Origin: Murdochiella vaginalis
GTDB taxonomy: Bacteria; Bacillota; Clostridia; Tissierellales; Peptoniphilaceae
Reading direction: 5' to 3'
Length of the DNA stretch: 64,000 nt
Assembly: GCF_900119705.1 (NCBI RefSeq)
Contig: NZ_LT632322.1
Location: 1,116,001 to 1,180,000 of the forward strand
Under the pieces are notes generated by a model. It did no database searches, was not told the DNA's origin, and saw only the letters and a list, made by a program, of their open reading frames with translations. Positions 1-64,000 of this stretch are shown one piece after another. Numbering within the stretch: the first letter of the stretch is position 1; each line of letters opens with the position of its first letter. The translations under genes and the position numbers were made by a program.

Positions 1-445
1 CGAAGCCATGCCGGATATCGCGCTATCAACGGATATCATCGTCGGTTTTCCGGGGGAGACGGAGGAGGATCATCAGCAGACCCTGGATCTTTGCCGGCAA
101 GTGGAATTTACCACCGCCTTTACCTTTTTATATTCTCCGCGTCCCGGTACAAAAGCCTATGAACGGAGTGATCACGTCGACGAACAAACCAAAAGCCGAC
201 GTTTTCAGGAATTATTGGATGTGCTGTATCCCATTTTTCTGCGTCGCAATCGACAAGCGATTGGTGATACGGTTCAGGTGTTGGTGGAAAGTGTCAGCAA
301 AACCGATGCAACACGTGTATCCGGAAGAGATGCCCAAGGAAGATTGATTCATTTTCAAGGCGATTCTTCGCTCATTGGACAAATGTTACCCGTGCGTATT
401 CAAGAAGCCAATTCCTTTGCTCTCTTCGGCGAGAGGGTGAAGTAG
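1..445 (+). CDS. miaB: tRNA-2-methylthio-N6-dimethylallyladenosine synthase MiaB, C-terminal part
   Basis: The gene is cut by the left window edge; the reading frame is open from base 2. MiaB is a radical-SAM methylthiotransferase that modifies A37 of tRNAs reading UNN codons. The visible part carries the end of the radical-SAM domain (TDIIVGFPGETEEDH, then FTFLYSPRPGT, both family hallmarks), followed by a TRAM RNA-binding domain over the last 65 or so residues (from about VQVLVES to the end). The 4Fe-4S cysteines would lie upstream and cannot be seen. It sits 57 bp before mutS on the same strand, a common arrangement in Clostridia, so it probably begins or belongs to the miaB-mutS-mutL-miaA transcription unit. 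MiaB is preferred over MtaB or RimO because of the sequence style and the later miaA gene. Confidence 0.9.
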   Translation, partial: EAMPDIALSTDIIVGFPGETEEDHQQTLDLCRQVEFTTAFTFLYSPRPGTKAYERSDHVDEQTKSRRFQELLDVLYPIFLRRNRQAIGDTVQVLVESVSKTDATRVSGRDAQGRLIHFQGDSSLIGQMLPVRIQEANSFALFGERVK

Positions 446-502
446 CATATTGAACGAAACGAAGCGAGAGAATGCATCGCTTACAAGAAGAATAGAGGAG
501 CC

Positions 503-3184
503 ATGGTCTGGGAATACATTGATCGGACGAAGCTTTCGCCGATGATGCAACATTACGTGCAAATTAAAGAGCAACATCCCGATTGTCTCATTTTGTATCG
601 CTTGGGCGATTTTTATGAGCTGTTTTTTGATGATGCTTTGGTCGGTTCGCGCGTATTGGAGCTGACTCTGACCGGGCGGGATTGTGGTCTGGAAGAACGC
701 TGCCCCATGGCGGGTGTTCCGCATCACGTGGTGGATAACTATACGGCAAAACTTGTACATGCTGGCTATAAAGTGTGTCTCGTGGAGCAGATGGAAGATC
801 CCCGTGAGGCAGTGGGACTTGTAAAGCGAGGCATCACGAGAATCGTAACGCCCGGCACGGTGACGGACGCAGAAAATCTGGAGCGCAATGAACACAATTA
901 TCTTTTGCTCGTCTATGCCTATCGACAGACGCTTGGCCTATGCTATGTCGATCTCTCTACAGGCCGCCTGGAGGCAACGGAAATCGCCCCGGTGAAACGA
1001 TGGGGACTGACCGTATTGGATTGGGTGGAATTGCTGCAGCCTTCTGAAGTGATTCTTCTCGAGGAAGCGGAAAATCAAGAAATAAATGATGGCATTCAGG
1101 AGTTCCTGTCCGGGAAAAAACTCTTTTTATCACGTAAGCCGCGCGGAACGGTTCATATCCGGGATCTGCATCAGGGATTAAGCGCTCGGCTCCCCGGAGG
1201 GATTCCCTCGATTTTTCGCCGGCATTTGGTGGCCCAGATTGCTCTGTATGCGCTTTTAGAGACGGTTTACGCATACCAGGAACAGCCCTTGGAGCATCTG
1301 TCTCGTGTGGAATGGGTGACGCCGCATCGCTATTTGCGATTGAATGCCGCGACGCGCGAAAACTTGGAATTAACGAGAAATTTAGAGGATGCAACTGTAC
1401 GGCATACGCTCCTTTCCGTTTTGGACCGCACGAAGACGGCGATGGGATCGCGCAAGATAGCAGATTGGCTTTCTTTTCCCTTGCTTAATCAAGAAGATAT
1501 TATTGCTCGCCAGGATATCGTTGCTTTATTTATGCAGGAGCTTTCTGCTCGTCTGACCCTGCGGGAAGCATTGGAAAATGTCTATGATCTGGAGCGCCTT
1601 CTGAGCAAACTCAGCTTTCGCCGCGGCAATGCGCGCGACTTGCTGCGTTTTGCGCAATCCCTTTCCACCCTGCCGCAGGTGATCGCCACGCTTTCAGCCT
1701 TAGAGGATCCCTGTATCGCGCTTTTATTACAGGGGCTGGATCCCTTGACGGATCTACGCGAGCACATCCTTTCGGCCATTGTGGAGGAACCACCGATTTC
1801 CGTCAACGAAGGCGGAATGATTCGCGACGGATACAGTCAAGAACTGGATGATCTGAAAAGCGGAGGGGAGCAGGCGCGATCCGCGCTGGTTACCTATGAG
1901 GAACAGGAGCGCGAACGTAGCGGTATCCGTAATTTGCGCATTATTTATCGTAAAAATCAGGGCTATTTTTTAGAAGTCACCCGGTCCAATTTGGACAAGA
2001 TTCCCGAGGATTATCAACGTCGCCAAACGTTGAAAAATGCGGAACGCTATACCACAGAATACTTGGAAATGCAGGCGAATCGCATCATCGGTTCCTCCGC
2101 CAAGGTGGAGGCGATGGAATTTTCGCTGTTTCAGGCCTTGCGAGATGAGGTGGCAGCCGAGGCGGTGCATATACAACGCGTTGCAGATACCTTGGCGGAT
2201 CTCGATGCGCTATTGTCGCTTGCGCAGGTTGCTTCGGATCATGACTATTGTCGTCCTGTGTTTGTTTTGGAAGAAGAGCCCATACACATCGTGGAAGGTC
2301 GACACCCGGTCGTCTCGGCGCAGCCGGATGTGGATTTTATCGTCAATGACCTGGATATTGGCGAAAAGGATAATCGTATTCAGGTGATTACAGGCCCCAA
2401 TATGGCGGGAAAATCCACGTATATACGGCAAAATGCCTTGCTGATTATCATGGCGCAGATGGGATCCTTCGTGCCGGCAAAATCGTGTCGTCTTCCCATT
2501 GTGGATCAGATCTTTACGCGCATCGGGGCACGGGATCACCTCGCGAAAGGGGAATCCACCTTCATGGTGGAGATGAAGGAAATGGCGGATATCCTTCAGG
2601 AAGCAACAACGAAAAGCTTTTTGGTTCTTGATGAGGTAGGACGCGGTACGAGCACGAATGACGGCCTTTCCATAGCTTGTGCCATTTTGGAATATCTCTC
2701 ACGATCCCTTCCGGCGAAAACGCTCTTTGCCACCCATTATCATGAATTAACGCAGCTGGCGGATGTTCTGCCGAATCTTTCCAACCGACGTGTGCAGATT
2801 CAAGAAGAGGCGGGACACCTGGTCTTCCTGCATCGGGTGGAAGAAGGTTCGGCGGATCGCAGTTACGGCATTGAAGTAGCGCGGCTTTCAGGCATGCCGG
2901 AATCGATTCTTGCGCGTGCGGAAGCAATTCTAAATGATTTGGATCAAAATCGGATCGAGTCAACCGAGAAGGAAGGCGCGTTTCTTCGCTCCTCTTCATC
3001 GCGGATGCGAGAAAGTCTTGCTTCGTCTCCACAACCGGTTGATAGTCATCACGAAACCGTAAAAATAGATCCGCTTCGACAAAAACTGCAATCCATGGAT
3101 ATCAATACGCTCTCACCCATGGAAGCCTTTATGGAATTAGATGCCTTCATTCGTGAGGCAAAACAGGAAGGGGAAGAATCATGA
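503..3184 (+). CDS. mutS: DNA mismatch repair protein MutS
   Basis: MutS recognises mispaired and looped bases and recruits MutL. At 893 residues the protein is full length. The mismatch-reading Phe-X-Glu motif is present near residues 37-39 (GDFYELF). The ATPase domain holds Walker A GPNMAGKST at about 631-639, Walker B FLVLDEVGRGTS, and the later ATHYHEL motif. The C-terminal tail past residue 800 is polar and ends in a helix typical of the MutS tetramerisation region. The start is the ATG after GAGGAG at about 495-500. The stop overlaps the mutL start (ATGA), so the two are translationally coupled. Confidence 0.97.
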   Translation: MVWEYIDRTKLSPMMQHYVQIKEQHPDCLILYRLGDFYELFFDDALVGSRVLELTLTGRDCGLEERCPMAGVPHHVVDNYTAKLVHAGYKVCLVEQMEDPREAVGLVKRGITRIVTPGTVTDAENLERNEHNYLLLVYAYRQTLGLCYVDLSTGRLEATEIAPVKRWGLTVLDWVELLQPSEVILLEEAENQEINDGIQEFLSGKKLFLSRKPRGTVHIRDLHQGLSARLPGGIPSIFRRHLVAQIALYALLETVYAYQEQPLEHLSRVEWVTPHRYLRLNAATRENLELTRNLEDATVRHTLLSVLDRTKTAMGSRKIADWLSFPLLNQEDIIARQDIVALFMQELSARLTLREALENVYDLERLLSKLSFRRGNARDLLRFAQSLSTLPQVIATLSALEDPCIALLLQGLDPLTDLREHILSAIVEEPPISVNEGGMIRDGYSQELDDLKSGGEQARSALVTYEEQERERSGIRNLRIIYRKNQGYFLEVTRSNLDKIPEDYQRRQTLKNAERYTTEYLEMQANRIIGSSAKVEAMEFSLFQALRDEVAAEAVHIQRVADTLADLDALLSLAQVASDHDYCRPVFVLEEEPIHIVEGRHPVVSAQPDVDFIVNDLDIGEKDNRIQVITGPNMAGKSTYIRQNALLIIMAQMGSFVPAKSCRLPIVDQIFTRIGARDHLAKGESTFMVEMKEMADILQEATTKSFLVLDEVGRGTSTNDGLSIACAILEYLSRSLPAKTLFATHYHELTQLADVLPNLSNRRVQIQEEAGHLVFLHRVEEGSADRSYGIEVARLSGMPESILARAEAILNDLDQNRIESTEKEGAFLRSSSSRMRESLASSPQPVDSHHETVKIDPLRQKLQSMDINTLSPMEAFMELDAFIREAKQEGEES

Positions 3185-5103
3185 TTCGTCAATTAGATGC
3201 AGAAACCGTCAAGCGCATTGCGGCAGGCGAAGTCATTGAGCGCCCCGTTTCTGTTGTGAAGGAATTAGTGGAAAATGCTGTGGATGCCGGTGCCGATGAG
3301 ATTTTGGTACAGATTCGTGATGGCGGCAAATCGCTCATTTCGGTAACGGATAATGGGTCCGGAATTTCCAAGCAAGAAATGGAGACCGCGTTTTTGCCGC
3401 ATGCTACCTCGAAGATTTCCTCTTTTGCGGATCTTTATCGTCTGCATTCGTTGGGATTTCGTGGAGAGGCGTTATCTTCCATCGTCGCCGTGGCGGAAGT
3501 GGAAGCGCAATCCAAGACGGCCGAAGAAGAAACCGGATTTGCTCTTCGCTATGTGGACGGAAACGTGGTGGAACGAAAAACCGTCGCTATGGGAACAGGA
3601 ACACGCATCACCGTTTCACATTTATTTGCCGGTATTCCGGTGCGTCGCACATTTTTAAAAAGCGATGTGGCAGAAAGCAATGCCGTTTCGCGCTATCTGT
3701 ATACGATGGCGATCGGACATCCGGAGATTGCCTTTCGTTTTTATCGGGACGATAAGCGCATCTTACAGACCGGAAAAGAACAGAGCCTGGAAGAAACCTT
3801 GCTGGTGCTGTACGGACGAAGCTATCACGAATCCATTGTGCCCGTCCATGGGGATGGGCGATATCGCCTCTCCGGCTTTATCGGCAATAATACGTATTAT
3901 CGTGCCAATCGACAAATGCAGTTTTTATACGTGAACGGTCGTGCGATTATGCCGGATCCGGTCCGGGAAATCGTGGAATCCTGCTATCGTTCGCTCATTC
4001 CCAATGGACGCTTCCCGGCCTTTCAGCTGTTTCTCGATACAGATCCGGAAAACATTGATGTGAATGTGCATCCCAACAAAATGACCATTCAGTTTACGGA
4101 TTCGGAAGGCATGCAGGAAATGATTCACCAAGCGGTTCAGACAGCGCTTTTTCGCAAGCCAACGATTCCCGGTGAAGAGAAGAAGGACTTGTTTCCTTCT
4201 CCGGAAGAAAGCTATCGTCGCATTTTGGAACAATATGCCTGGCCGACGAAAAAGGTCGATTCCGAGGAGACGTATTCGCACGACCAAGCACTATTACCGC
4301 AACAAGGTCACGAGGGGAAGGATCCGAAAGTCGAGCACTCTATTGCAGAAGCGGAGGAGGCTGTCAACGAAACACTGGAGTTTATGCTCTCGCCTGATGA
4401 GACTTCTTCTTATGCCGATCCGCAGGAAAAAAAAGATTTATACGTCTCGGAAGAGGAAAATCTGCACGAACAGTCGAGCTTTCTTTCTCCTTCAACGGAC
4501 GAGGAAAGTAGCCTGCTTCCGGCTTTTTCCACCCTGCGATATCTCGGCAGCCTTTTTCACGTGTATCTTCTTTTTGAAGAACGGGGAAAGGATGCATTGC
4601 TCATTATGGATCAACATGCGGCGCATGAACGCGTGAATTATGAACGCTTCCTTAAGCAGGCGAGCGCGGGGACGATTGTGCAGCAGCGCCTATTAAAGCC
4701 GATTGTCGTAGCGTTATCGGATGAACAGGAAACGGCCTTTTCTGTACGGCAAAAGGCTCTAACAGATCTCGGATTGGATGTTGCTCCTTTCGGGGAAGGA
4801 AGGGTCGTTCTTCGCGCTGTCCCGACACTTTTTCGATCGACCAATGATGCGCAACTGCTTCTGGACCTGTTGGATGTATCCGTCGCGGAGGCTAAGGAAT
4901 ATGATCAATTGCTGGATCAGATGGCAATGAAGGCCTGCAAGGCTTCTGTTAAGCAGGGAGATTCCTTAAGCGAGGCGGAAGCGGCGGCACTTTATGAGCA
5001 GCTTTATGCTTGTCGCTATCCCTTAACTTGTCCGCATGGAAGACCCACTGTCATCCGACGTGAAAAAAAGGATTTTGAAAAATGGTTCATGCGGGTGAAA
5101 TAA
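3181..5103 (+). CDS. mutL: DNA mismatch repair endonuclease MutL
   Basis: MutL is the GHKL-family ATPase that links mismatch recognition to strand removal. The N-terminal ATPase motifs are clear: ELVENAVDAGAD, DNGSGI and GFRGEALSSI. A variable acidic linker spans about residues 340-440. The C-terminal domain carries the endonuclease motif DQHA-x2-E-x4-E starting at D477 (DQHAAHERVNYE), and the later ACK and CPHGRP metal-site motifs. This is therefore a nicking MutL of the kind found in bacteria without MutH. It overlaps mutS by 4 bp and miaA by one base (TAATG). Confidence 0.96.
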   Translation: MIRQLDAETVKRIAAGEVIERPVSVVKELVENAVDAGADEILVQIRDGGKSLISVTDNGSGISKQEMETAFLPHATSKISSFADLYRLHSLGFRGEALSSIVAVAEVEAQSKTAEEETGFALRYVDGNVVERKTVAMGTGTRITVSHLFAGIPVRRTFLKSDVAESNAVSRYLYTMAIGHPEIAFRFYRDDKRILQTGKEQSLEETLLVLYGRSYHESIVPVHGDGRYRLSGFIGNNTYYRANRQMQFLYVNGRAIMPDPVREIVESCYRSLIPNGRFPAFQLFLDTDPENIDVNVHPNKMTIQFTDSEGMQEMIHQAVQTALFRKPTIPGEEKKDLFPSPEESYRRILEQYAWPTKKVDSEETYSHDQALLPQQGHEGKDPKVEHSIAEAEEAVNETLEFMLSPDETSSYADPQEKKDLYVSEEENLHEQSSFLSPSTDEESSLLPAFSTLRYLGSLFHVYLLFEERGKDALLIMDQHAAHERVNYERFLKQASAGTIVQQRLLKPIVVALSDEQETAFSVRQKALTDLGLDVAPFGEGRVVLRAVPTLFRSTNDAQLLLDLLDVSVAEAKEYDQLLDQMAMKACKASVKQGDSLSEAEAAALYEQLYACRYPLTCPHGRPTVIRREKKDFEKWFMRVK

Positions 5104-6041
5104 TGCACGAATCGCGTGAAAAGAAACGTGTCTTTATCGTAGGACCGACCGGTGTGGGGAAAAGTGCCTTAGCGCTGCGTTTAGCCCGAGATTTTCAAGG
5201 TGAAATCCTTTCTATGGATTCGATGCAGATCTATCGCGGGATGGATATCGGAACCGCGAAAGCGACGCCGGCGGAGCAAAAGGCGATACCGCATCATCTG
5301 CTTGACCTGGTGGATCCGGGAACGCGTTATACCGTAGCGGATTACCAGCGCGATGCGCAAAACGTGCAGAATGAGGTTTTTCAGAGGGGAAAATTGCCGA
5401 TTTTTGTAGGCGGAACCGGCCTGTATCTGAATGCGCTCCTCATGGACTATCAGTTTAGCGGGATGGATACGGCGATGTCGTGGCGAAGGACATTAGAGGA
5501 AGAATACCGACAGGATCATGGCCTTCGGCTCTATCAGGAGCTATGCGATCGAGATCCGGTTACAGCCAAGCGGCTTACTCCCCAGGATAAACCTCGCATC
5601 CTTCGTGCGATTGAGGTTTTACGGCGAACGAAACAGCTGCCTTCTGCGCTGCGAAAAGATCGCGAGAATCCATCGTGGAAAAGCCTCGTGATCATGCTTT
5701 CCCTTCCTCGTGAACAACTCTATGAGGCGATTAATCAGCGCGTCTTGGACATGTTGGACAGGGGGCTTGCGGAGGAAGTGCACCATCTTTATCAAAAGGG
5801 GGTTTCCGCCGACTCTCAGGCTATGCGCGCGATTGGCTATCGCGAATTTTTCTGGTATTTTCGCGGTTTAATAACTTTAGAAGAAACGATTCGACTCATG
5901 CAGCGTTCCTCCCGACAATATGCAAAGCGACAATATACCTGGTATCGTAAGACGAAAGATGCCGTTTGGATTGAAGAAAGAGAACCATCCGTCCGGTATG
6001 AACGGGCAAAACAAGAAATCATTGCATTTCTCCAAGCTTGA
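5103..6041 (+). CDS. miaA: tRNA dimethylallyltransferase MiaA
   Basis: MiaA transfers a dimethylallyl group to N6 of A37 in tRNAs reading UNN codons, making the substrate that MiaB then methylthiolates. The P-loop GPTGVGKS lies at residues 14-21, followed by the DSMQIYRGMDIGTAKAT region that binds the tRNA base and substrate, and GGTGLYLNALL. I chose the ATG at 5103, which overlaps the mutL stop (TAATG). An alternative start at 5082 lies inside mutL and would add a stretch with no family match. The resulting length of 312 residues is normal. No hfq gene follows it, unlike in many Clostridia. Confidence 0.95.
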   Translation: MHESREKKRVFIVGPTGVGKSALALRLARDFQGEILSMDSMQIYRGMDIGTAKATPAEQKAIPHHLLDLVDPGTRYTVADYQRDAQNVQNEVFQRGKLPIFVGGTGLYLNALLMDYQFSGMDTAMSWRRTLEEEYRQDHGLRLYQELCDRDPVTAKRLTPQDKPRILRAIEVLRRTKQLPSALRKDRENPSWKSLVIMLSLPREQLYEAINQRVLDMLDRGLAEEVHHLYQKGVSADSQAMRAIGYREFFWYFRGLITLEETIRLMQRSSRQYAKRQYTWYRKTKDAVWIEEREPSVRYERAKQEIIAFLQA

Positions 6042-6076
6042 TCCGGGCTGTGCTTAATGGATGAAAAAGGAAAACT

Positions 6077-7357
6077 ATGAAGAATCAAATCTATCAACAA
6101 TATTATGATTTAAGTCCGGAGACGCTCTTGCGTATTGAACGGGCGGAAGATGCTTTGGCGGACCGATTTTCCGACTTGCATGCACTGCGCACGGCAAATC
6201 AGCTGAAAGTGTTGCACGCCATGCAACAGAACGGATTGAATCAGGCGGATTTTTACTCGCCGACCGGATACGGATATGGGGATACCGGGCGTGAAAAGAC
6301 GGAACGTATTTTTCGCGATGTATTTCGCGCCGAGGATGCCCTGGTTCGCGCGAACATTACGTCCGGAACGCATGCGATTGCGACAGCGCTCTATGCTTTG
6401 ACCAATAGCGGCGATACGCTTTTAGCTGTTACCGGACATCCGTATGATACGCTTCAATCGGTCATCGGCATCCAAGGCAAGGAAATCGGTACGCTTCAGG
6501 AACGGGGCGTTCAGTATAAAATGCTCCCGCTACAAAAGGGAAAAATCGATCGGGAAGCGTTGCCGGACGCCGTGTCTTGTCACCCGCGTCTGGTTTTACT
6601 GCAGCGTTCCACAGGCTATACGGATCGTCGTGCTTTTACTGTGGAGGAATTGGGCGAAGCGATTGCCATTATTAAAGAAAAGTCTCCGGACTCCATCGTT
6701 TTTGTCGACAACTGTTACGGCGAATTTACGAAAGATCAGGAGCCTCTTGAAGTGGGAGCGGACATCATTGCAGGGTCGCTTATTAAAAATCCGGGTGGCG
6801 GCATTGCTGTCAGCGGCGGCTATCTGGCCGGTAAAAAAGAGTGGATCGAACGATGCCGAAACCATCTCATTGCGCCGGGCTTGGGCGAGGATACCGGGTT
6901 AAGCTTCGGAACGACCCGTCTTACATTACAGGGCCTCTTTTTTGCTCCGCACGTGACCATTGAGGCTTTAAAGGGAGCACTGCTGTTTGCAAAAGTATTT
7001 GAAGATTTAGGTTATCGGTGCTCGCCGGCTTCCGATGACCCGCGTAGCGATATTATCGAAGCCATCACGCTGGGAGAGGGGCGAAAGGTGGAAGCTTTTT
7101 GTCATGCCGTGCAGAAGGCAGCAAGTGTCGGTGCGGATGTGGTTCCGCTTCCCTGGGACATGCCGGGCTACAGTGATCCCGTGATAATGGCTTCCGGCGG
7201 CTTTATTGACGGTTCCTCCATTGAAGTTAGTGCGGACGGGCCGATGCGAGAACCCTATATTGTGTATTATCAAGGCGGGGTAGTTTATGAACAAGCGAAA
7301 CTGGCTTGTTTGTTAAGCGTGGAGGCAATCCAAAATACAGCAGCGCATGCCGAATAA
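6077..7357 (+). CDS. Methionine gamma-lyase family protein (YnbB / aluminium-resistance type), PLP enzyme
   Basis: This is a fold-type I pyridoxal-phosphate protein of 426 residues from the family annotated as methionine gamma-lyase family or aluminium resistance protein (B. subtilis YnbB). It has the family pattern SGTHAIATALYAL near residue 97, VDNCYGEF for the cofactor aspartate, and the Schiff-base lysine in GSLIKNPGGG (K237). The true substrate of the family is not established; a lyase acting on a sulfur amino acid is only suggested by the fold. It lies 35 bp after miaA, the position this gene usually holds in Clostridia, and is closed by an intrinsic terminator. Confidence 0.85.
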   Translation: MKNQIYQQYYDLSPETLLRIERAEDALADRFSDLHALRTANQLKVLHAMQQNGLNQADFYSPTGYGYGDTGREKTERIFRDVFRAEDALVRANITSGTHAIATALYALTNSGDTLLAVTGHPYDTLQSVIGIQGKEIGTLQERGVQYKMLPLQKGKIDREALPDAVSCHPRLVLLQRSTGYTDRRAFTVEELGEAIAIIKEKSPDSIVFVDNCYGEFTKDQEPLEVGADIIAGSLIKNPGGGIAVSGGYLAGKKEWIERCRNHLIAPGLGEDTGLSFGTTRLTLQGLFFAPHVTIEALKGALLFAKVFEDLGYRCSPASDDPRSDIIEAITLGEGRKVEAFCHAVQKAASVGADVVPLPWDMPGYSDPVIMASGGFIDGSSIEVSADGPMREPYIVYYQGGVVYEQAKLACLLSVEAIQNTAAHAE

Positions 7358-7367
7358 AATACGAGAG

Positions 7368-7392
7368 AAAGAGGGGCAACCCTCTTTTTTTT
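7368..7392 (+). terminator. Intrinsic terminator after the YnbB-type gene
   Basis: An 8-bp stem AAAGAGGG / CCCTCTTT closes a GCAA tetraloop and runs into a T tract. It ends the miaB-to-ynbB transcription unit and isolates the SOS promoter that follows. Confidence 0.85.
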
Positions 7393-7413
7393 AATTGTCA
7401 AGAGAAAAATCTC

Positions 7414-7442
7414 TTGACAACGAACAAATGTTCTTCTATACT
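7414..7442 (+). promoter_or_regulatory. Sigma-A promoter of the yneA-like gene
   Basis: A perfect -35 TTGACA (7414-7419) and -10 TATACT (7437-7442) are separated by 17 bp. A LexA box fills the spacer, so bound repressor would block RNA polymerase directly. Confidence 0.88.
7421..7434. promoter_or_regulatory. LexA (SOS) box 1
   Basis: CGAACAAATGTTCT matches the Bacillus-type SOS box (GAAC-N4-GTTC core) with both half-sites intact. It lies between the -35 and -10 elements of the downstream promoter. Confidence 0.88.
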
Positions 7443-7452
7443 AAAAATACAA

Positions 7453-7466
7453 AGAACAAATGTTCG
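7453..7466. promoter_or_regulatory. LexA (SOS) box 2
   Basis: AGAACAAATGTTCG is a second GAAC-N4-GTTC site. Its centre is 32 bp from that of box 1, about three helical turns, so two LexA dimers would sit on the same face of the DNA. It covers the transcription start and early leader. Confidence 0.85.
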
Positions 7467-7480
7467 TTTTAGGAGGACTT

Positions 7481-7789
7481 ATGAAACGCATCGTAATTAC
7501 ACAACCAAAACGCTTTTATACATTCGTTGCCCTTTGCATTTTTATCCTTGCTTTGGCATTGACTCTTGTGTTCAGTTTCGTATCCCGAGAATCCTCTTCA
7601 GCCGCCTCTCCTGTTCATGAAAAAACAGTACTCGTCAAAGCGGGGGATACCGTATGGCATTTGGCCGAGACAGTTGCCGAACACGACGGGCGAGACGTCC
7701 GCGATATCGTTCGTGATATCTATCGCGTCAACAATCTCTGGTCTTCCGGTATTTATCCGGGCCAGACATTACGCATTCCCATTCAATAG
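7481..7789 (+). CDS. Small LysM membrane protein, YneA-like SOS cell-division suppressor
   Basis: The protein has 102 residues: a short basic N-terminus, one membrane segment at about 13-34, and a LysM domain at about 48-102 (VKAGDTVWHLAE ... YPGQTLRIPI). YneA of B. subtilis has this same layout and delays septation during the SOS response. The start is the ATG after a perfect AGGAGG (7471-7476); an earlier in-frame ATG at 7460 lies inside LexA box 2 and is not used. Two LexA boxes upstream make DNA-damage induction very likely. The division-inhibitor role is inferred from layout and regulation. In Bacilli yneA lies beside lexA, but no lexA gene is in this window. Confidence 0.8.
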   Translation: MKRIVITQPKRFYTFVALCIFILALALTLVFSFVSRESSSAASPVHEKTVLVKAGDTVWHLAETVAEHDGRDVRDIVRDIYRVNNLWSSGIYPGQTLRIPIQ

Positions 7790-7897
7790 CTTTTCTGTTG
7801 CGGAATAGTAAAAATATAACTCCCAATTCCCTTTTGTGTTCCCGGAGTATAGGTCAGGGTAGGCTAATGTAGATTTATTCATTAGGGGACATAAAAT

Positions 7898-7926
7898 GAG
7901 GCTCCATCCTTATCTGGTGGAGCCTC
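7898..7926 (-). terminator. Hairpin downstream of the small membrane protein gene
   Basis: A 9-bp perfect stem GAGGCTCCA / TGGAGCCTC with an 11-base loop. Read on the minus strand it is followed by TTTT, so it probably ends the xre-type two-gene unit at 7967-8660. Confidence 0.55.
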
Positions 7927-7966
7927 TCATAAATTTACAGGATTTACTCTGTGGGCTTGATGCATA

Positions 7967-8185
7967 TTATCGGGCTTTCTTGTGAAGTGTGTATGCTACA
8001 ATAGCACATATGATAATTCCAATGCCAAATGGAATGGCAGAAAGAAATGCAACATTAGCGGGTGCACTATAACATCCGTGCTTAATGCCACAAAGCATAT
8101 CACGATAATTATAGGCAATCACGAAACACATAATGTCAGATAGCAGGATTGCAATAGCAATAAACAAATAACTCAGCTTTTTCAT
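7967..8185 (-). CDS. Small two-pass membrane protein of unknown function
   Basis: I do not recognise this protein. It has about 72 residues: a short lysine start (MKKLSYLF), a first membrane segment at about 4-24, a middle loop with two cysteines (CGIKHGCYS), and a second membrane segment at about 38-65 ending in HKKAR. The ATG at 8185 is preferred over one at 8200 because GGAGGT lies just upstream of it. It starts 17 bp after the stop of the Xre-type regulator and is surely cotranscribed with it, so it may be a partner or target of that regulator. Codon use is AT-richer than in the flanking core genes. Confidence 0.6.
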   Translation of the reverse strand: MKKLSYLFIAIAILLSDIMCFVIAYNYRDMLCGIKHGCYSAPANVAFLSAIPFGIGIIICAIVAYTLHKKAR

Positions 8186-8201
8186 ACGCTTTACCTCCAT
8201 T

Positions 8202-8660
8202 TCATTTTTTGCGTAGTATTAGTACTAAGCCTACAACCATCGAAAGCACACATAGGATGAGGAGTACGCCAGATCCACTTAGAGTAATCGTCGAAGCAGT
8301 ATTTAGTTGCTCTGTTGCGCTTGGACTCATGACCATCAAAACTCCGAAAAGGATTAGACATACAGTACCAATCAAACAAAGGCCAATACCTACCTTCATC
8401 TCTATGGCTTTTGAAACTTTGGAATCTTCTACCTTCGGCGGTGCTTCCGTTGTACCCTGATCGATTGTTTCTTCCTTCACAAGGTCATCAAGAGTAATGT
8501 TGAAGCACTCGCTTAATACCAACAGTTTTTCTAATTCAGGCGTCGATGTTCCACTTTCCCATTTAGATATGGCCTGTCTTGAAACGCCTATTTTCTCTGC
8601 AAGTTGCTCTTGAGAAAGTCCACTCTTGCGTCTGAACTTATATATTCTTTCAGACAACAT
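8202..8660 (-). CDS. Xre-family regulator with C-terminal membrane segments
   Basis: The protein has 152 residues. Residues 5-60 form a helix-turn-helix of the Xre/Cro type (LSQEQLAEKIGVSRQAISKWESG is the recognition core). A polar linker follows to about residue 86, then two membrane segments at about 88-111 and 127-149. Membrane-bound Xre regulators of this kind often sense envelope or signal molecules and control neighbouring small membrane proteins. The start is the ATG at 8660, preceded by AAGGAGGT; the longer frame upstream has no domain match. The gene stands in an AT-richer patch with insertion-sequence remnants and may have been acquired. Confidence 0.85.
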   Translation of the reverse strand: MLSERIYKFRRKSGLSQEQLAEKIGVSRQAISKWESGTSTPELEKLLVLSECFNITLDDLVKEETIDQGTTEAPPKVEDSKVSKAIEMKVGIGLCLIGTVCLILFGVLMVMSPSATEQLNTASTITLSGSGVLLILCVLSMVVGLVLILRKK

Positions 8661-8731
8661 TTTCTCTACCTCCTTGGAAATACTATGCCACAATCTACGG
8701 TTACACACTATCAACTACAATTGAAACTTCC

Positions 8732-8746
8732 GCAACCATTGGTTGC
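8732..8746. promoter_or_regulatory. Palindrome upstream of the Xre-type gene, possible operator
   Basis: GCAACC-ATT-GGTTGC is a perfect 6-bp inverted repeat 72 bp upstream of the regulator start. Its place suggests an autoregulatory operator. This is inferred from symmetry only. Confidence 0.3.
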
Positions 8747-8859
8747 TATATCAAAAAATCAAAAATTTCAACTCTATTCTATTCCATAACACCATACTGC
8801 CACCATCCCTGTATATAAGAATAAGACTACCATCCATTTCTGAATGATAGTCCCTTCTC

Positions 8860-9366
8860 TTAGACCTTGGTCGGGAACTCTCCCTTGGTGTTGATGTCCA
8901 GTGGACGGACTTTGATTTGGTCATAGTTTTGCTTGTAGTCGGCGCTGTCAGCGATGGTTTTCTTGAGCAAATAAACCTTGTCCTCAAGTGACAGTCCCTT
9001 ATGTTGCCAGGTCTAGATGAAGATTGCCATGTACTGGTTCAGATACTTAGTTGCCGGTAGTCTCTCGGCCGACTCTGGGAGCATCTTCTCTATCTGGGAG
9101 TGTATTCCGTTGACTTCGCCCAGATTGTACGGCCCGTTGGCGTGCTTTCCAGATTCAATCTGAACATGAGGTACATTCTCACGCCTTGTCAGTGTCGGAT
9201 ATGCTCCGTGGCTGTCTGTTACCAGTGTAGACCCGCGGCTAAATCGGCCTCCCAGTAACTTTTGTGCATCAGAGGTTTCCAGTCTGCCGACTGACAGTGG
9301 CTTAGCAATTATCTGCTTCTCCGTGTCTACTGCTACCATGATACATACCTGTTCTTGGTTTCTGCA
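8860..9366 (-). pseudogene. Decayed IS1595-like transposase, C-terminal remnant
   Basis: Only the C-terminal half of a DDE transposase is left. The frame from about 9366 reads EQVCIMVAVDTEKQ, then VTDSHGAYPTL (with a candidate catalytic Asp), then an Asn/His region GEVNGIHSQIEKML and KYLNQYMAIF. These are typical of IS1595/ISXO2-like enzymes by memory of the family. An in-frame TAG at 9013-9015 interrupts it, and the same frame stays open to a TAA at 8860-8862 (TWQHKGLSLEDKVYLLKK...). The N-terminal half and the terminal inverted repeats are missing. At the upstream edge the frame runs into a Mrr-like nuclease fragment. The family assignment is moderate; the broken state is clear. Confidence 0.65.
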
Positions 9367-9512
9367 ATAATATCCACTCCACTGTCATTCTTACCCTTGC
9401 GTTCAGCCTTGAAGTGAAGTTCGGTCAGAGTGTCCTTTACCCAGTTCTCATATTCGGTACCAGACTTCCAACGCTTAAACTCAAATCCGCCAGTAGCAAC
9501 GTTCTCACTCAT
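9333..9512 (-). pseudogene. Short Mrr-like restriction nuclease N-terminal fragment
   Basis: A 59-residue frame begins at an ATG at 9512 with AAAGGAG about 10 bases upstream. It contains TEYENWVKDTLTELHF followed by KNDSGVDIIAET. That order (an amphipathic helix with YE, then D-x-G-V-D-I) resembles the start of PD-(D/E)XK nucleases of the Mrr type. It stops where the sequence turns into transposase in another frame, before the Q/E-x-K motif would appear. I read it as a gene truncated by the insertion sequence. The nuclease assignment rests on a short motif and is tentative. Confidence 0.35.
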
Positions 9513-9533
9513 AATGTCTACGCTCCTTTGAAA

Positions 9534-9566
9534 AGTATTGAACTCATTGTTTTTAAGTTCAATACT
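9534..9566. repeat. 11-bp inverted repeat ahead of the nuclease fragment
   Basis: AGTATTGAACT (9534-9544) and AGTTCAATACT (9556-9566) form a perfect inverted repeat. Read on the minus strand the hairpin is followed by TTTT and then the ribosome site of the Mrr-like fragment. It could be an operator, an attenuator or a terminator of a lost upstream gene. Confidence 0.5.
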
Positions 9567-9724
9567 TACTAGCGGAGAGTATGTGGGGTCTTATAGGTGC
9601 TCAACTTGGGCAACGGGTATCACCAAATCTTGAACGCTTTGCAACGGAAACAAATGATTAAGCAAGGCTGAGACAATGTATCTGCGGTTTTTCTACCTCC
9701 ACTAAAATTAGATACTTCAATTTT

Positions 9725-9767
9725 GTCACTATGCTACAAAAATAGATTTCTGGATTAGTCACTATGC
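9725..9767. repeat. Direct repeat GTCACTATGC, two copies 33 bp apart
   Basis: The ten bases occur at 9725-9734 and 9758-9767, at the right edge of the accessory patch. They may be relics of target-site duplication or recombination, or binding half-sites. The repeat is exact but short. Confidence 0.4.
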
Positions 9768-9782
9768 ACAGACAGCAAAAAG

Positions 9783-9804
9783 GCACCCATTTCTGGGTGC
9801 TTTT
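9783..9804 (+). terminator. Intrinsic terminator, probably bidirectional
   Basis: GCACCC / GGGTGC with a six-base loop, followed by TTTT on + and preceded by a run of A that gives T on the minus strand. Confidence 0.65.
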
Positions 9805-9890
9805 GGGTATTTATACATTGGATTCACGGAGTTATACAGCTTTTTCAGCCAGGAACACAAAGTCGAATTGGGACAAATATAAAAGAGATG

Positions 9891-9916
9891 ACGGGGGACG
9901 ATATCCCTCGTTTTTT
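9891..9916 (+). terminator. Intrinsic terminator or attenuator upstream of the ABC operon
   Basis: ACGGGGGA / TCCCTCGT (one G-T pair) with loop CGATA, followed by six T. It lies about 57 bp before the -10 of the transporter promoter, so it more likely shields that promoter from upstream reading than attenuates it. Confidence 0.6.
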
Positions 9917-9969
9917 ATTTTCTTTCTCCACAGAGATCACGCCTATTTCCACGGGTCTTCGAAAATGTC

Positions 9970-9978
9970 TGCTATAAT
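9970..9978 (+). promoter_or_regulatory. Extended -10 promoter of the BMP transporter operon
   Basis: TGCTATAAT is a perfect -10 with the TGN extension. No good -35 is found at 16-18 bp, which is usual for this promoter class. The start codon at 10013 follows with GAGGAGG in between. Confidence 0.7.
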
Positions 9979-10012
9979 AATTATAAAAAGGTATCACGAT
10001 GAGGAGGAGCTC

Positions 10013-11551
10013 ATGTCGCAAACTGTGATTGAAATGAGCCATATCACCAAAACCTTCCCGGGTGTCGTTGCCAACAGCGATGTGTCCATTGCCCTGCATC
10101 AGGGTGAAATCCTTGCGCTTCTTGGCGAGAACGGAGCGGGGAAGTCCACGTTGATGTCCATTCTTTTTGGGCTCTATGAGGCAGACAGCGGAGAGATTCT
10201 GGTTAATGGCAAACCGACAAAAATCAAAGATCCGAACGATGCGACGCGCTACGGCATCGGTATGGTACATCAACATTTTAAACTGGTGCCGAATTTCACC
10301 GTTCTCGAAAATGTCGTTCTCGGGGTAGAAACGACCAAAATGGGCGTTTTGCAGATGGAGGAAGCGCGTAAGCGGGTAATGGAGCTTTCCGAGCGCTATC
10401 ATTTTCAGATTGATCCGGATGATAAAATTGAGGATATTTCCGTCGGTCAACAACAACGTGTGGAAATCATTAAAATGCTCTACCGTGACAATGATATTCT
10501 TATTTTCGATGAGCCCACAGCTGTCCTGACGCCGCAGGAAATTGAAGAGCTTCTGGATATTATGAAGATGCTCGTTCGTGAGGGAAAATCGATTATTTTC
10601 ATTACGCATAAATTGAATGAGATTAAAGCGGTGGCCGATACAGTCACGGTGTTGCGAAAAGGGAAAGTAGTCGATACCGTTCCGGCCGATTCGGTAAGCA
10701 TAGAAGAAATGAGCCGGATGATGGTCGGCCGTAAAGTCAATCTTTCCTTTACGCTCGAAGAGCGTCCCTTGGGCGAGACCGTTTTAAAGGTGCGCGATTT
10801 AACCTTGGATCAACCGCGGGATGGACAAAAGACTCTTTCGCATATTCATCTCGACGTGCGAAAAGGCGAAATTGTCTGCATCGCCGGGGTCGATGGAAAT
10901 GGACAGTCGGAGTTTGTTTATGCGCTAACAGGTCTTATTCATAATGTGCACGGCTCTATTATGCTCAATGGCGAAGAAGTGCTCAATCGCTCCATTCGCT
11001 ATCGAAATACGCATGGCATGGCGCATGTTCCCGAGGATCGTCATCGGTATGGCTTGGTTCTGGATTATGACTTGGGCAAAAATCTGGTGCTGCAGAATTA
11101 TTTTGAAGAGCCCTTCCAAAAAGGCGGATGGATTCAATTTGAGGAAGCGGACAGATACGCCAATTCCTTAATAGCCATGTATGATGTTCGAGCCGGACGC
11201 GGGCCGCGAACGATTGCGCGTTCGATGTCTGGTGGCAACCAACAAAAAGCAATTGTGGCAAGAGAGATGGAGCGAGCGCATGATCTCTTAATCGCCGTTC
11301 AGCCGACCCGAGGCCTGGACGTGGGAGCTATTTCTTATATTCATCAACAGCTGATTGCGGAGCGCGATGAGGGGAAGGGCGTTTTGCTCATTTCTTTTGA
11401 GTTGAGCGAAGTGTTGGGCATTTCCGATCGCATTTTGGTCATGCACCATGGCGAAATTGTCGCGGAATTACATCCAAAAGAAACGACGGAAGAAGAACTG
11501 GGCCTCTACATGTCCGGAGCGAAGCGCATGGAGGTGAACCATGAAGACTAA
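10013..11551 (+). CDS. Nucleoside/BMP-type ABC transporter, duplicated ATPase subunit
   Basis: The protein has 512 residues and two fused ABC modules, as in the sugar/nucleoside importers (B. subtilis YufO/NupO, Lactococcus NupA). Module 1 has Walker A LLGENGAGKST, signature VGQQQR, and Walker B ILIFDEPTAVL. Module 2 has a degenerate Walker A (GVDGNGQSEF), as is normal here, and the signature SGGNQQK. It powers uptake through the two permeases that follow. The start at 10013 has GAGGAGG upstream; a longer open frame from 9764 crosses terminators and the promoter and is not coding. It overlaps the next gene by 11 bp. Confidence 0.93.
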   Translation: MSQTVIEMSHITKTFPGVVANSDVSIALHQGEILALLGENGAGKSTLMSILFGLYEADSGEILVNGKPTKIKDPNDATRYGIGMVHQHFKLVPNFTVLENVVLGVETTKMGVLQMEEARKRVMELSERYHFQIDPDDKIEDISVGQQQRVEIIKMLYRDNDILIFDEPTAVLTPQEIEELLDIMKMLVREGKSIIFITHKLNEIKAVADTVTVLRKGKVVDTVPADSVSIEEMSRMMVGRKVNLSFTLEERPLGETVLKVRDLTLDQPRDGQKTLSHIHLDVRKGEIVCIAGVDGNGQSEFVYALTGLIHNVHGSIMLNGEEVLNRSIRYRNTHGMAHVPEDRHRYGLVLDYDLGKNLVLQNYFEEPFQKGGWIQFEEADRYANSLIAMYDVRAGRGPRTIARSMSGGNQQKAIVAREMERAHDLLIAVQPTRGLDVGAISYIHQQLIAERDEGKGVLLISFELSEVLGISDRILVMHHGEIVAELHPKETTEEELGLYMSGAKRMEVNHED

Positions 11552-12608
11552 GCGTTTGGGTTTACAAAAAGCATTGCCATCTCTCATAGCCATACTCATC
11601 GGACTTGTGGTCGGGATCGCCATTATTTACTTCACCAATCCCTCTGTTGCGGGAGAGGCCATCCCGAACTTTTTCCGCGGCCCGTTTCTGAACGGCTTGG
11701 CCGGCGTTGGCAACCTGTTTTACTACGCCACGCCCTTGCTCATGACGGGGCTGGCGGTTGGGTTTGCTTTTCAAACCGGTCTCTTTAATATTGGCGCGTC
11801 CGGTCAGTTTCTATTCGGCGGCTTCATGGTGATCCTGCTCTGCAATCGCCTGGAACGCTATCTTCCGGCCTTTATTATGTGGCCGGTGGCGCTTCTTGTC
11901 TCTGCTCTTGCCGGTGCGTTTCTGGGCGCCATCGTAGGTATGTTGAAAGCGTATCGCAATGTGAATGAGGTCATCACGTGCATTATGCTTAACTACACCG
12001 TAATGTATCTGGTAAACGATCTGATTAAGCGATTTAACATCTATAATCTTTTTCGTAATACGACCATGGCTATCAACACTGCCGTGCCTCGCTTCGGCTT
12101 TGATGTTCTCTTTCCCGGCACCTTTGCCGGCGGAGGATTTCTCATTGGTCTCGCTATGGTGGTCGTATTGCATCTGATTCTGAAAAAAACAACCTTCGGT
12201 TTTGAAATGCAGGCTGTTGGCTTGAATCGTGATGCGGCCAAATATGCCGGTATCAATGAGAATGCCAGCATTATCAAATCCATGGCGATTTCCGGCGCAA
12301 TGGCAGGCCTGGGCGGCGGACTGTTCTATCTGTCCGGTGCCGGAACAGCTATTGCTGTTGTAGATGTCTTACCGCAGCAGGGCTTTGACGGCATCGCTGT
12401 AGCGTTGCTCGGTCTCAGTGAACCGATCGGAATTTTATTCTCCGCGCTGTTCTTTTCGTATCTCAATATGGGCGGACAGGCGATTCAGACGCTTGGATAT
12501 GCTCCGGAACTGATCACGATTATCATTTCCTTCATTCTGTATGTTTCCGCCCTTTCGATTCTTTTCCGTCGCTTGCTGAGCCGTAAAGAAAAGGAGGAGG
12601 GCAACTAA
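11541..12608 (+). CDS. Nucleoside/BMP-type ABC transporter permease 1
   Basis: This is a hydrophobic protein of 355 residues with about eight to ten membrane segments, from the branched-chain amino acid/ribose permease superfamily and most like YufP/NupP. The conserved region FQTGLFNIGASGQFLFGG follows the third segment, and GFEMQAVGLNRDAAKYAGI marks the cytoplasmic coupling loop that contacts the ATPase. It overlaps the ATPase gene by 11 bp, its ribosome site GGAGGTG lies inside that gene, and its stop overlaps the next start (TAATG). The transporter therefore looks to be made in a fixed ratio. Confidence 0.92.
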   Translation: MKTKRLGLQKALPSLIAILIGLVVGIAIIYFTNPSVAGEAIPNFFRGPFLNGLAGVGNLFYYATPLLMTGLAVGFAFQTGLFNIGASGQFLFGGFMVILLCNRLERYLPAFIMWPVALLVSALAGAFLGAIVGMLKAYRNVNEVITCIMLNYTVMYLVNDLIKRFNIYNLFRNTTMAINTAVPRFGFDVLFPGTFAGGGFLIGLAMVVVLHLILKKTTFGFEMQAVGLNRDAAKYAGINENASIIKSMAISGAMAGLGGGLFYLSGAGTAIAVVDVLPQQGFDGIAVALLGLSEPIGILFSALFFSYLNMGGQAIQTLGYAPELITIIISFILYVSALSILFRRLLSRKEKEEGN

Positions 12609-13567
12609 TGGATATTGTGATCTTTATTTTTCAACAGATGCTGAATTTTGCGATTCCTCTTCTGGTCGTTGCCTTGGCGGCTATGTTTTCGGAACGAAGC
12701 GGTGTCATCAATATCGGGCTTGAAGGAATCATGGTAATCGGTGCCTTCGCCGGTACGCTTTACCTGCATTTTGTAAACGAAGCCGGTCAGGAAGTCACCA
12801 TGGTTCATCTATGGATTGCGATTACACTGTCCCTTCTTGTCGGCACAGTGTACTCGGCATTCCATGCTTTTGCCTCCATTAATATGTTCGCGGATCAAAC
12901 CATCTCCGGTACGGCAATCAATATGTTTGCCGGGGCCTTTGCTATCTTTGTAGCCCGTTCCTTAATCGGCATTCAGCAGATTTCCTTTACGGGACATTTT
13001 ACGATCGCAGAGGTGCCTGTTTTAAGCAAAATTCCGCTCATCGGTCCGATCTTCTTTCAGAATGTGTATGTGACCACCTATCTCATTTTTTTCCTTTGGT
13101 TGGTCGCAACCATCGTTCTCTACAAGACGCCGTTTGGCCTTCGTCTGCGTTCCGCGGGGGAATATCCGCAGGCGACAGATGCGGCCGGTGTGTCCGTCGC
13201 ACGTATTCGCTGGGCAGGCGTATTGATTTCCGGCGCACTCGGCGGTCTCGGCGGATTAGCTTATATTTTGCCGGTATCAACGGAGTTTAACGGTACTGTT
13301 GCCGGCTACGGCTTTTTAGCCATCGCGGTTCTCATTTTTGGACAATGGAATCCGATTTCGATTGGACTCGCCGCCTTTTTCTTCGGTTTGCTGAAGGCGC
13401 TATCGTCGATTTATTCGGGCATTCCGCTCCTGTACAACCTTGGCATACCGCAATTTGTATATCAGATATTACCCTATGTTATTACGATACTTTTGCTGGC
13501 CTTTACCAGCAAGAAAACCCGTGCGCCAGCGGCGGAAGGGAGGCCGTTTGATAAGGGACAACGCTAG
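12608..13567 (+). CDS. Nucleoside/BMP-type ABC transporter permease 2
   Basis: This is the second permease (319 residues), of the same superfamily and most like YufQ/NupQ. Near the start it has ERSGVINIGLEGIMVIGAF, the hallmark of the shorter subunit, and later LRLRSAGEYPQATDAAGV, the coupling loop. About eight membrane segments are seen. It starts on TAATG with the stop of permease 1. With its partner it should form the channel for purine or pyrimidine nucleosides delivered by the lipoprotein encoded next. Confidence 0.92.
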   Translation: MDIVIFIFQQMLNFAIPLLVVALAAMFSERSGVINIGLEGIMVIGAFAGTLYLHFVNEAGQEVTMVHLWIAITLSLLVGTVYSAFHAFASINMFADQTISGTAINMFAGAFAIFVARSLIGIQQISFTGHFTIAEVPVLSKIPLIGPIFFQNVYVTTYLIFFLWLVATIVLYKTPFGLRLRSAGEYPQATDAAGVSVARIRWAGVLISGALGGLGGLAYILPVSTEFNGTVAGYGFLAIAVLIFGQWNPISIGLAAFFFGLLKALSSIYSGIPLLYNLGIPQFVYQILPYVITILLLAFTSKKTRAPAAEGRPFDKGQR

Positions 13568-13582
13568 CGCGACAACCTGTGC

Positions 13583-13611
13583 TGTTGTGTAAAATTTCTG
13601 TATCGTATAAA
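13583..13611 (+). promoter_or_regulatory. Possible internal promoter before the BMP lipoprotein gene
   Basis: A weak -35 (TGTTGT at 13583-13588) is 17 bp from TATAAA (13606-13611). It lies in the 107-bp gap before the lipoprotein gene and would allow extra expression of the binding protein. It overlaps a small ACAAC/GTTGT hairpin (13573-13588). Confidence 0.35.
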
Positions 13612-13674
13612 CTGTAATTGCGTGAAGTTCGAACCAAGGAATCCATCGAACGAAGAGAAAGAAAGAAGGAGACA

Positions 13675-14898
13675 ATGAAAAAGTTATTTACGTTTTTGAG
13701 TACACTTTTCGTGTTGACGCTCGTTCTTACCGCTTGCGGCGGCAAGGATACGAAGTCGTCGGAAAGCCCTACGGCATTAGAGGCAGCATCGGAAGCAGCA
13801 AGTGAAGCGAAGTCCGAAACGACCGGTGAGGTCAAGTATGATGATAATTCGCTCTATCTGATTACGGACTTGGGAACCATTGATGACAAATCGTTTAACC
13901 AGGGATCGTTTGAAGGATTAAAGCAGTTTGCGGATGAAATCGGAGTAAAGGCCAATTACCTGCGTCCGCAGGATCAAGGCGATCAGGTCTATTTACAGGC
14001 CATTGAACAGGCCATTCAAAAGGGTGCCAAAATTGTCGTTACGCCGGGATTCCTTTTTGAAACCGCTGTAGGCGCAGCACAGAAAGAACATCCGGATGTT
14101 AAGTTTATTGCCGTTGACTTTGAACCGCAGCGCGTGGTGGAAGGCAAAACAAATCCGGACGGTTCTCCGGTAACGGAAACCTACTTTGAAAAGAATACCG
14201 CTTCCATCCTCTTCCGTGAGCAGGAATCGGGTTTCTTAGCCGGCTATGCGGCTGTAAAAGATGGTTATACGAAGCTTGGCTTTGCGGGCGGCGTTGCCGT
14301 TCCGGCCGTTGTACGCTACGGCTTCGGCTTTATCGCCGGTGCAGACTATGCGGCTAAAGAAATGAAGTTGCCCAAAGTCGAAATGATGTATAACTATACG
14401 GGCTCTTTTACTCCGAAGCCGGAAATTCAGACTTTGGCAGCCACCTGGTATAAGAACGGCACCGAGCTTATTTTCTCCTGCGGCGGCGGCATTGCTTCTT
14501 CCGTGTTGAAGGCAGCACAGGATAACAATGGCAAGATGATTGGCGTTGACGTGGATCAGAAGGATATGGGCGAGCAGGTGATCACCTCGGCGATGAAGAA
14601 TCTGCAGAGCGCGGTCTATCAAACATGCAAAACCATCGTATCCGGAGAATTCAAGGGCGGCGAAGTTACTCGTCTTGCTGCGAAGGACAACGGCGTTCAG
14701 ATCTCGGACGACTTCTCCCGCTTTAAGCAGTTCAAAGAAGCGGACTATAAGACAATCTACGAGAAGATTCAAAAGGATGAAGACGGCATTGCGAAAAATA
14801 TGCCGGAGATCGACCCGAGCCTGAGCTTTACAGAAATGGGCGATCCGACGTTGATCATGGCACCGTTCACCAACGTCACGCTCAATTATGTGAAGTAG
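13675..14898 (+). CDS. BMP-family substrate-binding lipoprotein (nucleoside uptake)
   Basis: The protein has 407 residues. A lipoprotein signal peptide ends in LVLTAC, so C21 is lipidated, and a Ser/Ala/Glu-rich tether follows to about residue 50. The BMP/PnrA-type periplasmic-binding fold comes next (LITDLGTIDDKSFNQGSFEGL is its usual opening, and FAGGVAVPAVVRYGFGFIAG lies in the middle). BMP proteins bind purine nucleosides. The ATG at 13675 with AAGGAG upstream gives a proper signal peptide; the earlier in-frame start does not. It is the last gene of the transporter operon and is closed by a strong terminator. Confidence 0.93.
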   Translation: MKKLFTFLSTLFVLTLVLTACGGKDTKSSESPTALEAASEAASEAKSETTGEVKYDDNSLYLITDLGTIDDKSFNQGSFEGLKQFADEIGVKANYLRPQDQGDQVYLQAIEQAIQKGAKIVVTPGFLFETAVGAAQKEHPDVKFIAVDFEPQRVVEGKTNPDGSPVTETYFEKNTASILFREQESGFLAGYAAVKDGYTKLGFAGGVAVPAVVRYGFGFIAGADYAAKEMKLPKVEMMYNYTGSFTPKPEIQTLAATWYKNGTELIFSCGGGIASSVLKAAQDNNGKMIGVDVDQKDMGEQVITSAMKNLQSAVYQTCKTIVSGEFKGGEVTRLAAKDNGVQISDDFSRFKQFKEADYKTIYEKIQKDEDGIAKNMPEIDPSLSFTEMGDPTLIMAPFTNVTLNYVK

Positions 14899-14925
14899 TA
14901 TCGCTCGAAATTCGTAAATAGAAGA

Positions 14926-14957
14926 AAGGAGGATACCGTTACGGTATCCTCCTTTTT
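14926..14957 (+). terminator. Strong terminator of the BMP transporter operon
   Basis: AAGGAGGATACC / GGTATCCTCCTT is a 12-bp perfect stem with a five-base loop, followed by five T. Confidence 0.9.
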
Positions 14958-14978
14958 CGTGAAGTACAGAGATAGCAT

Positions 14979-15004
14979 AAAAAAAACGACCTCTAACGAG
15001 GCCG
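14979..15004 (-). terminator. Terminator of tRNA-Leu
   Basis: Read on the minus strand, a CCTC/GAGG-based stem with one mismatch ends in eight T (A run at 14979-14986). It lies a few bases beyond the tRNA 3' end. Confidence 0.7.
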
Positions 15005-15011
15005 CTCCCAA

Positions 15012-15094
15012 TGCAGGTGAAGGGATTTGAACCCCCACGAGATTGCTCCCACTAGTCCCTGAAACTAGCGCGTCTGCCGTTCCGCCACACCTGC
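15012..15094 (-). tRNA. tRNA-Leu (anticodon CAG)
   Basis: This is a class II tRNA with a long variable arm. The acceptor stem GCAGGTG pairs with CACCTGC. The anticodon stem CTAGT/ACTAG holds the loop TTCAGGG, giving CAG, which reads CUG. The T arm GGGGGTTCAAATCCC is normal. The 3' CCA is not encoded. Confidence 0.95.
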
Positions 15095-15107
15095 AAACAA
15101 CACGAAC

Positions 15108-15136
15108 ATTATACGTGAATCTTATCCACCTCGCAA
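15108..15136 (-). promoter_or_regulatory. Promoter of tRNA-Leu
   Basis: On the minus strand TTGCGA (-35) is 17 bp from a perfect TATAAT (-10), which ends 14 bp before the tRNA 5' end. Confidence 0.8.
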
Positions 15137-15186
15137 GTATTTCGACGAAAATTTTTGCTTTTATTTCCATGGTATTAAATGGCCTA

Positions 15187-15195
15187 TGCTATAAT
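15187..15195 (+). promoter_or_regulatory. Extended -10 promoter of the thrE-type genes
   Basis: TGCTATAAT, identical to the motif ahead of the BMP transporter and glnS. It sits 25 bp before the start codon. Confidence 0.7.
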
Positions 15196-15219
15196 GGCAA
15201 AGAGTCAGGAGGGGAGAGC

Positions 15220-16044
15220 ATGGAAAGCGTACACGCTTCGGCGGAAAGCAAAACAATGGTTGTCGCTTTACAAGATACCGATGCGGCACATAATAAAATG
15301 CTCTTTGATCTTGCCCTGAATGCAGGTGTTATTTTAATGGAAAATGGGGCAGAGACCTATCGTGTGGAAGATACCGTAGAGCGTATTTTACGTTTGAGTG
15401 AAAACCGTGGTCTGGATGTTATTGCCTTGCTGACGGGCCTATATGTCACATTGACGTTAAACGATAGTACCTGTTTAACCGCTGTTCGTCGCATTAAGAA
15501 TCGAACATTCCGTCTGGATCGCATTCGTGATGTCAACACCATTTCGCGTCGTTTAGCAAAGAAGGAACTGTCTATCGAAGAAGCCTATGACACACTGGAA
15601 AAATTAGCGCATAATCATGATCCGATCCGTTTTTCGCGCGTGTATCATGCCATTGCTGCCGCCGGATTCGCGCTGATGTCCGGAGCAAATTTGATGGAGA
15701 GCCTTTTTGCCGGGTTCGCAGCCAGCAGCATTATTTTAACGAACAAACTCGTACGCAATCGCTTGGGAGGCAGCTTTGTTCCTTCCTTTTTACAGACTTT
15801 TGTTATGATTTTTGTTCTCGGCGTGTTGGCACGCTTTTTTCCGATGTTACGTCTGGATCGCATGGCTGTGGGAGCCTTGATCAGCCTATTCCCGGGCACG
15901 ACGCTTACGAACGGCATTCGAGACACCATGCGCGGCGATTATTTAACGGGCGTAGGCAATCTTCTGGCGGCCATTATTTCGAGCATGGCGCTTGCCGTGG
16001 GCACGTTTTTTGCCCTCGCGCTGACAGGAGGGTTCTTCTTATGA
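15220..16044 (+). CDS. Threonine/serine exporter ThrE family, large subunit
   Basis: The protein has 274 residues of the ThrE/YjjP family (DUF1212). The soluble N-terminal half contains the family pattern ALNAGVILMENGAETYRVED and a later ITGL-like stretch; the C-terminal half (from about residue 140) has about five membrane segments including LFPGTTLTNGIRD. Members export threonine or serine. In Firmicutes the carrier is often split in two genes, and the small partner follows here with an ATGA overlap. The start at 15220 has AGGAGGGGA upstream; the longer frame upstream runs through tRNA-Leu and is spurious. Confidence 0.88.
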   Translation: MESVHASAESKTMVVALQDTDAAHNKMLFDLALNAGVILMENGAETYRVEDTVERILRLSENRGLDVIALLTGLYVTLTLNDSTCLTAVRRIKNRTFRLDRIRDVNTISRRLAKKELSIEEAYDTLEKLAHNHDPIRFSRVYHAIAAAGFALMSGANLMESLFAGFAASSIILTNKLVRNRLGGSFVPSFLQTFVMIFVLGVLARFFPMLRLDRMAVGALISLFPGTTLTNGIRDTMRGDYLTGVGNLLAAIISSMALAVGTFFALALTGGFFL

Positions 16045-16547
16045 ATAGTTCCACGTCAACGCTTTTCTCCGTCCTATTTTATCCGCTCAACAACCCGCTG
16101 TGGTTCAAGTATATGATGCAGGGGTCCGGCGCTTTCCTTGCCGTGTTCGCCTTTACCATCATGCTCGGTGCGGGTAAAAAAATTGCGCTGTTTAACTCGG
16201 TGATTTCGTTCCTCAGCTGGGATACCTATGCCATTTTTCTGGATTGCGGCTGGACAAATTTTTCGGCCACTTTTTTAGCTACGCTCGTTGTAGCCATTGC
16301 CGCGCAGCTCGGAGCTCGCTGGTTTCGCACACCAGTGACGATGATTATTATTCCCTCGCTTTATCCGTTGGTTCCCGGCGCACTCATCTATCGCTGCGTC
16401 AATGCCTTTTTCTATGAACGCATGGATCAGGCAAGCGTATATGCCATTCAGACATTCATCATGGCAGCATCGATCGCTCTCGGCGTGTTCCTGGTCGAAA
16501 CGGTGGTCTCTTTGTACAAGCAACTCAAACGGAATAGAATCTCATAA
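16041..16547 (+). CDS. Threonine/serine exporter, small subunit (YjjB / DUF3815 type)
   Basis: The protein has 168 residues and about four to five membrane segments, matching the C-terminal membrane half of fused ThrE proteins. The stretch FRTPVTMIIIPSLYPLVPGALIYR is the mark of the family (first 20 residues conserved, then the LIYR end). It overlaps the large subunit gene by 4 bp (ATGA), so the pair should be made together and form one carrier. Confidence 0.88.
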   Translation: MNSSTSTLFSVLFYPLNNPLWFKYMMQGSGAFLAVFAFTIMLGAGKKIALFNSVISFLSWDTYAIFLDCGWTNFSATFLATLVVAIAAQLGARWFRTPVTMIIIPSLYPLVPGALIYRCVNAFFYERMDQASVYAIQTFIMAASIALGVFLVETVVSLYKQLKRNRIS

Positions 16548-16564
16548 ACAGAAAGAAGGAAAAC

Positions 16565-16825
16565 ATGGAACAATCCATAACGTACCGCTATGACACCCAA
16601 CTTCTCATCGAGGGAGAAAATTTGGATGAGGATGAGATCAATGCTTATTTTGTGGAACATTTTGACGGGGACTGCCTCTTGGCGGTGGGAGATGATACGC
16701 TGATCAAAATTCACTATCATACCAATGAACCGTGGAAAGTATTGGAATATTGCCGCACCTTAGGAGAAATTTTTGACATCGTTGTCGAGGATATGGATCG
16801 GCAGGCACGGGGCTTAAAAGGCTGA
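16565..16825 (+). CDS. Orphan FakA/DAK2 C-terminal-like domain protein
   Basis: This 86-residue protein begins after AGAAGGAA. It reads YDTQLLIEGENLDEDEINAY, then a GDCLLAVGDDTLIKIHYHTNEP stretch, and ends near EDMDRQ. That pattern (GDS/GDC, VKVHVHTN-like, then ENM-x-x-Q) is the C-terminal domain of fatty-acid kinase FakA and relatives, which contacts FakB. Here it stands alone, without the DhaL-type kinase domain. It follows the exporter genes by 17 bp and is probably cotranscribed. Its role is unknown: it could be a regulator of, or spare partner for, a kinase elsewhere. Confidence 0.6.
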   Translation: MEQSITYRYDTQLLIEGENLDEDEINAYFVEHFDGDCLLAVGDDTLIKIHYHTNEPWKVLEYCRTLGEIFDIVVEDMDRQARGLKG

Positions 16826-16847
16826 AACCAATAAGGATTTGATAAGT

Positions 16848-16883
16848 CGCGCCGGGGATGTTATTCCTTCGGCGCGCTTTTTT
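16848..16883 (+). terminator. Terminator between the thrE unit and the convergent xer gene
   Basis: CGCGCCG / CGGCGCG with a 15-base loop, followed by six T on +. The stop codon of the convergent recombinase gene lies in the loop. Confidence 0.8.
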
Positions 16884-17844
16884 CATCCGTCATTTGAAGG
16901 TGGGCAAGAGGATTGCGAGACACCGCATCACGTGCCATCTCGTCTTCTACATGCGTATAGATCTGTGTTGTCTGCAGGGATTCGTGTCCTAAAATACGCT
17001 GTAAGGTGCGAATATCCACCCCTTCCCGGTACATGAGCGTTGCCGCCGTATGGCGTAGCTTATGCGTGGAATAGACGGATGTATCGAAACCGGCTTCGCG
17101 CAGCAAGGCATCCATACGATGTTGCACCGCACGAGGCGAAATGCGCTGATGGTGTGTCGAGAGAAACAAAGCGTCTTCTCCTGGAACGATGGGGCGTCTC
17201 GAAAGATAGGAACGAATGGCCGCTTCACAGGATTCCGTCAGGTAGATTACGCGCTCTTTATTTCCTTTTCCGACGACGTGAAAGCGCCCCTCTCGAAGCG
17301 AGGTAATATTGAGACCACAGAGCTCGCTCAGCCGCATGCCGGTGGTTAAGAAAGTGACCACAATAGCGACATCTCGCGTGCGGAAAAAGGGGTTGTCCTC
17401 CTTTGCCGCCACTTCAATAAGACGAAGCGCTTCCTCCAGCGTAAGATATACCGGATGGCGTTTCTTACGCTTCGGTGTGGTAAGCTTTTCCGCCGGATTT
17501 TTTTCAAAGTATTCCTGGATATTCACCAGATACTTAAAAAAGGAACGTATGGCAGAGGACATGCGCGCGCGACGGCTTCCGGAGAGACCTTCTTCCTGCT
17601 CCGAATAGGCCAGAAACGCTAACAGATCGTTGATATCCACGGCTTTTAACGTGTCAACATTCACCATGGCGATATCCACAGAAACTAAGGGTGCCTTTCG
17701 GGAAGTACCTTGTCCATGACGGCGAAGATGAAAACGCATAAAGCGCACCAGATCGTACTCATATTCCCGAATCGTCCGCGGAGATAGGCCACGCACCGTT
17801 TTCATGTAGTTGATATAGTCTTCCAAAATGATTGGTAACTCCAC
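16861..17844 (-). CDS. Tyrosine recombinase XerC/XerD-like
   Basis: The protein has 327 residues. The SAM-like core-binding domain spans about 5-115 and the catalytic domain 130-310. The catalytic set is complete: R171 in TTGMRLSEL, the lysine in GKGNKER, H261 and R264 in HKLRH, H287 in LGHESLQTTQ, and Y296. It is therefore a working enzyme of the chromosome dimer resolution type rather than a phage relic; there are no island features around it. The start is a GTG at 17844 preceded by AAAGGAGG. It is divergent from the moxR operon across 129 bp. Whether it is the XerC or XerD counterpart cannot be told here. Confidence 0.9.
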   Translation of the reverse strand: MELPIILEDYINYMKTVRGLSPRTIREYEYDLVRFMRFHLRRHGQGTSRKAPLVSVDIAMVNVDTLKAVDINDLLAFLAYSEQEEGLSGSRRARMSSAIRSFFKYLVNIQEYFEKNPAEKLTTPKRKKRHPVYLTLEEALRLIEVAAKEDNPFFRTRDVAIVVTFLTTGMRLSELCGLNITSLREGRFHVVGKGNKERVIYLTESCEAAIRSYLSRRPIVPGEDALFLSTHHQRISPRAVQHRMDALLREAGFDTSVYSTHKLRHTAATLMYREGVDIRTLQRILGHESLQTTQIYTHVEDEMARDAVSRNPLAHLQMTDEKSAPKE

Positions 17845-17863
17845 GGCTTCCTCCTTTGGAAAA

Positions 17864-17892
17864 TTGCAAACCCATCTGCTACATAATATAAT
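17864..17892 (+). promoter_or_regulatory. Promoter of the moxR operon
   Basis: TTGCAA (17864-17869) and perfect TATAAT (17887-17892) are separated by 17 bp. Confidence 0.75.
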
Positions 17893-17973
17893 ACAAAAAG
17901 GTTACATTTGCTTCAATGCAACACAATTCCTCTTGGCGCACCAATGTCTTGCGCTTATAGAATGGAGAACAAC

Positions 17974-18930
17974 ATGAGCTTACACCAAGAGGCGACAGCG
18001 ATCTGTCGCAAACTCGGGGAGGATGTCTTAGCCAGTATCGGCCAAGTGGTCATCGGAAAAGATGTGCCGGCAAAAAAAATGTTGATTTGCCTGTTGGCGG
18101 GTGGACATGTCCTTTTGGAGGACGTGCCGGGCATCGGCAAAACAACGATCGTGCATGCGCTTGCGAAAGCGGTTCGTCTGGATTTTCAGCGTATTCAATT
18201 TACGCCGGATCTGATGCCTTCCGATGTTACAGGCTTTAATATGTATAATCCGAAGACAGCAGAATTTGAATTCCGCGAGGGTGCCGTTAATACACAGATT
18301 TTGTTGGCGGATGAAATTAACCGTTCGTCTCCACGCACGCAATCGGCGCTGCTCGAAGCCATGCAGGAAGGACAGGTTACGGTGGAAGGCGTGACGTATG
18401 CGCTTCCGAATCCGTTTATGGTTATGGCGACACAGAATCCGGTGGAAAATGTGGGGACCTATCCCTTACCGGAGGCACAAATGGATCGATTTATGATGCG
18501 CATTTCCATCGGCTATCCCTCGCAGGATGAAGAAATGGAAATTATTTCTACGAACGCCATGCGTCGCATCCAAAAGGATGTAAAAGTCGTAGCCGAGGCG
18601 GAGGTGATCACGTGGCTTCGTGATCAGGTCCCGCAGGTGACCGTTACCGATGAAGTAAAGCGTTACATGCTTATGATCACGCGGAAAACACGCGAGGAAG
18701 ATCTCATTGAATTGGGCGTTAGTCCACGCGCGGGGCAAATGCTATTTTCCGCCGCACAAACGCTGGCGCTGCTTAATGGCCGTTCCTATGTCGTGCCGGA
18801 AGATGTGCAAGCGCTGGTGCATGATGTTTTGGATCATCGCATTATTTTAAAGCCGCAAAGCCGTGGGCGAGGGATTACAGCGCATGAGGTGATTTCCGAC
18901 ATTTTGAAAAATACGGCGGTTCCGCGATGA
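17974..18930 (+). CDS. MoxR-family AAA+ ATPase
   Basis: The protein has 318 residues. Walker A is in EDVPGIGKTT, followed by FTPDLMPSDVTG (the MoxR signature), Walker B LLADEINR, and sensor motif ATQNPVE. MoxR ATPases act as chaperones that mature or activate partner proteins, often those encoded beside them with VWA or DUF58 domains. I chose the ATG at 17974, with GGAGA six bases upstream; ATG codons further upstream lack a ribosome site. It overlaps the DUF58 gene by 4 bp, which supports a joint function. Confidence 0.92.
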   Translation: MSLHQEATAICRKLGEDVLASIGQVVIGKDVPAKKMLICLLAGGHVLLEDVPGIGKTTIVHALAKAVRLDFQRIQFTPDLMPSDVTGFNMYNPKTAEFEFREGAVNTQILLADEINRSSPRTQSALLEAMQEGQVTVEGVTYALPNPFMVMATQNPVENVGTYPLPEAQMDRFMMRISIGYPSQDEEMEIISTNAMRRIQKDVKVVAEAEVITWLRDQVPQVTVTDEVKRYMLMITRKTREEDLIELGVSPRAGQMLFSAAQTLALLNGRSYVVPEDVQALVHDVLDHRIILKPQSRGRGITAHEVISDILKNTAVPR

Positions 18931-20099
18931 AAGGCGTTCGCCTGCGCTTTTTCTTTTGGCTTCTTGGCGCGGTCGTGCTTTTTCTGCTGGCCAATACAAA
19001 ATTGCGCCCGTTTCCACACATTCTCTTGCTCTTTTGGTTGCTCTTGCCCATACTCTCCGTGCTGTTCAGCTACTTATCGGGGCGGCATATTTCCCGCAAA
19101 GAAGAGCTCGATCCTTTGCGCCTGCAGCATGGGGAAGAGGGGGAATGGATCCTGGAGCTGCGCAATGATTCTTCCTTATTGCCTTTTTTTCTGCACTTTC
19201 CGTTTCCCTCTCCACAGGGAAAGTCTACGACGGAAGTGATGATTGCTCCGGGAGAGGTGAAACGTCTTTCCTTTCCGTTCTATGTACCGCATACGGGAAC
19301 CTATACGTTTTCTTCCGGAGAGCCCATTTTTGAGGATCTACTCGGCTTTTTCAAGTTGCAATTCGCAGGACGTGCTACGCGCACGGCGGAATGCTTCGCC
19401 CTTCCGCAGCGGGTGGATGGGGTTTCTTTCCTTCGCCGCTCGGAGGATGAGGAGGGAAACGTGATTGAGAGGCGGTCCCTAACGCTCGTCAGCGATGAGC
19501 TGTTTTCGGTCGATCCGATGCAGCAGGGGGAACCTCTGTCCCATACGCACTGGAAATTGAGCAGCCGTTTGCAAAAATGGATGATCAAACACTATTCCGA
19601 CGTGGAACAGCAACCCATTCGATTATTAGTGGACGTTAATCCGGTTTCCTTTGATGGATCAGCACACTTTTTGAACACGAAAACCAAGAGCGACCCGGCG
19701 CTGGAAGAGGCTTTGGCTTTGCGCACATCCTTTCTGGATCGCTTTTATACGGTAGCGCTCACATTTTTGGAAAAAGGTGTCGGTATTGATGCCGGCGATC
19801 GGTATTCACAGCTGATTCATCTACAATCTCCTGCAGAAGCGGAATCGTTGGCTGTATGGATTGCGCATCTACCATTTTCCGCCATTCAACGACCCTGGCG
19901 ATTGAGTCAGACACCGGATCGTCGTCAATTGATCTGGATTCAATGCATTGATGAATCCACATTGGGAAGTCTTTTACAATATGAGAGCTTAGGCATTGAT
20001 TTTCTAATTCTTAGTGAACGAGCGCAACAAACGGATGAAATTCTTTCTGCTATAGCCCGTTCCAGCTTAGACATATTTTGGTTGGATGAGGAAGCGTAA
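18927..20099 (+). CDS. DUF58-domain membrane-anchored protein
   Basis: The protein has 390 residues. Two close membrane segments lie at about 7-25 and 30-48. The rest is soluble, with the DUF58 core SVDPMQQGEPLSHTHWKLSS followed by KWMIKHY, the usual centre of the family. The remainder resembles a VWA-like fold with RLLVDVNP. In many bacteria a MoxR ATPase, a DUF58 protein and a transglutaminase-like membrane protein come as a set, thought to act in envelope protein assembly or processing; the exact job is not known. It starts on ATGA with moxR and is followed eight bases later by the transglutaminase gene. Confidence 0.85.
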   Translation: MKGVRLRFFFWLLGAVVLFLLANTKLRPFPHILLLFWLLLPILSVLFSYLSGRHISRKEELDPLRLQHGEEGEWILELRNDSSLLPFFLHFPFPSPQGKSTTEVMIAPGEVKRLSFPFYVPHTGTYTFSSGEPIFEDLLGFFKLQFAGRATRTAECFALPQRVDGVSFLRRSEDEEGNVIERRSLTLVSDELFSVDPMQQGEPLSHTHWKLSSRLQKWMIKHYSDVEQQPIRLLVDVNPVSFDGSAHFLNTKTKSDPALEEALALRTSFLDRFYTVALTFLEKGVGIDAGDRYSQLIHLQSPAEAESLAVWIAHLPFSAIQRPWRLSQTPDRRQLIWIQCIDESTLGSLLQYESLGIDFLILSERAQQTDEILSAIARSSLDIFWLDEEA

Positions 20100-20107
20100 G
20101 GAGCCCT

Positions 20108-22597
20108 ATGAAACGGTTAACGCAACAAGATCATATACAGATGTTGCAGGCATGGTTGACGACAACAGTATTTGCCGTGGTCATCAGCCACTTCACTCTG
20201 CTTTTGCTCGGCCAGAGTAGCGCACCGCTTCTCAGGGAATGCGTACTCTATCTTGGCTTGGTTCTTATACTCATACTTGCTCTGCGCTTCTGGAAAATTA
20301 CGCTTGGCATCATGGGCGTTCTCATCGTGCTGATCGGTGCACAGCTGTTGATTCATCAGTCCCTGTCCCTTCCGATCGTGGGGGCGGAATGGTGGAGCAG
20401 TGTATGGCGCGGAGGATCGGAAGCTCTACGATGGGCTTTCACAATGAATTCGGAAAAAGCGTCTATGCCGTCTCTTTTCCGTCCCTTATTCGCGCTGGTT
20501 ATTGCACTTCTATCCGTGCTTTCCAATTGGGCGTTGCCCATTCCGATCCTCAATATGTTTTTTCTGATCGCGCCGCTTTTCTATCTGGATCACTTAACGG
20601 ACGATCCGCTTTGGTTACTATGGCTGATGGCAGGATTATTTTGCGTGTATGCCTCCTACGCCTTTCGTCAGGATCCGCAACATCGAGACCAACGCCCGCC
20701 GTTGTTCTTTGCAGTCGTTTTGTTGAGCGCAACGATGATATTACAGCTTATTTTACCGGCAGAGCTGTTCTATCATGAATCTCTTTCCAAACGACTTCGC
20801 CAATTCCTGCCGGCGCAGGCGGGAACGGAAATCTCCAGTTTTACGCTGGCGGAGCTCGGTTATTATCCGCAGGGAAACCTGCGTGTTGGCGGACCGGTTT
20901 CACCGAATGACGATCTTTATATGACCATCCATGCAGAAGCGCCGGCTTTCTATCTGCGCGGCTCTTCCTTTGATTCGTTTGACGGCAAAAGCTGGTCGCT
21001 TTCCTCGCCGCAAACGCTGTTGCCGCTGCGTTTTTCCGAAAAATACTATGATGAATTTGATACGCAACAAGCCAAAACCTTCTGGTTTGCCGATGCCGCT
21101 TCTCGTGATACGGCCATTCAAACGGGCCTTTTTCGTCCCACCTTCTATTATTTAAAAACGAAGAATCCGACGCGCATCGTATTTCACGGTGGAAAGCCGG
21201 CTTCTGTCGTGCATCTCAACACGGATGTACCTGCCGGAACGAAAACACAGAAGCTTTTGACGGCCTACAATGCCGGCACAGCCTTTTTCTATAGCCCCTC
21301 CGGCATGATTGCTTCTGCCGCCGATTATAATGACCATGGCCTCGTGAATCTTGACTTTGTGCCATTGGTGGCCAATTATTGGAAAACGCAGGTGCAGGAG
21401 AGCATCAATCCGGCAAAAGGAAAGGGCGAGCAAAAATATCGCCAACTGGTGCATGCCCGTGATCCGGAATTGGAGAAAATACTCTATGGAGACGAACACA
21501 AAGAATTTTCAACGCTGCTGCAACAGATGCGTGCGCACTTTGATGCAAATTATCGGTATCGCTTGGATGTCGAAGAAATTGATGACAACGCCAGTTTTAT
21601 TGACCATTTTTTAACAAAGAGGGAAGGATACTGTGTGTATTTTGCCACGGCATACACCGTTCTGCTGAAGGATATCGGTTATAGCACACGCTATACGGAA
21701 GGCTTCATCGTTCCGCAGGCGAGTGACTCGTCTGTGGAAATCTCTGCGCGAAGCTTAACGGCCAAACAGGCACACGCATGGACCGAAGTGTATTTGAACG
21801 CCATGGGCTGGGTTCCGGTTGAAGCGACACCGTCCTCGCACGTGGCGGACATCAGCGGTTTAAATCAAGACAGCGCGCAAAATCCGCAACCGGACTTTAT
21901 TCCACCTACGGATTTGGATGTGATGAGCCCACAGGAATCGTCTTCGGAAACAAATTCGGAATCTTCTTCCGTAAGCGATTCTTCCTCCGAAAATTCATCG
22001 GAAAATGCTTCTTCCTCCGACGCGGCCGCAAATTCGTCTTCTTCCACCGAAAATCCGTCATCAACGGAGCCGCCGGAGCAATCTTCGAAAGGATCCGACA
22101 ATGCGGACGCATCAGAATCGCCTACAAGCGACGAAAACACCAAAACAGGTATAATCCTATGCCTTGCACTACTTTTTGCCGTATGCGCCGTTCTCGTAGC
22201 AATACGAGCATTTGGCCGGTATCAGGCGTGGAAACAACGTATGAATGACGAAAAATTGGCTTTAGCGGGCCAAAATGCGCGGGAACGCTTTCGGGTTGTC
22301 TGGCATCACATTGATCGACTCGCAGGACAAAATGAAATTGTGCTGGAGCCCAGTGATACGTTGCGCGATTTAATCTATGCGCTCGGGAAATTGGCTACAA
22401 AGGCACCAATGAATGAAACGCAGTGGATTGCGGCGCTGGAAGCAATTCGTTATGGACAGAAAGAACCGAGTGAAGACGTTCTTATCACATTGCATTCGGC
22501 GTATGTCATGCTGACCATGAAGTATAAAGAGAATACAACGAAATGGAAATGGTTTATCCGTGATGTCTGGTCCATTAAAGGAAAGCCTTGGAACTAA
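20108..22597 (+). CDS. Transglutaminase-like membrane protein (TgpA / DUF3488-DUF4129 type)
   Basis: The protein has 829 residues. About six membrane segments span 20-225. An outside part follows with a transglutaminase-like core: C509 in REGYCVYFATAY, H556 in AHAWTEVYL, and an acidic residue in VPVEATP (Glu where Asp is usual). A low-complexity Ser/Glu/Asn linker spans about 615-680, then one membrane segment at about 681-702 and a cytoplasmic tail like DUF4129. The layout matches TgpA-type proteins encoded with MoxR and DUF58. Whether it cross-links or cleaves is not known. Ala/Ser/Glu repeats in the linker suggest a flexible spacer on the cell surface. Confidence 0.87.
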   Translation: MKRLTQQDHIQMLQAWLTTTVFAVVISHFTLLLLGQSSAPLLRECVLYLGLVLILILALRFWKITLGIMGVLIVLIGAQLLIHQSLSLPIVGAEWWSSVWRGGSEALRWAFTMNSEKASMPSLFRPLFALVIALLSVLSNWALPIPILNMFFLIAPLFYLDHLTDDPLWLLWLMAGLFCVYASYAFRQDPQHRDQRPPLFFAVVLLSATMILQLILPAELFYHESLSKRLRQFLPAQAGTEISSFTLAELGYYPQGNLRVGGPVSPNDDLYMTIHAEAPAFYLRGSSFDSFDGKSWSLSSPQTLLPLRFSEKYYDEFDTQQAKTFWFADAASRDTAIQTGLFRPTFYYLKTKNPTRIVFHGGKPASVVHLNTDVPAGTKTQKLLTAYNAGTAFFYSPSGMIASAADYNDHGLVNLDFVPLVANYWKTQVQESINPAKGKGEQKYRQLVHARDPELEKILYGDEHKEFSTLLQQMRAHFDANYRYRLDVEEIDDNASFIDHFLTKREGYCVYFATAYTVLLKDIGYSTRYTEGFIVPQASDSSVEISARSLTAKQAHAWTEVYLNAMGWVPVEATPSSHVADISGLNQDSAQNPQPDFIPPTDLDVMSPQESSSETNSESSSVSDSSSENSSENASSSDAAANSSSSTENPSSTEPPEQSSKGSDNADASESPTSDENTKTGIILCLALLFAVCAVLVAIRAFGRYQAWKQRMNDEKLALAGQNARERFRVVWHHIDRLAGQNEIVLEPSDTLRDLIYALGKLATKAPMNETQWIAALEAIRYGQKEPSEDVLITLHSAYVMLTMKYKENTTKWKWFIRDVWSIKGKPWN

Positions 22598-22612
22598 TCG
22601 CCCGCCCTCATT

Positions 22613-22638
22613 TGTCACAAAATATTGATTTTGTGACA
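22613..22638. repeat. 11-bp perfect inverted repeat TGTCACAAAAT
   Basis: TGTCACAAAAT (22613-22623) and ATTTTGTGACA (22628-22638) flank ATTG. It lies 15 bp after the transglutaminase gene and has no T run, so it is not an ordinary terminator. It could be a regulator site or a stability hairpin. The rest of the 200-bp convergent gap holds only the hairpin at 22681. Confidence 0.5.
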
Positions 22639-22680
22639 TAAATTAAGCGACGAAATATGGCTATGATAAACAATGAAAGA

Positions 22681-22701
22681 GCCCGGCGATTCACGCCGGG
22701 C
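22681..22701. terminator. GC-rich hairpin between convergent units
   Basis: GCCCGGCG / CGCCGGGC with loop ATTCA. T tracts on either side are weak (TCTTTA on +, TCTTTCATT on -). It may serve both the transglutaminase operon and the argF gene. Confidence 0.55.
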
Positions 22702-22797
22702 CCCCCTCTTTAGTAATTCGTATCGGTTTTCTTTTATGCATCTGCGACAATCGATCGTTGTATCTCACACAGAAACCGATTCGGGTTTCGTTCAAGC

Positions 22798-23802
22798 TTA
22801 CTTCAATGTCGCGAACATGACCGCTTTAATGGTGTGCATGCGGTTTTCCGCCTGATCAAACACCTTGGAGTGTTTGCCCAAGAAGACTTCATCATTGACT
22901 TCCATGCCGTCGAGATCAAAGTCTTTGCCGAACTTCTTGTTGACATCTTCGCCAATGGTGGTCTTCAGGTCATGGAAGGACGGCAGGCAGTGCAGGAAGA
23001 TGACATCTTCGGAAGCATTGTCAATAACCTTCTGGTTGACCTTGTAGGGATAGAGCTGATGAATACGGGATTCCCAAACTTCGTCCGGCTCGCCCATGGA
23101 GACCCAAATGTCGGTATAGATGACATCGGCATCCTTCGTTCCCTCTTTTACGTCTTCGGTGAAACGAATCGTTGCGCCCGATTCTTTTGCGAAGCCTTCT
23201 GCTTTTTTAATAAGCTCTTGTGTCGGCATCAATTCTTTCGGGCCGCAGCCGGTGAAGTTTACACCCAATTTTGCACAGGTGATCAACAGCGAGTTAGAGA
23301 CGTTGTTACGGCAGTCACCCATGAAGACGAAATTAATGCCCTTCAAATAGCCGAAGTTTTCCTGAATGGTCAACATATCCGCAATCATTTGGGTCGGATG
23401 GAACTCGTCGGTTAAACCGTTCCATACCGGGACGCCCGAATCCTCAGCAAGGGTTTCAACCATTTTCTGATCGAAACCGCGATATTCAATACCATCGTAG
23501 AAACGACCCAGAACCTTAGCGGTATCGGAAATGGATTCCTTCTTGCCCATCTGGCTCGAACCCGGATCCAGGTACGTTACGCCCATGCCCAGGTCGCGTC
23601 CGGCAACTTCAAAAGAGCAGCGCGTACGAGTGGAGGTCTTTTCGAACAGAAGAACAATGTTCTTTCCTTCGAGGTAACGATGCGGCGTATGGGTCATCTT
23701 CAGATCCTTGAATTTCTGACCTAAGTCGATCAAGTACTGAATTTCCGCCGGCGTATAATCCGATAACGTGAGAAAACTTCTTCCTTGCAGATTGATTGGC
23801 AT
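22798..23802 (-). CDS. argF: Ornithine carbamoyltransferase
   Basis: The enzyme joins carbamoyl phosphate and ornithine to give citrulline, or runs in reverse in the arginine deiminase pathway. The 334-residue protein has the carbamoyl-phosphate site STRTR at 57-61, the HPTQ motif (FHPTQMIAD), and [10 protein letters not shown] for ornithine. No other arginine biosynthesis gene is in the window, while arcA, arcC and a carrier lie 11-15 kb away. A catabolic role (ArcB) is therefore likely, though sequence alone does not separate the two. It follows argS by 75 bp; a TATAAT-like -10 (23820-23825, minus strand) suggests its own promoter. AAAGGAG precedes the start. Confidence 0.93.
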
Positions 23803-23877
23803 ACTTAACTCCTTTTATCATTATATTGTAAGAACAGCAATGCGTTTACTATAGAAAAACGCACCAGTCCTTTTATA

Positions 23878-25512
23878 TCACATCTTGTCCGGTGAAGATA
23901 CACCGATTAGGTCTAAAGCGTTGTGTAATACGTTTTTTACCGCCAAAACCAGTCCGACACGCTCATTCGTTGCTTCCGGATCGCTGTCATCGACGACTTT
24001 TGTTTCGCCATAGAAGCTATGGAAGGCGCCAGCAAATTGCATCAGGAAATTCGTAATCTTGTTCGGCTGACGCAGCTTTGCTGCCTCAGCGACCACATCC
24101 GGGAAGGAATCCAAAAGCTTAAGAAGAACGACTTCCTTTTCACTCGTTAAATGACGATAAGTTTCCTGCGGTTTGAATTCCGGCGCACGCTCCAACAGGG
24201 CTGCCGCACGAGCATGCGCATATTGAATGTAATACACCGGATTCTCATTGGAAGCTTTTTTGGCCAGACCAATATCGAATTCCATCTGCGCTTCCACCGC
24301 ACGGCTGATAAAGAAATAGCGCGCAGCATCGACGCCGACTTCATCAATCAATTCGCGAATCGTTACGGCGTTGCCCGAACGCTTCGACATCTTGACCTCT
24401 TCCCCATCTTCCACCAGGTGAACCATTTGGATGATGTCCACTTCCAGATCGTCGCGCTCATAACCGAAGGCCATCAAAGCTGCCTTCATACGGTTGATAT
24501 AGCCGTGATGGTCCGCACCCCACAGGTTGACCAGTTTTGTATAGCCGCGGTCGAATTTATAAAGATGATTTGCAATGTCCGGTGTCATATAGGTCAACAG
24601 GCCGTTTGCCTTGCGCAAGACACGGTTTTTATCGTCTCCCCAACGCGTGGTTTCCAGCCACAGTGCGCCGTCTTCTTCATAAACGATACCCAAGGCTTTC
24701 ATCTTTTCGATGGCCTCATCGACCTTGCCGCAATCGTAGAGCCACTGTTCGCTGACCCAGGAGTCAAATTCACAGCGGAAATCACGCAATACGTCCTCAA
24801 TTTTCGCAAGCTCTTCTTTGTAGCCTTTTTGTTTGAAAAACTCGGTACGACCTTCTTCTTTATCCAGCCATACGTCGCCCAATTCTTTGGCCAAATTCTC
24901 GCCGATCTGCTTCACATCATCTGCGTTATATCCATCTTCCGGGATGGCCACGTCACGTCCAAAATACTGTGCATAGCGCGCATATACCGACAAGCCGAGG
25001 TTTGTCATCTGGGCTCCGGCGTCGTTAATATAGTATTCGCGAAGCACATCATAACCACTTGCCTTCAACAGACGGCAGATGACATCGCCCCATACTGCAC
25101 CGCGCGCATGGCCGAGGTGCAAATCCCCCGTCGGGTTGGCGCTGACATATTCCACCAAAATCGATAAACGCTTACCGCTGAAGTTTTGGCCGTATTTGTC
25201 CCCTTGCTCCAAAACTTTATTGACTATCTGAGCCAAAGAATCTTTTTTTAACCGGAAATTCAAATAACCCGGTCCGGCCACTTCCGCCGTCTCTAATAGA
25301 TCCGATTTTTCCAACAGCAATTTTGCAAGCTCTTCAGCGATTTGACGAGGAGCACGCCTTAACTGCTTGGCCAACTGCATACAAACGGTGGTTGCATAGT
25401 CACCGAAATCCGTATTGCGTGGTACCTCAATCGGAATGGAATCCAGCTTCAACGAATAATGTTCTTCCAGAACATCGCTGATCAGTTTGCTCAGTTTTTC
25501 TTCATTCGTCAT
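23878..25512 (-). CDS. argS: Arginine-tRNA ligase
   Basis: This is a class I aminoacyl-tRNA synthetase of 544 residues. The N-terminal Add-1 tRNA-binding domain contains VPRNTDFGDYATTV, the HIGH motif appears as HLGHARGAV, and the KMSK-like signature is VKMSKRSGN. The C-terminal helical DALR domain ends with NVLHNALDLIGV. The start at 25512 is chosen for GGAG just upstream; an earlier in-frame start adds only basic residues (EREKQRKRRR). It lies 69 bp after lysR on the same strand. Its place next to a carbamoyltransferase gene may reflect shared arginine status control. Confidence 0.95.
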   Translation of the reverse strand: MTNEEKLSKLISDVLEEHYSLKLDSIPIEVPRNTDFGDYATTVCMQLAKQLRRAPRQIAEELAKLLLEKSDLLETAEVAGPGYLNFRLKKDSLAQIVNKVLEQGDKYGQNFSGKRLSILVEYVSANPTGDLHLGHARGAVWGDVICRLLKASGYDVLREYYINDAGAQMTNLGLSVYARYAQYFGRDVAIPEDGYNADDVKQIGENLAKELGDVWLDKEEGRTEFFKQKGYKEELAKIEDVLRDFRCEFDSWVSEQWLYDCGKVDEAIEKMKALGIVYEEDGALWLETTRWGDDKNRVLRKANGLLTYMTPDIANHLYKFDRGYTKLVNLWGADHHGYINRMKAALMAFGYERDDLEVDIIQMVHLVEDGEEVKMSKRSGNAVTIRELIDEVGVDAARYFFISRAVEAQMEFDIGLAKKASNENPVYYIQYAHARAAALLERAPEFKPQETYRHLTSEKEVVLLKLLDSFPDVVAEAAKLRQPNKITNFLMQFAGAFHSFYGETKVVDDSDPEATNERVGLVLAVKNVLHNALDLIGVSSPDKM

Positions 25513-25580
25513 ATTTCTCCGCCTTTTCCTTTGCTTTTCTCTTTCGTCGTAAAGAGAATGAAACACTACCAGTAACGCAT

Positions 25581-26546
25581 CTATTGTACCACACTGGAAC
25601 GACGGCTTTTCATCTGCTTCATCGAGAACTTTTCAGCTAATACTAATTTTGCACGTTGGCAGAAATGCTCGACCGATCGTTTTTTTGTCCCTTTATGATA
25701 CACAGCAAGAATCGAAGTTACATTTTCTAATTGTCCCGCGGAAAAATACCGTAAGTTGGAAGAGGGTTGCAAAGACATCAGAGAAGAAAAGGTTTGAAAG
25801 GTTATACCTTTTCCACTCTCCACAAGACCTAATGCTGATGCCAAACTTGGTGCTTCAATCAATTCCTTCGGTTTCAGTCCATAATAGGAAAAAAACTGAT
25901 TGGCAAAAAGACGAATGTTCTGCCATGGGCGTAATACGATGAAGGGCTCATCTATTAATTGTGAATAATCGATTTTTTCTGGATTAAAAGGAGAAAAGTC
26001 CGTGGCTTCATTATCCATGAATCCTTCTTTTTGTCTCGCAACGAGCATAATCGGATCTGCTGCCAATACCATATGTTCCAAATCCGGATCTTCCGGGATC
26101 ATATTCGTCAGTAGAATATCCGCTTTTCTCTTTCGGATCATGTCGAGACATTCAAAAATCGGTCCCTCAGAAACTTCAAGATTAACCGTTGGATATTGGT
26201 TGGCAAAGGAAGGGATGACTTTAGGCAAAACGTATACGCCCAATAATGGAATAGTAGCGATCGAAAGAACGTCCGTTTCATTCTGATCATGGCCGATCAG
26301 CTTGCTTTTCATTTCTTTTTCCATGGCTAAAAATTTTTCCATATATGATAGATAAATTTTTCCCTGCTTCGTCAATTTTGTAGGCATAGCATCCCGATCA
26401 AAAAGAACAATTCCGAATTCATTTTCGACGCGCTTAATAAATCGACTTAGCGCGGGTTGAGAAATATAAAGTTGTTCTGCCGCACGGGTAAAATTTTGTG
26501 ATTTTTCCACAGCTTTAACGTACGTATAGTAGCGACGATCAAACAC
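25581..26546 (-). CDS. LysR-family transcriptional regulator
   Basis: The protein has 321 residues. The winged helix-turn-helix at 1-60 reads FTRAAEQLYISQPALSRFIK, typical of LysR proteins, and the effector-binding domain spans about 90-300. The start is GTG at 26546 with GGAGGT upstream, overlapping the DMT transporter stop by 8 bp, so it is the last gene of the five-gene operon. A LysR-type palindrome centred about 65 bp upstream of the operon's transcription start (30648-30663) is the likely target. The ligand is unknown and may be the compound the operon degrades. Confidence 0.9.
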   Translation of the reverse strand: MFDRRYYTYVKAVEKSQNFTRAAEQLYISQPALSRFIKRVENEFGIVLFDRDAMPTKLTKQGKIYLSYMEKFLAMEKEMKSKLIGHDQNETDVLSIATIPLLGVYVLPKVIPSFANQYPTVNLEVSEGPIFECLDMIRKRKADILLTNMIPEDPDLEHMVLAADPIMLVARQKEGFMDNEATDFSPFNPEKIDYSQLIDEPFIVLRPWQNIRLFANQFFSYYGLKPKELIEAPSLASALGLVESGKGITFQTFSSLMSLQPSSNLRYFSAGQLENVTSILAVYHKGTKKRSVEHFCQRAKLVLAEKFSMKQMKSRRSSVVQ

Positions 26547-27393
26547 CAGTGGCTACCTCCTTCTGTGTGGGATTCGATGTTCGTTTAGACCACACATTCA
26601 TTGTAATGGATGTAAGGATAATGGCAGAACCTATTATTGCGCTAATTCCTGGTTTTTCTCCAATGAGCAACAAAACCCATACCGGCGTTAAAATCGGATC
26701 CAGTATCGGAATCAATACAGCTTCAAGCGCACTCAAACCTTTACTTGCATAGGCATATAAACCATAAGACAAAGCAATAAAAATACCGTTGAGCAGAACA
26801 AGCATCCAGTCGAGTCCAAACGTAAAAGGTACTTGTACAAGAAAAGGCAAGCCTACTATAGCGGTTAACATGTTGCCCATAAAAACGCAGACAATAGGAT
26901 CATTGTTTTTCTGTTGACGCAAAAAAAGAGAAATGCCGGCAAAAAATATTCCATTGCCAACCGCGATCAGATTGCCCAGTGCGCTTCCTCCGCCGAACTG
27001 GTCAAGAAAAAAGAGAGCCATCCCGATGATAACGCCAAATAAGCAAAGAAAATCAGCACGACTCAATTTTTCTTTCCACCAGAAAAATGAAAAGAGGGCA
27101 ACATAGATTGGTGCACAATATTGCATCATAATCGCCATTGCAGCGGTCGTCAGCTTGTTAGAACCGATAAAACTATAGGTGAAAAGGCAGTAACATATGG
27201 CATAGCCCAAAATAGCTCTGTCCAATTGTATTTTGTTTTTTCGTACAAATGGCCAGAGTAATAGCCCTGCCACAGCGCTGCGTCCACAGGCAATCGCTAT
27301 GGCATTCCACGAGATCATTTTGACAAACAATCCGGAAAGACTCCAGATGAACGCAACGAGGATAGTCAGAAGAATAGATTTTTGACGCTGCAT
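26539..27393 (-). CDS. DMT-superfamily (EamA) transporter
   Basis: The 284-residue protein has ten membrane segments in two EamA repeats; each repeat ends in an acidic/glycine loop (WWKEKLSRADFLCLFGVIIG and LLIGEKPGISAIIGSAIIL). Members move amino acids, metabolites or drugs, mostly outward. It lies between the amidase gene (46 bp gap) and lysR (8 bp overlap) and so probably exports or exchanges a product of the same pathway. The substrate cannot be read from sequence. Confidence 0.85.
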   Translation of the reverse strand: MQRQKSILLTILVAFIWSLSGLFVKMISWNAIAIACGRSAVAGLLLWPFVRKNKIQLDRAILGYAICYCLFTYSFIGSNKLTTAAMAIMMQYCAPIYVALFSFFWWKEKLSRADFLCLFGVIIGMALFFLDQFGGGSALGNLIAVGNGIFFAGISLFLRQQKNNDPIVCVFMGNMLTAIVGLPFLVQVPFTFGLDWMLVLLNGIFIALSYGLYAYASKGLSALEAVLIPILDPILTPVWVLLLIGEKPGISAIIGSAIILTSITMNVWSKRTSNPTQKEVATGV

Positions 27394-27439
27394 GATACAC
27401 TTCCTAAAAGGGAAAGGCTTAAGCCTTTCCCTTTACACT

Positions 27440-28276
27440 TTACTCATAAGCACGCTTTAATGTATAAATATCCGGTCGACGATTCTGAAGGCTGAAAAGT
27501 TGATTTCTAACCTTTTCCATATAGTCGAGGTCAATTTCTGCGGTAATCACGCCAGGCTTATTAGAGGCCCTTGCAATTACATTCCCCCATGGATCTACAA
27601 TCAAGGTATTTCCATATGCGGCAAATTTCGGTTTCTGGCCGATTTGAGCCGGTGCGATAACATAGCAGCCATTTTCGATCGCTCTTGTACGCAAAATGCA
27701 CTCCCAATGATCCTTACCGGTCGGCATGGTGAAATCAGCAGGCATCATCAGAATCTGCGCTCCCTCAAGAGCCATAATACGATATAACTCAGAAAAACGC
27801 ATATCGTAGCAAATCGATAAACCTAAAACACCACAGTCCTTGGTATCAACGGTAACAATGTGATTGCCCGGTGAAATGCGATCCGACTCCCTGTTCTCTA
27901 CTCCACCAGGGATGACAATATCAAAGGGATGAATCTTATGGTATTTTGCCACAAACTCACCATTCGGATTAATAATCATAGTTGAGTTGTAAGGTCGATT
28001 GTCTTCTTTATTGATTTCATAGATGCTTCCGCAATGTAACCAGACGGAAAGTTCTTTTGCTAAAGAAGACATCAACTGAAATGTCCGTCCCCCCGGCACC
28101 TCTTCTGCATGTCCGACACTGTCCGGGCCACAATAATTCATATTTTCCGGCATAGTAATCAGCTTTGCTCCGCGTCCAGCTGCTTCACGTATAAAGGCTT
28201 CCGCTACATGCAGATTTTCGTCAACATTTTTCTGGGAATCCATTTGAATTGCTGCGGCAATAAATTTATTTGTCAT
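27440..28276 (-). CDS. Carbon-nitrogen hydrolase, Nit1-like amidase
   Basis: This nitrilase-superfamily enzyme of 278 residues has an intact triad: E44 (TMPENMNY), K114 (KYHKIHPFD) and C156 (LSICYDMRFSEL). The stretch MPTGKDHWECILRTRAIENG and the end NRRPDIY resemble Nit1/NitFhit proteins, which hydrolyse deaminated glutathione, and also Nit2 omega-amidases acting on 2-oxo acid amides. A Nit1/Nit2-type amide substrate therefore seems likely. Its place between a GltS-like carrier and a DMT carrier, in an operon with a PEP-mutase-family enzyme, suggests it releases ammonia and a carboxylate in a small catabolic route. It starts 24 bp after the carrier gene. Confidence 0.82.
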   Translation of the reverse strand: MTNKFIAAAIQMDSQKNVDENLHVAEAFIREAAGRGAKLITMPENMNYCGPDSVGHAEEVPGGRTFQLMSSLAKELSVWLHCGSIYEINKEDNRPYNSTMIINPNGEFVAKYHKIHPFDIVIPGGVENRESDRISPGNHIVTVDTKDCGVLGLSICYDMRFSELYRIMALEGAQILMMPADFTMPTGKDHWECILRTRAIENGCYVIAPAQIGQKPKFAAYGNTLIVDPWGNVIARASNKPGVITAEIDLDYMEKVRNQLFSLQNRRPDIYTLKRAYE

Positions 28277-28300
28277 CGTTTACTCCTTTTAATTGTTTAC

Positions 28301-29638
28301 TCACGCTTTTTTCTTCTTGCGCCCAAACAGCAAATGGCCGCCAATAAGGAAAAAGAGGAATAATAATACCGAAACTACCGTGGTAATCATCGGCGCTGTA
28401 AAGATTGCCAGGGATCCAACAACCATATAAGGAATTTGCCATGCATAGCCCAATGTGCTGGAGGTGGAAATACAGGAAGAAGCTGCTGTATCCGAATCCG
28501 GATCCATTACCTTGATCAGCATAAGACCTGTCGCTAAAACACCGCAAGCCATTCCGAAAAGTCCTACGCCGGTTTCAAACTGGTCATGTTGTAGCCAACG
28601 ACGACCGAGTTTGACACAGATCAGATAATTTCCCAGCCCCATAGCCAAAGACACTACCAAAAGCGGTATGCCATAGGCAATGAATATATGCATGGAGGTT
28701 GTGGCAATAGCTGCAGTAATCATATACTCCAACGCCGCCCCGGTAATACGACTCATTGTTTTACGATCAATGTAGTTATTAAATTTCGTTTTACTAATCA
28801 CTCCGCCTATAATCATACTGGAAAGAAGCACAGCCCCAACTAACGGAAAACGCTTCATGATCGGATGAATCTGGATAAGAAGTTCACGAATAATAACCCC
28901 GACAACTATGACAGCTCCAACAATTGCTAAAGAAAAGGCTAACGGATCAAGAGAAGAAGCGTTTGTTACACCGTTTCCGAGCGAACGCCGATCTGCCGGT
29001 TCTACATAACCGGTTTTTTGTTCTTTCGGCATTTCATCAAAGGACATTTTTACATGCGTAAGGCCTTTTTTTGCACCAAGGTTGATCAGAATCATTCCTG
29101 CAATCACGCCGGTTAATATGCCGATAGTGGCAAACGTTACGCCAACACCTAAGGCATCATCCCAGAATCCTGCTTCTTGAATAATCGTTCCGACGGTTGT
29201 TGCATTACCATGCCCAGCATAGAATCCCCATACTCCCATGTAGCCGAACTGATAAGGCAGATCCTTCATAAATAAACAGAAAATAGCGGTAATGCCCAAG
29301 CCAAGAATCATCTGCGCTTGGTGTGCAGCACCGGCGAGGAACGTCGTCGCCATTCCGTCACGTCCTATGGAGTCCAGCTTAATTCCTAAGAACATAGTCG
29401 CGCAGATAAATACAACCAAAGCACCCGCCCATTGTCCAATTCCCTCACTGAAAGGAATAAAGACCGGAGCAACCTGTCCAAGCCAGCTCTTACTCAGTAA
29501 CATGCCTAAAAATCCTGCAATCAATGAAGTAGGAATAAAGAAACGTTGCAGAAAAGTTATTCGCCTGCGCATCTCAAAGCCAATCAACAGCAACACGCTT
29601 AAATAGGCAAAGTCCTTCAGCACTTGTGTCATTGTCAT
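28301..29638 (-). CDS. GltS-like sodium/dicarboxylate symporter
   Basis: The 445-residue protein has about 11-12 membrane segments and two related halves, like sodium/glutamate symporters. Marks are the glycine-rich re-entrant stretches VWGFYAGHGNATTVGTIIQE and GVGLFGMACGVLATGLMLIK. It is longer than and diverged from typical GltS (about 400), with a Lys-rich end. Uptake of glutamate or a related dicarboxylate or oxo-amide is likely. It lies between the PEP-mutase-family gene (49 bp) and the amidase (24 bp). Confidence 0.78.
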   Translation of the reverse strand: MTMTQVLKDFAYLSVLLLIGFEMRRRITFLQRFFIPTSLIAGFLGMLLSKSWLGQVAPVFIPFSEGIGQWAGALVVFICATMFLGIKLDSIGRDGMATTFLAGAAHQAQMILGLGITAIFCLFMKDLPYQFGYMGVWGFYAGHGNATTVGTIIQEAGFWDDALGVGVTFATIGILTGVIAGMILINLGAKKGLTHVKMSFDEMPKEQKTGYVEPADRRSLGNGVTNASSLDPLAFSLAIVGAVIVVGVIIRELLIQIHPIMKRFPLVGAVLLSSMIIGGVISKTKFNNYIDRKTMSRITGAALEYMITAAIATTSMHIFIAYGIPLLVVSLAMGLGNYLICVKLGRRWLQHDQFETGVGLFGMACGVLATGLMLIKVMDPDSDTAASSCISTSSTLGYAWQIPYMVVGSLAIFTAPMITTVVSVLLFLFFLIGGHLLFGRKKKKA

Positions 29639-29687
29639 AATTCTGTCCTTTCTATTTGAGAATAAATCACCGGAAATAATTTACTTA

Positions 29688-30554
29688 TTAATAGTACGGT
29701 ATAAATTCCTCAACCAAAGAAAACTGTCCCATCATCGCATGCACCTTTGTAGGTGGATCAGTCATTCGATTGCGAACGGCCAATGTCGATCCGGATTGAG
29801 CCAATTCCCCTAAAACCTCAAACATCGCTTCAGAAGCCGCCAACATAGAAGAAATGGGAAATAAACCGATGCTGAAACCAAGCGCGGCAACATCTTTTGG
29901 CGGAACATTTCCTCCTACATAGCCTTTTTCGTTTAAGTTTACCATCAACGGAATCTTTGCTTCCTTTGCTACACGTTTCAACTCTTCCATGGACTTAATC
30001 CCATCTACGTAGGCATAATCTGCTCCCGCTTCTTTTGCCGCGTTAATACGAGAAATGGATTCATCGATTCCATATCCATAAAGGTTTGCGCATGTGCGAT
30101 AAATCAAAACAAATTCTTCACTAACTGCTGCGCGAATTGCTTTGATTTTCGGTGCAACAAAATCCCAATCTAAAATTTCGTCCTTATCCGGACGAAGCGC
30201 AGGCAGAACCTTATCGTCAATTTGCAAACCGGCGCATCCGAGCTGTTCATACATTTTTCCTGTGTTGGCTGCATGAATCGCGTTACCGAATCCGGCATCC
30301 GCATCGGCGACAAGTGGAATTGTAACGGTGCTCGTAATATGCGTAATTGCATCGGCAAAGTCAGCTAAGCTTAAAAAACCAATATCCGGTCTACCAATAC
30401 GGCTATAAGCCAATGCTCCACCGGAAAGAAAAAGTGCAGGAAATTTCGACTCTTCGGCTATCTTTGCCGACAAGCAATCATATACACCGGGAAGTGTTAG
30501 GAATTCGTTTTCCGAAAGCAGTTTTCGAAACTTTTTTGCCTGAATATTTACCAT
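29688..30554 (-). CDS. PEP mutase / isocitrate lyase-superfamily enzyme
   Basis: This is a TIM-barrel protein of 288 residues. The metal-binding motif VADADAGFG is at 82-90 and the NLNE motif at about 206-209. In methylisocitrate and isocitrate lyases a KKCGH or KRCGH loop supplies the catalytic cysteine; here that loop is replaced by DDKVLPALRPDK (113-124), with no Cys-Gly-His, and the following RTDA is RTCA. It is therefore probably not a methylisocitrate lyase; an oxo-acid decarboxylase, a dimethylmalate-type lyase or a C-P bond enzyme are open choices. The start at 30554 has GGAGGAG upstream. It is the first gene of the operon. Confidence 0.8.
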   Translation of the reverse strand: MVNIQAKKFRKLLSENEFLTLPGVYDCLSAKIAEESKFPALFLSGGALAYSRIGRPDIGFLSLADFADAITHITSTVTIPLVADADAGFGNAIHAANTGKMYEQLGCAGLQIDDKVLPALRPDKDEILDWDFVAPKIKAIRAAVSEEFVLIYRTCANLYGYGIDESISRINAAKEAGADYAYVDGIKSMEELKRVAKEAKIPLMVNLNEKGYVGGNVPPKDVAALGFSIGLFPISSMLAASEAMFEVLGELAQSGSTLAVRNRMTDPPTKVHAMMGQFSLVEEFIPYY

Positions 30555-30597
30555 AAAGTACTCCTCCTTTTTTTGTTCCTTTAGTACATTTAACTTG

Positions 30598-30626
30598 ATT
30601 ATTTCTAAAGTGCTATTTCCTGTCAA
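30598..30626 (-). promoter_or_regulatory. Promoter of the five-gene catabolic operon
   Basis: On the minus strand a perfect TTGACA (30626-30621) is 17 bp from AATAAT (30603-30598). Transcription would start near 30591, giving a leader of about 37 bases. Confidence 0.75.
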
Positions 30627-30647
30627 TTCGAATCGTGATATCTCTTC

Positions 30648-30663
30648 ATAACCAATTGGCTAT
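30648..30663. promoter_or_regulatory. LysR-type binding palindrome
   Basis: ATAACCAATTGGCTAT is a near-perfect 16-bp palindrome with one mismatched pair and a T-N11-A core (T30649 to A30662 gives a similar frame). Its centre lies about 65 bp upstream of the predicted start, the usual place of the LysR recognition site. Confidence 0.6.
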
Positions 30664-30761
30664 TGCTATCCGATTTTTCAAAATAAAAAGGATGATTGTC
30701 AACTCCTTTTAGAAAGGAAAACGATTTGTCCTATAAAGTATGAAACAAATTCTAAACCATT

Positions 30762-30791
30762 AAAAAAGAGCCGCAACACGCGTTGCGACTC
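30762..30791 (-). terminator. Terminator of tRNA-Arg
   Basis: CGCAAC / GTTGCG with loop ACGC plus outer GAG/CTC pairs with one mismatch. On the minus strand it ends in six T. Confidence 0.85.
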
Positions 30792-30796
30792 GATGA

Positions 30797-30870
30797 CGTG
30801 CCATTGAGGATTCGAACCCCAGGCCTTCTGGTCCGTAGCCAGACGCTCTATCCAGCTGAGCTAATGGCAC
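30797..30870 (-). tRNA. tRNA-Arg (anticodon ACG)
   Basis: The acceptor stem GTGCCAT pairs with ATGGCAC. The D arm is GCTCAGCTGGATAGAGC. The anticodon stem TCTGG/CCAGA holds CTACGGA, giving ACG (read as ICG after deamination). The T arm contains GGTTCGAATCC. CCA is not encoded. Confidence 0.96.
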
Positions 30871-30881
30871 CCGTCTATTGC

Positions 30882-30910
30882 ATGATAGCATACATGTTTC
30901 GGAAATACAA
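30882..30910 (-). promoter_or_regulatory. Promoter of tRNA-Arg
   Basis: TTGTAT (-35) is 17 bp from TATCAT (-10) on the minus strand, and the -10 carries a TGC extension. Confidence 0.65.
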
Positions 30911-30914
30911 ATTT

Positions 30915-30943
30915 TTGAAGGAATCGCATAAAACTCGTATACT
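30915..30943 (+). promoter_or_regulatory. Promoter of the double-AraC regulator
   Basis: TTGAAG (30915-30920) is 17 bp from TATACT (30938-30943). It is divergent from, and touches, the tRNA-Arg promoter. Confidence 0.65.
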
Positions 30944-30987
30944 ATAGGAAAGATAAACCTGCACAGATACCGTTTACAGGAGAGGCT

Positions 30988-32304
30988 ATGAGTATCAGTA
31001 TCATTCAATCCAAATTCACGTCGTTGCTCGAACCCGACCGTATCGCAAGCTATGATCAGGAAACCAATCACGAAACGACGATGATGCTCATTCACAGTAT
31101 GAGCCGTTTTCTCTATGTCACGGAAGGAAAGGCGACAATTCGTATTAACGGCAAAGATTACAGCATGATGCCGGGAACGATGATCGCAATTCTCCCCTGG
31201 GATGTGACACAGATTACCGCTATTGAAAAACCGGTTACGTATGAGCGGATCATTTATAATTTGAATTTCATTAACCTCTATCTACGCTCCGACTATAATC
31301 CGAACAAACAGTTTTTTGCACTCTGGCATCGCATGCGGCAACATCCGGTTATTCATGCGAATAAGGAAGAAGCGCGAAGGATTCATAGCGCAATTGAACG
31401 GCTGCGAAACGAAGTCGGTGTAGAAAGTGTGTTTTCCGATCAGCAGGACAAGCGTCCGAAAGAGATGTTCAGCGAAATGTATACGGTATCGTTGATTATT
31501 GAGCTTCTTGTGCTCTTTGTTCGTGCTTTGGAAGATGCTGACGAGAGAAAGAAAGCATCCTACGTGGTAAAACCTGCCAATGCAAGCGATTCCTCATTTT
31601 TTATCGGTGATCTCTTGAACTTTCTTTATAGCCATTTGCAAGAAAAAATTACGTTGGAACGGCTGAACAAGATATTCTTTGTCAGCCAATCCACCATTTC
31701 GAAACGCCTGAAAGAGACACTGGGCTATACCTTCCAGGAGCTCATCACATCGATGCGCATTTACAAAGCGATGGACCTATTAACCTATACCGATTTCAGT
31801 CTCCAGGAGATTGCTAAGCTCGTGGGCATGAATGATGCAGCGCATCTTGTACATTCCTTCGAAGCTATGGAGGACATGACGCCCAATGAATTTTGCACCA
31901 ATTTCACATCTGCCATTGAGCGCAAAACGCATCTGAAGGCTTCGGAATCCTCCTCTGCGCTGGAAGTGGTGAATGACATTTTGAATAACTATCAAAATCC
32001 TTTGCTCACGCCGCAGGCGATCGCCGAAAAGCATCAGCTTTCGCTTGTGGAGCTCAACCGCATCACGCTTTACTATGTGGAGCGATCCGCTACAGAATTC
32101 ATTGCCTCGTTACGTATTAATCGCGCTTCCGAGCTGCTTTTGCGTTCTGAATTGCCTGTCACGGAAATTGCTATGATCGTCGGGTTTAAAACCCTCAAAA
32201 CCTTCTACCGTTACTTCCGCAAAACCTTCGACACCTCCCCCACCGATTTTCGAAAACGGGTTCATTTTCAGCAGGCAGATGGTAGCGTGGAAATGGGAGA
32301 ATGA
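30988..32304 (+). CDS. Regulator with two tandem AraC-type DNA-binding modules
   Basis: The protein has 438 residues. Residues 30-95 look like a cupin-type sensor (YVTEGKATIRINGKDYSMMPG). A helical middle part runs to about 200. Two separate AraC modules then follow. The first spans about 205-305 (LEEKITL-like start, FVSQSTISKRLKETLGYTF, and SLQEIAKLVGMNDAAHLVHSF). The second spans about 325-425 (LTPQAIAEKHQLSLVELNR, VTEIAMIVGFKTLKTFYRYF, SPTDFRKR). One polypeptide thus carries four helix-turn-helix units, which is unusual. It lies beside the arginine deiminase genes and may control them, but this is only proximity. AGGAGAGG precedes the start. Confidence 0.85.
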   Translation: MSISIIQSKFTSLLEPDRIASYDQETNHETTMMLIHSMSRFLYVTEGKATIRINGKDYSMMPGTMIAILPWDVTQITAIEKPVTYERIIYNLNFINLYLRSDYNPNKQFFALWHRMRQHPVIHANKEEARRIHSAIERLRNEVGVESVFSDQQDKRPKEMFSEMYTVSLIIELLVLFVRALEDADERKKASYVVKPANASDSSFFIGDLLNFLYSHLQEKITLERLNKIFFVSQSTISKRLKETLGYTFQELITSMRIYKAMDLLTYTDFSLQEIAKLVGMNDAAHLVHSFEAMEDMTPNEFCTNFTSAIERKTHLKASESSSALEVVNDILNNYQNPLLTPQAIAEKHQLSLVELNRITLYYVERSATEFIASLRINRASELLLRSELPVTEIAMIVGFKTLKTFYRYFRKTFDTSPTDFRKRVHFQQADGSVEMGE

Positions 32305-32330
32305 AACAGAATCGTTGCTCTTTCTTTATA

Positions 32331-32365
32331 AAAATACGGTGCAGTCTATGGCTGCACCGTATTTT
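32331..32365. terminator. Bidirectional terminator between the AraC gene and the AlaX-like gene
   Basis: AAAATACGGTGCAG / CTGCACCGTATTTT is a 14-bp perfect stem with loop TCTATGG. The A and T ends serve both strands. Confidence 0.85.
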
Positions 32366-32407
32366 ATAGAGTGGGGACATCGATCACGCAACCCCATACA
32401 AAAAAAA

Positions 32408-33523
32408 CTATTCCAGTGTCTCTCTTACTATCTTTGCCAGCTCTTCTGCCGACAGAGCCGACTGGCCGTTGACCAGCTGCGGGGAACCACCGCCGCGCAC
32501 TTGTCCGGCATCCTTAACCAAAGCGAGCCAATCGCGCGCTTTTCCTTCGACAGAGACAAATACCAAGGCACAACCGCCCTGTTTTTCTGCCAATAGTATT
32601 TTGGAACATTTCTCTTCGGAAACCAGTTTTTGTCCGATGTTTCGCAGCATGGCGGCATCGGATGCGGGAAGGCAAATCACTAAATCGGAAGATGCGGCGA
32701 GTGTTTTGGCTTTCGCTGCAGCGAGAGCTTCTTCCAGCTCCTTGATGTGATCTTTCTGCTGCCGTTCATTGTCAAGCATTGCCGAGACACGTTCGACAAG
32801 TTCTTTTTCGCTTACCTTGAGCTTGCGTTCTAACGTACGTAAAAGATCATACTTTTCTTTTAAAGCGCGGCCCACTGCCGGCCCGATCACAACATGTACG
32901 CGAACACCACGCGTTGTTTTCTCCTGTTCCAATAAAACAAAACTTCCGATCTCTACGGTATTGTGCAGATGCGGTGTTCCGCAGGGCTGCTCATCTAAAT
33001 CGCCGTAACGAACGACACGAACGGTGTCAAACTGCTGATAGTCCGGATCCGGATACTCTTCCCCCTTCACATATTCCAGCGAAAGCGGTACGGCATCGCG
33101 AATGGCCTGATTGATATATGCCTGCATATCGGCCATTTCTTCTTCCGTGAATTCGCCCCGGTCCACTTCAAACCACTGATTGCCTTCATGCACACCAACA
33201 GCAATCATAATGTGTCCCTGGCGGTGAAAATATCCGTCAAAGAGATGAAGAGCACTTTGTGCGGCGGTATTCGTTAGGCGGGTATCCTCGTCCACTTCCA
33301 TGTGGATGGGATCCATTAATTTTCCATCTACGCAATGCCAAAGCTCGCCATCTTCCCAAAATAGGTCGGTCACCGGAAGGCCATTGATGGTTCCTGTATC
33401 ACCGGGCATGCCTCCCTTTTCGCCCCAAAAAACGGTATCTTCAAAAGTATAGGCGCCGTCTTTTTCTTGGGCAATTTTGGTGTCTGTCGTCAAGCGCCAA
33501 AAATCGTCATAGTGTCCGGTCAT
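32408..33523 (-). CDS. AlaX-like alanyl-tRNA editing protein with DHHA1 domain
   Basis: The protein has 371 residues. The first 210 or so resemble the editing domain of AlaRS (TVFWGEKGGMPGDTGTI is the usual entry), and about 300-371 is a DHHA1 domain ending in the RGGGSPQLVNGQ glycine motif. A coiled coil lies between. Such proteins hydrolyse Ser- or Gly-tRNA(Ala). The zinc site is altered: HxxxH appears as QSALH (Q89, H93), while the second half is kept as CGTPHLHNTVEIG. Metal binding or activity may thus differ. The gene stands alone between two terminators, next to the carrier of the arginine deiminase set. Confidence 0.82.
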   Translation of the reverse strand: MTGHYDDFWRLTTDTKIAQEKDGAYTFEDTVFWGEKGGMPGDTGTINGLPVTDLFWEDGELWHCVDGKLMDPIHMEVDEDTRLTNTAAQSALHLFDGYFHRQGHIMIAVGVHEGNQWFEVDRGEFTEEEMADMQAYINQAIRDAVPLSLEYVKGEEYPDPDYQQFDTVRVVRYGDLDEQPCGTPHLHNTVEIGSFVLLEQEKTTRGVRVHVVIGPAVGRALKEKYDLLRTLERKLKVSEKELVERVSAMLDNERQQKDHIKELEEALAAAKAKTLAASSDLVICLPASDAAMLRNIGQKLVSEEKCSKILLAEKQGGCALVFVSVEGKARDWLALVKDAGQVRGGGSPQLVNGQSALSAEELAKIVRETLE

Positions 33524-33579
33524 CTTAACCCCCTATCGTTTCCCAATGATCTTCTCCTATTACATACCCCTTTTTATAC

Positions 33580-33608
33580 AAAAGAAAAGAGGGAGACCGA
33601 AGTCTCCC
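33580..33608 (-). terminator. Terminator of the arcA-arcC-carrier unit
   Basis: On the minus strand GGGAGAC / GTCTCCC with tetraloop TTCG is followed by TCTTTTCTTTT. Confidence 0.85.
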
Positions 33609-33663
33609 CCCTTCGCTAAGGGATGGCAAGGTTCCCTCAGCTCTGTTCGTATTTTGTTCTTCG

Positions 33664-35211
33664 TTAGAAAATCATTTCCGCTACGGTCAGAATGATCGCG
33701 CAAGCCACAGCAATGATGATGAGCAGCTTGAAGACCCACTTGAGGTAGGTTGCATACTCGACACGTGCCGCGGCGACACCACCCATAACAACACCAGAGG
33801 TCGGGGTTGCCATATTGACGACACCGGAACCAGCGGTGAAGATATTGACCATGATGTTCGGGTTAAATCCAAGTTGTGCAGCGAGGCCGCCCATAACCGG
33901 GATGGACAAACCGGCAAGACCGGAAGTCGACGGAACCAAGAAGCTCAACAGGATGTAGACCACGAGGGACAGCGGAACAAAGACCGCGCCCGGAACGCCT
34001 TGCAGCATGCGGGTGCACTGATCGAGTATCCAGAAGTCCATGTGTGTCTTGCCCATAACAACGGTGATACCACGGGAAACCGCGATAATGATACCGACGG
34101 AAAGAAGGTCTTTCGAGCCATCAATGAACGTCTCGATGTAGCTGTGCTCACTGTAGCCACCAATAAGAGCGATAACGATGGAACCAATGATAAACCAAGC
34201 AGCCAGTTCCAAGAAGTACCACCAGCCGAGCGGCTTACCAGTTAAGAAATCGCTCCAGCCGAAAGCGGCTAGGTAAGCATCTTCGTCACCACCGAAGTTG
34301 AGATCCTGATACGAAATCAGGGAGGCAATCATCACGACGAACATCAATGCGAAGACGCAAAGGATAGCCTTATGACGACCAGTGAATTCGATTTTCGCAT
34401 TCGGATCTTCTTCGCCGAAGTGTTCACGCATGGTTTCCTGCTCCTGCAGGGAAAGAATCGTCGATCCTTTATCCTTCTTCACCTTCTTCGCATATCGAAG
34501 CGTAAAGGCGATGGCAATCGCGATGACCGCCAGCCAGAGGATGGCACCGATGAGGTAGATCAAACCGCTGTTCGGCTCAATGCCGATCGCATTCAATCCG
34601 CCAATGGCAACGCCTGTAGCAAACGGGTTGATCGTCGAGCCCAAGCAACCGGCAGCAGAACCGACTAGAACCGTAGCGAGCGCCACAATCGAGTCAAACC
34701 CGGCGATAACCATGGCCGATGTAATAAAGGCATAGAAACCGATCGTTTCCTCCGCCATACCGTAGGTGGTTCCACCCAAGGAGAACAGGAACATCAGGAC
34801 GACGATAAGAATTTCTTCTTTGCCATGCATCTTGTGAACCAGGGCATTGACACCCGCTTCCAGAGCACCGGTTTTCATGACGACATTCAGGAAGCCACCG
34901 AGGGCAACGATGAACATCAAGAGGTCGGAAGCATCGGTAAAGCCGTTCGGGATGGCCATCACGAAGTCTTTTAGTTGGGCAGCAACGACCTGAACATGCT
35001 CGCCGCCTTTCACGGTATCCAATAATTCCCCATATTTATCGGGATCCAGCGAGTTGATAATGGAATCGCTGATCTGTGCGCCGTTCAAGAAAACCGAAAT
35101 TACACAAAGAACGGCAAGAATAATGACAAGGATGGTAAAGGCCGATAGAGAATGACGTTTCTTTTTTGCGGGCATCGTCTCGGCATTCGGCTGGGTATTC
35201 ATTTCAGCCAT
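33664..35211 (-). CDS. YfcC-family carrier, probable arginine/ornithine antiporter
   Basis: The 515-residue protein has about 12 membrane segments, of the YfcC/C4-dicarboxylate anaerobic carrier group. Typical stretches are LGGTTYGMAEETIGFYAF, GSTINPFATGVA and FLVPSTSGLAGLSIPVMGGL. In several Clostridia such a gene takes the place of arcD beside arcA and arcC, and this is the case here, so arginine-ornithine exchange is the likely job. That substrate is inferred from context. It starts 53 bp after arcC, with a small CCGAACC/GGTTCGG hairpin in the gap, and is followed by a strong terminator. Confidence 0.85.
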   Translation of the reverse strand: MAEMNTQPNAETMPAKKKRHSLSAFTILVIILAVLCVISVFLNGAQISDSIINSLDPDKYGELLDTVKGGEHVQVVAAQLKDFVMAIPNGFTDASDLLMFIVALGGFLNVVMKTGALEAGVNALVHKMHGKEEILIVVLMFLFSLGGTTYGMAEETIGFYAFITSAMVIAGFDSIVALATVLVGSAAGCLGSTINPFATGVAIGGLNAIGIEPNSGLIYLIGAILWLAVIAIAIAFTLRYAKKVKKDKGSTILSLQEQETMREHFGEEDPNAKIEFTGRHKAILCVFALMFVVMIASLISYQDLNFGGDEDAYLAAFGWSDFLTGKPLGWWYFLELAAWFIIGSIVIALIGGYSEHSYIETFIDGSKDLLSVGIIIAVSRGITVVMGKTHMDFWILDQCTRMLQGVPGAVFVPLSLVVYILLSFLVPSTSGLAGLSIPVMGGLAAQLGFNPNIMVNIFTAGSGVVNMATPTSGVVMGGVAAARVEYATYLKWVFKLLIIIAVACAIILTVAEMIF

Positions 35212-35263
35212 AACAAACTCCTTTCAATTCTTTCTTCCGAACCGAGGTTCGGTTGTTGACGGA

Positions 35264-36202
35264 CTATCGTGTAATAACCGTGCCCGTCTTTCCTTCCAAT
35301 GCATCTTTTGCTTTCGCGAGAGACGTGATCAGCGCCTTGCCGCCTTCACGTTGTTGGACGTAATCCAAGCATGCCTCAATTTTCGGAAGCATGGATCCCG
35401 GAGCAAATTGTCCCTGCGCAATGTACTCTTTCGCCTGCTCGACGTTCATCGAGTCGATCGCTTTTTGATCCGGTTTATTAAAGTTTACCGCAACTTGATC
35501 GACTGCGGTAAGAATAACGAGCATGTCCGCATCAATATCGAGCGCTAAGCGAGAAGAGGAACGATCTTTATCAATAACCGCCGGTACGCCACGATAGGCG
35601 CCCTGCTCTTCTACCACCGGAATACCACCGCCACCGACTGTAATGACGATATCGCCCAGATCAACAAGCTGTTTGACAACTCCCAATTCGACAATTTTTT
35701 TTGGAAGCGGGCTGGCTACCACGCGACGATATCCGCGGCCGGCATCTTCGACAAACGTATAACCCGTTTCTGCAGCCAGCTTATCCGCCGTTTCTTTATC
35801 CATGAAACTGCCAATCGGCTTGCTCGGCTTTTGGAACGCCGGATCCTTTTCATCAACGACAACCTGTGTAACAACACAGGCAACTTTACGATCGCTCATC
35901 TTGCGCGCAGCCAATTCCGCCTGAATGGATTGCATCAAATGATAGCCGATGTAGCCCTGGCTCATCGCACCACATTCCGGGAAAGGCATAATAGGCGTAT
36001 TGCCGCCGTGTTCCGCCGAAAACGACATCGCATTGTTGATCATGCCCACTTGGGGGCCGTTGCCGTGTCCGATAATGACATCGCAGCTTTCGGCGAGATC
36101 GACAATGGTCTTTGCCGTCTGTTTCACCAGTTCAAGCTGTTCGCTCGGCGTGTTGCCCAGTGCGTTGCCGCCTAAAGCAACCACAATCCGTTTTTTAGTC
36201 AT
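35264..36202 (-). CDS. arcC: Carbamate kinase
   Basis: Carbamate kinase takes the phosphate of carbamoyl phosphate to make ATP, the last step of the arginine deiminase pathway. The 312-residue protein begins VVALGGNAL, the amino-acid-kinase glycine loop, and has IGHGNGPQVG, GRGYRRVVASP, VTVGGGGIPV and the DKDRSSSRLA lysine region, all family marks. The start at 36202 has AAGGAGAA upstream; the longer frame has no match. It follows arcA by about 95 bp, a gap that contains a long hairpin. Confidence 0.95.
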   Translation of the reverse strand: MTKKRIVVALGGNALGNTPSEQLELVKQTAKTIVDLAESCDVIIGHGNGPQVGMINNAMSFSAEHGGNTPIMPFPECGAMSQGYIGYHLMQSIQAELAARKMSDRKVACVVTQVVVDEKDPAFQKPSKPIGSFMDKETADKLAAETGYTFVEDAGRGYRRVVASPLPKKIVELGVVKQLVDLGDIVITVGGGGIPVVEEQGAYRGVPAVIDKDRSSSRLALDIDADMLVILTAVDQVAVNFNKPDQKAIDSMNVEQAKEYIAQGQFAPGSMLPKIEACLDYVQQREGGKALITSLAKAKDALEGKTGTVITR

Positions 36203-36240
36203 ATATTCTCCTTCAATATTGGATAGCAAATCCATCAAGC

Positions 36241-36276
36241 CGTAAACCGGTACGCCTCGAGGTGTACCGGTTTACG
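36241..36276. repeat. Long hairpin between arcA and arcC
   Basis: CGTAAACCGGTAC (36241-36253) and GTACCGGTTTACG (36264-36276) pair perfectly, with GCC/GGT pairs further in. No T run follows on the minus strand. It looks like an mRNA-stabilising or processing hairpin, or a partial terminator, separating arcA from arcC. Confidence 0.7.
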
Positions 36277-36298
36277 GATGGATTACTCTTACATTCTA

Positions 36299-37525
36299 TT
36301 AGTTTTCACGAATCAACGGCATGGACATGCAGCGCGGGCCGCCACGACCGACCGTCAGGTTGTCTGCGTCGAGCTCGATGACTTCAAATCCGGCTTCCTT
36401 CAAGGATTTATTCGTCTCGAAGTTGCGCTTGTAAACGACGATCTTGCCCGGGGAAAGCGTCAAGGTGTTGGAACCATCGGTCCACTGTTCACGCTCAGCA
36501 GCCATGTCATCGCCACCGCCGCACGGGAACAGACGAACTTTTTCAATACCCAAGATGCCGGCCAGGATCTCACCCAAAGAACCCTTGTGTTCTTCGATTT
36601 TGACGTCATGTTTTGCTTCGTCTTTCGTCAGTTCGAACACGCGCAGTGTTGCGGTGATGCCCGGATGATACGTAAAAGCATCGTGATCGATCATCGTGAA
36701 GACGGTGTCAAGGTGCATGAATGCACGGGATACCGGAATATTGAATGCGAAGATGCGCTCGATCTTATTGCCTTCCGTTTCGAAGAAGAGGTTCATGGCC
36801 AATTTCTGGATGGCGTCGGCCGTCGTACGCTGAGAAATACCAACGAACAGTGTTTTTTCATCTACGTTGAAGACGTCTCCGCCCTCAATGTGGAAGTGAT
36901 TGTGACGTCCGTAGAGGTCTTTGACCTGTCCCTTGTATTCCGGATGATATTTGAAGATGTAATCCGCATAGATGGTCTCACGGTTGCGGGTTACGGAAAA
37001 CATTTTATTAATCACAGCACCGTTGCCAACCGAGGCGAACGGATCGCGCGTGAAGTAGAGGTTCGGCATCGGATTGACGAGAAGGTAAGGATGTTCCAAT
37101 TCGTCAATCAGGAAGTTGGTTTCGATGTCGCCCAATTCTTTGAAGGAAACACCAGCCATAGTCTTCATGACAAACTCTTTGGTGTCTTTGATACCGGCAA
37201 AGAAGTTTTTGAGAATCTTATGATAGGTTTCGGTATAGATACCGGCATCATCCAAGTATTCATCGATAAATTTCTCGCGAAGGCCCTCGTTTGCATCCAG
37301 GGTTTCCGCCATTAAATCTTCAAGGTAAACTACCTCCACGCCTTCTTTGCGAAGGATGTCGGTGAACGCATCATGTTCTTTTTGCGCTTTTACTAAATCC
37401 GGAATATCGTCGAAGAGCAATTCCGCGAGCGTATCCGGTGTAAGGTATTTCAGTTCTTCGCCCGGACGATGGACCAGGACCTTCCTAAGGGGCTGAATCT
37501 CACTTGTAACTTGAATGGGTTTCAT
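36299..37525 (-). CDS. arcA: Arginine deiminase
   Basis: The enzyme converts arginine to citrulline and ammonia. The 408-residue protein shows the family opening EIQPLRKVLVHRPGEE, the substrate aspartates in FTRDPFASVG and HLDTVFTMID, the histidine in HIEGGDVFNVDE, and the catalytic cysteine C399 in GRGGPRCMSMPL. It is the first gene of arcA-arcC-carrier on the minus strand; AAAGGAA precedes the start. No arcB lies within this set: the carbamoyltransferase gene is at 22798-23802. Confidence 0.97.
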   Translation of the reverse strand: MKPIQVTSEIQPLRKVLVHRPGEELKYLTPDTLAELLFDDIPDLVKAQKEHDAFTDILRKEGVEVVYLEDLMAETLDANEGLREKFIDEYLDDAGIYTETYHKILKNFFAGIKDTKEFVMKTMAGVSFKELGDIETNFLIDELEHPYLLVNPMPNLYFTRDPFASVGNGAVINKMFSVTRNRETIYADYIFKYHPEYKGQVKDLYGRHNHFHIEGGDVFNVDEKTLFVGISQRTTADAIQKLAMNLFFETEGNKIERIFAFNIPVSRAFMHLDTVFTMIDHDAFTYHPGITATLRVFELTKDEAKHDVKIEEHKGSLGEILAGILGIEKVRLFPCGGGDDMAAEREQWTDGSNTLTLSPGKIVVYKRNFETNKSLKEAGFEVIELDADNLTVGRGGPRCMSMPLIREN

Positions 37526-37625
37526 AGCATTCCTTTCTTTTCCTTGTTGATCTCGTAAAAGATCTTCTTCTACGTTGTAAAAAAACGATTTTCTGCTCTA
37601 CGGGTACACCCGTAAAACCAGATTT

Positions 37626-37654
37626 AGTATATTGCCCACAAGAAAAAAAGTAAA
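37626..37654 (-). promoter_or_regulatory. Promoter of arcA
   Basis: On the minus strand TTTACT (-35) is 17 bp from TATACT (-10). It lies about 100 bp upstream of the arcA start. Confidence 0.5.
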
Positions 37655-37893
37655 GACAAGTAGCGTGGGTTTCATTGTAAAAACGTGGAAAAGCATGCCT
37701 GTAGAATAAGAATTTGACCGAATTTCGATTTTTCAGAATCGTTTTATATGATACGACATATGGTACCCTTCTTTTTCCTTGTTATTTTTACCTGAAGAGC
37801 CTTTAATCGCAGGCAAACCGTTTTCCTTTTGTCCATGGAAAGGAATCAGACACAGAACAAACTGAGACTACGTGCAAGGCCCTTGTCATTTAA

Positions 37894-37902
37894 TGCTATA
37901 AT
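37894..37902 (+). promoter_or_regulatory. Extended -10 promoter of glnS
   Basis: TGCTATAAT, 31 bp before the start codon. It is the same nine bases as ahead of the BMP transporter and the thrE-type genes. Confidence 0.7.
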
Positions 37903-37932
37903 AATTGCATCGCAACACGTAAGGAGGGCATC

Positions 37933-39621
37933 ATGAACTGGGAGACTACCAACTTTATACATCAAATTATTGAGGAAGAATCTGCACCCGGCGGACGTGT
38001 TTACGGACAACAGATCGTCACCCGCTTTCCACCGGAGCCGAACGGATTTTTACATATCGGTCATGCGAAAGCGATCAATATGGATTTCGGTACTGCATTG
38101 AAATACGGCGGCATATGCAATTTGCGTATGGATGATACCAATCCGGTTAAAGAAGATACCGTATTTGTCGAATCCATTCAGGAAGATATTCACTGGCTCG
38201 GCTTTGACTGGGGCGATCGCTTCTACTTCGCGTCCGATTACTTTGAACGTATGTTCGAAGCGGCCATTGTCCTCATTAAAAAAGGACTGGCCTATGTGGA
38301 TGATCTTTCCGCTGAGGAAATGCGCGCCTATCGCGGCACGCTTACCGAACCCGGAAAACCAAGCCCCTGGCGAGATCGTAGCGTGGACGAAAATCTCGAT
38401 CTTTTCCAACGCATGCGTGATGGGGCGTTTGCAGACGGTGAAAAAACGCTGCGCGCAAAAATTGATCTTGCGTCCGGCAATATCAATATGCGCGATCCCG
38501 TTATCTACCGAATTGCGCATCAGCATCACCATCGCCAAGGAGATAAATGGTGCATTTATCCCATGTACGACTTTGCCCACCCCATCGAGGATGCCATCGA
38601 AGGCATCACGCATTCCCTCTGTTCCTTGGAGTTTGAGAATCATCGTCCGCTCTATGATTGGGTCGTAGGCAACACGGATATGCCCCATAAACCGCGGCAA
38701 ATCGAATTTGCGCGTCTCAATCTTACGCATACCGTTATGAGCAAGCGAAAATTACGCACTTTGGTGGAGAAAGGGTTGGTTGACGGATGGGACGATCCGC
38801 GTCTACCGACCATTCAGGGCTTGCGTCGGCGCGGCTTTACTCCGCAAAGCATCCGTAATTTCTGTGAGCGCATCGGCATGACGAAGACCGACAGCATGGT
38901 GGATGCTCGCTTCCTTGATTATTGTGTACGAGAAGATCTCAATGAACATGCTCCGCGTGCGATGGCGGTATTAGATCCTATTATGCTTGTCATCGATAAT
39001 TATCCGGAGGATAAGACGGATATCTGCACCATCGCCAATCATCCCAAGGATCCGTCCATGGGAACACACACCATTCCCTTCGGTAAGAAGATCTGGATCG
39101 AACGCGAAGATTTTATGATTCAGCCACCGAAGAAGTACTATCGTCTCTTCCCCGGCAATGAAGTGCGCCTCCAAAACGCGTATATCGTCAAGGCAACGGA
39201 TTATGAGTTGGATGAAAACGGCAATGTGAAAGTGGTCCATGCCACCTATGATCCGGAATCCTTTGGTGGCACGGCACCGGATGGCCGGAAAATTCGCGGT
39301 ACCATTCACTGGGTGCCGGTGAACGAAGGCGTCACGGCGGAAGTACGTCTTTACGATCGTCTCTTTACGGTGGAGAATCCGGATGGTGAAGATGCGGATT
39401 ACCAAGAGCTGTTGAATCCGGAATCGCTCACGATCCTTTCGAATGCCGTTGTGGAACCATGGCTTGCCGAAAAGCATGAGGATTCCATTCGCTATCAGTT
39501 TATGCGTAAAGGGTATTTCTGCGAGGATCGCCATTATTCGACGCCGGAAAAGCATATTTACAATCGCGTCGTAACGCTTCGTGACAGTTTTAACCCGGAA
39601 AGCGAACCGACGCAACACTAA
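37933..39621 (+). CDS. glnS: Glutamine-tRNA ligase
   Basis: This is a class I synthetase of 562 residues with HIGH at 41-44 (PNGFLHIGHAKA), the QHHHRQGDKWCIYPMYDF-type active-site region, and the KMSKS-like VMSKRK. The two C-terminal beta-barrel anticodon-binding domains are present. GlnRS charges tRNA-Gln directly; many Firmicutes use GatCAB instead, so its presence is informative about the lineage. AAGGAGGG precedes the start. It is followed 19 bp later by the YfhO gene. Confidence 0.96.
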   Translation: MNWETTNFIHQIIEEESAPGGRVYGQQIVTRFPPEPNGFLHIGHAKAINMDFGTALKYGGICNLRMDDTNPVKEDTVFVESIQEDIHWLGFDWGDRFYFASDYFERMFEAAIVLIKKGLAYVDDLSAEEMRAYRGTLTEPGKPSPWRDRSVDENLDLFQRMRDGAFADGEKTLRAKIDLASGNINMRDPVIYRIAHQHHHRQGDKWCIYPMYDFAHPIEDAIEGITHSLCSLEFENHRPLYDWVVGNTDMPHKPRQIEFARLNLTHTVMSKRKLRTLVEKGLVDGWDDPRLPTIQGLRRRGFTPQSIRNFCERIGMTKTDSMVDARFLDYCVREDLNEHAPRAMAVLDPIMLVIDNYPEDKTDICTIANHPKDPSMGTHTIPFGKKIWIEREDFMIQPPKKYYRLFPGNEVRLQNAYIVKATDYELDENGNVKVVHATYDPESFGGTAPDGRKIRGTIHWVPVNEGVTAEVRLYDRLFTVENPDGEDADYQELLNPESLTILSNAVVEPWLAEKHEDSIRYQFMRKGYFCEDRHYSTPEKHIYNRVVTLRDSFNPESEPTQH

Positions 39622-39640
39622 AAATCCGAATGGAGGAATC

Positions 39641-42442
39641 ATGTCATCCTACCGTATGCTGATACACCGCGACAAACGAGGAGTCCTATTGGCGCAAAAA
39701 AAGCATGTGCCACGGAAAAAGAATACGATTTTTCTTGTTCTGCTGAGCTTTCTTCTTCCGCTCCTCCTTTTAACGCCGGCCTTTATATACTCCGGCATCT
39801 TTCCTTTCGGGGATCACACAACATTGGCGGTCGATCTGCGTAATCAGTATGTTGGATTTTTTGAGGCCTTTCGGCGTTTGACGACCGATCCCGGCGGACT
39901 GCTCTTTAACTTTACGAAGGGACCCGGCGGGATCATGAGCGCAACAGATGCGTATTACCTGTGCAGTCCGTTCAATTTCCTTTTTTTGCTTTTTTCCTCC
40001 TCACAGCTTCCCTTGGCCGTCGAAGCGATTCAACTGCTCAAGGTCTGTTTTTCGGCGCTCACCTTTTCCCTTCTGTTGATAAAAAGGGAGCATGGCGATG
40101 ATTGGCGCACACTGCTTTTTTCGAGCTGCTATGCGCTGATGTCTTTTACCATGGCCAATCTTTTGAATGTGATGTGGTTGGATCTACTGTATATGACTCC
40201 GCTCGTCATCCTTTTTTTGGAGCGAATGTTGGATGGGAAAAGCCCGGTTCCCTATATTCTGTCACTAGCACTTTCCGTCATTATCAATTTTTACATGGCC
40301 TATATGCTATGTATCTTTTTGGTGCTTTATGCCGTTTGGACCATTGTGCGTCGCACGTCTGCCCTGCGCGGCTCGTTCTTTTTCAAAACTAAGCAGTGCA
40401 TTATCCAGTTCTTGCGCTTCTTGCTGTTCTCCTTTATTGCAGGAACCTTAACGGCGTGGCTTCTTTTTCCGAACTTATACACCCTTTTGCTGAGCAAGGG
40501 GCCGTATCAGGAAAATGTCGTTGCGGATCTTTCTTTACGGTATCCCCCGCTCGACCCACTTTCGCGCTTGATCCCTGCTGCCTTTGATTATGATCAGGTA
40601 TCCAATGGATACGCGAACATTTATGTCGGATTGGTTCCTTCCATATTGACCCTGTTTTATTTTGCCAATCCACGCATCACGAAACGGGAACGCTTCTGTT
40701 CTCTTTTGTTGGTGCTTTTCCTGCTGCTTTCGATGAACATGAAGAAGCTGAACATCTTCTGGCATGGCATGCAATATCCCATCTGGTATAACTATCGCTT
40801 TTCTTGGGTTTTCAGCTTTTTTACACTGCTGATTGCGTTTCGTGGCTTTCGACGTATGAAACGGGTCTCCATCGTTCAAACGGGACTTGTTTTCGTGTTC
40901 TATGCGGTGCTATTGCTCTATCTTGGAATTCAAAAAGTACAGAACCAAGACGCATACTCCTTCCTCACTATTTTTCATCTGATAGCGACCTTTGTTTTGA
41001 TCGTTTTGCTGCTGATTCTTTTTCAACAATGGAGCAAGGAAAAGCACACCCTGCAGATGGCCTCTTTTCTTTTGTTGCTGTTTACTTTTTTGGATCTAAC
41101 GATTAATTCTGCGGTCTATACAGCGTGCTTTTCCTATGAAACCTATACCGAATTTGCTTTTTATGATCAACAGATGCAGGAGGCACTCTCCCCGATTCTT
41201 CCGCCGGACAATGATTTTTATCGCATCGAGAAAACTTTTATGCACGATAACAATGATGGTATGCGTTTTAATTATAGCGGCTTAACGCATTTTAATTCCA
41301 CGTATGAATATAACACGATTGAGTTGCTTTCCAGCCTCGGCTTTTCGCGCGGACGCGCCTCTACGGCCGGAGGCAATGCAACGAAGCTCACGGATGCTTT
41401 GTTCGGCATTCGTTACTATTTGGACGGAAAGTATCAGGCGGACGTAGAAGGCGTGATGAAGGAGGGCGTCGGTTGTTTTCAATCGAAGTCGCATCGTCCG
41501 GATGTCCGGGACATGACTCCTGTTGCGCAGTATCGCTACATTGATGTATATGAAAATCCGTGGTGTATGCCATTTGGTATGCTGGCGGAAAAAGAAGTGG
41601 CTTCCCTTGATGCGGGAAGAATGAATCCCATGGATTTTCAGGACCATATCGCCAATATGCTCGACGGACGGGATGGAGAAGAAATCAACTACTTTGAGCA
41701 TGTAACGCTTCCGGCTCCCACACTGGAGAATCTTCGACAAGAATCGGGCGGCGGAGAGATGAAAACCTATCTTCGCGTTTCATCGGATAAAGAGGAAATC
41801 GCTCGGCTGAACTATTCCATTCAAACGCAGGGAAACCGTTCCGCTTACGTCACGATTTCCGAAACACTCAATTCCTCAAATTCCTTTGTGTATTTGGACG
41901 ACGAACAGATCGGCAATAAACGATCCGGTGAAGTCACCACATCGCAAATCCTTAATATCTCCGGCGCAAAGGATGGAGCTAAAACGCAGAAATTATCCAT
42001 TCAGATGCATAACAAAAAAGAACGCTTTTCGATCAACCACATGGCACTTTTCACCTTGAACGAGGAAGCGTTACGTCGTGCGGTGGAGTATCAGCGCCAA
42101 AACGGTTTAAAGCTGACGCATTTTTCTTCCACGGCTTTCTCCGGTACCTTCCAGGCGGATAAGGATACTTCCTATCTCCTTCTTTCTCTTCCCTATGATG
42201 AGGGATGGAAAGCAAAGCTTGATGGAGAAGCTGTGAAAACTGTACGGGTTCTGAATGCACTGACGGCCATCCCCGTTTCCCCCGGAGAACATTCGCTGGA
42301 GATGACCTTTCATGTTCCACTTCTTTTGCCCGGGCTTTGTCTCACCGTGGGAGGCGTTGTTTTTCTGTTCGGCATCGTTCGAAGCACGCGAACAAAAAAA
42401 CGCTCTTCCTACCAGAGCAATACGGAGCAAAGAGCATCATGA
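39641..42442 (+). CDS. YfhO-family membrane protein
   Basis: The protein has 933 residues. About 12 membrane segments span residues 30-490, with an outside loop FGDHTTLAVDLRNQYVGFFE near the start that resembles the acidic site of GT-C glycosyltransferases. A large outside part follows (about 500-895, with the YfhO region LLLSLPYDEGWKAKLDGE), and a last membrane segment lies near the C-terminus. YfhO-type proteins are linked to glycosylation of lipoteichoic acid or other surface polymers. The start at 39641 follows GGAGG; a longer frame overlaps glnS. The stop overlaps the next start (ATGA). Confidence 0.85.
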   Translation: MSSYRMLIHRDKRGVLLAQKKHVPRKKNTIFLVLLSFLLPLLLLTPAFIYSGIFPFGDHTTLAVDLRNQYVGFFEAFRRLTTDPGGLLFNFTKGPGGIMSATDAYYLCSPFNFLFLLFSSSQLPLAVEAIQLLKVCFSALTFSLLLIKREHGDDWRTLLFSSCYALMSFTMANLLNVMWLDLLYMTPLVILFLERMLDGKSPVPYILSLALSVIINFYMAYMLCIFLVLYAVWTIVRRTSALRGSFFFKTKQCIIQFLRFLLFSFIAGTLTAWLLFPNLYTLLLSKGPYQENVVADLSLRYPPLDPLSRLIPAAFDYDQVSNGYANIYVGLVPSILTLFYFANPRITKRERFCSLLLVLFLLLSMNMKKLNIFWHGMQYPIWYNYRFSWVFSFFTLLIAFRGFRRMKRVSIVQTGLVFVFYAVLLLYLGIQKVQNQDAYSFLTIFHLIATFVLIVLLLILFQQWSKEKHTLQMASFLLLLFTFLDLTINSAVYTACFSYETYTEFAFYDQQMQEALSPILPPDNDFYRIEKTFMHDNNDGMRFNYSGLTHFNSTYEYNTIELLSSLGFSRGRASTAGGNATKLTDALFGIRYYLDGKYQADVEGVMKEGVGCFQSKSHRPDVRDMTPVAQYRYIDVYENPWCMPFGMLAEKEVASLDAGRMNPMDFQDHIANMLDGRDGEEINYFEHVTLPAPTLENLRQESGGGEMKTYLRVSSDKEEIARLNYSIQTQGNRSAYVTISETLNSSNSFVYLDDEQIGNKRSGEVTTSQILNISGAKDGAKTQKLSIQMHNKKERFSINHMALFTLNEEALRRAVEYQRQNGLKLTHFSSTAFSGTFQADKDTSYLLLSLPYDEGWKAKLDGEAVKTVRVLNALTAIPVSPGEHSLEMTFHVPLLLPGLCLTVGGVVFLFGIVRSTRTKKRSSYQSNTEQRAS

Positions 42443-42825
42443 CCCTTCGCTCTCTTCGTTGGATGAATCTTGTGGCAAGAATCACAGGAGCTATCCTTTT
42501 TCTCATTGCCTGCATCCCGCTGCAAGGGATCCATCCTTGGATCCCCCTCTTTTTTTCCATTCTTTTCTTAGCGATGGCCGCCTGTTTAGACTATCGCTAT
42601 TGGCGTTGTCCGCATTGTCATCATCATTTGGGAAGACGCATGTTTCCCTTCCCTACGTTCTGCGGGCACTGTCAACAAACGGTGCATAAGACCGATCGAT
42701 CCTGGAGCAAAAAGCAGTATAAAGCCGAGCTACATCAATATATTGCACAAAAAAACGTCTCCACAAAAGAAGAGACGTTGCAAGACGAAGAGACGCAGCA
42801 CGAATCGGATCCCTTCAGTGGATAA
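42439..42825 (+). CDS. Small membrane protein with zinc-ribbon tail
   Basis: I do not recognise a named family. The 128-residue protein has two membrane segments at about 10-28 and 33-50, then a zinc ribbon (C57-x2-C60 in RCPHCHHH and C75-x2-C78 in FCGHC), then a charged tail rich in Glu, Gln and Lys. It starts on ATGA with the YfhO gene and is therefore translationally coupled to it; a joint role at the membrane is likely. Its 3' end overlaps the convergent AEC gene by 11 bp and contains that gene's terminator. Confidence 0.7.
   Translation: MTLRSLRWMNLVARITGAILFLIACIPLQGIHPWIPLFFSILFLAMAACLDYRYWRCPHCHHHLGRRMFPFPTFCGHCQQTVHKTDRSWSKKQYKAELHQYIAQKNVSTKEETLQDEETQHESDPFSG
42749..42779 (-). terminator. 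Terminator of the AEC gene, inside the convergent coding region
   Basis: On the minus strand AACGTCTC / GAGACGTT is followed by seven T. It lies 36-66 bp beyond the AEC stop, wholly within the zinc-ribbon gene. Confidence 0.75.
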
Positions 42826-43729
42826 CTTGCTCAGCAATCCACATGATGATGGGAATGGTGAATGCGCAACCAATGCTAGTTACGACGATGATCTGTGATG
42901 CATAGTAGGTGTCGTAACCATATATTTTTGCCTGTAACGCCAGATTAATAGCGGAAGGGCAGCTCCAAGCCACAATGGTCACCATGCGCAATTCCCACGA
43001 ACCAAAGGGGAAAAGTACAAACAGTAGAATGGGAACGAGTGGAAAAAGAAGTAATCGCACAGCAGCCACCAACCAGACTCTTTTATTTTTGAATAAACCG
43101 GACAATGGCTTCTGTGCAATGAAAGCTCCCAGAATGATCATGGCTAGCGTGGAATTAATGCTTACGAGAGCGGAAATGGGCTTCAAAATAAAAGTAGGAA
43201 TCGGAATCTGCGATAAATAGACAACCCATCCAAAGAAAAAAGACAAAAACATTGGGTGCTTATATATGGCTTTTATCGCTTCGATGGCCGGTTTTGCATT
43301 CTTATCCAACAAGCGGGATCCATAGAGAATAATAAACAAATTGGATATGACAGCGGAGGGAGCAATATAAAAAATGGAGCGCGGTCCGAAGAAGGCGCCG
43401 GCAATAGCTACCCCGACAAAGGCTTTATTGTTAAAAATCACCGCAAAGCGATCAAGTGGCTTTTCTACACCAAATAAGAGACGCGACAGAAAAATATAAA
43501 TCACTTGGACGGAGATAGTAAATATCATAATTTTTACCAGTGCGATCGCTTCTTGCGCATCAAAGGGACGCAAAAAGGAGTGAAACAGCAAAAGTGGAAG
43601 AAAATAAAAAATGAGAATATGACTCATCTCGTTTGTTGTTTCGGAGGATAAGGAACCGCGACGCACAAGTAGAAAGCCGAATCCTGCCAAGAAGGCGAAT
43701 ACCAAAAATTGTTGAATAAATTCACCCAT
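42815..43729 (-). CDS. AEC-family (auxin efflux carrier-like) transporter
   Basis: The 304-residue protein has ten membrane segments in two five-segment halves, with the pattern NKAFVGVAIAGAFFG in the first half and INLALQAKIYGYDTYYASQI in the second. Bacterial members move malate, citrate or other organic acids. The start at 43729 has AAAGGAA upstream; the longer frame lacks a ribosome site. The gene stands alone between two terminators. AT content appears slightly higher than that of neighbours. The substrate is unknown. Confidence 0.85.
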   Translation of the reverse strand: MGEFIQQFLVFAFLAGFGFLLVRRGSLSSETTNEMSHILIFYFLPLLLFHSFLRPFDAQEAIALVKIMIFTISVQVIYIFLSRLLFGVEKPLDRFAVIFNNKAFVGVAIAGAFFGPRSIFYIAPSAVISNLFIILYGSRLLDKNAKPAIEAIKAIYKHPMFLSFFFGWVVYLSQIPIPTFILKPISALVSINSTLAMIILGAFIAQKPLSGLFKNKRVWLVAAVRLLLFPLVPILLFVLFPFGSWELRMVTIVAWSCPSAINLALQAKIYGYDTYYASQIIVVTSIGCAFTIPIIMWIAEQVIH

Positions 43730-43887
43730 TCTTGTTCCTTTCAACACCTGATGCCGATAGAAGATCAGCATCGTACGAAGCGTGTTCTCTTACTCATTCT
43801 AACAACTTTTATGCAAAATGCAAAAGGCCGCTATCGGAGATATAGGAAACGCTTGGATATCGGATTCCCCACCTTATGAAAACGCAA

Positions 43888-43925
43888 GAACTCCTCAGAA
43901 ACGCATTCGTGCTTCTGAGGAGTTC
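43888..43925 (-). terminator. Terminator of the ftsK-pgsA-recA-rny operon
   Basis: GAACTCCTCAGAA / TTCTGAGGAGTTC is a 13-bp perfect stem, followed on the minus strand by TTGCGTTTTC. It starts 26 bp after the rny stop. Confidence 0.75.
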
Positions 43926-43950
43926 TCTTACTTTTGCAAATTAAAAGATA

Positions 43951-45495
43951 CTACTTAGCCACATCGCTCGCACGTGTTTCGCGAACGATATTGACCTTGA
44001 TCTGTCCGGGATACTCGAGCTCGCCTTCAATTTTCTTGGCGACATCGTGTGCCAGAACCACCATCTGATCTTCTGTTACTACTTCAGGCTTAACCGCAAT
44101 ACGAATTTCACGTCCGGCCTGAATCGCATAGGATTGCTCGATGCCCGGGAAGGAATTCGCAATCGCCTCCAGGTCTTCCAAACGCTTAATGTAGTTTTCC
44201 GTCGATTCACGGCGTGCACCGGGTCGCGCAGCAGAGAGAGCATCGGATGCCTTGACAATGAAGGCCTCTAATGTTGTCGGCTCCACGTCATTGTGATGCG
44301 CTTCGATGCAATGAATGACTTCTTTGCTTTCGTGATATTTTTTCGCTAAACGAACGCCCAGCTCCACGTGTGGCAGCTCAATCTCATGATCAATCGCTTT
44401 GCCCACATCGTGCAACAGCGCACCGCGCTTGGCAATTTTAACATTGGCGCCAAGCTCCATCGCCAGCATGCCGGCAAGCTGCGCCACCTCAATTGTGTGT
44501 CCGAGTGCATTCTGGCCATAGGACGTGCGATATTTGAGTTTGCCGAGTGTCTTAACAATCTCAGGATGAATATTGCGAATACCCACCTCGTCAACGGCAA
44601 GCTCGCCCGCTTCACGAATGGCATGTTCCACTTCCTGCTCCGCCTTCTGATATAACTCTTCAATGCGGGTCGGATGAATTCGGCCGTCAACGATGAGCTT
44701 TTCAAGCGCAACACGCGCCTTTTCTCTTCGCACCGGATCAAAACAGGAAAGCACAACCGCCTGCGGGGTATCATCAATAATGAGATCGACACCCGTAAGC
44801 TGTTCAAAAGCACGAATGTTGCGTCCCTCACGGCCGATGATGCGTCCTTTCATTTCATCATTCGGCAAAGAGACGACCGTTACAGTGCTTTCTGCAACAT
44901 AATCAGACGCGTAGCGTTGCACGGTACGCGTAATGATTTCTCGCGCTCGACTTTCCGCTTCATCCTTGGTTTTGGCTTCTTCTTCACGCAAAATTTGTGC
45001 GCGCTCATGCACGACATCTTCACGTGTCATTTCCAACACCATTTCGCGTGCTTCTTCCGGTCGAAGATCTGCAATGCGTTCCAGTTCTTTTTGGCGCTGT
45101 GCCATGAGCTGGTCAGCACGCTGTTCTTTTCCCTTCAGACGTTCCTGATCCTTCGCTAATTTTTTCTCATCGTTTTCAATCTGCACAGATTTTTCATCCA
45201 GCAGATCTTCTCGCTTGTTCAAGCGACGTTCCGTGTCCTTTAATTCATTTTGACGGTGCGCGAATTGATTTTCCTGTTCTTCGCGCCAACGATGAATCTC
45301 GTCTTTCGCTTCCAGCAGAGCTTCTTTTTTAGCTGTCTCTGCATCGCGATTGGCATCATCCAGAATTTTTTCGGCTAATGTTTTTGCAGAACCGATTTTT
45401 TCTTGATTTTGTTTTGCGCGATACGCATTACCGAGGAAGAAAAAAATCAACGCAGCGGCAAGAAACGCGATAATTGGAATAATAATGTTATCCAT
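43951..45495 (-). CDS. rny: Ribonuclease Y
   Basis: RNase Y is the membrane-bound endonuclease that starts mRNA decay in many Firmicutes. The 514-residue protein has one N-terminal membrane segment (3-22), a long coiled coil to about 190, a KH domain ([12 protein letters not shown]), and an HD domain with [12 protein letters not shown]. It lies next to recA, the usual place in Clostridia. GGAGG precedes the start. It is the last gene of its operon. Confidence 0.96.
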
Positions 45496-45535
45496 GGTAC
45501 CTCCTTTCCTTTAAATTTTCCTTACCCATTCTCAG

Positions 45536-46642
45536 TTAGTCCAACGTGAATGTTTCATTTTCTTGAGGAAGAGCGCTATTTGCGGCATTGCTCTGTCTGT
45601 CGCTCGCAAGGCCATCGCTTTCCTGTTCCCGTTGAGCCTGTTCATGGAGAGTGTCACGTAACTCTTTCTCCAATTTTTTATGCAGGTCCAGATTTTCCGC
45701 AATAAAAGTCTTCGCGTTTTCTCTCCCCTGACCGAGACGTTCGCCGTCGTAGCTATACCATGCGCCGGCGCGTTCCACAATACCAAAATCTAATGCGGTA
45801 TCGAGAAGCGTTCCAATCTTGGATATGCCCGTCCCATACATAATATCAAACTCCACTCGTTTGAATGGAGGAGCGACCTTATTTTTAACCACTTTTACGC
45901 GCGTACGGTTGCCGATGACATTTTCGCCATCTTTAATCTGTTCACCTCGGCGGATGTCCAGGCGAATGGTGGAGTAAAATTTTAATGCTACTCCGCCGGT
46001 GGTCACCTCAGGATTTCCATACATCACGCCAATCTTCTGACGAATTTGATTTAGGAAGACAACGGTTGTATTGGATTTGGAAACAACCGGAGTCAGCTTG
46101 CGAAGCGCCTGACTCATGAGTCGTGCAAGAAGGCCGACATGGCTGTCCCCCATCTCTCCTTCTATTTCCGCACGCGGAACCAAAGCGGCAACAGAGTCCA
46201 GTACCACAATGTCCACAGCATTGGAGCGCACCAAGCTCTCTAAGATTTCCAATGCGGACTCGCCATCATCCGGCTGCGACAGAACCAAATTATCCGTATC
46301 CACGCCCAGACGACGGGCATAGCCGACATCCAATGCGTGTTCCGCATCGATAAAGGCAGCAATGCCTCCCAGCTTTTGTGCTTCGGCAATGGTCTCCAAC
46401 GCAAGAGTTGTTTTTCCGGAGCTTTCAGGGCCGTAAATCTCCACTACACGACCACGCGGCAATCCCCCAACACCCAGCGCCAAATCCAGATTGATGGCTC
46501 CCGTCGGAATGGCGTCAATTTCCTGTACCGGTTGTTCGCCTAATTTCATGATGGCGCCTTTACCGAATTGCTTTTCTATCTTGTTGAACGCCATTTTCAG
46601 CGCTTTTTCTTTGTCTTCCTGTTTCATATTTGCAATGGCCAT
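45536..46642 (-). CDS. recA: Recombinase RecA
   Basis: The 368-residue protein is full length. Walker A is GPESSGKTT, Walker B is [12 protein letters not shown], loop L2 follows with [17 protein letters not shown], and the C-terminal domain and acidic tail are present. RecA forms the filament that drives homologous recombination and LexA cleavage. No LexA box lies in the 15-bp gap before it; transcription probably comes from further up (pgsA or ftsK), so SOS control of recA would have to act elsewhere, if it exists. Confidence 0.97.
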
Positions 46643-46657
46643 AATGCCTCCTCTATG

Positions 46658-47203
46658 TTAGATGTTGTTCAAATCCAATACTTGGTGATTTTTTAACAGA
46701 TAGTCCACTCCGGAAATAATGGTAAAAGCCAACGCGAGCCATACGAAAAGATCCGGCAGAAACGTTTGATGAACTATGGAAAGCCAACTGTGTTCCATCA
46801 GCAGAACGATGATGGCAATCATCTGAAACGTCGTCTTGTATTTTCCCCATTTGGATGCGGCAATGGTCACGCCGTTGGAGGCCGCCACCGTACGAAATCC
46901 GGTAATCATGAGTTCTCGAGCGACGATAACAACCACAATCCAGGACGCAATCCGCCCTTTTCCGACGAGAAGAATAAAGGCGGTAAGGGTCAGCACTTTA
47001 TCCGCTAAAGGATCCATAAATTTACCGAATGTCGTCACCAGATGATCTCGACGAGCGATATAGCCGTCCCAATAATCGGTTATGGATGCCGCCATGAATA
47101 TCCAGCCGGGAATGGGACTCGTCGCATCCAACAGCAGATAGGATGCCACAAAAAAGGGAATTAAACCCATTCGAAGCATGGTTAACTTATTGGGCAGATT
47201 CAT
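46658..47203 (-). CDS. pgsA: CDP-diacylglycerol-glycerol-3-phosphate 3-phosphatidyltransferase
   Basis: This enzyme makes phosphatidylglycerophosphate, the first step to phosphatidylglycerol. The 181-residue membrane protein has the CDP-alcohol phosphatidyltransferase motif D-x2-DG-x2-AR-x8-G-x3-D-x3-D (TDYWDGYIARRDH ... FGKFMDPLADK). The start at 47203 is preferred because AGGAGG lies six bases upstream, inside the end of ftsK; the overlap with ftsK is 17 bp. It sits between ftsK and recA, as is common in Firmicutes. Confidence 0.93.
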   Translation of the reverse strand: MNLPNKLTMLRMGLIPFFVASYLLLDATSPIPGWIFMAASITDYWDGYIARRDHLVTTFGKFMDPLADKVLTLTAFILLVGKGRIASWIVVVIVARELMITGFRTVAASNGVTIAASKWGKYKTTFQMIAIIVLLMEHSWLSIVHQTFLPDLFVWLALAFTIISGVDYLLKNHQVLDLNNI

Positions 47204-49556
47204 CGTCATCCTCCTCGTCATGAATATAGACTTCACGCGGTTTTGAGCCGTCCTGCGGCGAAATCGCTCCCATTGCCTCCAGATCATCAATGATGCGTCC
47301 GGCGCGAGCATATCCTATGCGAAAACGCCTTTGCAAGCCGCTGATGGACGTGGTTTCCTCGTGACTGATAAATTCCAGCACTTCCTCCATTAGCGCATCC
47401 TTCGGAGAATCCTCTCCCTCCTGTACCACATCCGCGGACTTTTCGATGGAGGCGATTAACGCTTTATCGTAACAGACGTCATGCTGATCGGTAAGGAAGT
47501 GTGTTACTTGCGATACCTCCGCATCGGAAACGAAGGCCCCCTGCACCCGCTTGGGCTTTGGGAAGTGTGCGGGATAGTACAGCATGTCGCCTTTTCCCAG
47601 CAACTTCTCGGCACCGCTTTGATCCAATATGGTACGCGAATCCACCGAAGATGAGACAGCGAAGGAAATGCGCGACGGAATATTCGCCTTAATGGTTCCG
47701 GTAATGACATCCACAGACGGGCGCTGCGTCGCAATGATCAGGTGAATTCCACAGGCTCGTGCCATCTGGGCTAAGCGCGTAATATGTGCTTCGACATCCT
47801 TGGACGCCACCATCATGAGATCGGAAAGCTCGTCAATAATGAGCACAATATAGGGCAGATTTTCCATGGAGTCATCCACCTTCTGCTGCTCACGGTATCC
47901 GGCAATATCTCGAACGGAAAACTGTGAGAAAAGCTTAAAGCGTCGTTCCATCTCTTTTACGAGTGTATATAACGCTTTCGCCGCTTTTTTCGGATCCGTA
48001 ACTACCGGAATCATCAGGTGCGGAATTTCGTTATACACGGAAAGCTCAACCACCTTTGGATCGATGAGGATCAGGCGTACTTCCGAAGGCGAATACTTAT
48101 ACAGGATGCTCATAATGATCGTATTAATGCATACTGATTTTCCGGAGCCCGTGGCACCGGCGATGAGCAAATGAGGCATTTTGGCAATCTTCGCAATCAC
48201 CGGATCCCCGTCAATGCTTTGCCCGAGCGCAATGGGAATGCCGTCCCTCTCCTGCAAAAACGCACTGCATTGCAGAAGGTCGCGCAGCGAGACGGTATCC
48301 GCTACGCGATTCGGCACTTCAATACCGACATAAGGCTTGCCCGGAATAGGCGCCTCGATACGTATGTCCTGCGCTGCCAACGCAAGAGCTAAATCATCTG
48401 CCAGGTTGGTGATGCGGCTAACTTTGATTCCCGCCTGCGGTTTCAATTCAAACTGCGTCACCGTCGGGCCGCGCTGAATGGATACCACCTTGGCATCAAT
48501 ACCGAACGAAGCCAATGTGGATTCAATTTTTCTGGCGCGCTGCTCAAGATCCGCTTCCCGTGTGCCACCGCTTTTTTTACCGGATTTCAGCAATTCCATT
48601 GGTGGCGTGATATAGGCTTGGTGTCCGTCTTCATCCATGGATAGGCCATAATTTTCCATACTGAACTGCTCCTCCGCAGTTGCCCCAAGCGCAGTTTCTT
48701 TCCTCTTTTGTTGTGGCGCTGCATCAGGCGCAGCAGAATCGGTGCTCTCCATTAGCGCGGAACATTCAATCTTTGATTCATCACGAAGAGGCATGTCTTC
48801 GTCTGTTTCATCTTGATAGGGCCTTGGAACATACGTCGTCGAAGGCAATTCCTCTTTCTCTGTCTCAAATCGATTTTCCTGTTGCTCGAAAGCGTCATAC
48901 GAGTCGTGCAATCCTTCTTCCGCTTTTTGTGCGCGTAGCGCATTTTTATGTTGGCGACGCTGATTTGCCGCTTCATGCCAAGAGACGAGTACGGCTTTCG
49001 CTTTGTCCCATCCATTTCGCAACCAGGCGCTGAGTATCGTAAAAAACTCAACCATTTTTACGTTAAACAGGTGTAATGCGAAAAAAAACAGTACGAAGAC
49101 AAAGAGCAGCCAGATTCCAATTTCTCCCATGATGTGTCGAAACAAGAAACTGAACAAGCCGCCGAAAATACCCGCGCCACGAAGAAGGTCTCCCCGTTCT
49201 GCGGAAAGCGATACGGTCGTCTCTCCGGTAGCCATAGGAAGATCTCGAACGCTGATAAGCATCGCCACACAAGTAAAAATGGCAACGACAAACAGCAGTG
49301 TGCGAAGTAATTTACCGTGCAAATTCCCGGAAACTGCAGAGAGCAGAAACAGAAAAAGAATCGGCGGGACGGCAAACACGGTCACACCGAAGAGCTTGTA
49401 GAAGCCTCCTCCGACCACCTTGCCAAACCAACCCGTTTGCTCACGAAAATAAATGGTCGCTGCACAAATAATGAGGGAAATAAAGCAGGCAACCAAAAAG
49501 TATTGTGCCTTTTGATCTTTTGTCACCCTGTTTCTGCGTCGATTTGTCTTTGCCAT
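47187..49556 (-). CDS. ftsK: DNA translocase FtsK/SpoIIIE
   Basis: The 789-residue protein has four N-terminal membrane segments (about 18-180), an acidic linker, the alpha-beta motor (Walker A AGATGSGKSVC, Walker B LPYIVLIIDELSDLM), and a C-terminal gamma winged helix (LQRRFRIGYARAGRIID). It pumps chromosome DNA through the closing septum and aligns ends for Xer recombination; a Xer gene is at 16861-17844. The start at 49556 follows GAGGAGG; a longer frame upstream overlaps the promoter. Its end overlaps pgsA. Confidence 0.94.
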   Translation of the reverse strand: MAKTNRRRNRVTKDQKAQYFLVACFISLIICAATIYFREQTGWFGKVVGGGFYKLFGVTVFAVPPILFLFLLSAVSGNLHGKLLRTLLFVVAIFTCVAMLISVRDLPMATGETTVSLSAERGDLLRGAGIFGGLFSFLFRHIMGEIGIWLLFVFVLFFFALHLFNVKMVEFFTILSAWLRNGWDKAKAVLVSWHEAANQRRQHKNALRAQKAEEGLHDSYDAFEQQENRFETEKEELPSTTYVPRPYQDETDEDMPLRDESKIECSALMESTDSAAPDAAPQQKRKETALGATAEEQFSMENYGLSMDEDGHQAYITPPMELLKSGKKSGGTREADLEQRARKIESTLASFGIDAKVVSIQRGPTVTQFELKPQAGIKVSRITNLADDLALALAAQDIRIEAPIPGKPYVGIEVPNRVADTVSLRDLLQCSAFLQERDGIPIALGQSIDGDPVIAKIAKMPHLLIAGATGSGKSVCINTIIMSILYKYSPSEVRLILIDPKVVELSVYNEIPHLMIPVVTDPKKAAKALYTLVKEMERRFKLFSQFSVRDIAGYREQQKVDDSMENLPYIVLIIDELSDLMMVASKDVEAHITRLAQMARACGIHLIIATQRPSVDVITGTIKANIPSRISFAVSSSVDSRTILDQSGAEKLLGKGDMLYYPAHFPKPKRVQGAFVSDAEVSQVTHFLTDQHDVCYDKALIASIEKSADVVQEGEDSPKDALMEEVLEFISHEETTSISGLQRRFRIGYARAGRIIDDLEAMGAISPQDGSKPREVYIHDEEDDDESAQ

Positions 49557-49577
49557 GCCGCCTCCTCGCCAACAAAC

Positions 49578-49583
49578 AGTATA
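49578..49583 (-). promoter_or_regulatory. -10 element of the ftsK operon promoter
   Basis: TATACT on the minus strand with a TG at -14/-15 (TGGTATACT), 22 bases before the start codon. No clear -35 is seen. Confidence 0.5.
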
Positions 49584-49599
49584 CCATATCGTCGGCCGC

Positions 49600-49647
49600 A
49601 AAAAACGGCGCCAACTACAGAAAGTGTACCATCTGTGTCGGCGCCGT
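49600..49647 (-). terminator. Terminator of pnp
   Basis: ACGGCGCC / GGCGCCGT is the outer stem, with an inner ACAG/CTGT stem in the loop, followed on the minus strand by six T. Confidence 0.8.
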
Positions 49648-49699
49648 CTCTATTTTCGTACGGAATGTCCTTTACGGTTTTATGCTTTCGCGCAGGTTC

Positions 49700-51799
49700 T
49701 CATTGACGAGGAAGAAGGGCTTTGCGAGAAAGATTGATGCGACCCTTATCATCAATTTCAATGACCTTTACTTTCACTTTGTCGCCAACCTCCACAACAT
49801 CCTCTACCTTCTCCACACGTTCATGCGCAAGCTTGGAAATATGGATCATTCCTTCTTTATTGCCGCCTAAGTCCACAAAGGCGCCAAACTTCATAATGCG
49901 TGCGACCGTGCCTTCATACACGTCGCCCACTTCCACGTCACGAATAATATCCAGAATCATCTGTTTTGCTTTCTCCCCGCTTTCCCCGTCGGGCGCGGTA
50001 ATCGTGATATGGCCGTCATCCTCGGTATCAATTACGGCACCGGTAGCCTCCACAATGCCGTTAATGGTCTTGCCGCCCTTGCCTATGACTTCCCGAATCT
50101 TCTCGGGATCAATATCCAAAGCCAAAATGCGCGGCGCATATTTCGACAGTTCCTTGCGCGGCTCGGCAATACAATCGGTAAGAACCGTCAAAATTTCCGC
50201 ACGTGCTTTCTTTGCCTGCGCCAGCGCGATTTCCATGACTTCCTTATCGATTCCTTCGATTTTGATATCCATCTGTAATGCAGTGATACCGTCTTTTGTA
50301 CCGGCCACCTTAAAGTCCATATCGCCCAGATGATCCTCGAGACCCTGAATGTCGGTCAGAATGGACATGTTTTCGCCCTCTTTAATCAGGCCCATGGCAA
50401 TACCCGCTACCGGCTTTTTAATGGGCACACCTGCATCCATCAAGGAAAGCGTGGAGCCGCAGATCGAAGCCTGCGAGCTAGAGCCATTGGAACTGAGAAC
50501 CTCGGAGACCACGCGAATGGTATACGGGAAGGTCGTGGAATCGGGAAGCACAGGCAGAAGCGCGCGTTCCGCTAAATAGCCATGACCAATCTCACGACGT
50601 CCGGGCGAACGCAGCGGCTTGGTGTCCCCCACGCTGAACGGCGGGAAATTGTACTGATGGAAATAACTCTTTACGACTTCCTCTTGATGCAAGCCGTCAA
50701 TGTATAGCACATCACGCGGGCCGCCTAAGGTGACCACGGAAAGCACCTGCGTCTGGCCGCGCTTGAAGAGACCGGAACCGTGTGCGCGCGGAAGCAGACC
50801 ACATTCCGCGCTCAACGGACGAATTTCATCCATGGCACGTCCATCGGCGCGCACCTTATCTTCTGTGATGAGACGGCGAACCTCGTTTCGTACCGTTTCT
50901 TCCATAATCGCGTCAATGTCATTACGAATGCTCGGGAAAATATCCGCATCGGCGGCTTCAAAAAGCTCAAAGGTTTCTTTTTTGATCTCTGCAATGCCGT
51001 CTTCGCGAATGGTCTTGTTGTCGGAACGCAAAGCCTGAATCAGGCGCTCTTTGGAGAACGCTTCAACACGTTCGCGAAGCTGCGCATCCGGTTCATGTTT
51101 GACAAACTCAAATTTTGGCTTTCCTTCTTCTGCAGCGATTTTCTTGAAGAAGCGACAAATCGACTGAATTTCTTTATGACCGTAAAGAATGGCGCCGAGC
51201 ATCTGTTCTTCGGAAAGCTCGTTCGCGCCGGCTTCCACCATCATAATGGCTTCTTCCGTACCCGAAACGGTTAAATTCAGTTCGGAATGTTCCATTTGTT
51301 CTTCACTCGGATTGATAATGTATTCGCCATTCACATAACCTACAATCACGGCGCCGGTTGGCCCGTCAAATGGAATATCGGAAAGGGACAAGGCTAAGGA
51401 AGAACCGTTCATGGCTAAAATTTCCGGTGGATCATCCGGGGAAACCGACAGAACCGTAGCGATTACTTGCACATCGTTTTTGAAGCCTTCCGGAAACAGC
51501 GGACGAATCGGACGATCCATTTGACGAGCATTGAGCGTCGCTTCCATGGATCCGCGCCCTTCGCGCTTAATATAGCCGCCGGGAATGCGACCGACCGCAT
51601 ACAGTTTTTCTTGATATTCACAAGTCAGCGGGAAAAAGTCCTGTCCTTCGCGCACATTGCGGTTCATAACGGCTGTCGTTAATACGATGCTGTCACCGGC
51701 ACGCAGGATACATTCTCCGTTTGCCTGTTCCGCCACCTTACCAATGGTGACATGAAAGGCGTTGTTCGTTACCTCAGAACGGTAATCGAATTCTCTCAT
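49700..51799 (-). CDS. pnp: Polyribonucleotide nucleotidyltransferase (PNPase)
   Basis: PNPase degrades RNA 3' to 5' with phosphate. The 699-residue protein has two RNase PH cores (the second with LPRAHGSGLFKRGQTQ and SLMDAGVPI), a helical part between them, a KH domain (IREVIGKGGKTINGI), and an S1 domain at the end (YEGTVARIMKFGAFVDLGGN). It follows rpsO as in most bacteria but is separated from it by a terminator and has its own promoter. GAGGAGG precedes the start. Confidence 0.97.
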   Translation of the reverse strand: MREFDYRSEVTNNAFHVTIGKVAEQANGECILRAGDSIVLTTAVMNRNVREGQDFFPLTCEYQEKLYAVGRIPGGYIKREGRGSMEATLNARQMDRPIRPLFPEGFKNDVQVIATVLSVSPDDPPEILAMNGSSLALSLSDIPFDGPTGAVIVGYVNGEYIINPSEEQMEHSELNLTVSGTEEAIMMVEAGANELSEEQMLGAILYGHKEIQSICRFFKKIAAEEGKPKFEFVKHEPDAQLRERVEAFSKERLIQALRSDNKTIREDGIAEIKKETFELFEAADADIFPSIRNDIDAIMEETVRNEVRRLITEDKVRADGRAMDEIRPLSAECGLLPRAHGSGLFKRGQTQVLSVVTLGGPRDVLYIDGLHQEEVVKSYFHQYNFPPFSVGDTKPLRSPGRREIGHGYLAERALLPVLPDSTTFPYTIRVVSEVLSSNGSSSQASICGSTLSLMDAGVPIKKPVAGIAMGLIKEGENMSILTDIQGLEDHLGDMDFKVAGTKDGITALQMDIKIEGIDKEVMEIALAQAKKARAEILTVLTDCIAEPRKELSKYAPRILALDIDPEKIREVIGKGGKTINGIVEATGAVIDTEDDGHITITAPDGESGEKAKQMILDIIRDVEVGDVYEGTVARIMKFGAFVDLGGNKEGMIHISKLAHERVEKVEDVVEVGDKVKVKVIEIDDKGRINLSRKALLPRQ

Positions 51800-51877
51800 T
51801 CTTTCCTCCTCTTAGTTTAGATGAACACTCACCCTTCGTCTGCGACGAGGTCGTTCGGGTTTTTCATAGACTTGTTT

Positions 51878-51883
51878 AGTATA
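51878..51883 (-). promoter_or_regulatory. -10 element of the pnp promoter
   Basis: TATACT with an upstream TG (TGATATACT) on the minus strand, about 80 bp before the pnp start. The leader contains a small hairpin around CGTC-TGC-GACG (about 51839-51848). Confidence 0.5.
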
Positions 51884-51979
51884 TCAAATTGCGCGAAAGG
51901 ACGCGAATTTCCGGATGAAAAATTTTTCTGTTTTTCTTGCACGCCTTGCAACTTTGCATCCAAAATACTTCGATACCAT

Positions 51980-52013
51980 AAAAAAGCCTCGCTCACCGAA
52001 AGGGTAAGCGAGG
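51980..52013 (-). terminator. Terminator of rpsO
   Basis: CCTCGCT / AGCGAGG plus upper CACC/GGGT pairing, followed on the minus strand by six T. Confidence 0.85.
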
Positions 52014-52036
52014 ATGTTCGCATAAGATCTGACGGA

Positions 52037-52303
52037 TTAGCCACGCAAATTCAGGCGGGCGATCAGATCACGATAGCGTTCGATATCAAGCTTATTGAGA
52101 TAGTTCAGTAATCCGCGGCGCTGACCGATGAGCATGTAAAGACCGCGACGGGAATGATTGTCATTCGCGTGTGTTTTTAAATGTTCCGTCAGTTCTGCAA
52201 TGCGGTAGCTCAAAAGCGCAATCTGCACTTCCGGTGAGCCGGTGTCTTGCTCGTTTTTGCCATATTCCTTGATAATTTCGATTTTTTTCTCTTTTGTTAA
52301 CAT
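52037..52303 (-). CDS. rpsO: Small ribosomal subunit protein S15
   Basis: S15 binds 16S rRNA early in 30S assembly. The 88-residue protein is standard: [34 protein letters not shown] and the [12 protein letters not shown] end. The start at 52303 follows GAAGAGGAG; a longer frame upstream covers the promoter and leader. The leader of about 65 bases has a hairpin GGAG / CTCC (near 52345-52359) that could serve S15 autocontrol. Confidence 0.97.
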
Positions 52304-52375
52304 CTCCTCTTCCTTTCGTTCGCTACTTTCTAAGAGAGGGCTGGAGTACCGATCTCCGAGAAAGAGTACCTGTTC

Positions 52376-52404
52376 AATATACTCGTTTTGCATGGAAAAT
52401 GCAA
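52376..52404 (-). promoter_or_regulatory. Promoter of rpsO
   Basis: TTGCAT (-35) is 17 bp from TATATT (-10) on the minus strand. It overlaps or touches the last bases before the ribF stop region. Confidence 0.7.
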
Positions 52405-52418
52405 CATTTACTTCGTAG

Positions 52419-53369
52419 TTAACCTTCGGGATGCGTCCTCTCCCATTCTTTTGCCCAGGCACGCAACAGATCTTCGTCTTTCTGCATCTGCTTTGAAAGC
52501 TGCGAAGGATCGTCAAAACGAATATTCTTTCGCTCAAAACGCAGAAACGACAAACGCATGGGCTTTTCATAGATGTCTTCTGAAAAATCAAAAAAATAGG
52601 TTTCGATGCGAATCTCCGTCCCCTCTTGAAATGTGGGGTTTGTGCCGACCGACGTCATACCGAAGCATTCGTGCCCGGGAAATACGCCTTTTGTCAGGTA
52701 AACCCCTTCATGCGGGATCAAATACGGAAAGGTAATGCCCAAATTTGCGGTTGCAAAGCCAAGGCCATGGCCGCGCTTTTCTCCATGCACCACTTTTCCG
52801 GATAACGTGTATGGCGTGCCGAGCATGGCATTCGCTCGCTCGATTTTTCCCTGCACAATCGCATCTCGAATGCGTGTGGAGCTGATGCGCTGTCCTTCGT
52901 ATTGCACATCCTTTACCACGGTAACGTGAAACAGTCCTTCCTTCTCTGCTGCCAAAAGATCGGCAACGGACCCCGCCGCGTGAGCGCCGAAGCGATAGTC
53001 CTCCCCCACAACGACATGACGCACCTGAAAGTCGCGATGCAGGATATCGCGCATAAAAACATCCTTCGTTTGCGCAGCAAACGCTGCATCAAAGGAGCAA
53101 AGAATAATCGTCTCGATACCGCATTCGCGCAGACGTTGCTTTTTATCCTCCACACGCATGAGATAGCGCTTAGTATCCTGATCCAAAAAAGATGAGGTAT
53201 GATTCTTAAAAAGCAAAACCGCCGCGGATAATTCGCTTTGCTCCGCAACAAGCTTCGCTGTAGAGAGTAATTTTTGATGTCCTAAATGGACGCCGTCGAA
53301 ATTGCCTAGTGCAATCACTGTCGGCTGCTCTTGACGAAATCCACTTTGATCGTAATCCAACTCTTTCAT
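52419..53369 (-). CDS. ribF: Bifunctional riboflavin kinase / FAD synthetase
   Basis: The 316-residue protein makes FMN and then FAD from riboflavin. The N-terminal FAD synthetase domain has [13 protein letters not shown] and [10 protein letters not shown]; the C-terminal kinase domain has [10 protein letters not shown] and [18 protein letters not shown]. The last residues ([13 protein letters not shown]) are typical. It follows truB by 22 bp, the usual order in Firmicutes. Confidence 0.95.
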
Positions 53370-53391
53370 GATATCCTATCCGTTTCGCGCG

Positions 53392-54303
53392 CTATTCGGC
53401 GAGCATCTTCTTCATTTTCAGCCGTTCTTGACAACAGAGTCCGATACCAAGAAACTGAGTCGCTTCATATACACGCACCAGCTTTTTCTCTCCCGGCGGA
53501 AGGTGGAATCGTTCCTTCTCTGCAAGATTTTCGCCATTTAGAGAAAGGGCAACCACCTGTCCTTGTGAAGCGCGCTCGGCTTGCTTTGCATCCAGAATGA
53601 TTTCCGGGATATGCAGGAGAGCGACATCTGCAGGCTCAATATATTTTGCCGCCTCCGCACTCGACAGACCTTTTAGATTAGAGATGGGTACAGCCTTCGC
53701 GGCAGTGAATTCCCCGACCATGGTTCTTTCAAGTGCTGTCATGGTGGCATACGTACCGAGCGCCCTCCCCATGTCTGCAATCAGCTGACGGATATAGGTT
53801 CCTTTGGAACAGCGGCAACGGAAAACCGCTCCTCGGGCCGCCATTTTTTCCAAGGTTAAGGCGGAGACGGTAATTGTGCGCATGGGACGCTCTACCGATA
53901 TGCCCTTGCGCGCATATTCATAAAGCTTTCTGCCTTTTACCTTGACGGCGCTATAAAGCGGCGTTTGTTGTTGAAAAGTACCGACAAAGCGTTCCACTTG
54001 CAAAAGCAGCTCTTCTTGCGTAACGTTTGTCTTTTCACTTCGAAAAACAACGGATCCCGTAGAATCTAAGGTGTCCGTTTCTTCCCCGAAGCGCATGGTA
54101 AAGACATATTCTTTTTCACCTTCGTCAAAATATTCGCTTAGACGCGTCGCTTTTCCGATCAGCACGGGCAAAACGCCTGTTGCCATAGGGTCCAACGTGC
54201 CGATGTGTCCCACACGTCGCGTGCCCAGTACACGACGAACGATGGCCACCACGTCAAACGAAGTCATATCGGCTTCTTTGTATACATTGAGAATGCCGAT
54301 CAT
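53392..54303 (-). CDS. truB: tRNA pseudouridine synthase TruB
   Basis: TruB makes pseudouridine at position 55 of tRNA. The 303-residue protein has the catalytic aspartate D38 in HIGTLDPMATGVLPV and the later KGTYIRQLIADMG. The C-terminal part looks like a PUA-type domain. It overlaps nrnA by 4 bp (ATGA). Confidence 0.95.
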   Translation of the reverse strand: MIGILNVYKEADMTSFDVVAIVRRVLGTRRVGHIGTLDPMATGVLPVLIGKATRLSEYFDEGEKEYVFTMRFGEETDTLDSTGSVVFRSEKTNVTQEELLLQVERFVGTFQQQTPLYSAVKVKGRKLYEYARKGISVERPMRTITVSALTLEKMAARGAVFRCRCSKGTYIRQLIADMGRALGTYATMTALERTMVGEFTAAKAVPISNLKGLSSAEAAKYIEPADVALLHIPEIILDAKQAERASQGQVVALSLNGENLAEKERFHLPPGEKKLVRVYEATQFLGIGLCCQERLKMKKMLAE

Positions 54304-55259
54304 GGACGCTCGATTCCTTCCAATAGAGTGCGCAGCATGACGTAAACTTCTTGGTTCGTACCTTCTACGGTGGCGCCTGCGGCTTTTGTGTGTCCGCCTC
54401 CGCCAAGGGTTTTTGCAATCTCCGCCACGTTCACATATTCCTTGGATCGAAGACTGACTTTTTGGATGTCATGCGTCTGTTCTTTCAGGATGACAGCCAC
54501 CTCCACCCCCTGCAGATTACGAAGCGTATCCACGACGCCTTCCGCTTCCGGCATCGTAAGGCCGTAGTGTTGAATCCATTCCTGCGTGATATTTGCAAGC
54601 ATCACACGACCGCCGTGAAGGCTGAGTGCCTTTTCCACCACAGATCCTTCAAACGCGATGCGATTCCGATTCTCATTCTGATACTCCTGAAGATAGATGG
54701 CCTTGGCATCCGCACCGCAGTCAAGCAAATCCGCTGCCAGACGATGCGTGCGTGCACCGGACGTATCATACAAGAAGCGATTGGAATCGGTGATAATCCC
54801 TGCATAGAGCGCCGTAGCAGCATCCGACGATACCTTCCAGCCGTTTGTAAGCAGAAAGGACGCAATAATTTCACAGGTGGAAGAGGCGAGCGGATCCAAA
54901 ACAGCGTAGTCACAGAAACCATCGTTCGATAAATGATGGTCGAAATTAATACTGTGCCGACTATTCTTCATCGCTATTTGCGCACGCCCCATTCGGGCTG
55001 TATCGCCGAGATCGACGCGAATGAAAAGATCGTATGTTCGCTCCTCCTCCACCGGACGAAGGCAGGAAAACCCCGGCAAATACGAAAAATGGGCAATTTT
55101 TTCCTCTGCCAACATATCCACTTTTTTACCGGCGTCTTTTAAAGCCAGGCCAAGGCCCAGGACGGAGGCATAGCTGTCCCCGTCCGGATTAACATGCCCG
55201 GCAATGGCCACCGTTTGTGCTTCTTGTAACAGGCGGTTGACGATGGCGGTATCCATCAT
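54300..55259 (-). CDS. nrnA: DHH-family phosphoesterase NrnA-like
   Basis: The 319-residue protein has DHH motifs (HVNPDGDSYAS, VDLGDTARMG, FDHHLSND) and a DHHA1 end with GGGHTKAAGA. NrnA degrades short RNA oligomers (nanoRNA) and pAp, and some relatives cleave cyclic di-nucleotide products. It sits between rbfA and truB, where Clostridia usually have it. The start at 55259 overlaps the rbfA stop (ATGA); a second ATG at 55256 follows immediately and has better spacing from GGAGG. Confidence 0.92.
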   Translation of the reverse strand: MMDTAIVNRLLQEAQTVAIAGHVNPDGDSYASVLGLGLALKDAGKKVDMLAEEKIAHFSYLPGFSCLRPVEEERTYDLFIRVDLGDTARMGRAQIAMKNSRHSINFDHHLSNDGFCDYAVLDPLASSTCEIIASFLLTNGWKVSSDAATALYAGIITDSNRFLYDTSGARTHRLAADLLDCGADAKAIYLQEYQNENRNRIAFEGSVVEKALSLHGGRVMLANITQEWIQHYGLTMPEAEGVVDTLRNLQGVEVAVILKEQTHDIQKVSLRSKEYVNVAEIAKTLGGGGHTKAAGATVEGTNQEVYVMLRTLLEGIERP

Positions 55260-55660
55260 ACTTCCTCCTCCGTCTGTATGTCCGTTTCACCTCTTGCTGC
55301 TCGGCTTTCGTCATCTTGACGTAGGGTATCCGCAATAAGCTTGTCCATATACATACCATGTTCGATGGAGTCGTCCAGGTGAAATCGAAGTTCCGGAATC
55401 TGACGAAGCTTGACATGATTCGCCAGATAATTTTTTAAAAAGCCTTCGGCATTGCAAAGGCCTTCCATGGTTTGACGCTTATCCCACTCGGAGCCCATGA
55501 CGCTGACATAAATATCCGCATAAGAGAGATCATTCGAGACACGCACTTCCGAAAGCGTCAGTACCGAAGCGATTTTCGGATCCTTTAATGTGAAAAAGAT
55601 CGCTTCTGACAGTGCTTTTTTTACTTCTTGAGAGATACGCCCCAGACGTTTTTCTTTCAT
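55256..55660 (-). CDS. rbfA: Ribosome-binding factor A
   Basis: RbfA helps mature the 30S subunit. The 134-residue protein has the KH-like core: LTLSEVRVSNDLSYADIYV, and RQIPELRFHLDDSIEHGM at the end of the domain. An acidic tail of about 20 residues follows. It starts 42 bp after infB; the ylxP (DUF503) gene often found between them is absent. Confidence 0.94.
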   Translation of the reverse strand: MKEKRLGRISQEVKKALSEAIFFTLKDPKIASVLTLSEVRVSNDLSYADIYVSVMGSEWDKRQTMEGLCNAEGFLKNYLANHVKLRQIPELRFHLDDSIEHGMYMDKLIADTLRQDDESRAARGETDIQTEEEV

Positions 55661-55702
55661 GGCGTCCTCACTTTCTGTTTTCTTTCGTAATCCATCTCCA
55701 CA

Positions 55703-57937
55703 TTATTGCGCGGGAACCTCGACCTCGTGGAAGCATTCCACCATGTCTCCGACCTTGACATCGTTATAGCGATCGATGCCGAGACCGCCCTCGAAACCGG
55801 TTGCGATTTCCTTCACGTCATCTTTGAAGCGTCGTAAGGAAGAAATCGTCCCTTCGTGAATCACCACATCATTGCGCAGCAAACGCACGCCGGCGTTGCG
55901 AACGATCTTGCCTGAGGTCACATAGATGCCGGCAACCGTACCGATGCTTGGAACCTTAAAGGTTTCACGAATCTCGCAACGTCCGAGCACCTCTTCCTTA
56001 ATTGTCGGAGACAGCATGCCCTTGATGGCTTGCTCGATGTCCTCAATGGCATCGTAGATGACACGATAGGTTCGAATGTCAATTTCATCGCGTTCGGCCT
56101 GTCGAATAGCACCCTGATTCGGTCGAACATTAAAGCCGATGATGATGGCATTGGATGCCGTCGCGAGCATAACGTCGCTTTCGCTAATTCCGCCAACTGC
56201 TCCGTGAATAATGTTAACCTTGACTTCCTGATTACCCAGCTTAGCCAGTGAGCCGGCCAGGGCATCAATGGTTCCTTTCACGTCGGTTTTGACGATGAGA
56301 TTGAGTTCCTTTAAACCTTCTTCGGAAATCTGCATGTGCAGATCATCCAAGGAGATATGGGTCGTTTTGTTCAAACGTTCATCCCGATTGCGCTGTGCAA
56401 CCTTTTCGGCGAACCCTCTTGCCACCTTTTCGTCAGCCACTGCGTAAATGGCATCGCCCGCTTCCGGCAGATCCGAGAGGCCGGTAATTTTCACCGGCAT
56501 GGAGGGACCCGCTTTATGGACTTTTTTGCCATGCGAATCAAACATCGAACGAATATGGCCGCTCACCTGACCAGACACAACATAGTCTTTATCGAAAAGC
56601 GTGCCGTTTTGCACTAAAACCGATGCGGTCGCTCCTCGTCCGCGCTCAATCTGTGATTCCAGCACGACGCCGACGGCCGCTCGATTCGGATTGGCTTTCA
56701 GTTCTTCCATCTCCGCCACCATCACGACCATCTGCAGCAAATCTTCAATCCCATCGCCCGTTTTTGCGGACAGTGGAATCATGATGACATCGCCGCCCCA
56801 TTCTTCGGCAACGAGACCCTGTTCCGCCAATTCCGTCATCACGCGGTTGGGATCTGCTCCCGGACGATCCATTTTATTGATGGCAACGACGATGGGCACT
56901 TTTGCCGCCTTGGAATGGTTGATGGCTTCAATCGTCTGCGGCATGACACCATCATCCGCCGCAACAACCAGAATAACAATATCCGTCGTCTGCGCACCAC
57001 GGCTACGCATTTGCGTAAACGCTTCATGGCCCGGTGTATCAATAAACGTGATGGGCTTACCGTCCACCATAGCCACGGAAGCACCGATGTGCTGCGTGAT
57101 GCCGCCCGCTTCCCCGCGCGTAACGGCGGTCTTGCGGATAGCGTCCAGCAAAGAGGTCTTACCGTGGTCAACATGGCCCATGACCGTAACGACCGGCGGA
57201 CGTGGTTTTAATTCGGAAGGATCATCCTGTACATTAAGAGGTTCGAAAATTTCGTCCACATCCGACGCTTCCGGCTCTGTAATCAATACGTCAAATTTTT
57301 CCGCTACCTTGGACGCGGTTTCAAAGGTGATGGATTCATTGAGGCCGGCCATAATGCCCATCTTGATCAGCTCGGTGATAATCTCCATCGAATTTTTTCG
57401 AATCGCCTTGGCAAAGTCGCCCACCGTAATTTCGGCTGGAATTTCAATGATACTGTCGATTTCATCGGCTTCCACAGGGGTCTGCACAACATTTTTATCT
57501 TTTTTCGGCGCTTTTTTTCTTTTACGCCGAGACGACACCGTTTCCTCTTTGTTTACTTCTGCCTCCATAACACGCGCCGGAACATGCTGTTTTTCCTTTT
57601 TCTTTTTATCAACATGCGGTTTGTGAACAGGCGCCTCTTCCTCTTCTTTGGAAGGATGATGTCTATCTTTTTTTGCTTCTTTCTTGCTTTCCTTGGTTCC
57701 TTCTTTTGTGCTTTCCTTTTTGTTTTCTTTTTTTGTTTCCGGTTTTGTCCCCTTTGTAGGAGCGGACTTTGGCTTTGCGCTTTTCTTCTTTGCAAAAAAC
57801 GCGCGGATCAGCTCCACATCATGGTCTTGAACGGCAGACATATGCGAAGGAAACTCCAACGAAAACTCTTTTTTTACCAGCGCTCGGAAGGTACTTGTCG
57901 GCTTTCCCACTTCTTTGGCTAACTCATAAACTCTCAT
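55703..57937 (-). CDS. infB: Translation initiation factor IF-2
   Basis: The 744-residue protein has an IF2-N module at its start (MRVYELAKEVGKPTSTF), a Lys/Glu-rich low-complexity region at about 50-150, a second IF2-N module (IPAEITVGDFAKAI), then the GTPase (GHVDHGKTSLLDAI, DTPGHEAFTQMRSRG, NKMDRPGADP), and two beta-barrel domains ending in EVLGRCEIRETF and DVKVGDMVECF. It starts four bases after ylxR. ylxQ (a L7Ae-like gene), common at this spot, is absent. Confidence 0.97.
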   Translation of the reverse strand: MRVYELAKEVGKPTSTFRALVKKEFSLEFPSHMSAVQDHDVELIRAFFAKKKSAKPKSAPTKGTKPETKKENKKESTKEGTKESKKEAKKDRHHPSKEEEEAPVHKPHVDKKKKEKQHVPARVMEAEVNKEETVSSRRKRKKAPKKDKNVVQTPVEADEIDSIIEIPAEITVGDFAKAIRKNSMEIITELIKMGIMAGLNESITFETASKVAEKFDVLITEPEASDVDEIFEPLNVQDDPSELKPRPPVVTVMGHVDHGKTSLLDAIRKTAVTRGEAGGITQHIGASVAMVDGKPITFIDTPGHEAFTQMRSRGAQTTDIVILVVAADDGVMPQTIEAINHSKAAKVPIVVAINKMDRPGADPNRVMTELAEQGLVAEEWGGDVIMIPLSAKTGDGIEDLLQMVVMVAEMEELKANPNRAAVGVVLESQIERGRGATASVLVQNGTLFDKDYVVSGQVSGHIRSMFDSHGKKVHKAGPSMPVKITGLSDLPEAGDAIYAVADEKVARGFAEKVAQRNRDERLNKTTHISLDDLHMQISEEGLKELNLIVKTDVKGTIDALAGSLAKLGNQEVKVNIIHGAVGGISESDVMLATASNAIIIGFNVRPNQGAIRQAERDEIDIRTYRVIYDAIEDIEQAIKGMLSPTIKEEVLGRCEIRETFKVPSIGTVAGIYVTSGKIVRNAGVRLLRNDVVIHEGTISSLRRFKDDVKEIATGFEGGLGIDRYNDVKVGDMVECFHEVEVPAQ

Positions 57938-57940
57938 CTT

Positions 57941-58207
57941 TTACCTCGATTCCTCAATCGATCGTTTCAGCTCTTCATAAAAGGCCTCTCCTATTTGCGT
58001 CTTTAACGCGGCTTTCAAACGATTCTTCTTTTCCGCTTTTTCAATACATTCTATTGCACAGCAGAGATACGCTCCTCTGCCGTTTTGTTTTCCTGTTTTA
58101 TCAATAGCGATTTCCCCGGAAGGCAGGCGAACCACGCGGAGAAGATCGGATTTTGGTTTTCGTTCCCCGCAGACAACGCATTTGCGAAGCGGTTCTTTTT
58201 TAGGCAT
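57941..58207 (-). CDS. ylxR: YlxR family protein (RnpM-like RNA-binding protein)
   Basis: The 88-residue protein has RKCVVCGERKPKSDLLRVVR and GRGAYLC, the marks of the YlxR/DUF448 family. Members bind RNA, and one has been reported to modulate RNase P. I chose the ATG at 58207, with AAGGTGG upstream; a GTG at 58216 would add three residues. It overlaps the nusA end by 8 bp and precedes infB by 3 bp. Confidence 0.92.
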   Translation of the reverse strand: MPKKEPLRKCVVCGERKPKSDLLRVVRLPSGEIAIDKTGKQNGRGAYLCCAIECIEKAEKKNRLKAALKTQIGEAFYEELKRSIEESR

Positions 58208-59366
58208 CCTCGCCACCTTCCGCTATCGTTTCCTTCGGTTCTTCCTGCTGATCCGACGAATTCTCCTCCGGAAGGGCAAAAAGATCCAATGGCTTCTGTG
58301 ATACTGTATCCGCATCAAAAGCAGAAGGATCGGCATCATATTGCGATTGCCCCTTGATATCGATCTTCCAGCCGGTCAAACGTGCCGCTAAACGCACATT
58401 TTGTCCTTCTTTACCGATGGCAAGTGAAAGCTGATCATCCGGAACGATCACGACCGCGGAATGCTCCTCCTCTTGAAGAATCACCTTGTTCACTGCCGAC
58501 GGACTCAACGCGTTGGCAATAAACTGTTTCGGATCCTCACTATAGATAATGATGTCCATTTTTTCGCCGATTAACTCATCGACAATCAGATTTACGCGAT
58601 TACCTTTGTAACCGACGCAAGCACCGATCGGGTCAATGTTCGGATCATGCGACCACACGGCAATTTTGGTACGCGATCCGGCTTCGCGTGACACCGAATA
58701 AATTTCAACAACTCCGTCGTTGATTTCCGGCACTTCCTGTTCAAAAAGACGTGCGACTAAATTCGGATGAGCACGAGAAAGAAGAACCTGCGGTCCGCGC
58801 GACGAAACACGCACATCGCAAACATAAAGCTTCACACGGTCTCCTACATGCAGATGCTCACGTGGAATCTGCTCTCTTTTCGTAATGACGCCTTCCGTTT
58901 TTCCAAGATTAATATAGACATTGTTGTTGTCGATGCGTTGCACGGTGCCGACAATCATTTCTTTCATGCGGTCAATATAGGCATCATAAACGGCTTCGCG
59001 CTCCGCATCGCGCAGTTTCTGAATAATGATATTTCGAGCCGTCTGGGCAGCAATGCGGCCGAAGTTATCGGGTTGCACTTCGATGCGTATACTGTCCCCT
59101 ACCTGTGCCTTGGGGTAGCGCACAACCGCTTCTTCCAGGCGAATCTGTCGAATAGGATCTTCGACCTTGTCCACGACTTCCCGCAACTGATAGACGTGAA
59201 AATCGCCGGTCATCTCATCGGCAACAACTTCGACATTGGTTTCGTCCTGAAAATTCTTTTCATAGCTCTTTTCCAGTGCCTTGGCCATTGCTTCTAAAAT
59301 AACCTTTTTAGAAATGCCCTTTGTATTCTGCAATTCTTCCAGGGCTTGTAATAACTCTTTGTTCAT
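58200..59366 (-). CDS. nusA: Transcription termination/antitermination protein NusA
   Basis: The 388-residue protein has the N-terminal RNA polymerase-binding domain (VILEAMAKALEKSYEK), an S1 domain (IVGTVQRIDNNNVYINLGKTEG), and two KH domains (VGYKGNRVNLIVDELIGEK and AIGKEGQNVRLAARLTGW). An acidic tail of about 40 residues follows. NusA promotes pausing and termination. It starts 29 bp after rimP. The intrinsic terminator in the operon leader is a natural target for its own control. Confidence 0.96.
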   Translation of the reverse strand: MNKELLQALEELQNTKGISKKVILEAMAKALEKSYEKNFQDETNVEVVADEMTGDFHVYQLREVVDKVEDPIRQIRLEEAVVRYPKAQVGDSIRIEVQPDNFGRIAAQTARNIIIQKLRDAEREAVYDAYIDRMKEMIVGTVQRIDNNNVYINLGKTEGVITKREQIPREHLHVGDRVKLYVCDVRVSSRGPQVLLSRAHPNLVARLFEQEVPEINDGVVEIYSVSREAGSRTKIAVWSHDPNIDPIGACVGYKGNRVNLIVDELIGEKMDIIIYSEDPKQFIANALSPSAVNKVILQEEEHSAVVIVPDDQLSLAIGKEGQNVRLAARLTGWKIDIKGQSQYDADPSAFDADTVSQKPLDLFALPEENSSDQQEEPKETIAEGGEDA

Positions 59367-59395
59367 GTATTTTCTCTTTCCTCCTTACCGAATAG

Positions 59396-59857
59396 TCAAT
59401 TGAACGCCACATACGGACGAATGGTAGAAATGTCCGCACGCAACAATCGGCGTTCGTTCTCGTTATCATTCACCACAATGGCCTCATCATCAAAGTCAAC
59501 CAGCGTAGCGACCAATTGTTTGGATCCGTTTTCCTTTTTGTAAAAGCCAATCTCCACTTTCTCGCCGCAATAAATCTCCAATTGGCGATTTGTTTTTAAG
59601 GGACGCGAAAGATCTGGCGAACTGACTTCAAGCAGATAATGCTGATCAATAGGATCCCATTCATCCAATTTCGGACTCAGCACATTGCTGACCGCTTCAC
59701 AGTCATCTATGGTAATACCGTCGGGATGGTAGATGAAAAAACGCAGAATATTGTCTTCCTGTTCATGTACAAACTCAACGTCCAACAACTCATAACCTGC
59801 CTCTTTCACCGCTTCGTCAAAACGCGGCCGCCAAGTCTTTATCAAACTCTGCTTCAT
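59396..59857 (-). CDS. rimP: Ribosome maturation factor RimP
   Basis: The 153-residue protein aids 30S maturation. It has the family core (GYELLDVEFVHEQEDNILRFF, DDCEAVSNVLSPKLDE, YLLEVSSPDLSRPLK) and a C-terminal Sm-like barrel. The start at 59857 follows AAGGAGG; the longer frame would read through the leader terminator. It is the first gene of the nusA-infB operon. Confidence 0.94.
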   Translation of the reverse strand: MKQSLIKTWRPRFDEAVKEAGYELLDVEFVHEQEDNILRFFIYHPDGITIDDCEAVSNVLSPKLDEWDPIDQHYLLEVSSPDLSRPLKTNRQLEIYCGEKVEIGFYKKENGSKQLVATLVDFDDEAIVVNDNENERRLLRADISTIRPYVAFN

Positions 59858-60015
59858 CGGACCTCCTTCCGGTCTGAAAAAAACAAGAGCGGAGTTCCGC
59901 TCTTGTTCCATGCAACATCTATCGTTGTTATCTTACCATATTGTCGCTTGCATGACAAGGAATCTCTACTCCCATGCATCAATGAGTGGATAATGACAGT
60001 ATCTCCTTTTCTCAT
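59854..60015 (-). CDS. Possible 53-residue leader protein ahead of rimP
   Basis: An ATG at 60015 preceded by GGAAGGG opens a frame that begins MRKGDTVIIHSLMHG, contains QYGKITTIDV, and ends at 59854 with TGA overlapping the rimP ATG (ATGA). It reads straight through the leader terminator. I know no family for it. If translated, ribosomes would disrupt the hairpin and couple leader translation to rimP expression. It could equally be chance. It would need the upstream promoter with the -10 at 60034-60039. Confidence 0.3.
   Translation of the reverse strand: MRKGDTVIIHSLMHGSRDSLSCKRQYGKITTIDVAWNKSGTPLLFFSDRKEVR
59877..59907 (-). terminator. Leader terminator (attenuator) of the rimP-nusA operon
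   Basis: AACAAGAGCGG / CCGCTCTTGTT, an 11-bp perfect stem with a four-base loop, is followed on the minus strand by seven T. It ends 20 bases before the rimP start and only about 20 bases after the predicted transcription start. No other minus-strand gene lies upstream that would need a terminator. Confidence 0.85.
59930..59958 (-). promoter_or_regulatory. Promoter of the rimP-nusA-infB operon
   Basis: On the minus strand TTGTCA (-35) is 17 bp from TAAGAT (-10). A second, weaker pair lies further up (TTGTAC, 17 bp, AATAAT, with the -10 at 60034-60039). Confidence 0.6.
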
Positions 60016-60042
60016 AGGATTCCCTTCCTCGCTATTATTCTT

Positions 60043-60073
60043 TTGCGACAGAATTCGTACAATAGAGTACAAT
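60043..60073 (+). promoter_or_regulatory. Possible promoter of the folE operon
   Basis: TTGCGA is 19 bp from TACAAT (60068-60073); another TACAAT lies at 60058-60063. The spacing is long, so the call is weak. I see no tetrahydrofolate riboswitch in the 60-base leader. Confidence 0.35.
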
Positions 60074-60132
60074 AGAAGCACTTTGCAAGAAGCCGTATTT
60101 CCGGCTTCTATCGACAACAGAAAGGATATCCT

Positions 60133-60687
60133 ATGGACACCCAAAAGATTGAACAAGGCGTTCGCCTGCTTTTAGAGGGAATCGGTGAAAATCCTGATCG
60201 CGAAGGACTTCTGGAAACACCGGCACGCGTAGCCCGCGCCTGTGAGGAGCTCTTTGGCGGATTGAATTTGACGGCGGAAAACCACCTCTCCAAAACTTTT
60301 GAATTTGTAAATGACAATATCGTCATTGAAAAAAATATTCCGTTTTATTCCCTGTGCGAACATCACCTTCTCCCCTTTTATGGAGAAGTACACATTGCGT
60401 ATATTCCCAATGGGAAAGTCGCCGGTCTGTCGAAGCTCGCCCGCACGGTGGAAGTGTATGCCAAGCGGCCGCAGATTCAGGAGCGCATGACACAGCAGAT
60501 TGCGGAAGCGATTCGCGACTATTTGGACGCCAAGGGCGTTTTGGTTGTGGCAAAAGCAGAACATCTTTGCATGACGATGCGCGGTATCAAGAAGCCCGGC
60601 ACAAAAACCGTTACGGCCTGTGCGTTAGGCAGCATCGAAGAGGATGAAACGCTGAAAAATGAAGTCTATCGGTTAATGGATTTTTAA
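60133..60687 (+). CDS. folE: GTP cyclohydrolase I
   Basis: FolE turns GTP into 7,8-dihydroneopterin triphosphate, the first step of folate synthesis. The 184-residue protein has the zinc ligands C75 and H78 ([10 protein letters not shown]) and C146 ([10 protein letters not shown]). [20 protein letters not shown] is the conserved centre. It overlaps the HD hydrolase gene by one base (TAATG). Confidence 0.97.
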
Positions 60688-61190
60688 TGGATACAGTAAA
60701 ACGAGCAAAAGAGCCGATGGAAAATACGAATCGGATTTATCAAGATCCGTATTATGCGACGCTTCTATCCCGTCTGGAAGAGCTGGAAAAAGAGCGCGTA
60801 TTCTGTAGGCATGATCTGAACCACTTTTTAAGCGTGGGACGTATCGCCTACATTCTCTCTTTGGAAGAGGGGCTTTCTGTTTCCAAGGATGTACTCTATA
60901 CCGCCGCGCTGTTGCATGATATCGGGCGTGTTGAGGAAATGACCTCCGGCCTTGCACACGATGAGGCTTCCGCAAACATTGCCGAGAAGTTTTTAGCAAA
61001 CTCCACCTTTACGAATGCGGAAAAGGAAACGGTGCTTTCTCTCATTCGCAGCCATCGAAGTCTCGGCGAGAATCCGCTGACGGACCTATTTTATCGCGCC
61101 GATAAACTATCACGACCGTGTGCGCATTGTCCGGCCATCGATCTTTGTTATTGGCCGGAGGAACGAAAAAATCGAACGCTACGTTATTAG
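60687..61190 (+). CDS. HD-domain phosphohydrolase in the folate operon
   Basis: The 167-residue protein has HD-superfamily metal ligands: a His at 42 or 46 (RHDLNHFLSVGR), H77-D78 in LLHDIGR, and D139 in YRADKLSR. The C-terminus has three cysteines, C145-x2-C148-x5-C154 (PCAHCPAIDLCYW), a conserved feature of this Firmicutes group, perhaps a metal site. HD proteins of this kind are phosphohydrolases or nucleotidases. It is translationally coupled to folE (TAATG) and precedes the folB-folK gene, so a role in removing phosphate from dihydroneopterin triphosphate is plausible but unproven. Confidence 0.8.
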   Translation: MDTVKRAKEPMENTNRIYQDPYYATLLSRLEELEKERVFCRHDLNHFLSVGRIAYILSLEEGLSVSKDVLYTAALLHDIGRVEEMTSGLAHDEASANIAEKFLANSTFTNAEKETVLSLIRSHRSLGENPLTDLFYRADKLSRPCAHCPAIDLCYWPEERKNRTLRY

Positions 61191-61198
61191 GAGGCATC

Positions 61199-62017
61199 AT
61201 GGATCATTTGCGCATAAAAGATCTGGAAATTATGGCTTATCACGGCCTTTTTCCGGAGGAAAAAAAATTGGGACAGAAATTTCTGGTTTCTGTGGATTGC
61301 GCCTATAACATGAAATATGCTGCGGAAGACAAGGATCTGGAGCAATCCATCGATTACGGGCGTCTGTGTAAAGACATTTTCATCGAACTCACGGAAAATA
61401 CGTATGATCTCATTGAAACCTGCGCCTATCGTATTTTGAAAAATATTTTTAATTTTTTCCCTTTTGTCGAAGAAGCCACCGTTTCGATTAAAAAGCCTTT
61501 TGCGCCTATTGGCTATCCTCTGGATTATCCGGAAGTATCAATCACCCGTAAAATGCGCACCTATTGGATTGCGCTCGGTACCAACCTAGGCGATCGAAGA
61601 GCGAATCTGGAGCAAGCCCTACAGGCCATGGAAGAAGCCAGCTTGACAGTGACAAAATCTTCATCCGTTTTGGAGACGAAGGCATGGGGTAAAACCGATC
61701 AGCCCGATTTTCTGAATCAGGTAGTAGAGGTTCAAAGCTTTGAAGAACCGGAAGATATGCTGACGATTTTGCAGCAGATTGAATCCGATCTGGGACGCGT
61801 TCGTCAGGAACATTGGGGCCCGCGCCCCATCGACCTGGACATCCTTTTGGTCGATCGAGAGATCATTCAGTCGGAACGCCTGACCGTTCCGCATCCGTAC
61901 ATGACAGAACGCGCCTTTGTACTGGATCCGTTAAACGAAATTGCCCCCTTCGTTCTTCATCCGGTGCGCCAAAAAGCCATACGAGAGCTCTATCAAGAAT
62001 TGCATCAACAGGAATAA
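61199..62017 (+). CDS. folBK: Fused dihydroneopterin aldolase / HPPK
   Basis: The 272-residue protein joins two enzymes. Residues 1-118 are FolB (LEIMAYHGLFPEEKKLGQKF, with the catalytic Lys near IKKPFAPIGYPLDY). Residues 122-272 are FolK (WIALGTNLGDRRANLEQAL, WGPRPIDLDILL, and PHPYMTERAFVL). They act in series: dihydroneopterin to hydroxymethyl-dihydropterin, then its diphosphate for FolP. The start at 61199 follows AGGAGG. A terminator follows at 62031. Confidence 0.95.
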   Translation: MDHLRIKDLEIMAYHGLFPEEKKLGQKFLVSVDCAYNMKYAAEDKDLEQSIDYGRLCKDIFIELTENTYDLIETCAYRILKNIFNFFPFVEEATVSIKKPFAPIGYPLDYPEVSITRKMRTYWIALGTNLGDRRANLEQALQAMEEASLTVTKSSSVLETKAWGKTDQPDFLNQVVEVQSFEEPEDMLTILQQIESDLGRVRQEHWGPRPIDLDILLVDREIIQSERLTVPHPYMTERAFVLDPLNEIAPFVLHPVRQKAIRELYQELHQQE

Positions 62018-62030
62018 AAAACAAAAGCAA

Positions 62031-62062
62031 AAAAGACGGTGAATTGATTCACCGCCTTTTTT
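62031..62062. terminator. Bidirectional terminator between the two folate units
   Basis: CGGTGAAT / ATTCACCG with outer A and T runs on both sides. It serves folBK on + and folP on -. Confidence 0.85.
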
Positions 62063-62078
62063 ATTCTCTATCGTATTT

Positions 62079-64000
<1,922 letters not shown>

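Follow-up and report, generated by a model that had tools for sequence, protein, structure and literature searches.

The rimP operon and its leader

The window, a stretch of 64,000 nucleotides of the Murdochiella vaginalis genome (a single contig of 1.67 Mb), carries on its minus strand an operon in the order rimP-nusA-ylxR-infB-rbfA, with rimP first (Table 1). The gene upstream, folE, is on the opposite strand and divergent from rimP. The rimP start was set at 59857 for its Shine-Dalgarno sequence; a longer reading frame from 59911 crosses the hairpin of the leader. In this operon infB follows directly after ylxR (57937-57941, -), with no ylxQ between them, ylxQ presumably being the gene found at this place in B. 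subtilis.

Table 1. Coordinates of the operon genes and leader features within the window.
Feature	Position	Strand	Basis
-35 box TTGTCA	59953..59958	-	promoter scan and sequence
extended -10 TGG-TAAGAT	59930..59938	-	promoter scan and sequence; relatives with a -10 at similar spacing
terminator stem AACAAGAGCGG/CCGCTCTTGTT, 11 bp, loop AACT	59882..59907	-	sequence, fold, alignment with 56 relatives, compensatory changes
uninterrupted U7 tract (seven T)	59877..59883	-	sequence
Shine-Dalgarno AAGGAGG of rimP	59862..59868	-	sequence
rimP, 153 aa	59396..59857	-	PF02576, PF17384
nusA	58200..59366	-	PF08529, PF13184, PF00575
ylxR	57941..58216	-	PF04296
infB	55703..57937	-	PF11987, PF04760
rbfA	55256..55660	-	PF02033

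The leader has a sigma-70-type promoter with an extended -10 and a spacer of 17 nt between the -35 and -10, which places the transcription start at about 59923 (-). From this predicted start there are 16 nt to the stem, and another 13 nt separate the stem from the Shine-Dalgarno sequence. The core of the stem is GAGCGG/CCGCTC, with a G-rich 5' arm, a C-rich 3' arm and a T-stretch after it, and the predicted leader RNA is about 47 nt long, with its 3' end at the U7 tract. An earlier note on this DNA had described a promoter, a close terminator with seven T and then the rimP ribosome site, and the sequence bears this arrangement out. Its further statement that no upstream minus-strand gene needs the terminator also holds, with folE divergent and the nearest same-strand ORF end 263 nt upstream of the hairpin, in an ORF antisense to folE.

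By eye, positions 59966-60000 (-) look like what is left of the 3' terminus of a gene on this strand (..YYPLVDAWE-stop). A gene with this ending is still present before rimP in two relatives (L003 and L004); the protein upstream of rimP in L003 had no Pfam match. A small minus-strand ORF of 53 aa, which runs from an ATG at 60015 through the hairpin to a TGA at 59856-59854 overlapping the rimP ATG, was considered and is put down to chance. It appears in the mechanical listing as 60156-59854 with a TTG start. A Pfam search with the ORF (60015-59854, -) gave no match, and its frame is interrupted by stops in each of the relatives L003, L004, L005, L006 and L008.

Comparison with chance

The 86 nt leader region folds with a z of -3.0, which was equalled by 1 of 200 shuffles. 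A stock terminator scan of 58000-64000 returned 11 sites versus 7.1 expected, and the leader hairpin was not among them; we take the reason to be that the stem search ran on into the T-run. A scan of our own, which required at least 10 pairs, 5 G-C and 6 T of 8, and which counted the trailing T of the 3' arm, identified 9 sites in the 64 kb window versus 0 in four one-strand dinucleotide shuffles. Judged against mechanical ORFs of at least 90 aa and tRNAs, the other eight sites are all behind a gene or tRNA, or on the opposite strand of such a site. A strong hairpin at 14923-14955, with T-runs on both strands, is likely to be a two-way terminator.

By itself the promoter match is weak (9/12, with 11 such sites versus 7.1 expected). 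What makes the predicted promoter convincing is that it recurs upstream of the stem across 59 leaders of the order, where the best -10 lies at a median of 27 nt before the stem core (23-32 nt in 44 of the 59) and has a TG one base before it in 53. This is said with the reserve that the score rewarded TG, and that the shuffles, 2.7% of which reached the median -10 score, were mononucleotide shuffles.

Conservation and covariation in the order

RimP was searched for in 61 genomes, the present one and 60 of its genus, family and order, and was matched in 60 of these, including its own. A hairpin with a T-rich tail was located by script in 57 of the 60 leaders, and at least 5 T are present within the scored 10 nt tail of 57 of 60. 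After inspection had added G051 (a loop of 10 nt) and G054 (a T-poor tail), a homologous hairpin was counted before rimP in 59 of 60 genomes, the present one included. In G052, RimP is present and inspection revealed no leader hairpin.

The alignment holds 57 of the 59 hairpin leaders, G034 and G051 being omitted since the script motif did not fit them. Its stem consensus is AAGAGUGGG-loop-CCCACUCUU (in RNA form GAGUGGG..CCCACUC). Over 10 pairs and 55 distinct sequences, 92.9% of the cells pair, and slid registers pair in at most 64.4% each. Both sides have changed in 54 cells, versus 21.3 +/- 3.5 in shuffles, and none of 500 shuffles reached 54. The covariation is less striking when measured by the number of pairs in which both sides change (5 versus 3.5 in shuffles, reached by 34 of 500) or by pair types (15 versus 12.6, reached by 36 of 500). 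Five of the ten pairs are invariant in the 55 sequences and the remaining five have both-side changes.

In the window the consensus U-A pair is replaced by C-G, as it is in G001, G002, G003, G004, G010 and G018. The window keeps two of the three loop-side G-C pairs (GCGG..CCGC) of the rimP-leader pattern GGGc(...)gCCC, which in PMC2965389 is a consensus, with no cut-off given in the available text. Its T-run is 7; runs of at least 6 are present in 21 of the 59 leaders and absent from 38. Such runs occur in 10 of the 15 leaders without the third G-C pair versus 11 of the 44 with it (Fisher p 0.0055, kinship ignored), and a link between this pair and the U-tract is only a lead.

In an ungapped comparison of the 59 leaders, only two A adjoining the core stand out before the stem. 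A GATAGA box at 59922-59917 (-), between start and stem, is found in 8 of the 59 (shuffle mean 1.0, maximum 5 in 300 shuffles, kinship ignored), which is too few for a general leader element. Two other candidates were dropped by eye: a hairpin around the Shine-Dalgarno sequence (GACC..GGUC), seen in the fold and not kept in the Levyella leader, and a boxA-like CGCUCUU in the 3' arm, where several relatives read CUCUAG.

Distribution across the phylum

The exact pattern GAGTGGGN{3,6}CCCACTC was found in 201 of 299 genomes of the phylum, as a single copy in 195, and a reversed control pattern in 16 of 299. The genome of the window, with its GAGCGG core, is counted among the 98 of 299 without the exact pattern. 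It has one copy of AGAGCGGN{3,6}CCGCTCT, which is the leader hairpin itself. Positions among the matches listed cover at least 75 sites in at least 72 genomes, and where the position of RimP was also listed, 51 of 53 sites precede the RimP match by about 54-232 nt. The other two are a second site in G326 and a site in G183, where rimP is preceded by a separate hairpin with a 7 nt loop. A further 30 phylum loci were covered, these being the best-scoring RimP matches and not a random draw; all 30 have GAGTGGG-loop-CCC(A/G)CTC before rimP, and none has a T-run of at least 6 in the 14 bases after the hairpin. In G326 (C12:482717), G132, G194, G225, G346 and G183 (C1:22784) the exact motif occurs in an additional copy or at a distance from rimP. 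Such copies may be due to chance, or the same factor may have a second target there.

Genomes without RimP

RimP (PF02576) was found in 282 of the 299 phylum genomes and was not found in 17 at E up to 0.001; it was also not found in G025, even at E up to 10. A NusA match is present in 9 of these 18 RimP-less genomes. In five of them, from five families (G025, G167, G168, G217 and G323), the hairpin stands in front of nusA and no rimP intervenes. Both the leader hairpin and RimP are lacking in G069 and G218, which belong to one genus and have NusA. Two genomes were uninformative: in G305 the roughly 140 nt covered upstream show no clear core, and G348 lies at a contig end. In one genus (loci L099 and L100), where NusA is present and RimP and hairpin are missing, a gene that we take to be MgtC-like is in front.

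In the genus of G025 (g22), no RimP match was found in 5 of 6 genomes even at E up to 10; the five are all 99% complete and one is a single contig. By eye, nusA is preceded in all five by an extended -10 and then the hairpin, with differing sequences further upstream, and the sixth genome, G361, has rimP with the hairpin in front. Among the five, the stems differ by a paired change, GAGTGG/CCACTC versus GAGAGG/CCTCTC. The g22 loci L105, L112, L113, L115 and L116, in which the 30S maturation factor RimP was not found, are of the same family as the window. This brings the RimP-less genomes with the hairpin before nusA to nine, from five families, with 35-265 nt from the end of the core to the NusA match; at completeness values of 81% for G168 and 90% for G323, an unassembled rimP elsewhere is possible in these two.

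RimP is thus not required, since these nine genomes keep the hairpin before nusA, and it is removed as a necessary partner. The hairpin unit stays with nusA and retains its pairing in the absence of a RimP match, which speaks strongly against RimP as the required regulator. The usual position directly before rimP had favoured binding of the hairpin by RimP, in control of its own operon, and the possibility was raised by Naville and Gautheret in the available text of PMC2965389. In view of the nine RimP-less genomes and of the paired change in g22, this is very improbable. A caveat is that a deletion of rimP only would at first leave the leader in place, limiting the argument. Retention without RimP fits NusA, as it does every other product remaining in the operon, and does not separate NusA from IF2 or RbfA. 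The use of rimP loss as an evolutionary test of the regulator's identity is apparently new: the argument was not met in the accessible portions of the open-access papers searched.

Relation to known rimP leaders

It is well supported that the element in the window is a member of the known rimP-leader kind. It has the same G-rich 5' and C-rich 3' arms, U-tract and lack of an antiterminator before rimP-nusA-infB that are described in the available text of Naville and Gautheret 2010, where the rimP-leader is ranked as the most ubiquitous transcription attenuator (PMC2965389). The 19 nt from the U-tract to the rimP ATG (59857) are inside the range of 4-130 nt given there for rimP-leaders. It differs in its core, GAGCGG/CCGCUC, in the loss of the third loop-side G-C pair, and in its perfect U-tract. 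The window contains no match to Rfam RF01770, which we take to be the rimP leader family, at the gathering score, and relaxing the threshold to E up to 5 in 59780-60060 produced none either.

The earlier note had mentioned a report of autocontrol for B. subtilis nusA. This report is real, according to the accessible part of a 2025 review (PMC12288461), in which autocontrol by NusA via a leader terminator is described for B. subtilis. That attenuator (Mondal 2016, via PMC12288461) is likewise an intrinsic terminator in the leader of the same operon, but its leader is 180 nt long (as stated in the part of PMC2965389 available), versus the roughly 47 nt predicted in the window. The same part of the review puts the effect of NusA highest where the hairpin is weak or the U-tract interrupted; we read this as a tendency and not a definition. 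In S. agalactiae, termination was located 31 nt after the start of gbs0413-gbs0418 (rimP-nusA), according to an excerpt of PMC4448216. There too the promoter is almost on the terminator, in a distant organism compared by description and not by sequence. The E. coli rimP leader (L111) shares a hairpin and U-tract (U7) just before rimP, but its stem is GGGC..GCCC and it has metY and a further hairpin in front. From partial texts, expression of an E. coli rimP fusion is lower in a Rho mutant (PMC7815308), and terminators t1 and t2 are located upstream of E. coli rimP (PMC6511841).

Mechanism and alternatives

At -18.5 kcal/mol, the stem region of the window ranks 10 of 59, tied with G003 and G004 (median -16.1). 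The copy is stronger than most of the 59 leaders because of its perfect U-tract together with the loss of the third loop-side G-C pair, and with this stem and a T-run of 7 it does not fit the suboptimal-terminator class of weak hairpins or interrupted U-tracts. The RNA before the 3' arm folds with -1.6 kcal/mol versus -17.2 for the terminator stem. No antiterminator is visible in the leader fold, and no larger conserved element before the stem in the 59 leaders. RNA refolding is therefore unlikely to make the decision, and any regulation of the site would need a factor.

RNA polymerase would start at about 59923, make about 16 nt and then meet the hairpin and U7. Some polymerases would release the leader of about 47 nt and others would continue into the operon. 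This predicted leader is too short for an antiterminator, a riboswitch aptamer or a leader peptide, and no sign of one was seen. The choice, if regulated, would fall to a factor that acts on the polymerase or the hairpin. The likeliest candidate is NusA, where a rise in NusA would raise termination and so lower NusA synthesis.

The claim that this is an attenuator of the rimP-nusA-infB operon stands, on its anatomy, its conservation and the lack of an upstream gene needing a terminator. With no antiterminator visible and the upstream gene divergent, the hairpin is thus seen as serving its own operon. That it is an attenuator is very likely, termination in this organism being predicted from sequence. 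A rimP-leader attenuator of the rimP-nusA-ylxR-infB-rbfA operon with NusA as the most likely factor is, taken as a whole, probable. NusA control in this species may be called fairly likely, given the gene content, the rimP-loss test and the literature. The case for NusA as the sensor here is helped by the hairpin kept before nusA without RimP, and the canonical strength of this copy weakens it. NusA may change little at such a strong, canonical terminator, since the review ties it to weak ones.

This strength would suit a constitutive terminator with a constant low readthrough and no NusA feedback in the clade. The strong hairpin and perfect U7, shared with the six GAGCGG-core relatives (G001-G004, G010, G018), and the absence of an antiterminator all point in that direction. 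Against it, the letters of the core, beyond mere strength, are conserved across the phylum, and feedback is reported for B. subtilis in the accessible part of PMC12288461. Fixed attenuation is rather unlikely, while deserving some weight.

Same-strand ORFs do end upstream in L003, G025 and G357 (presumably polC-like in the last two), and at these loci the hairpin could have both roles. A role as the usual 3' terminator of a gene further upstream, or as insulation against readthrough, would not explain a window in which folE is divergent and the hairpin and U7 are intact, or a promoter between the upstream gene and the hairpin, and this explanation is extremely improbable. The stem might instead act mainly in the readthrough mRNA, for example by shielding the 5' end or by leaving the ribosome site accessible. 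Its place close to both the predicted 5' end and the Shine-Dalgarno sequence would suit such a role, as would the lack of T-runs of at least 6 in the 30 phylum leaders. However, no T tail is needed for this, yet nearly all of the 60 leaders of the order have one, and RNA-seq of S. agalactiae shows termination in the leader (available part of PMC4448216). A main role in the mRNA is very doubtful. An attenuator of the operon, with NusA as its probable factor, is retained as the preferred reading: in a lineage where promoter and terminator nearly touch and the upstream gene is divergent, the rimP-leader has little room for another role.

The near-invariant letters of the stem pose the question of what reads them. 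One tentative answer, which we consider possible and no more than a minority prospect, is that NusA (through KH/S1) or a partner may bind GAGUGGG-CCCACUC specifically. Cited for this are the five invariant pairs of ten and the T-runs of 6 that are missing from 38 of the 59 leaders of the order and from 30 of 30 in the phylum. If true, a hairpin read by its letters, usually once per genome, would make termination in the nusA operon respond to NusA in a way that other terminators do not.
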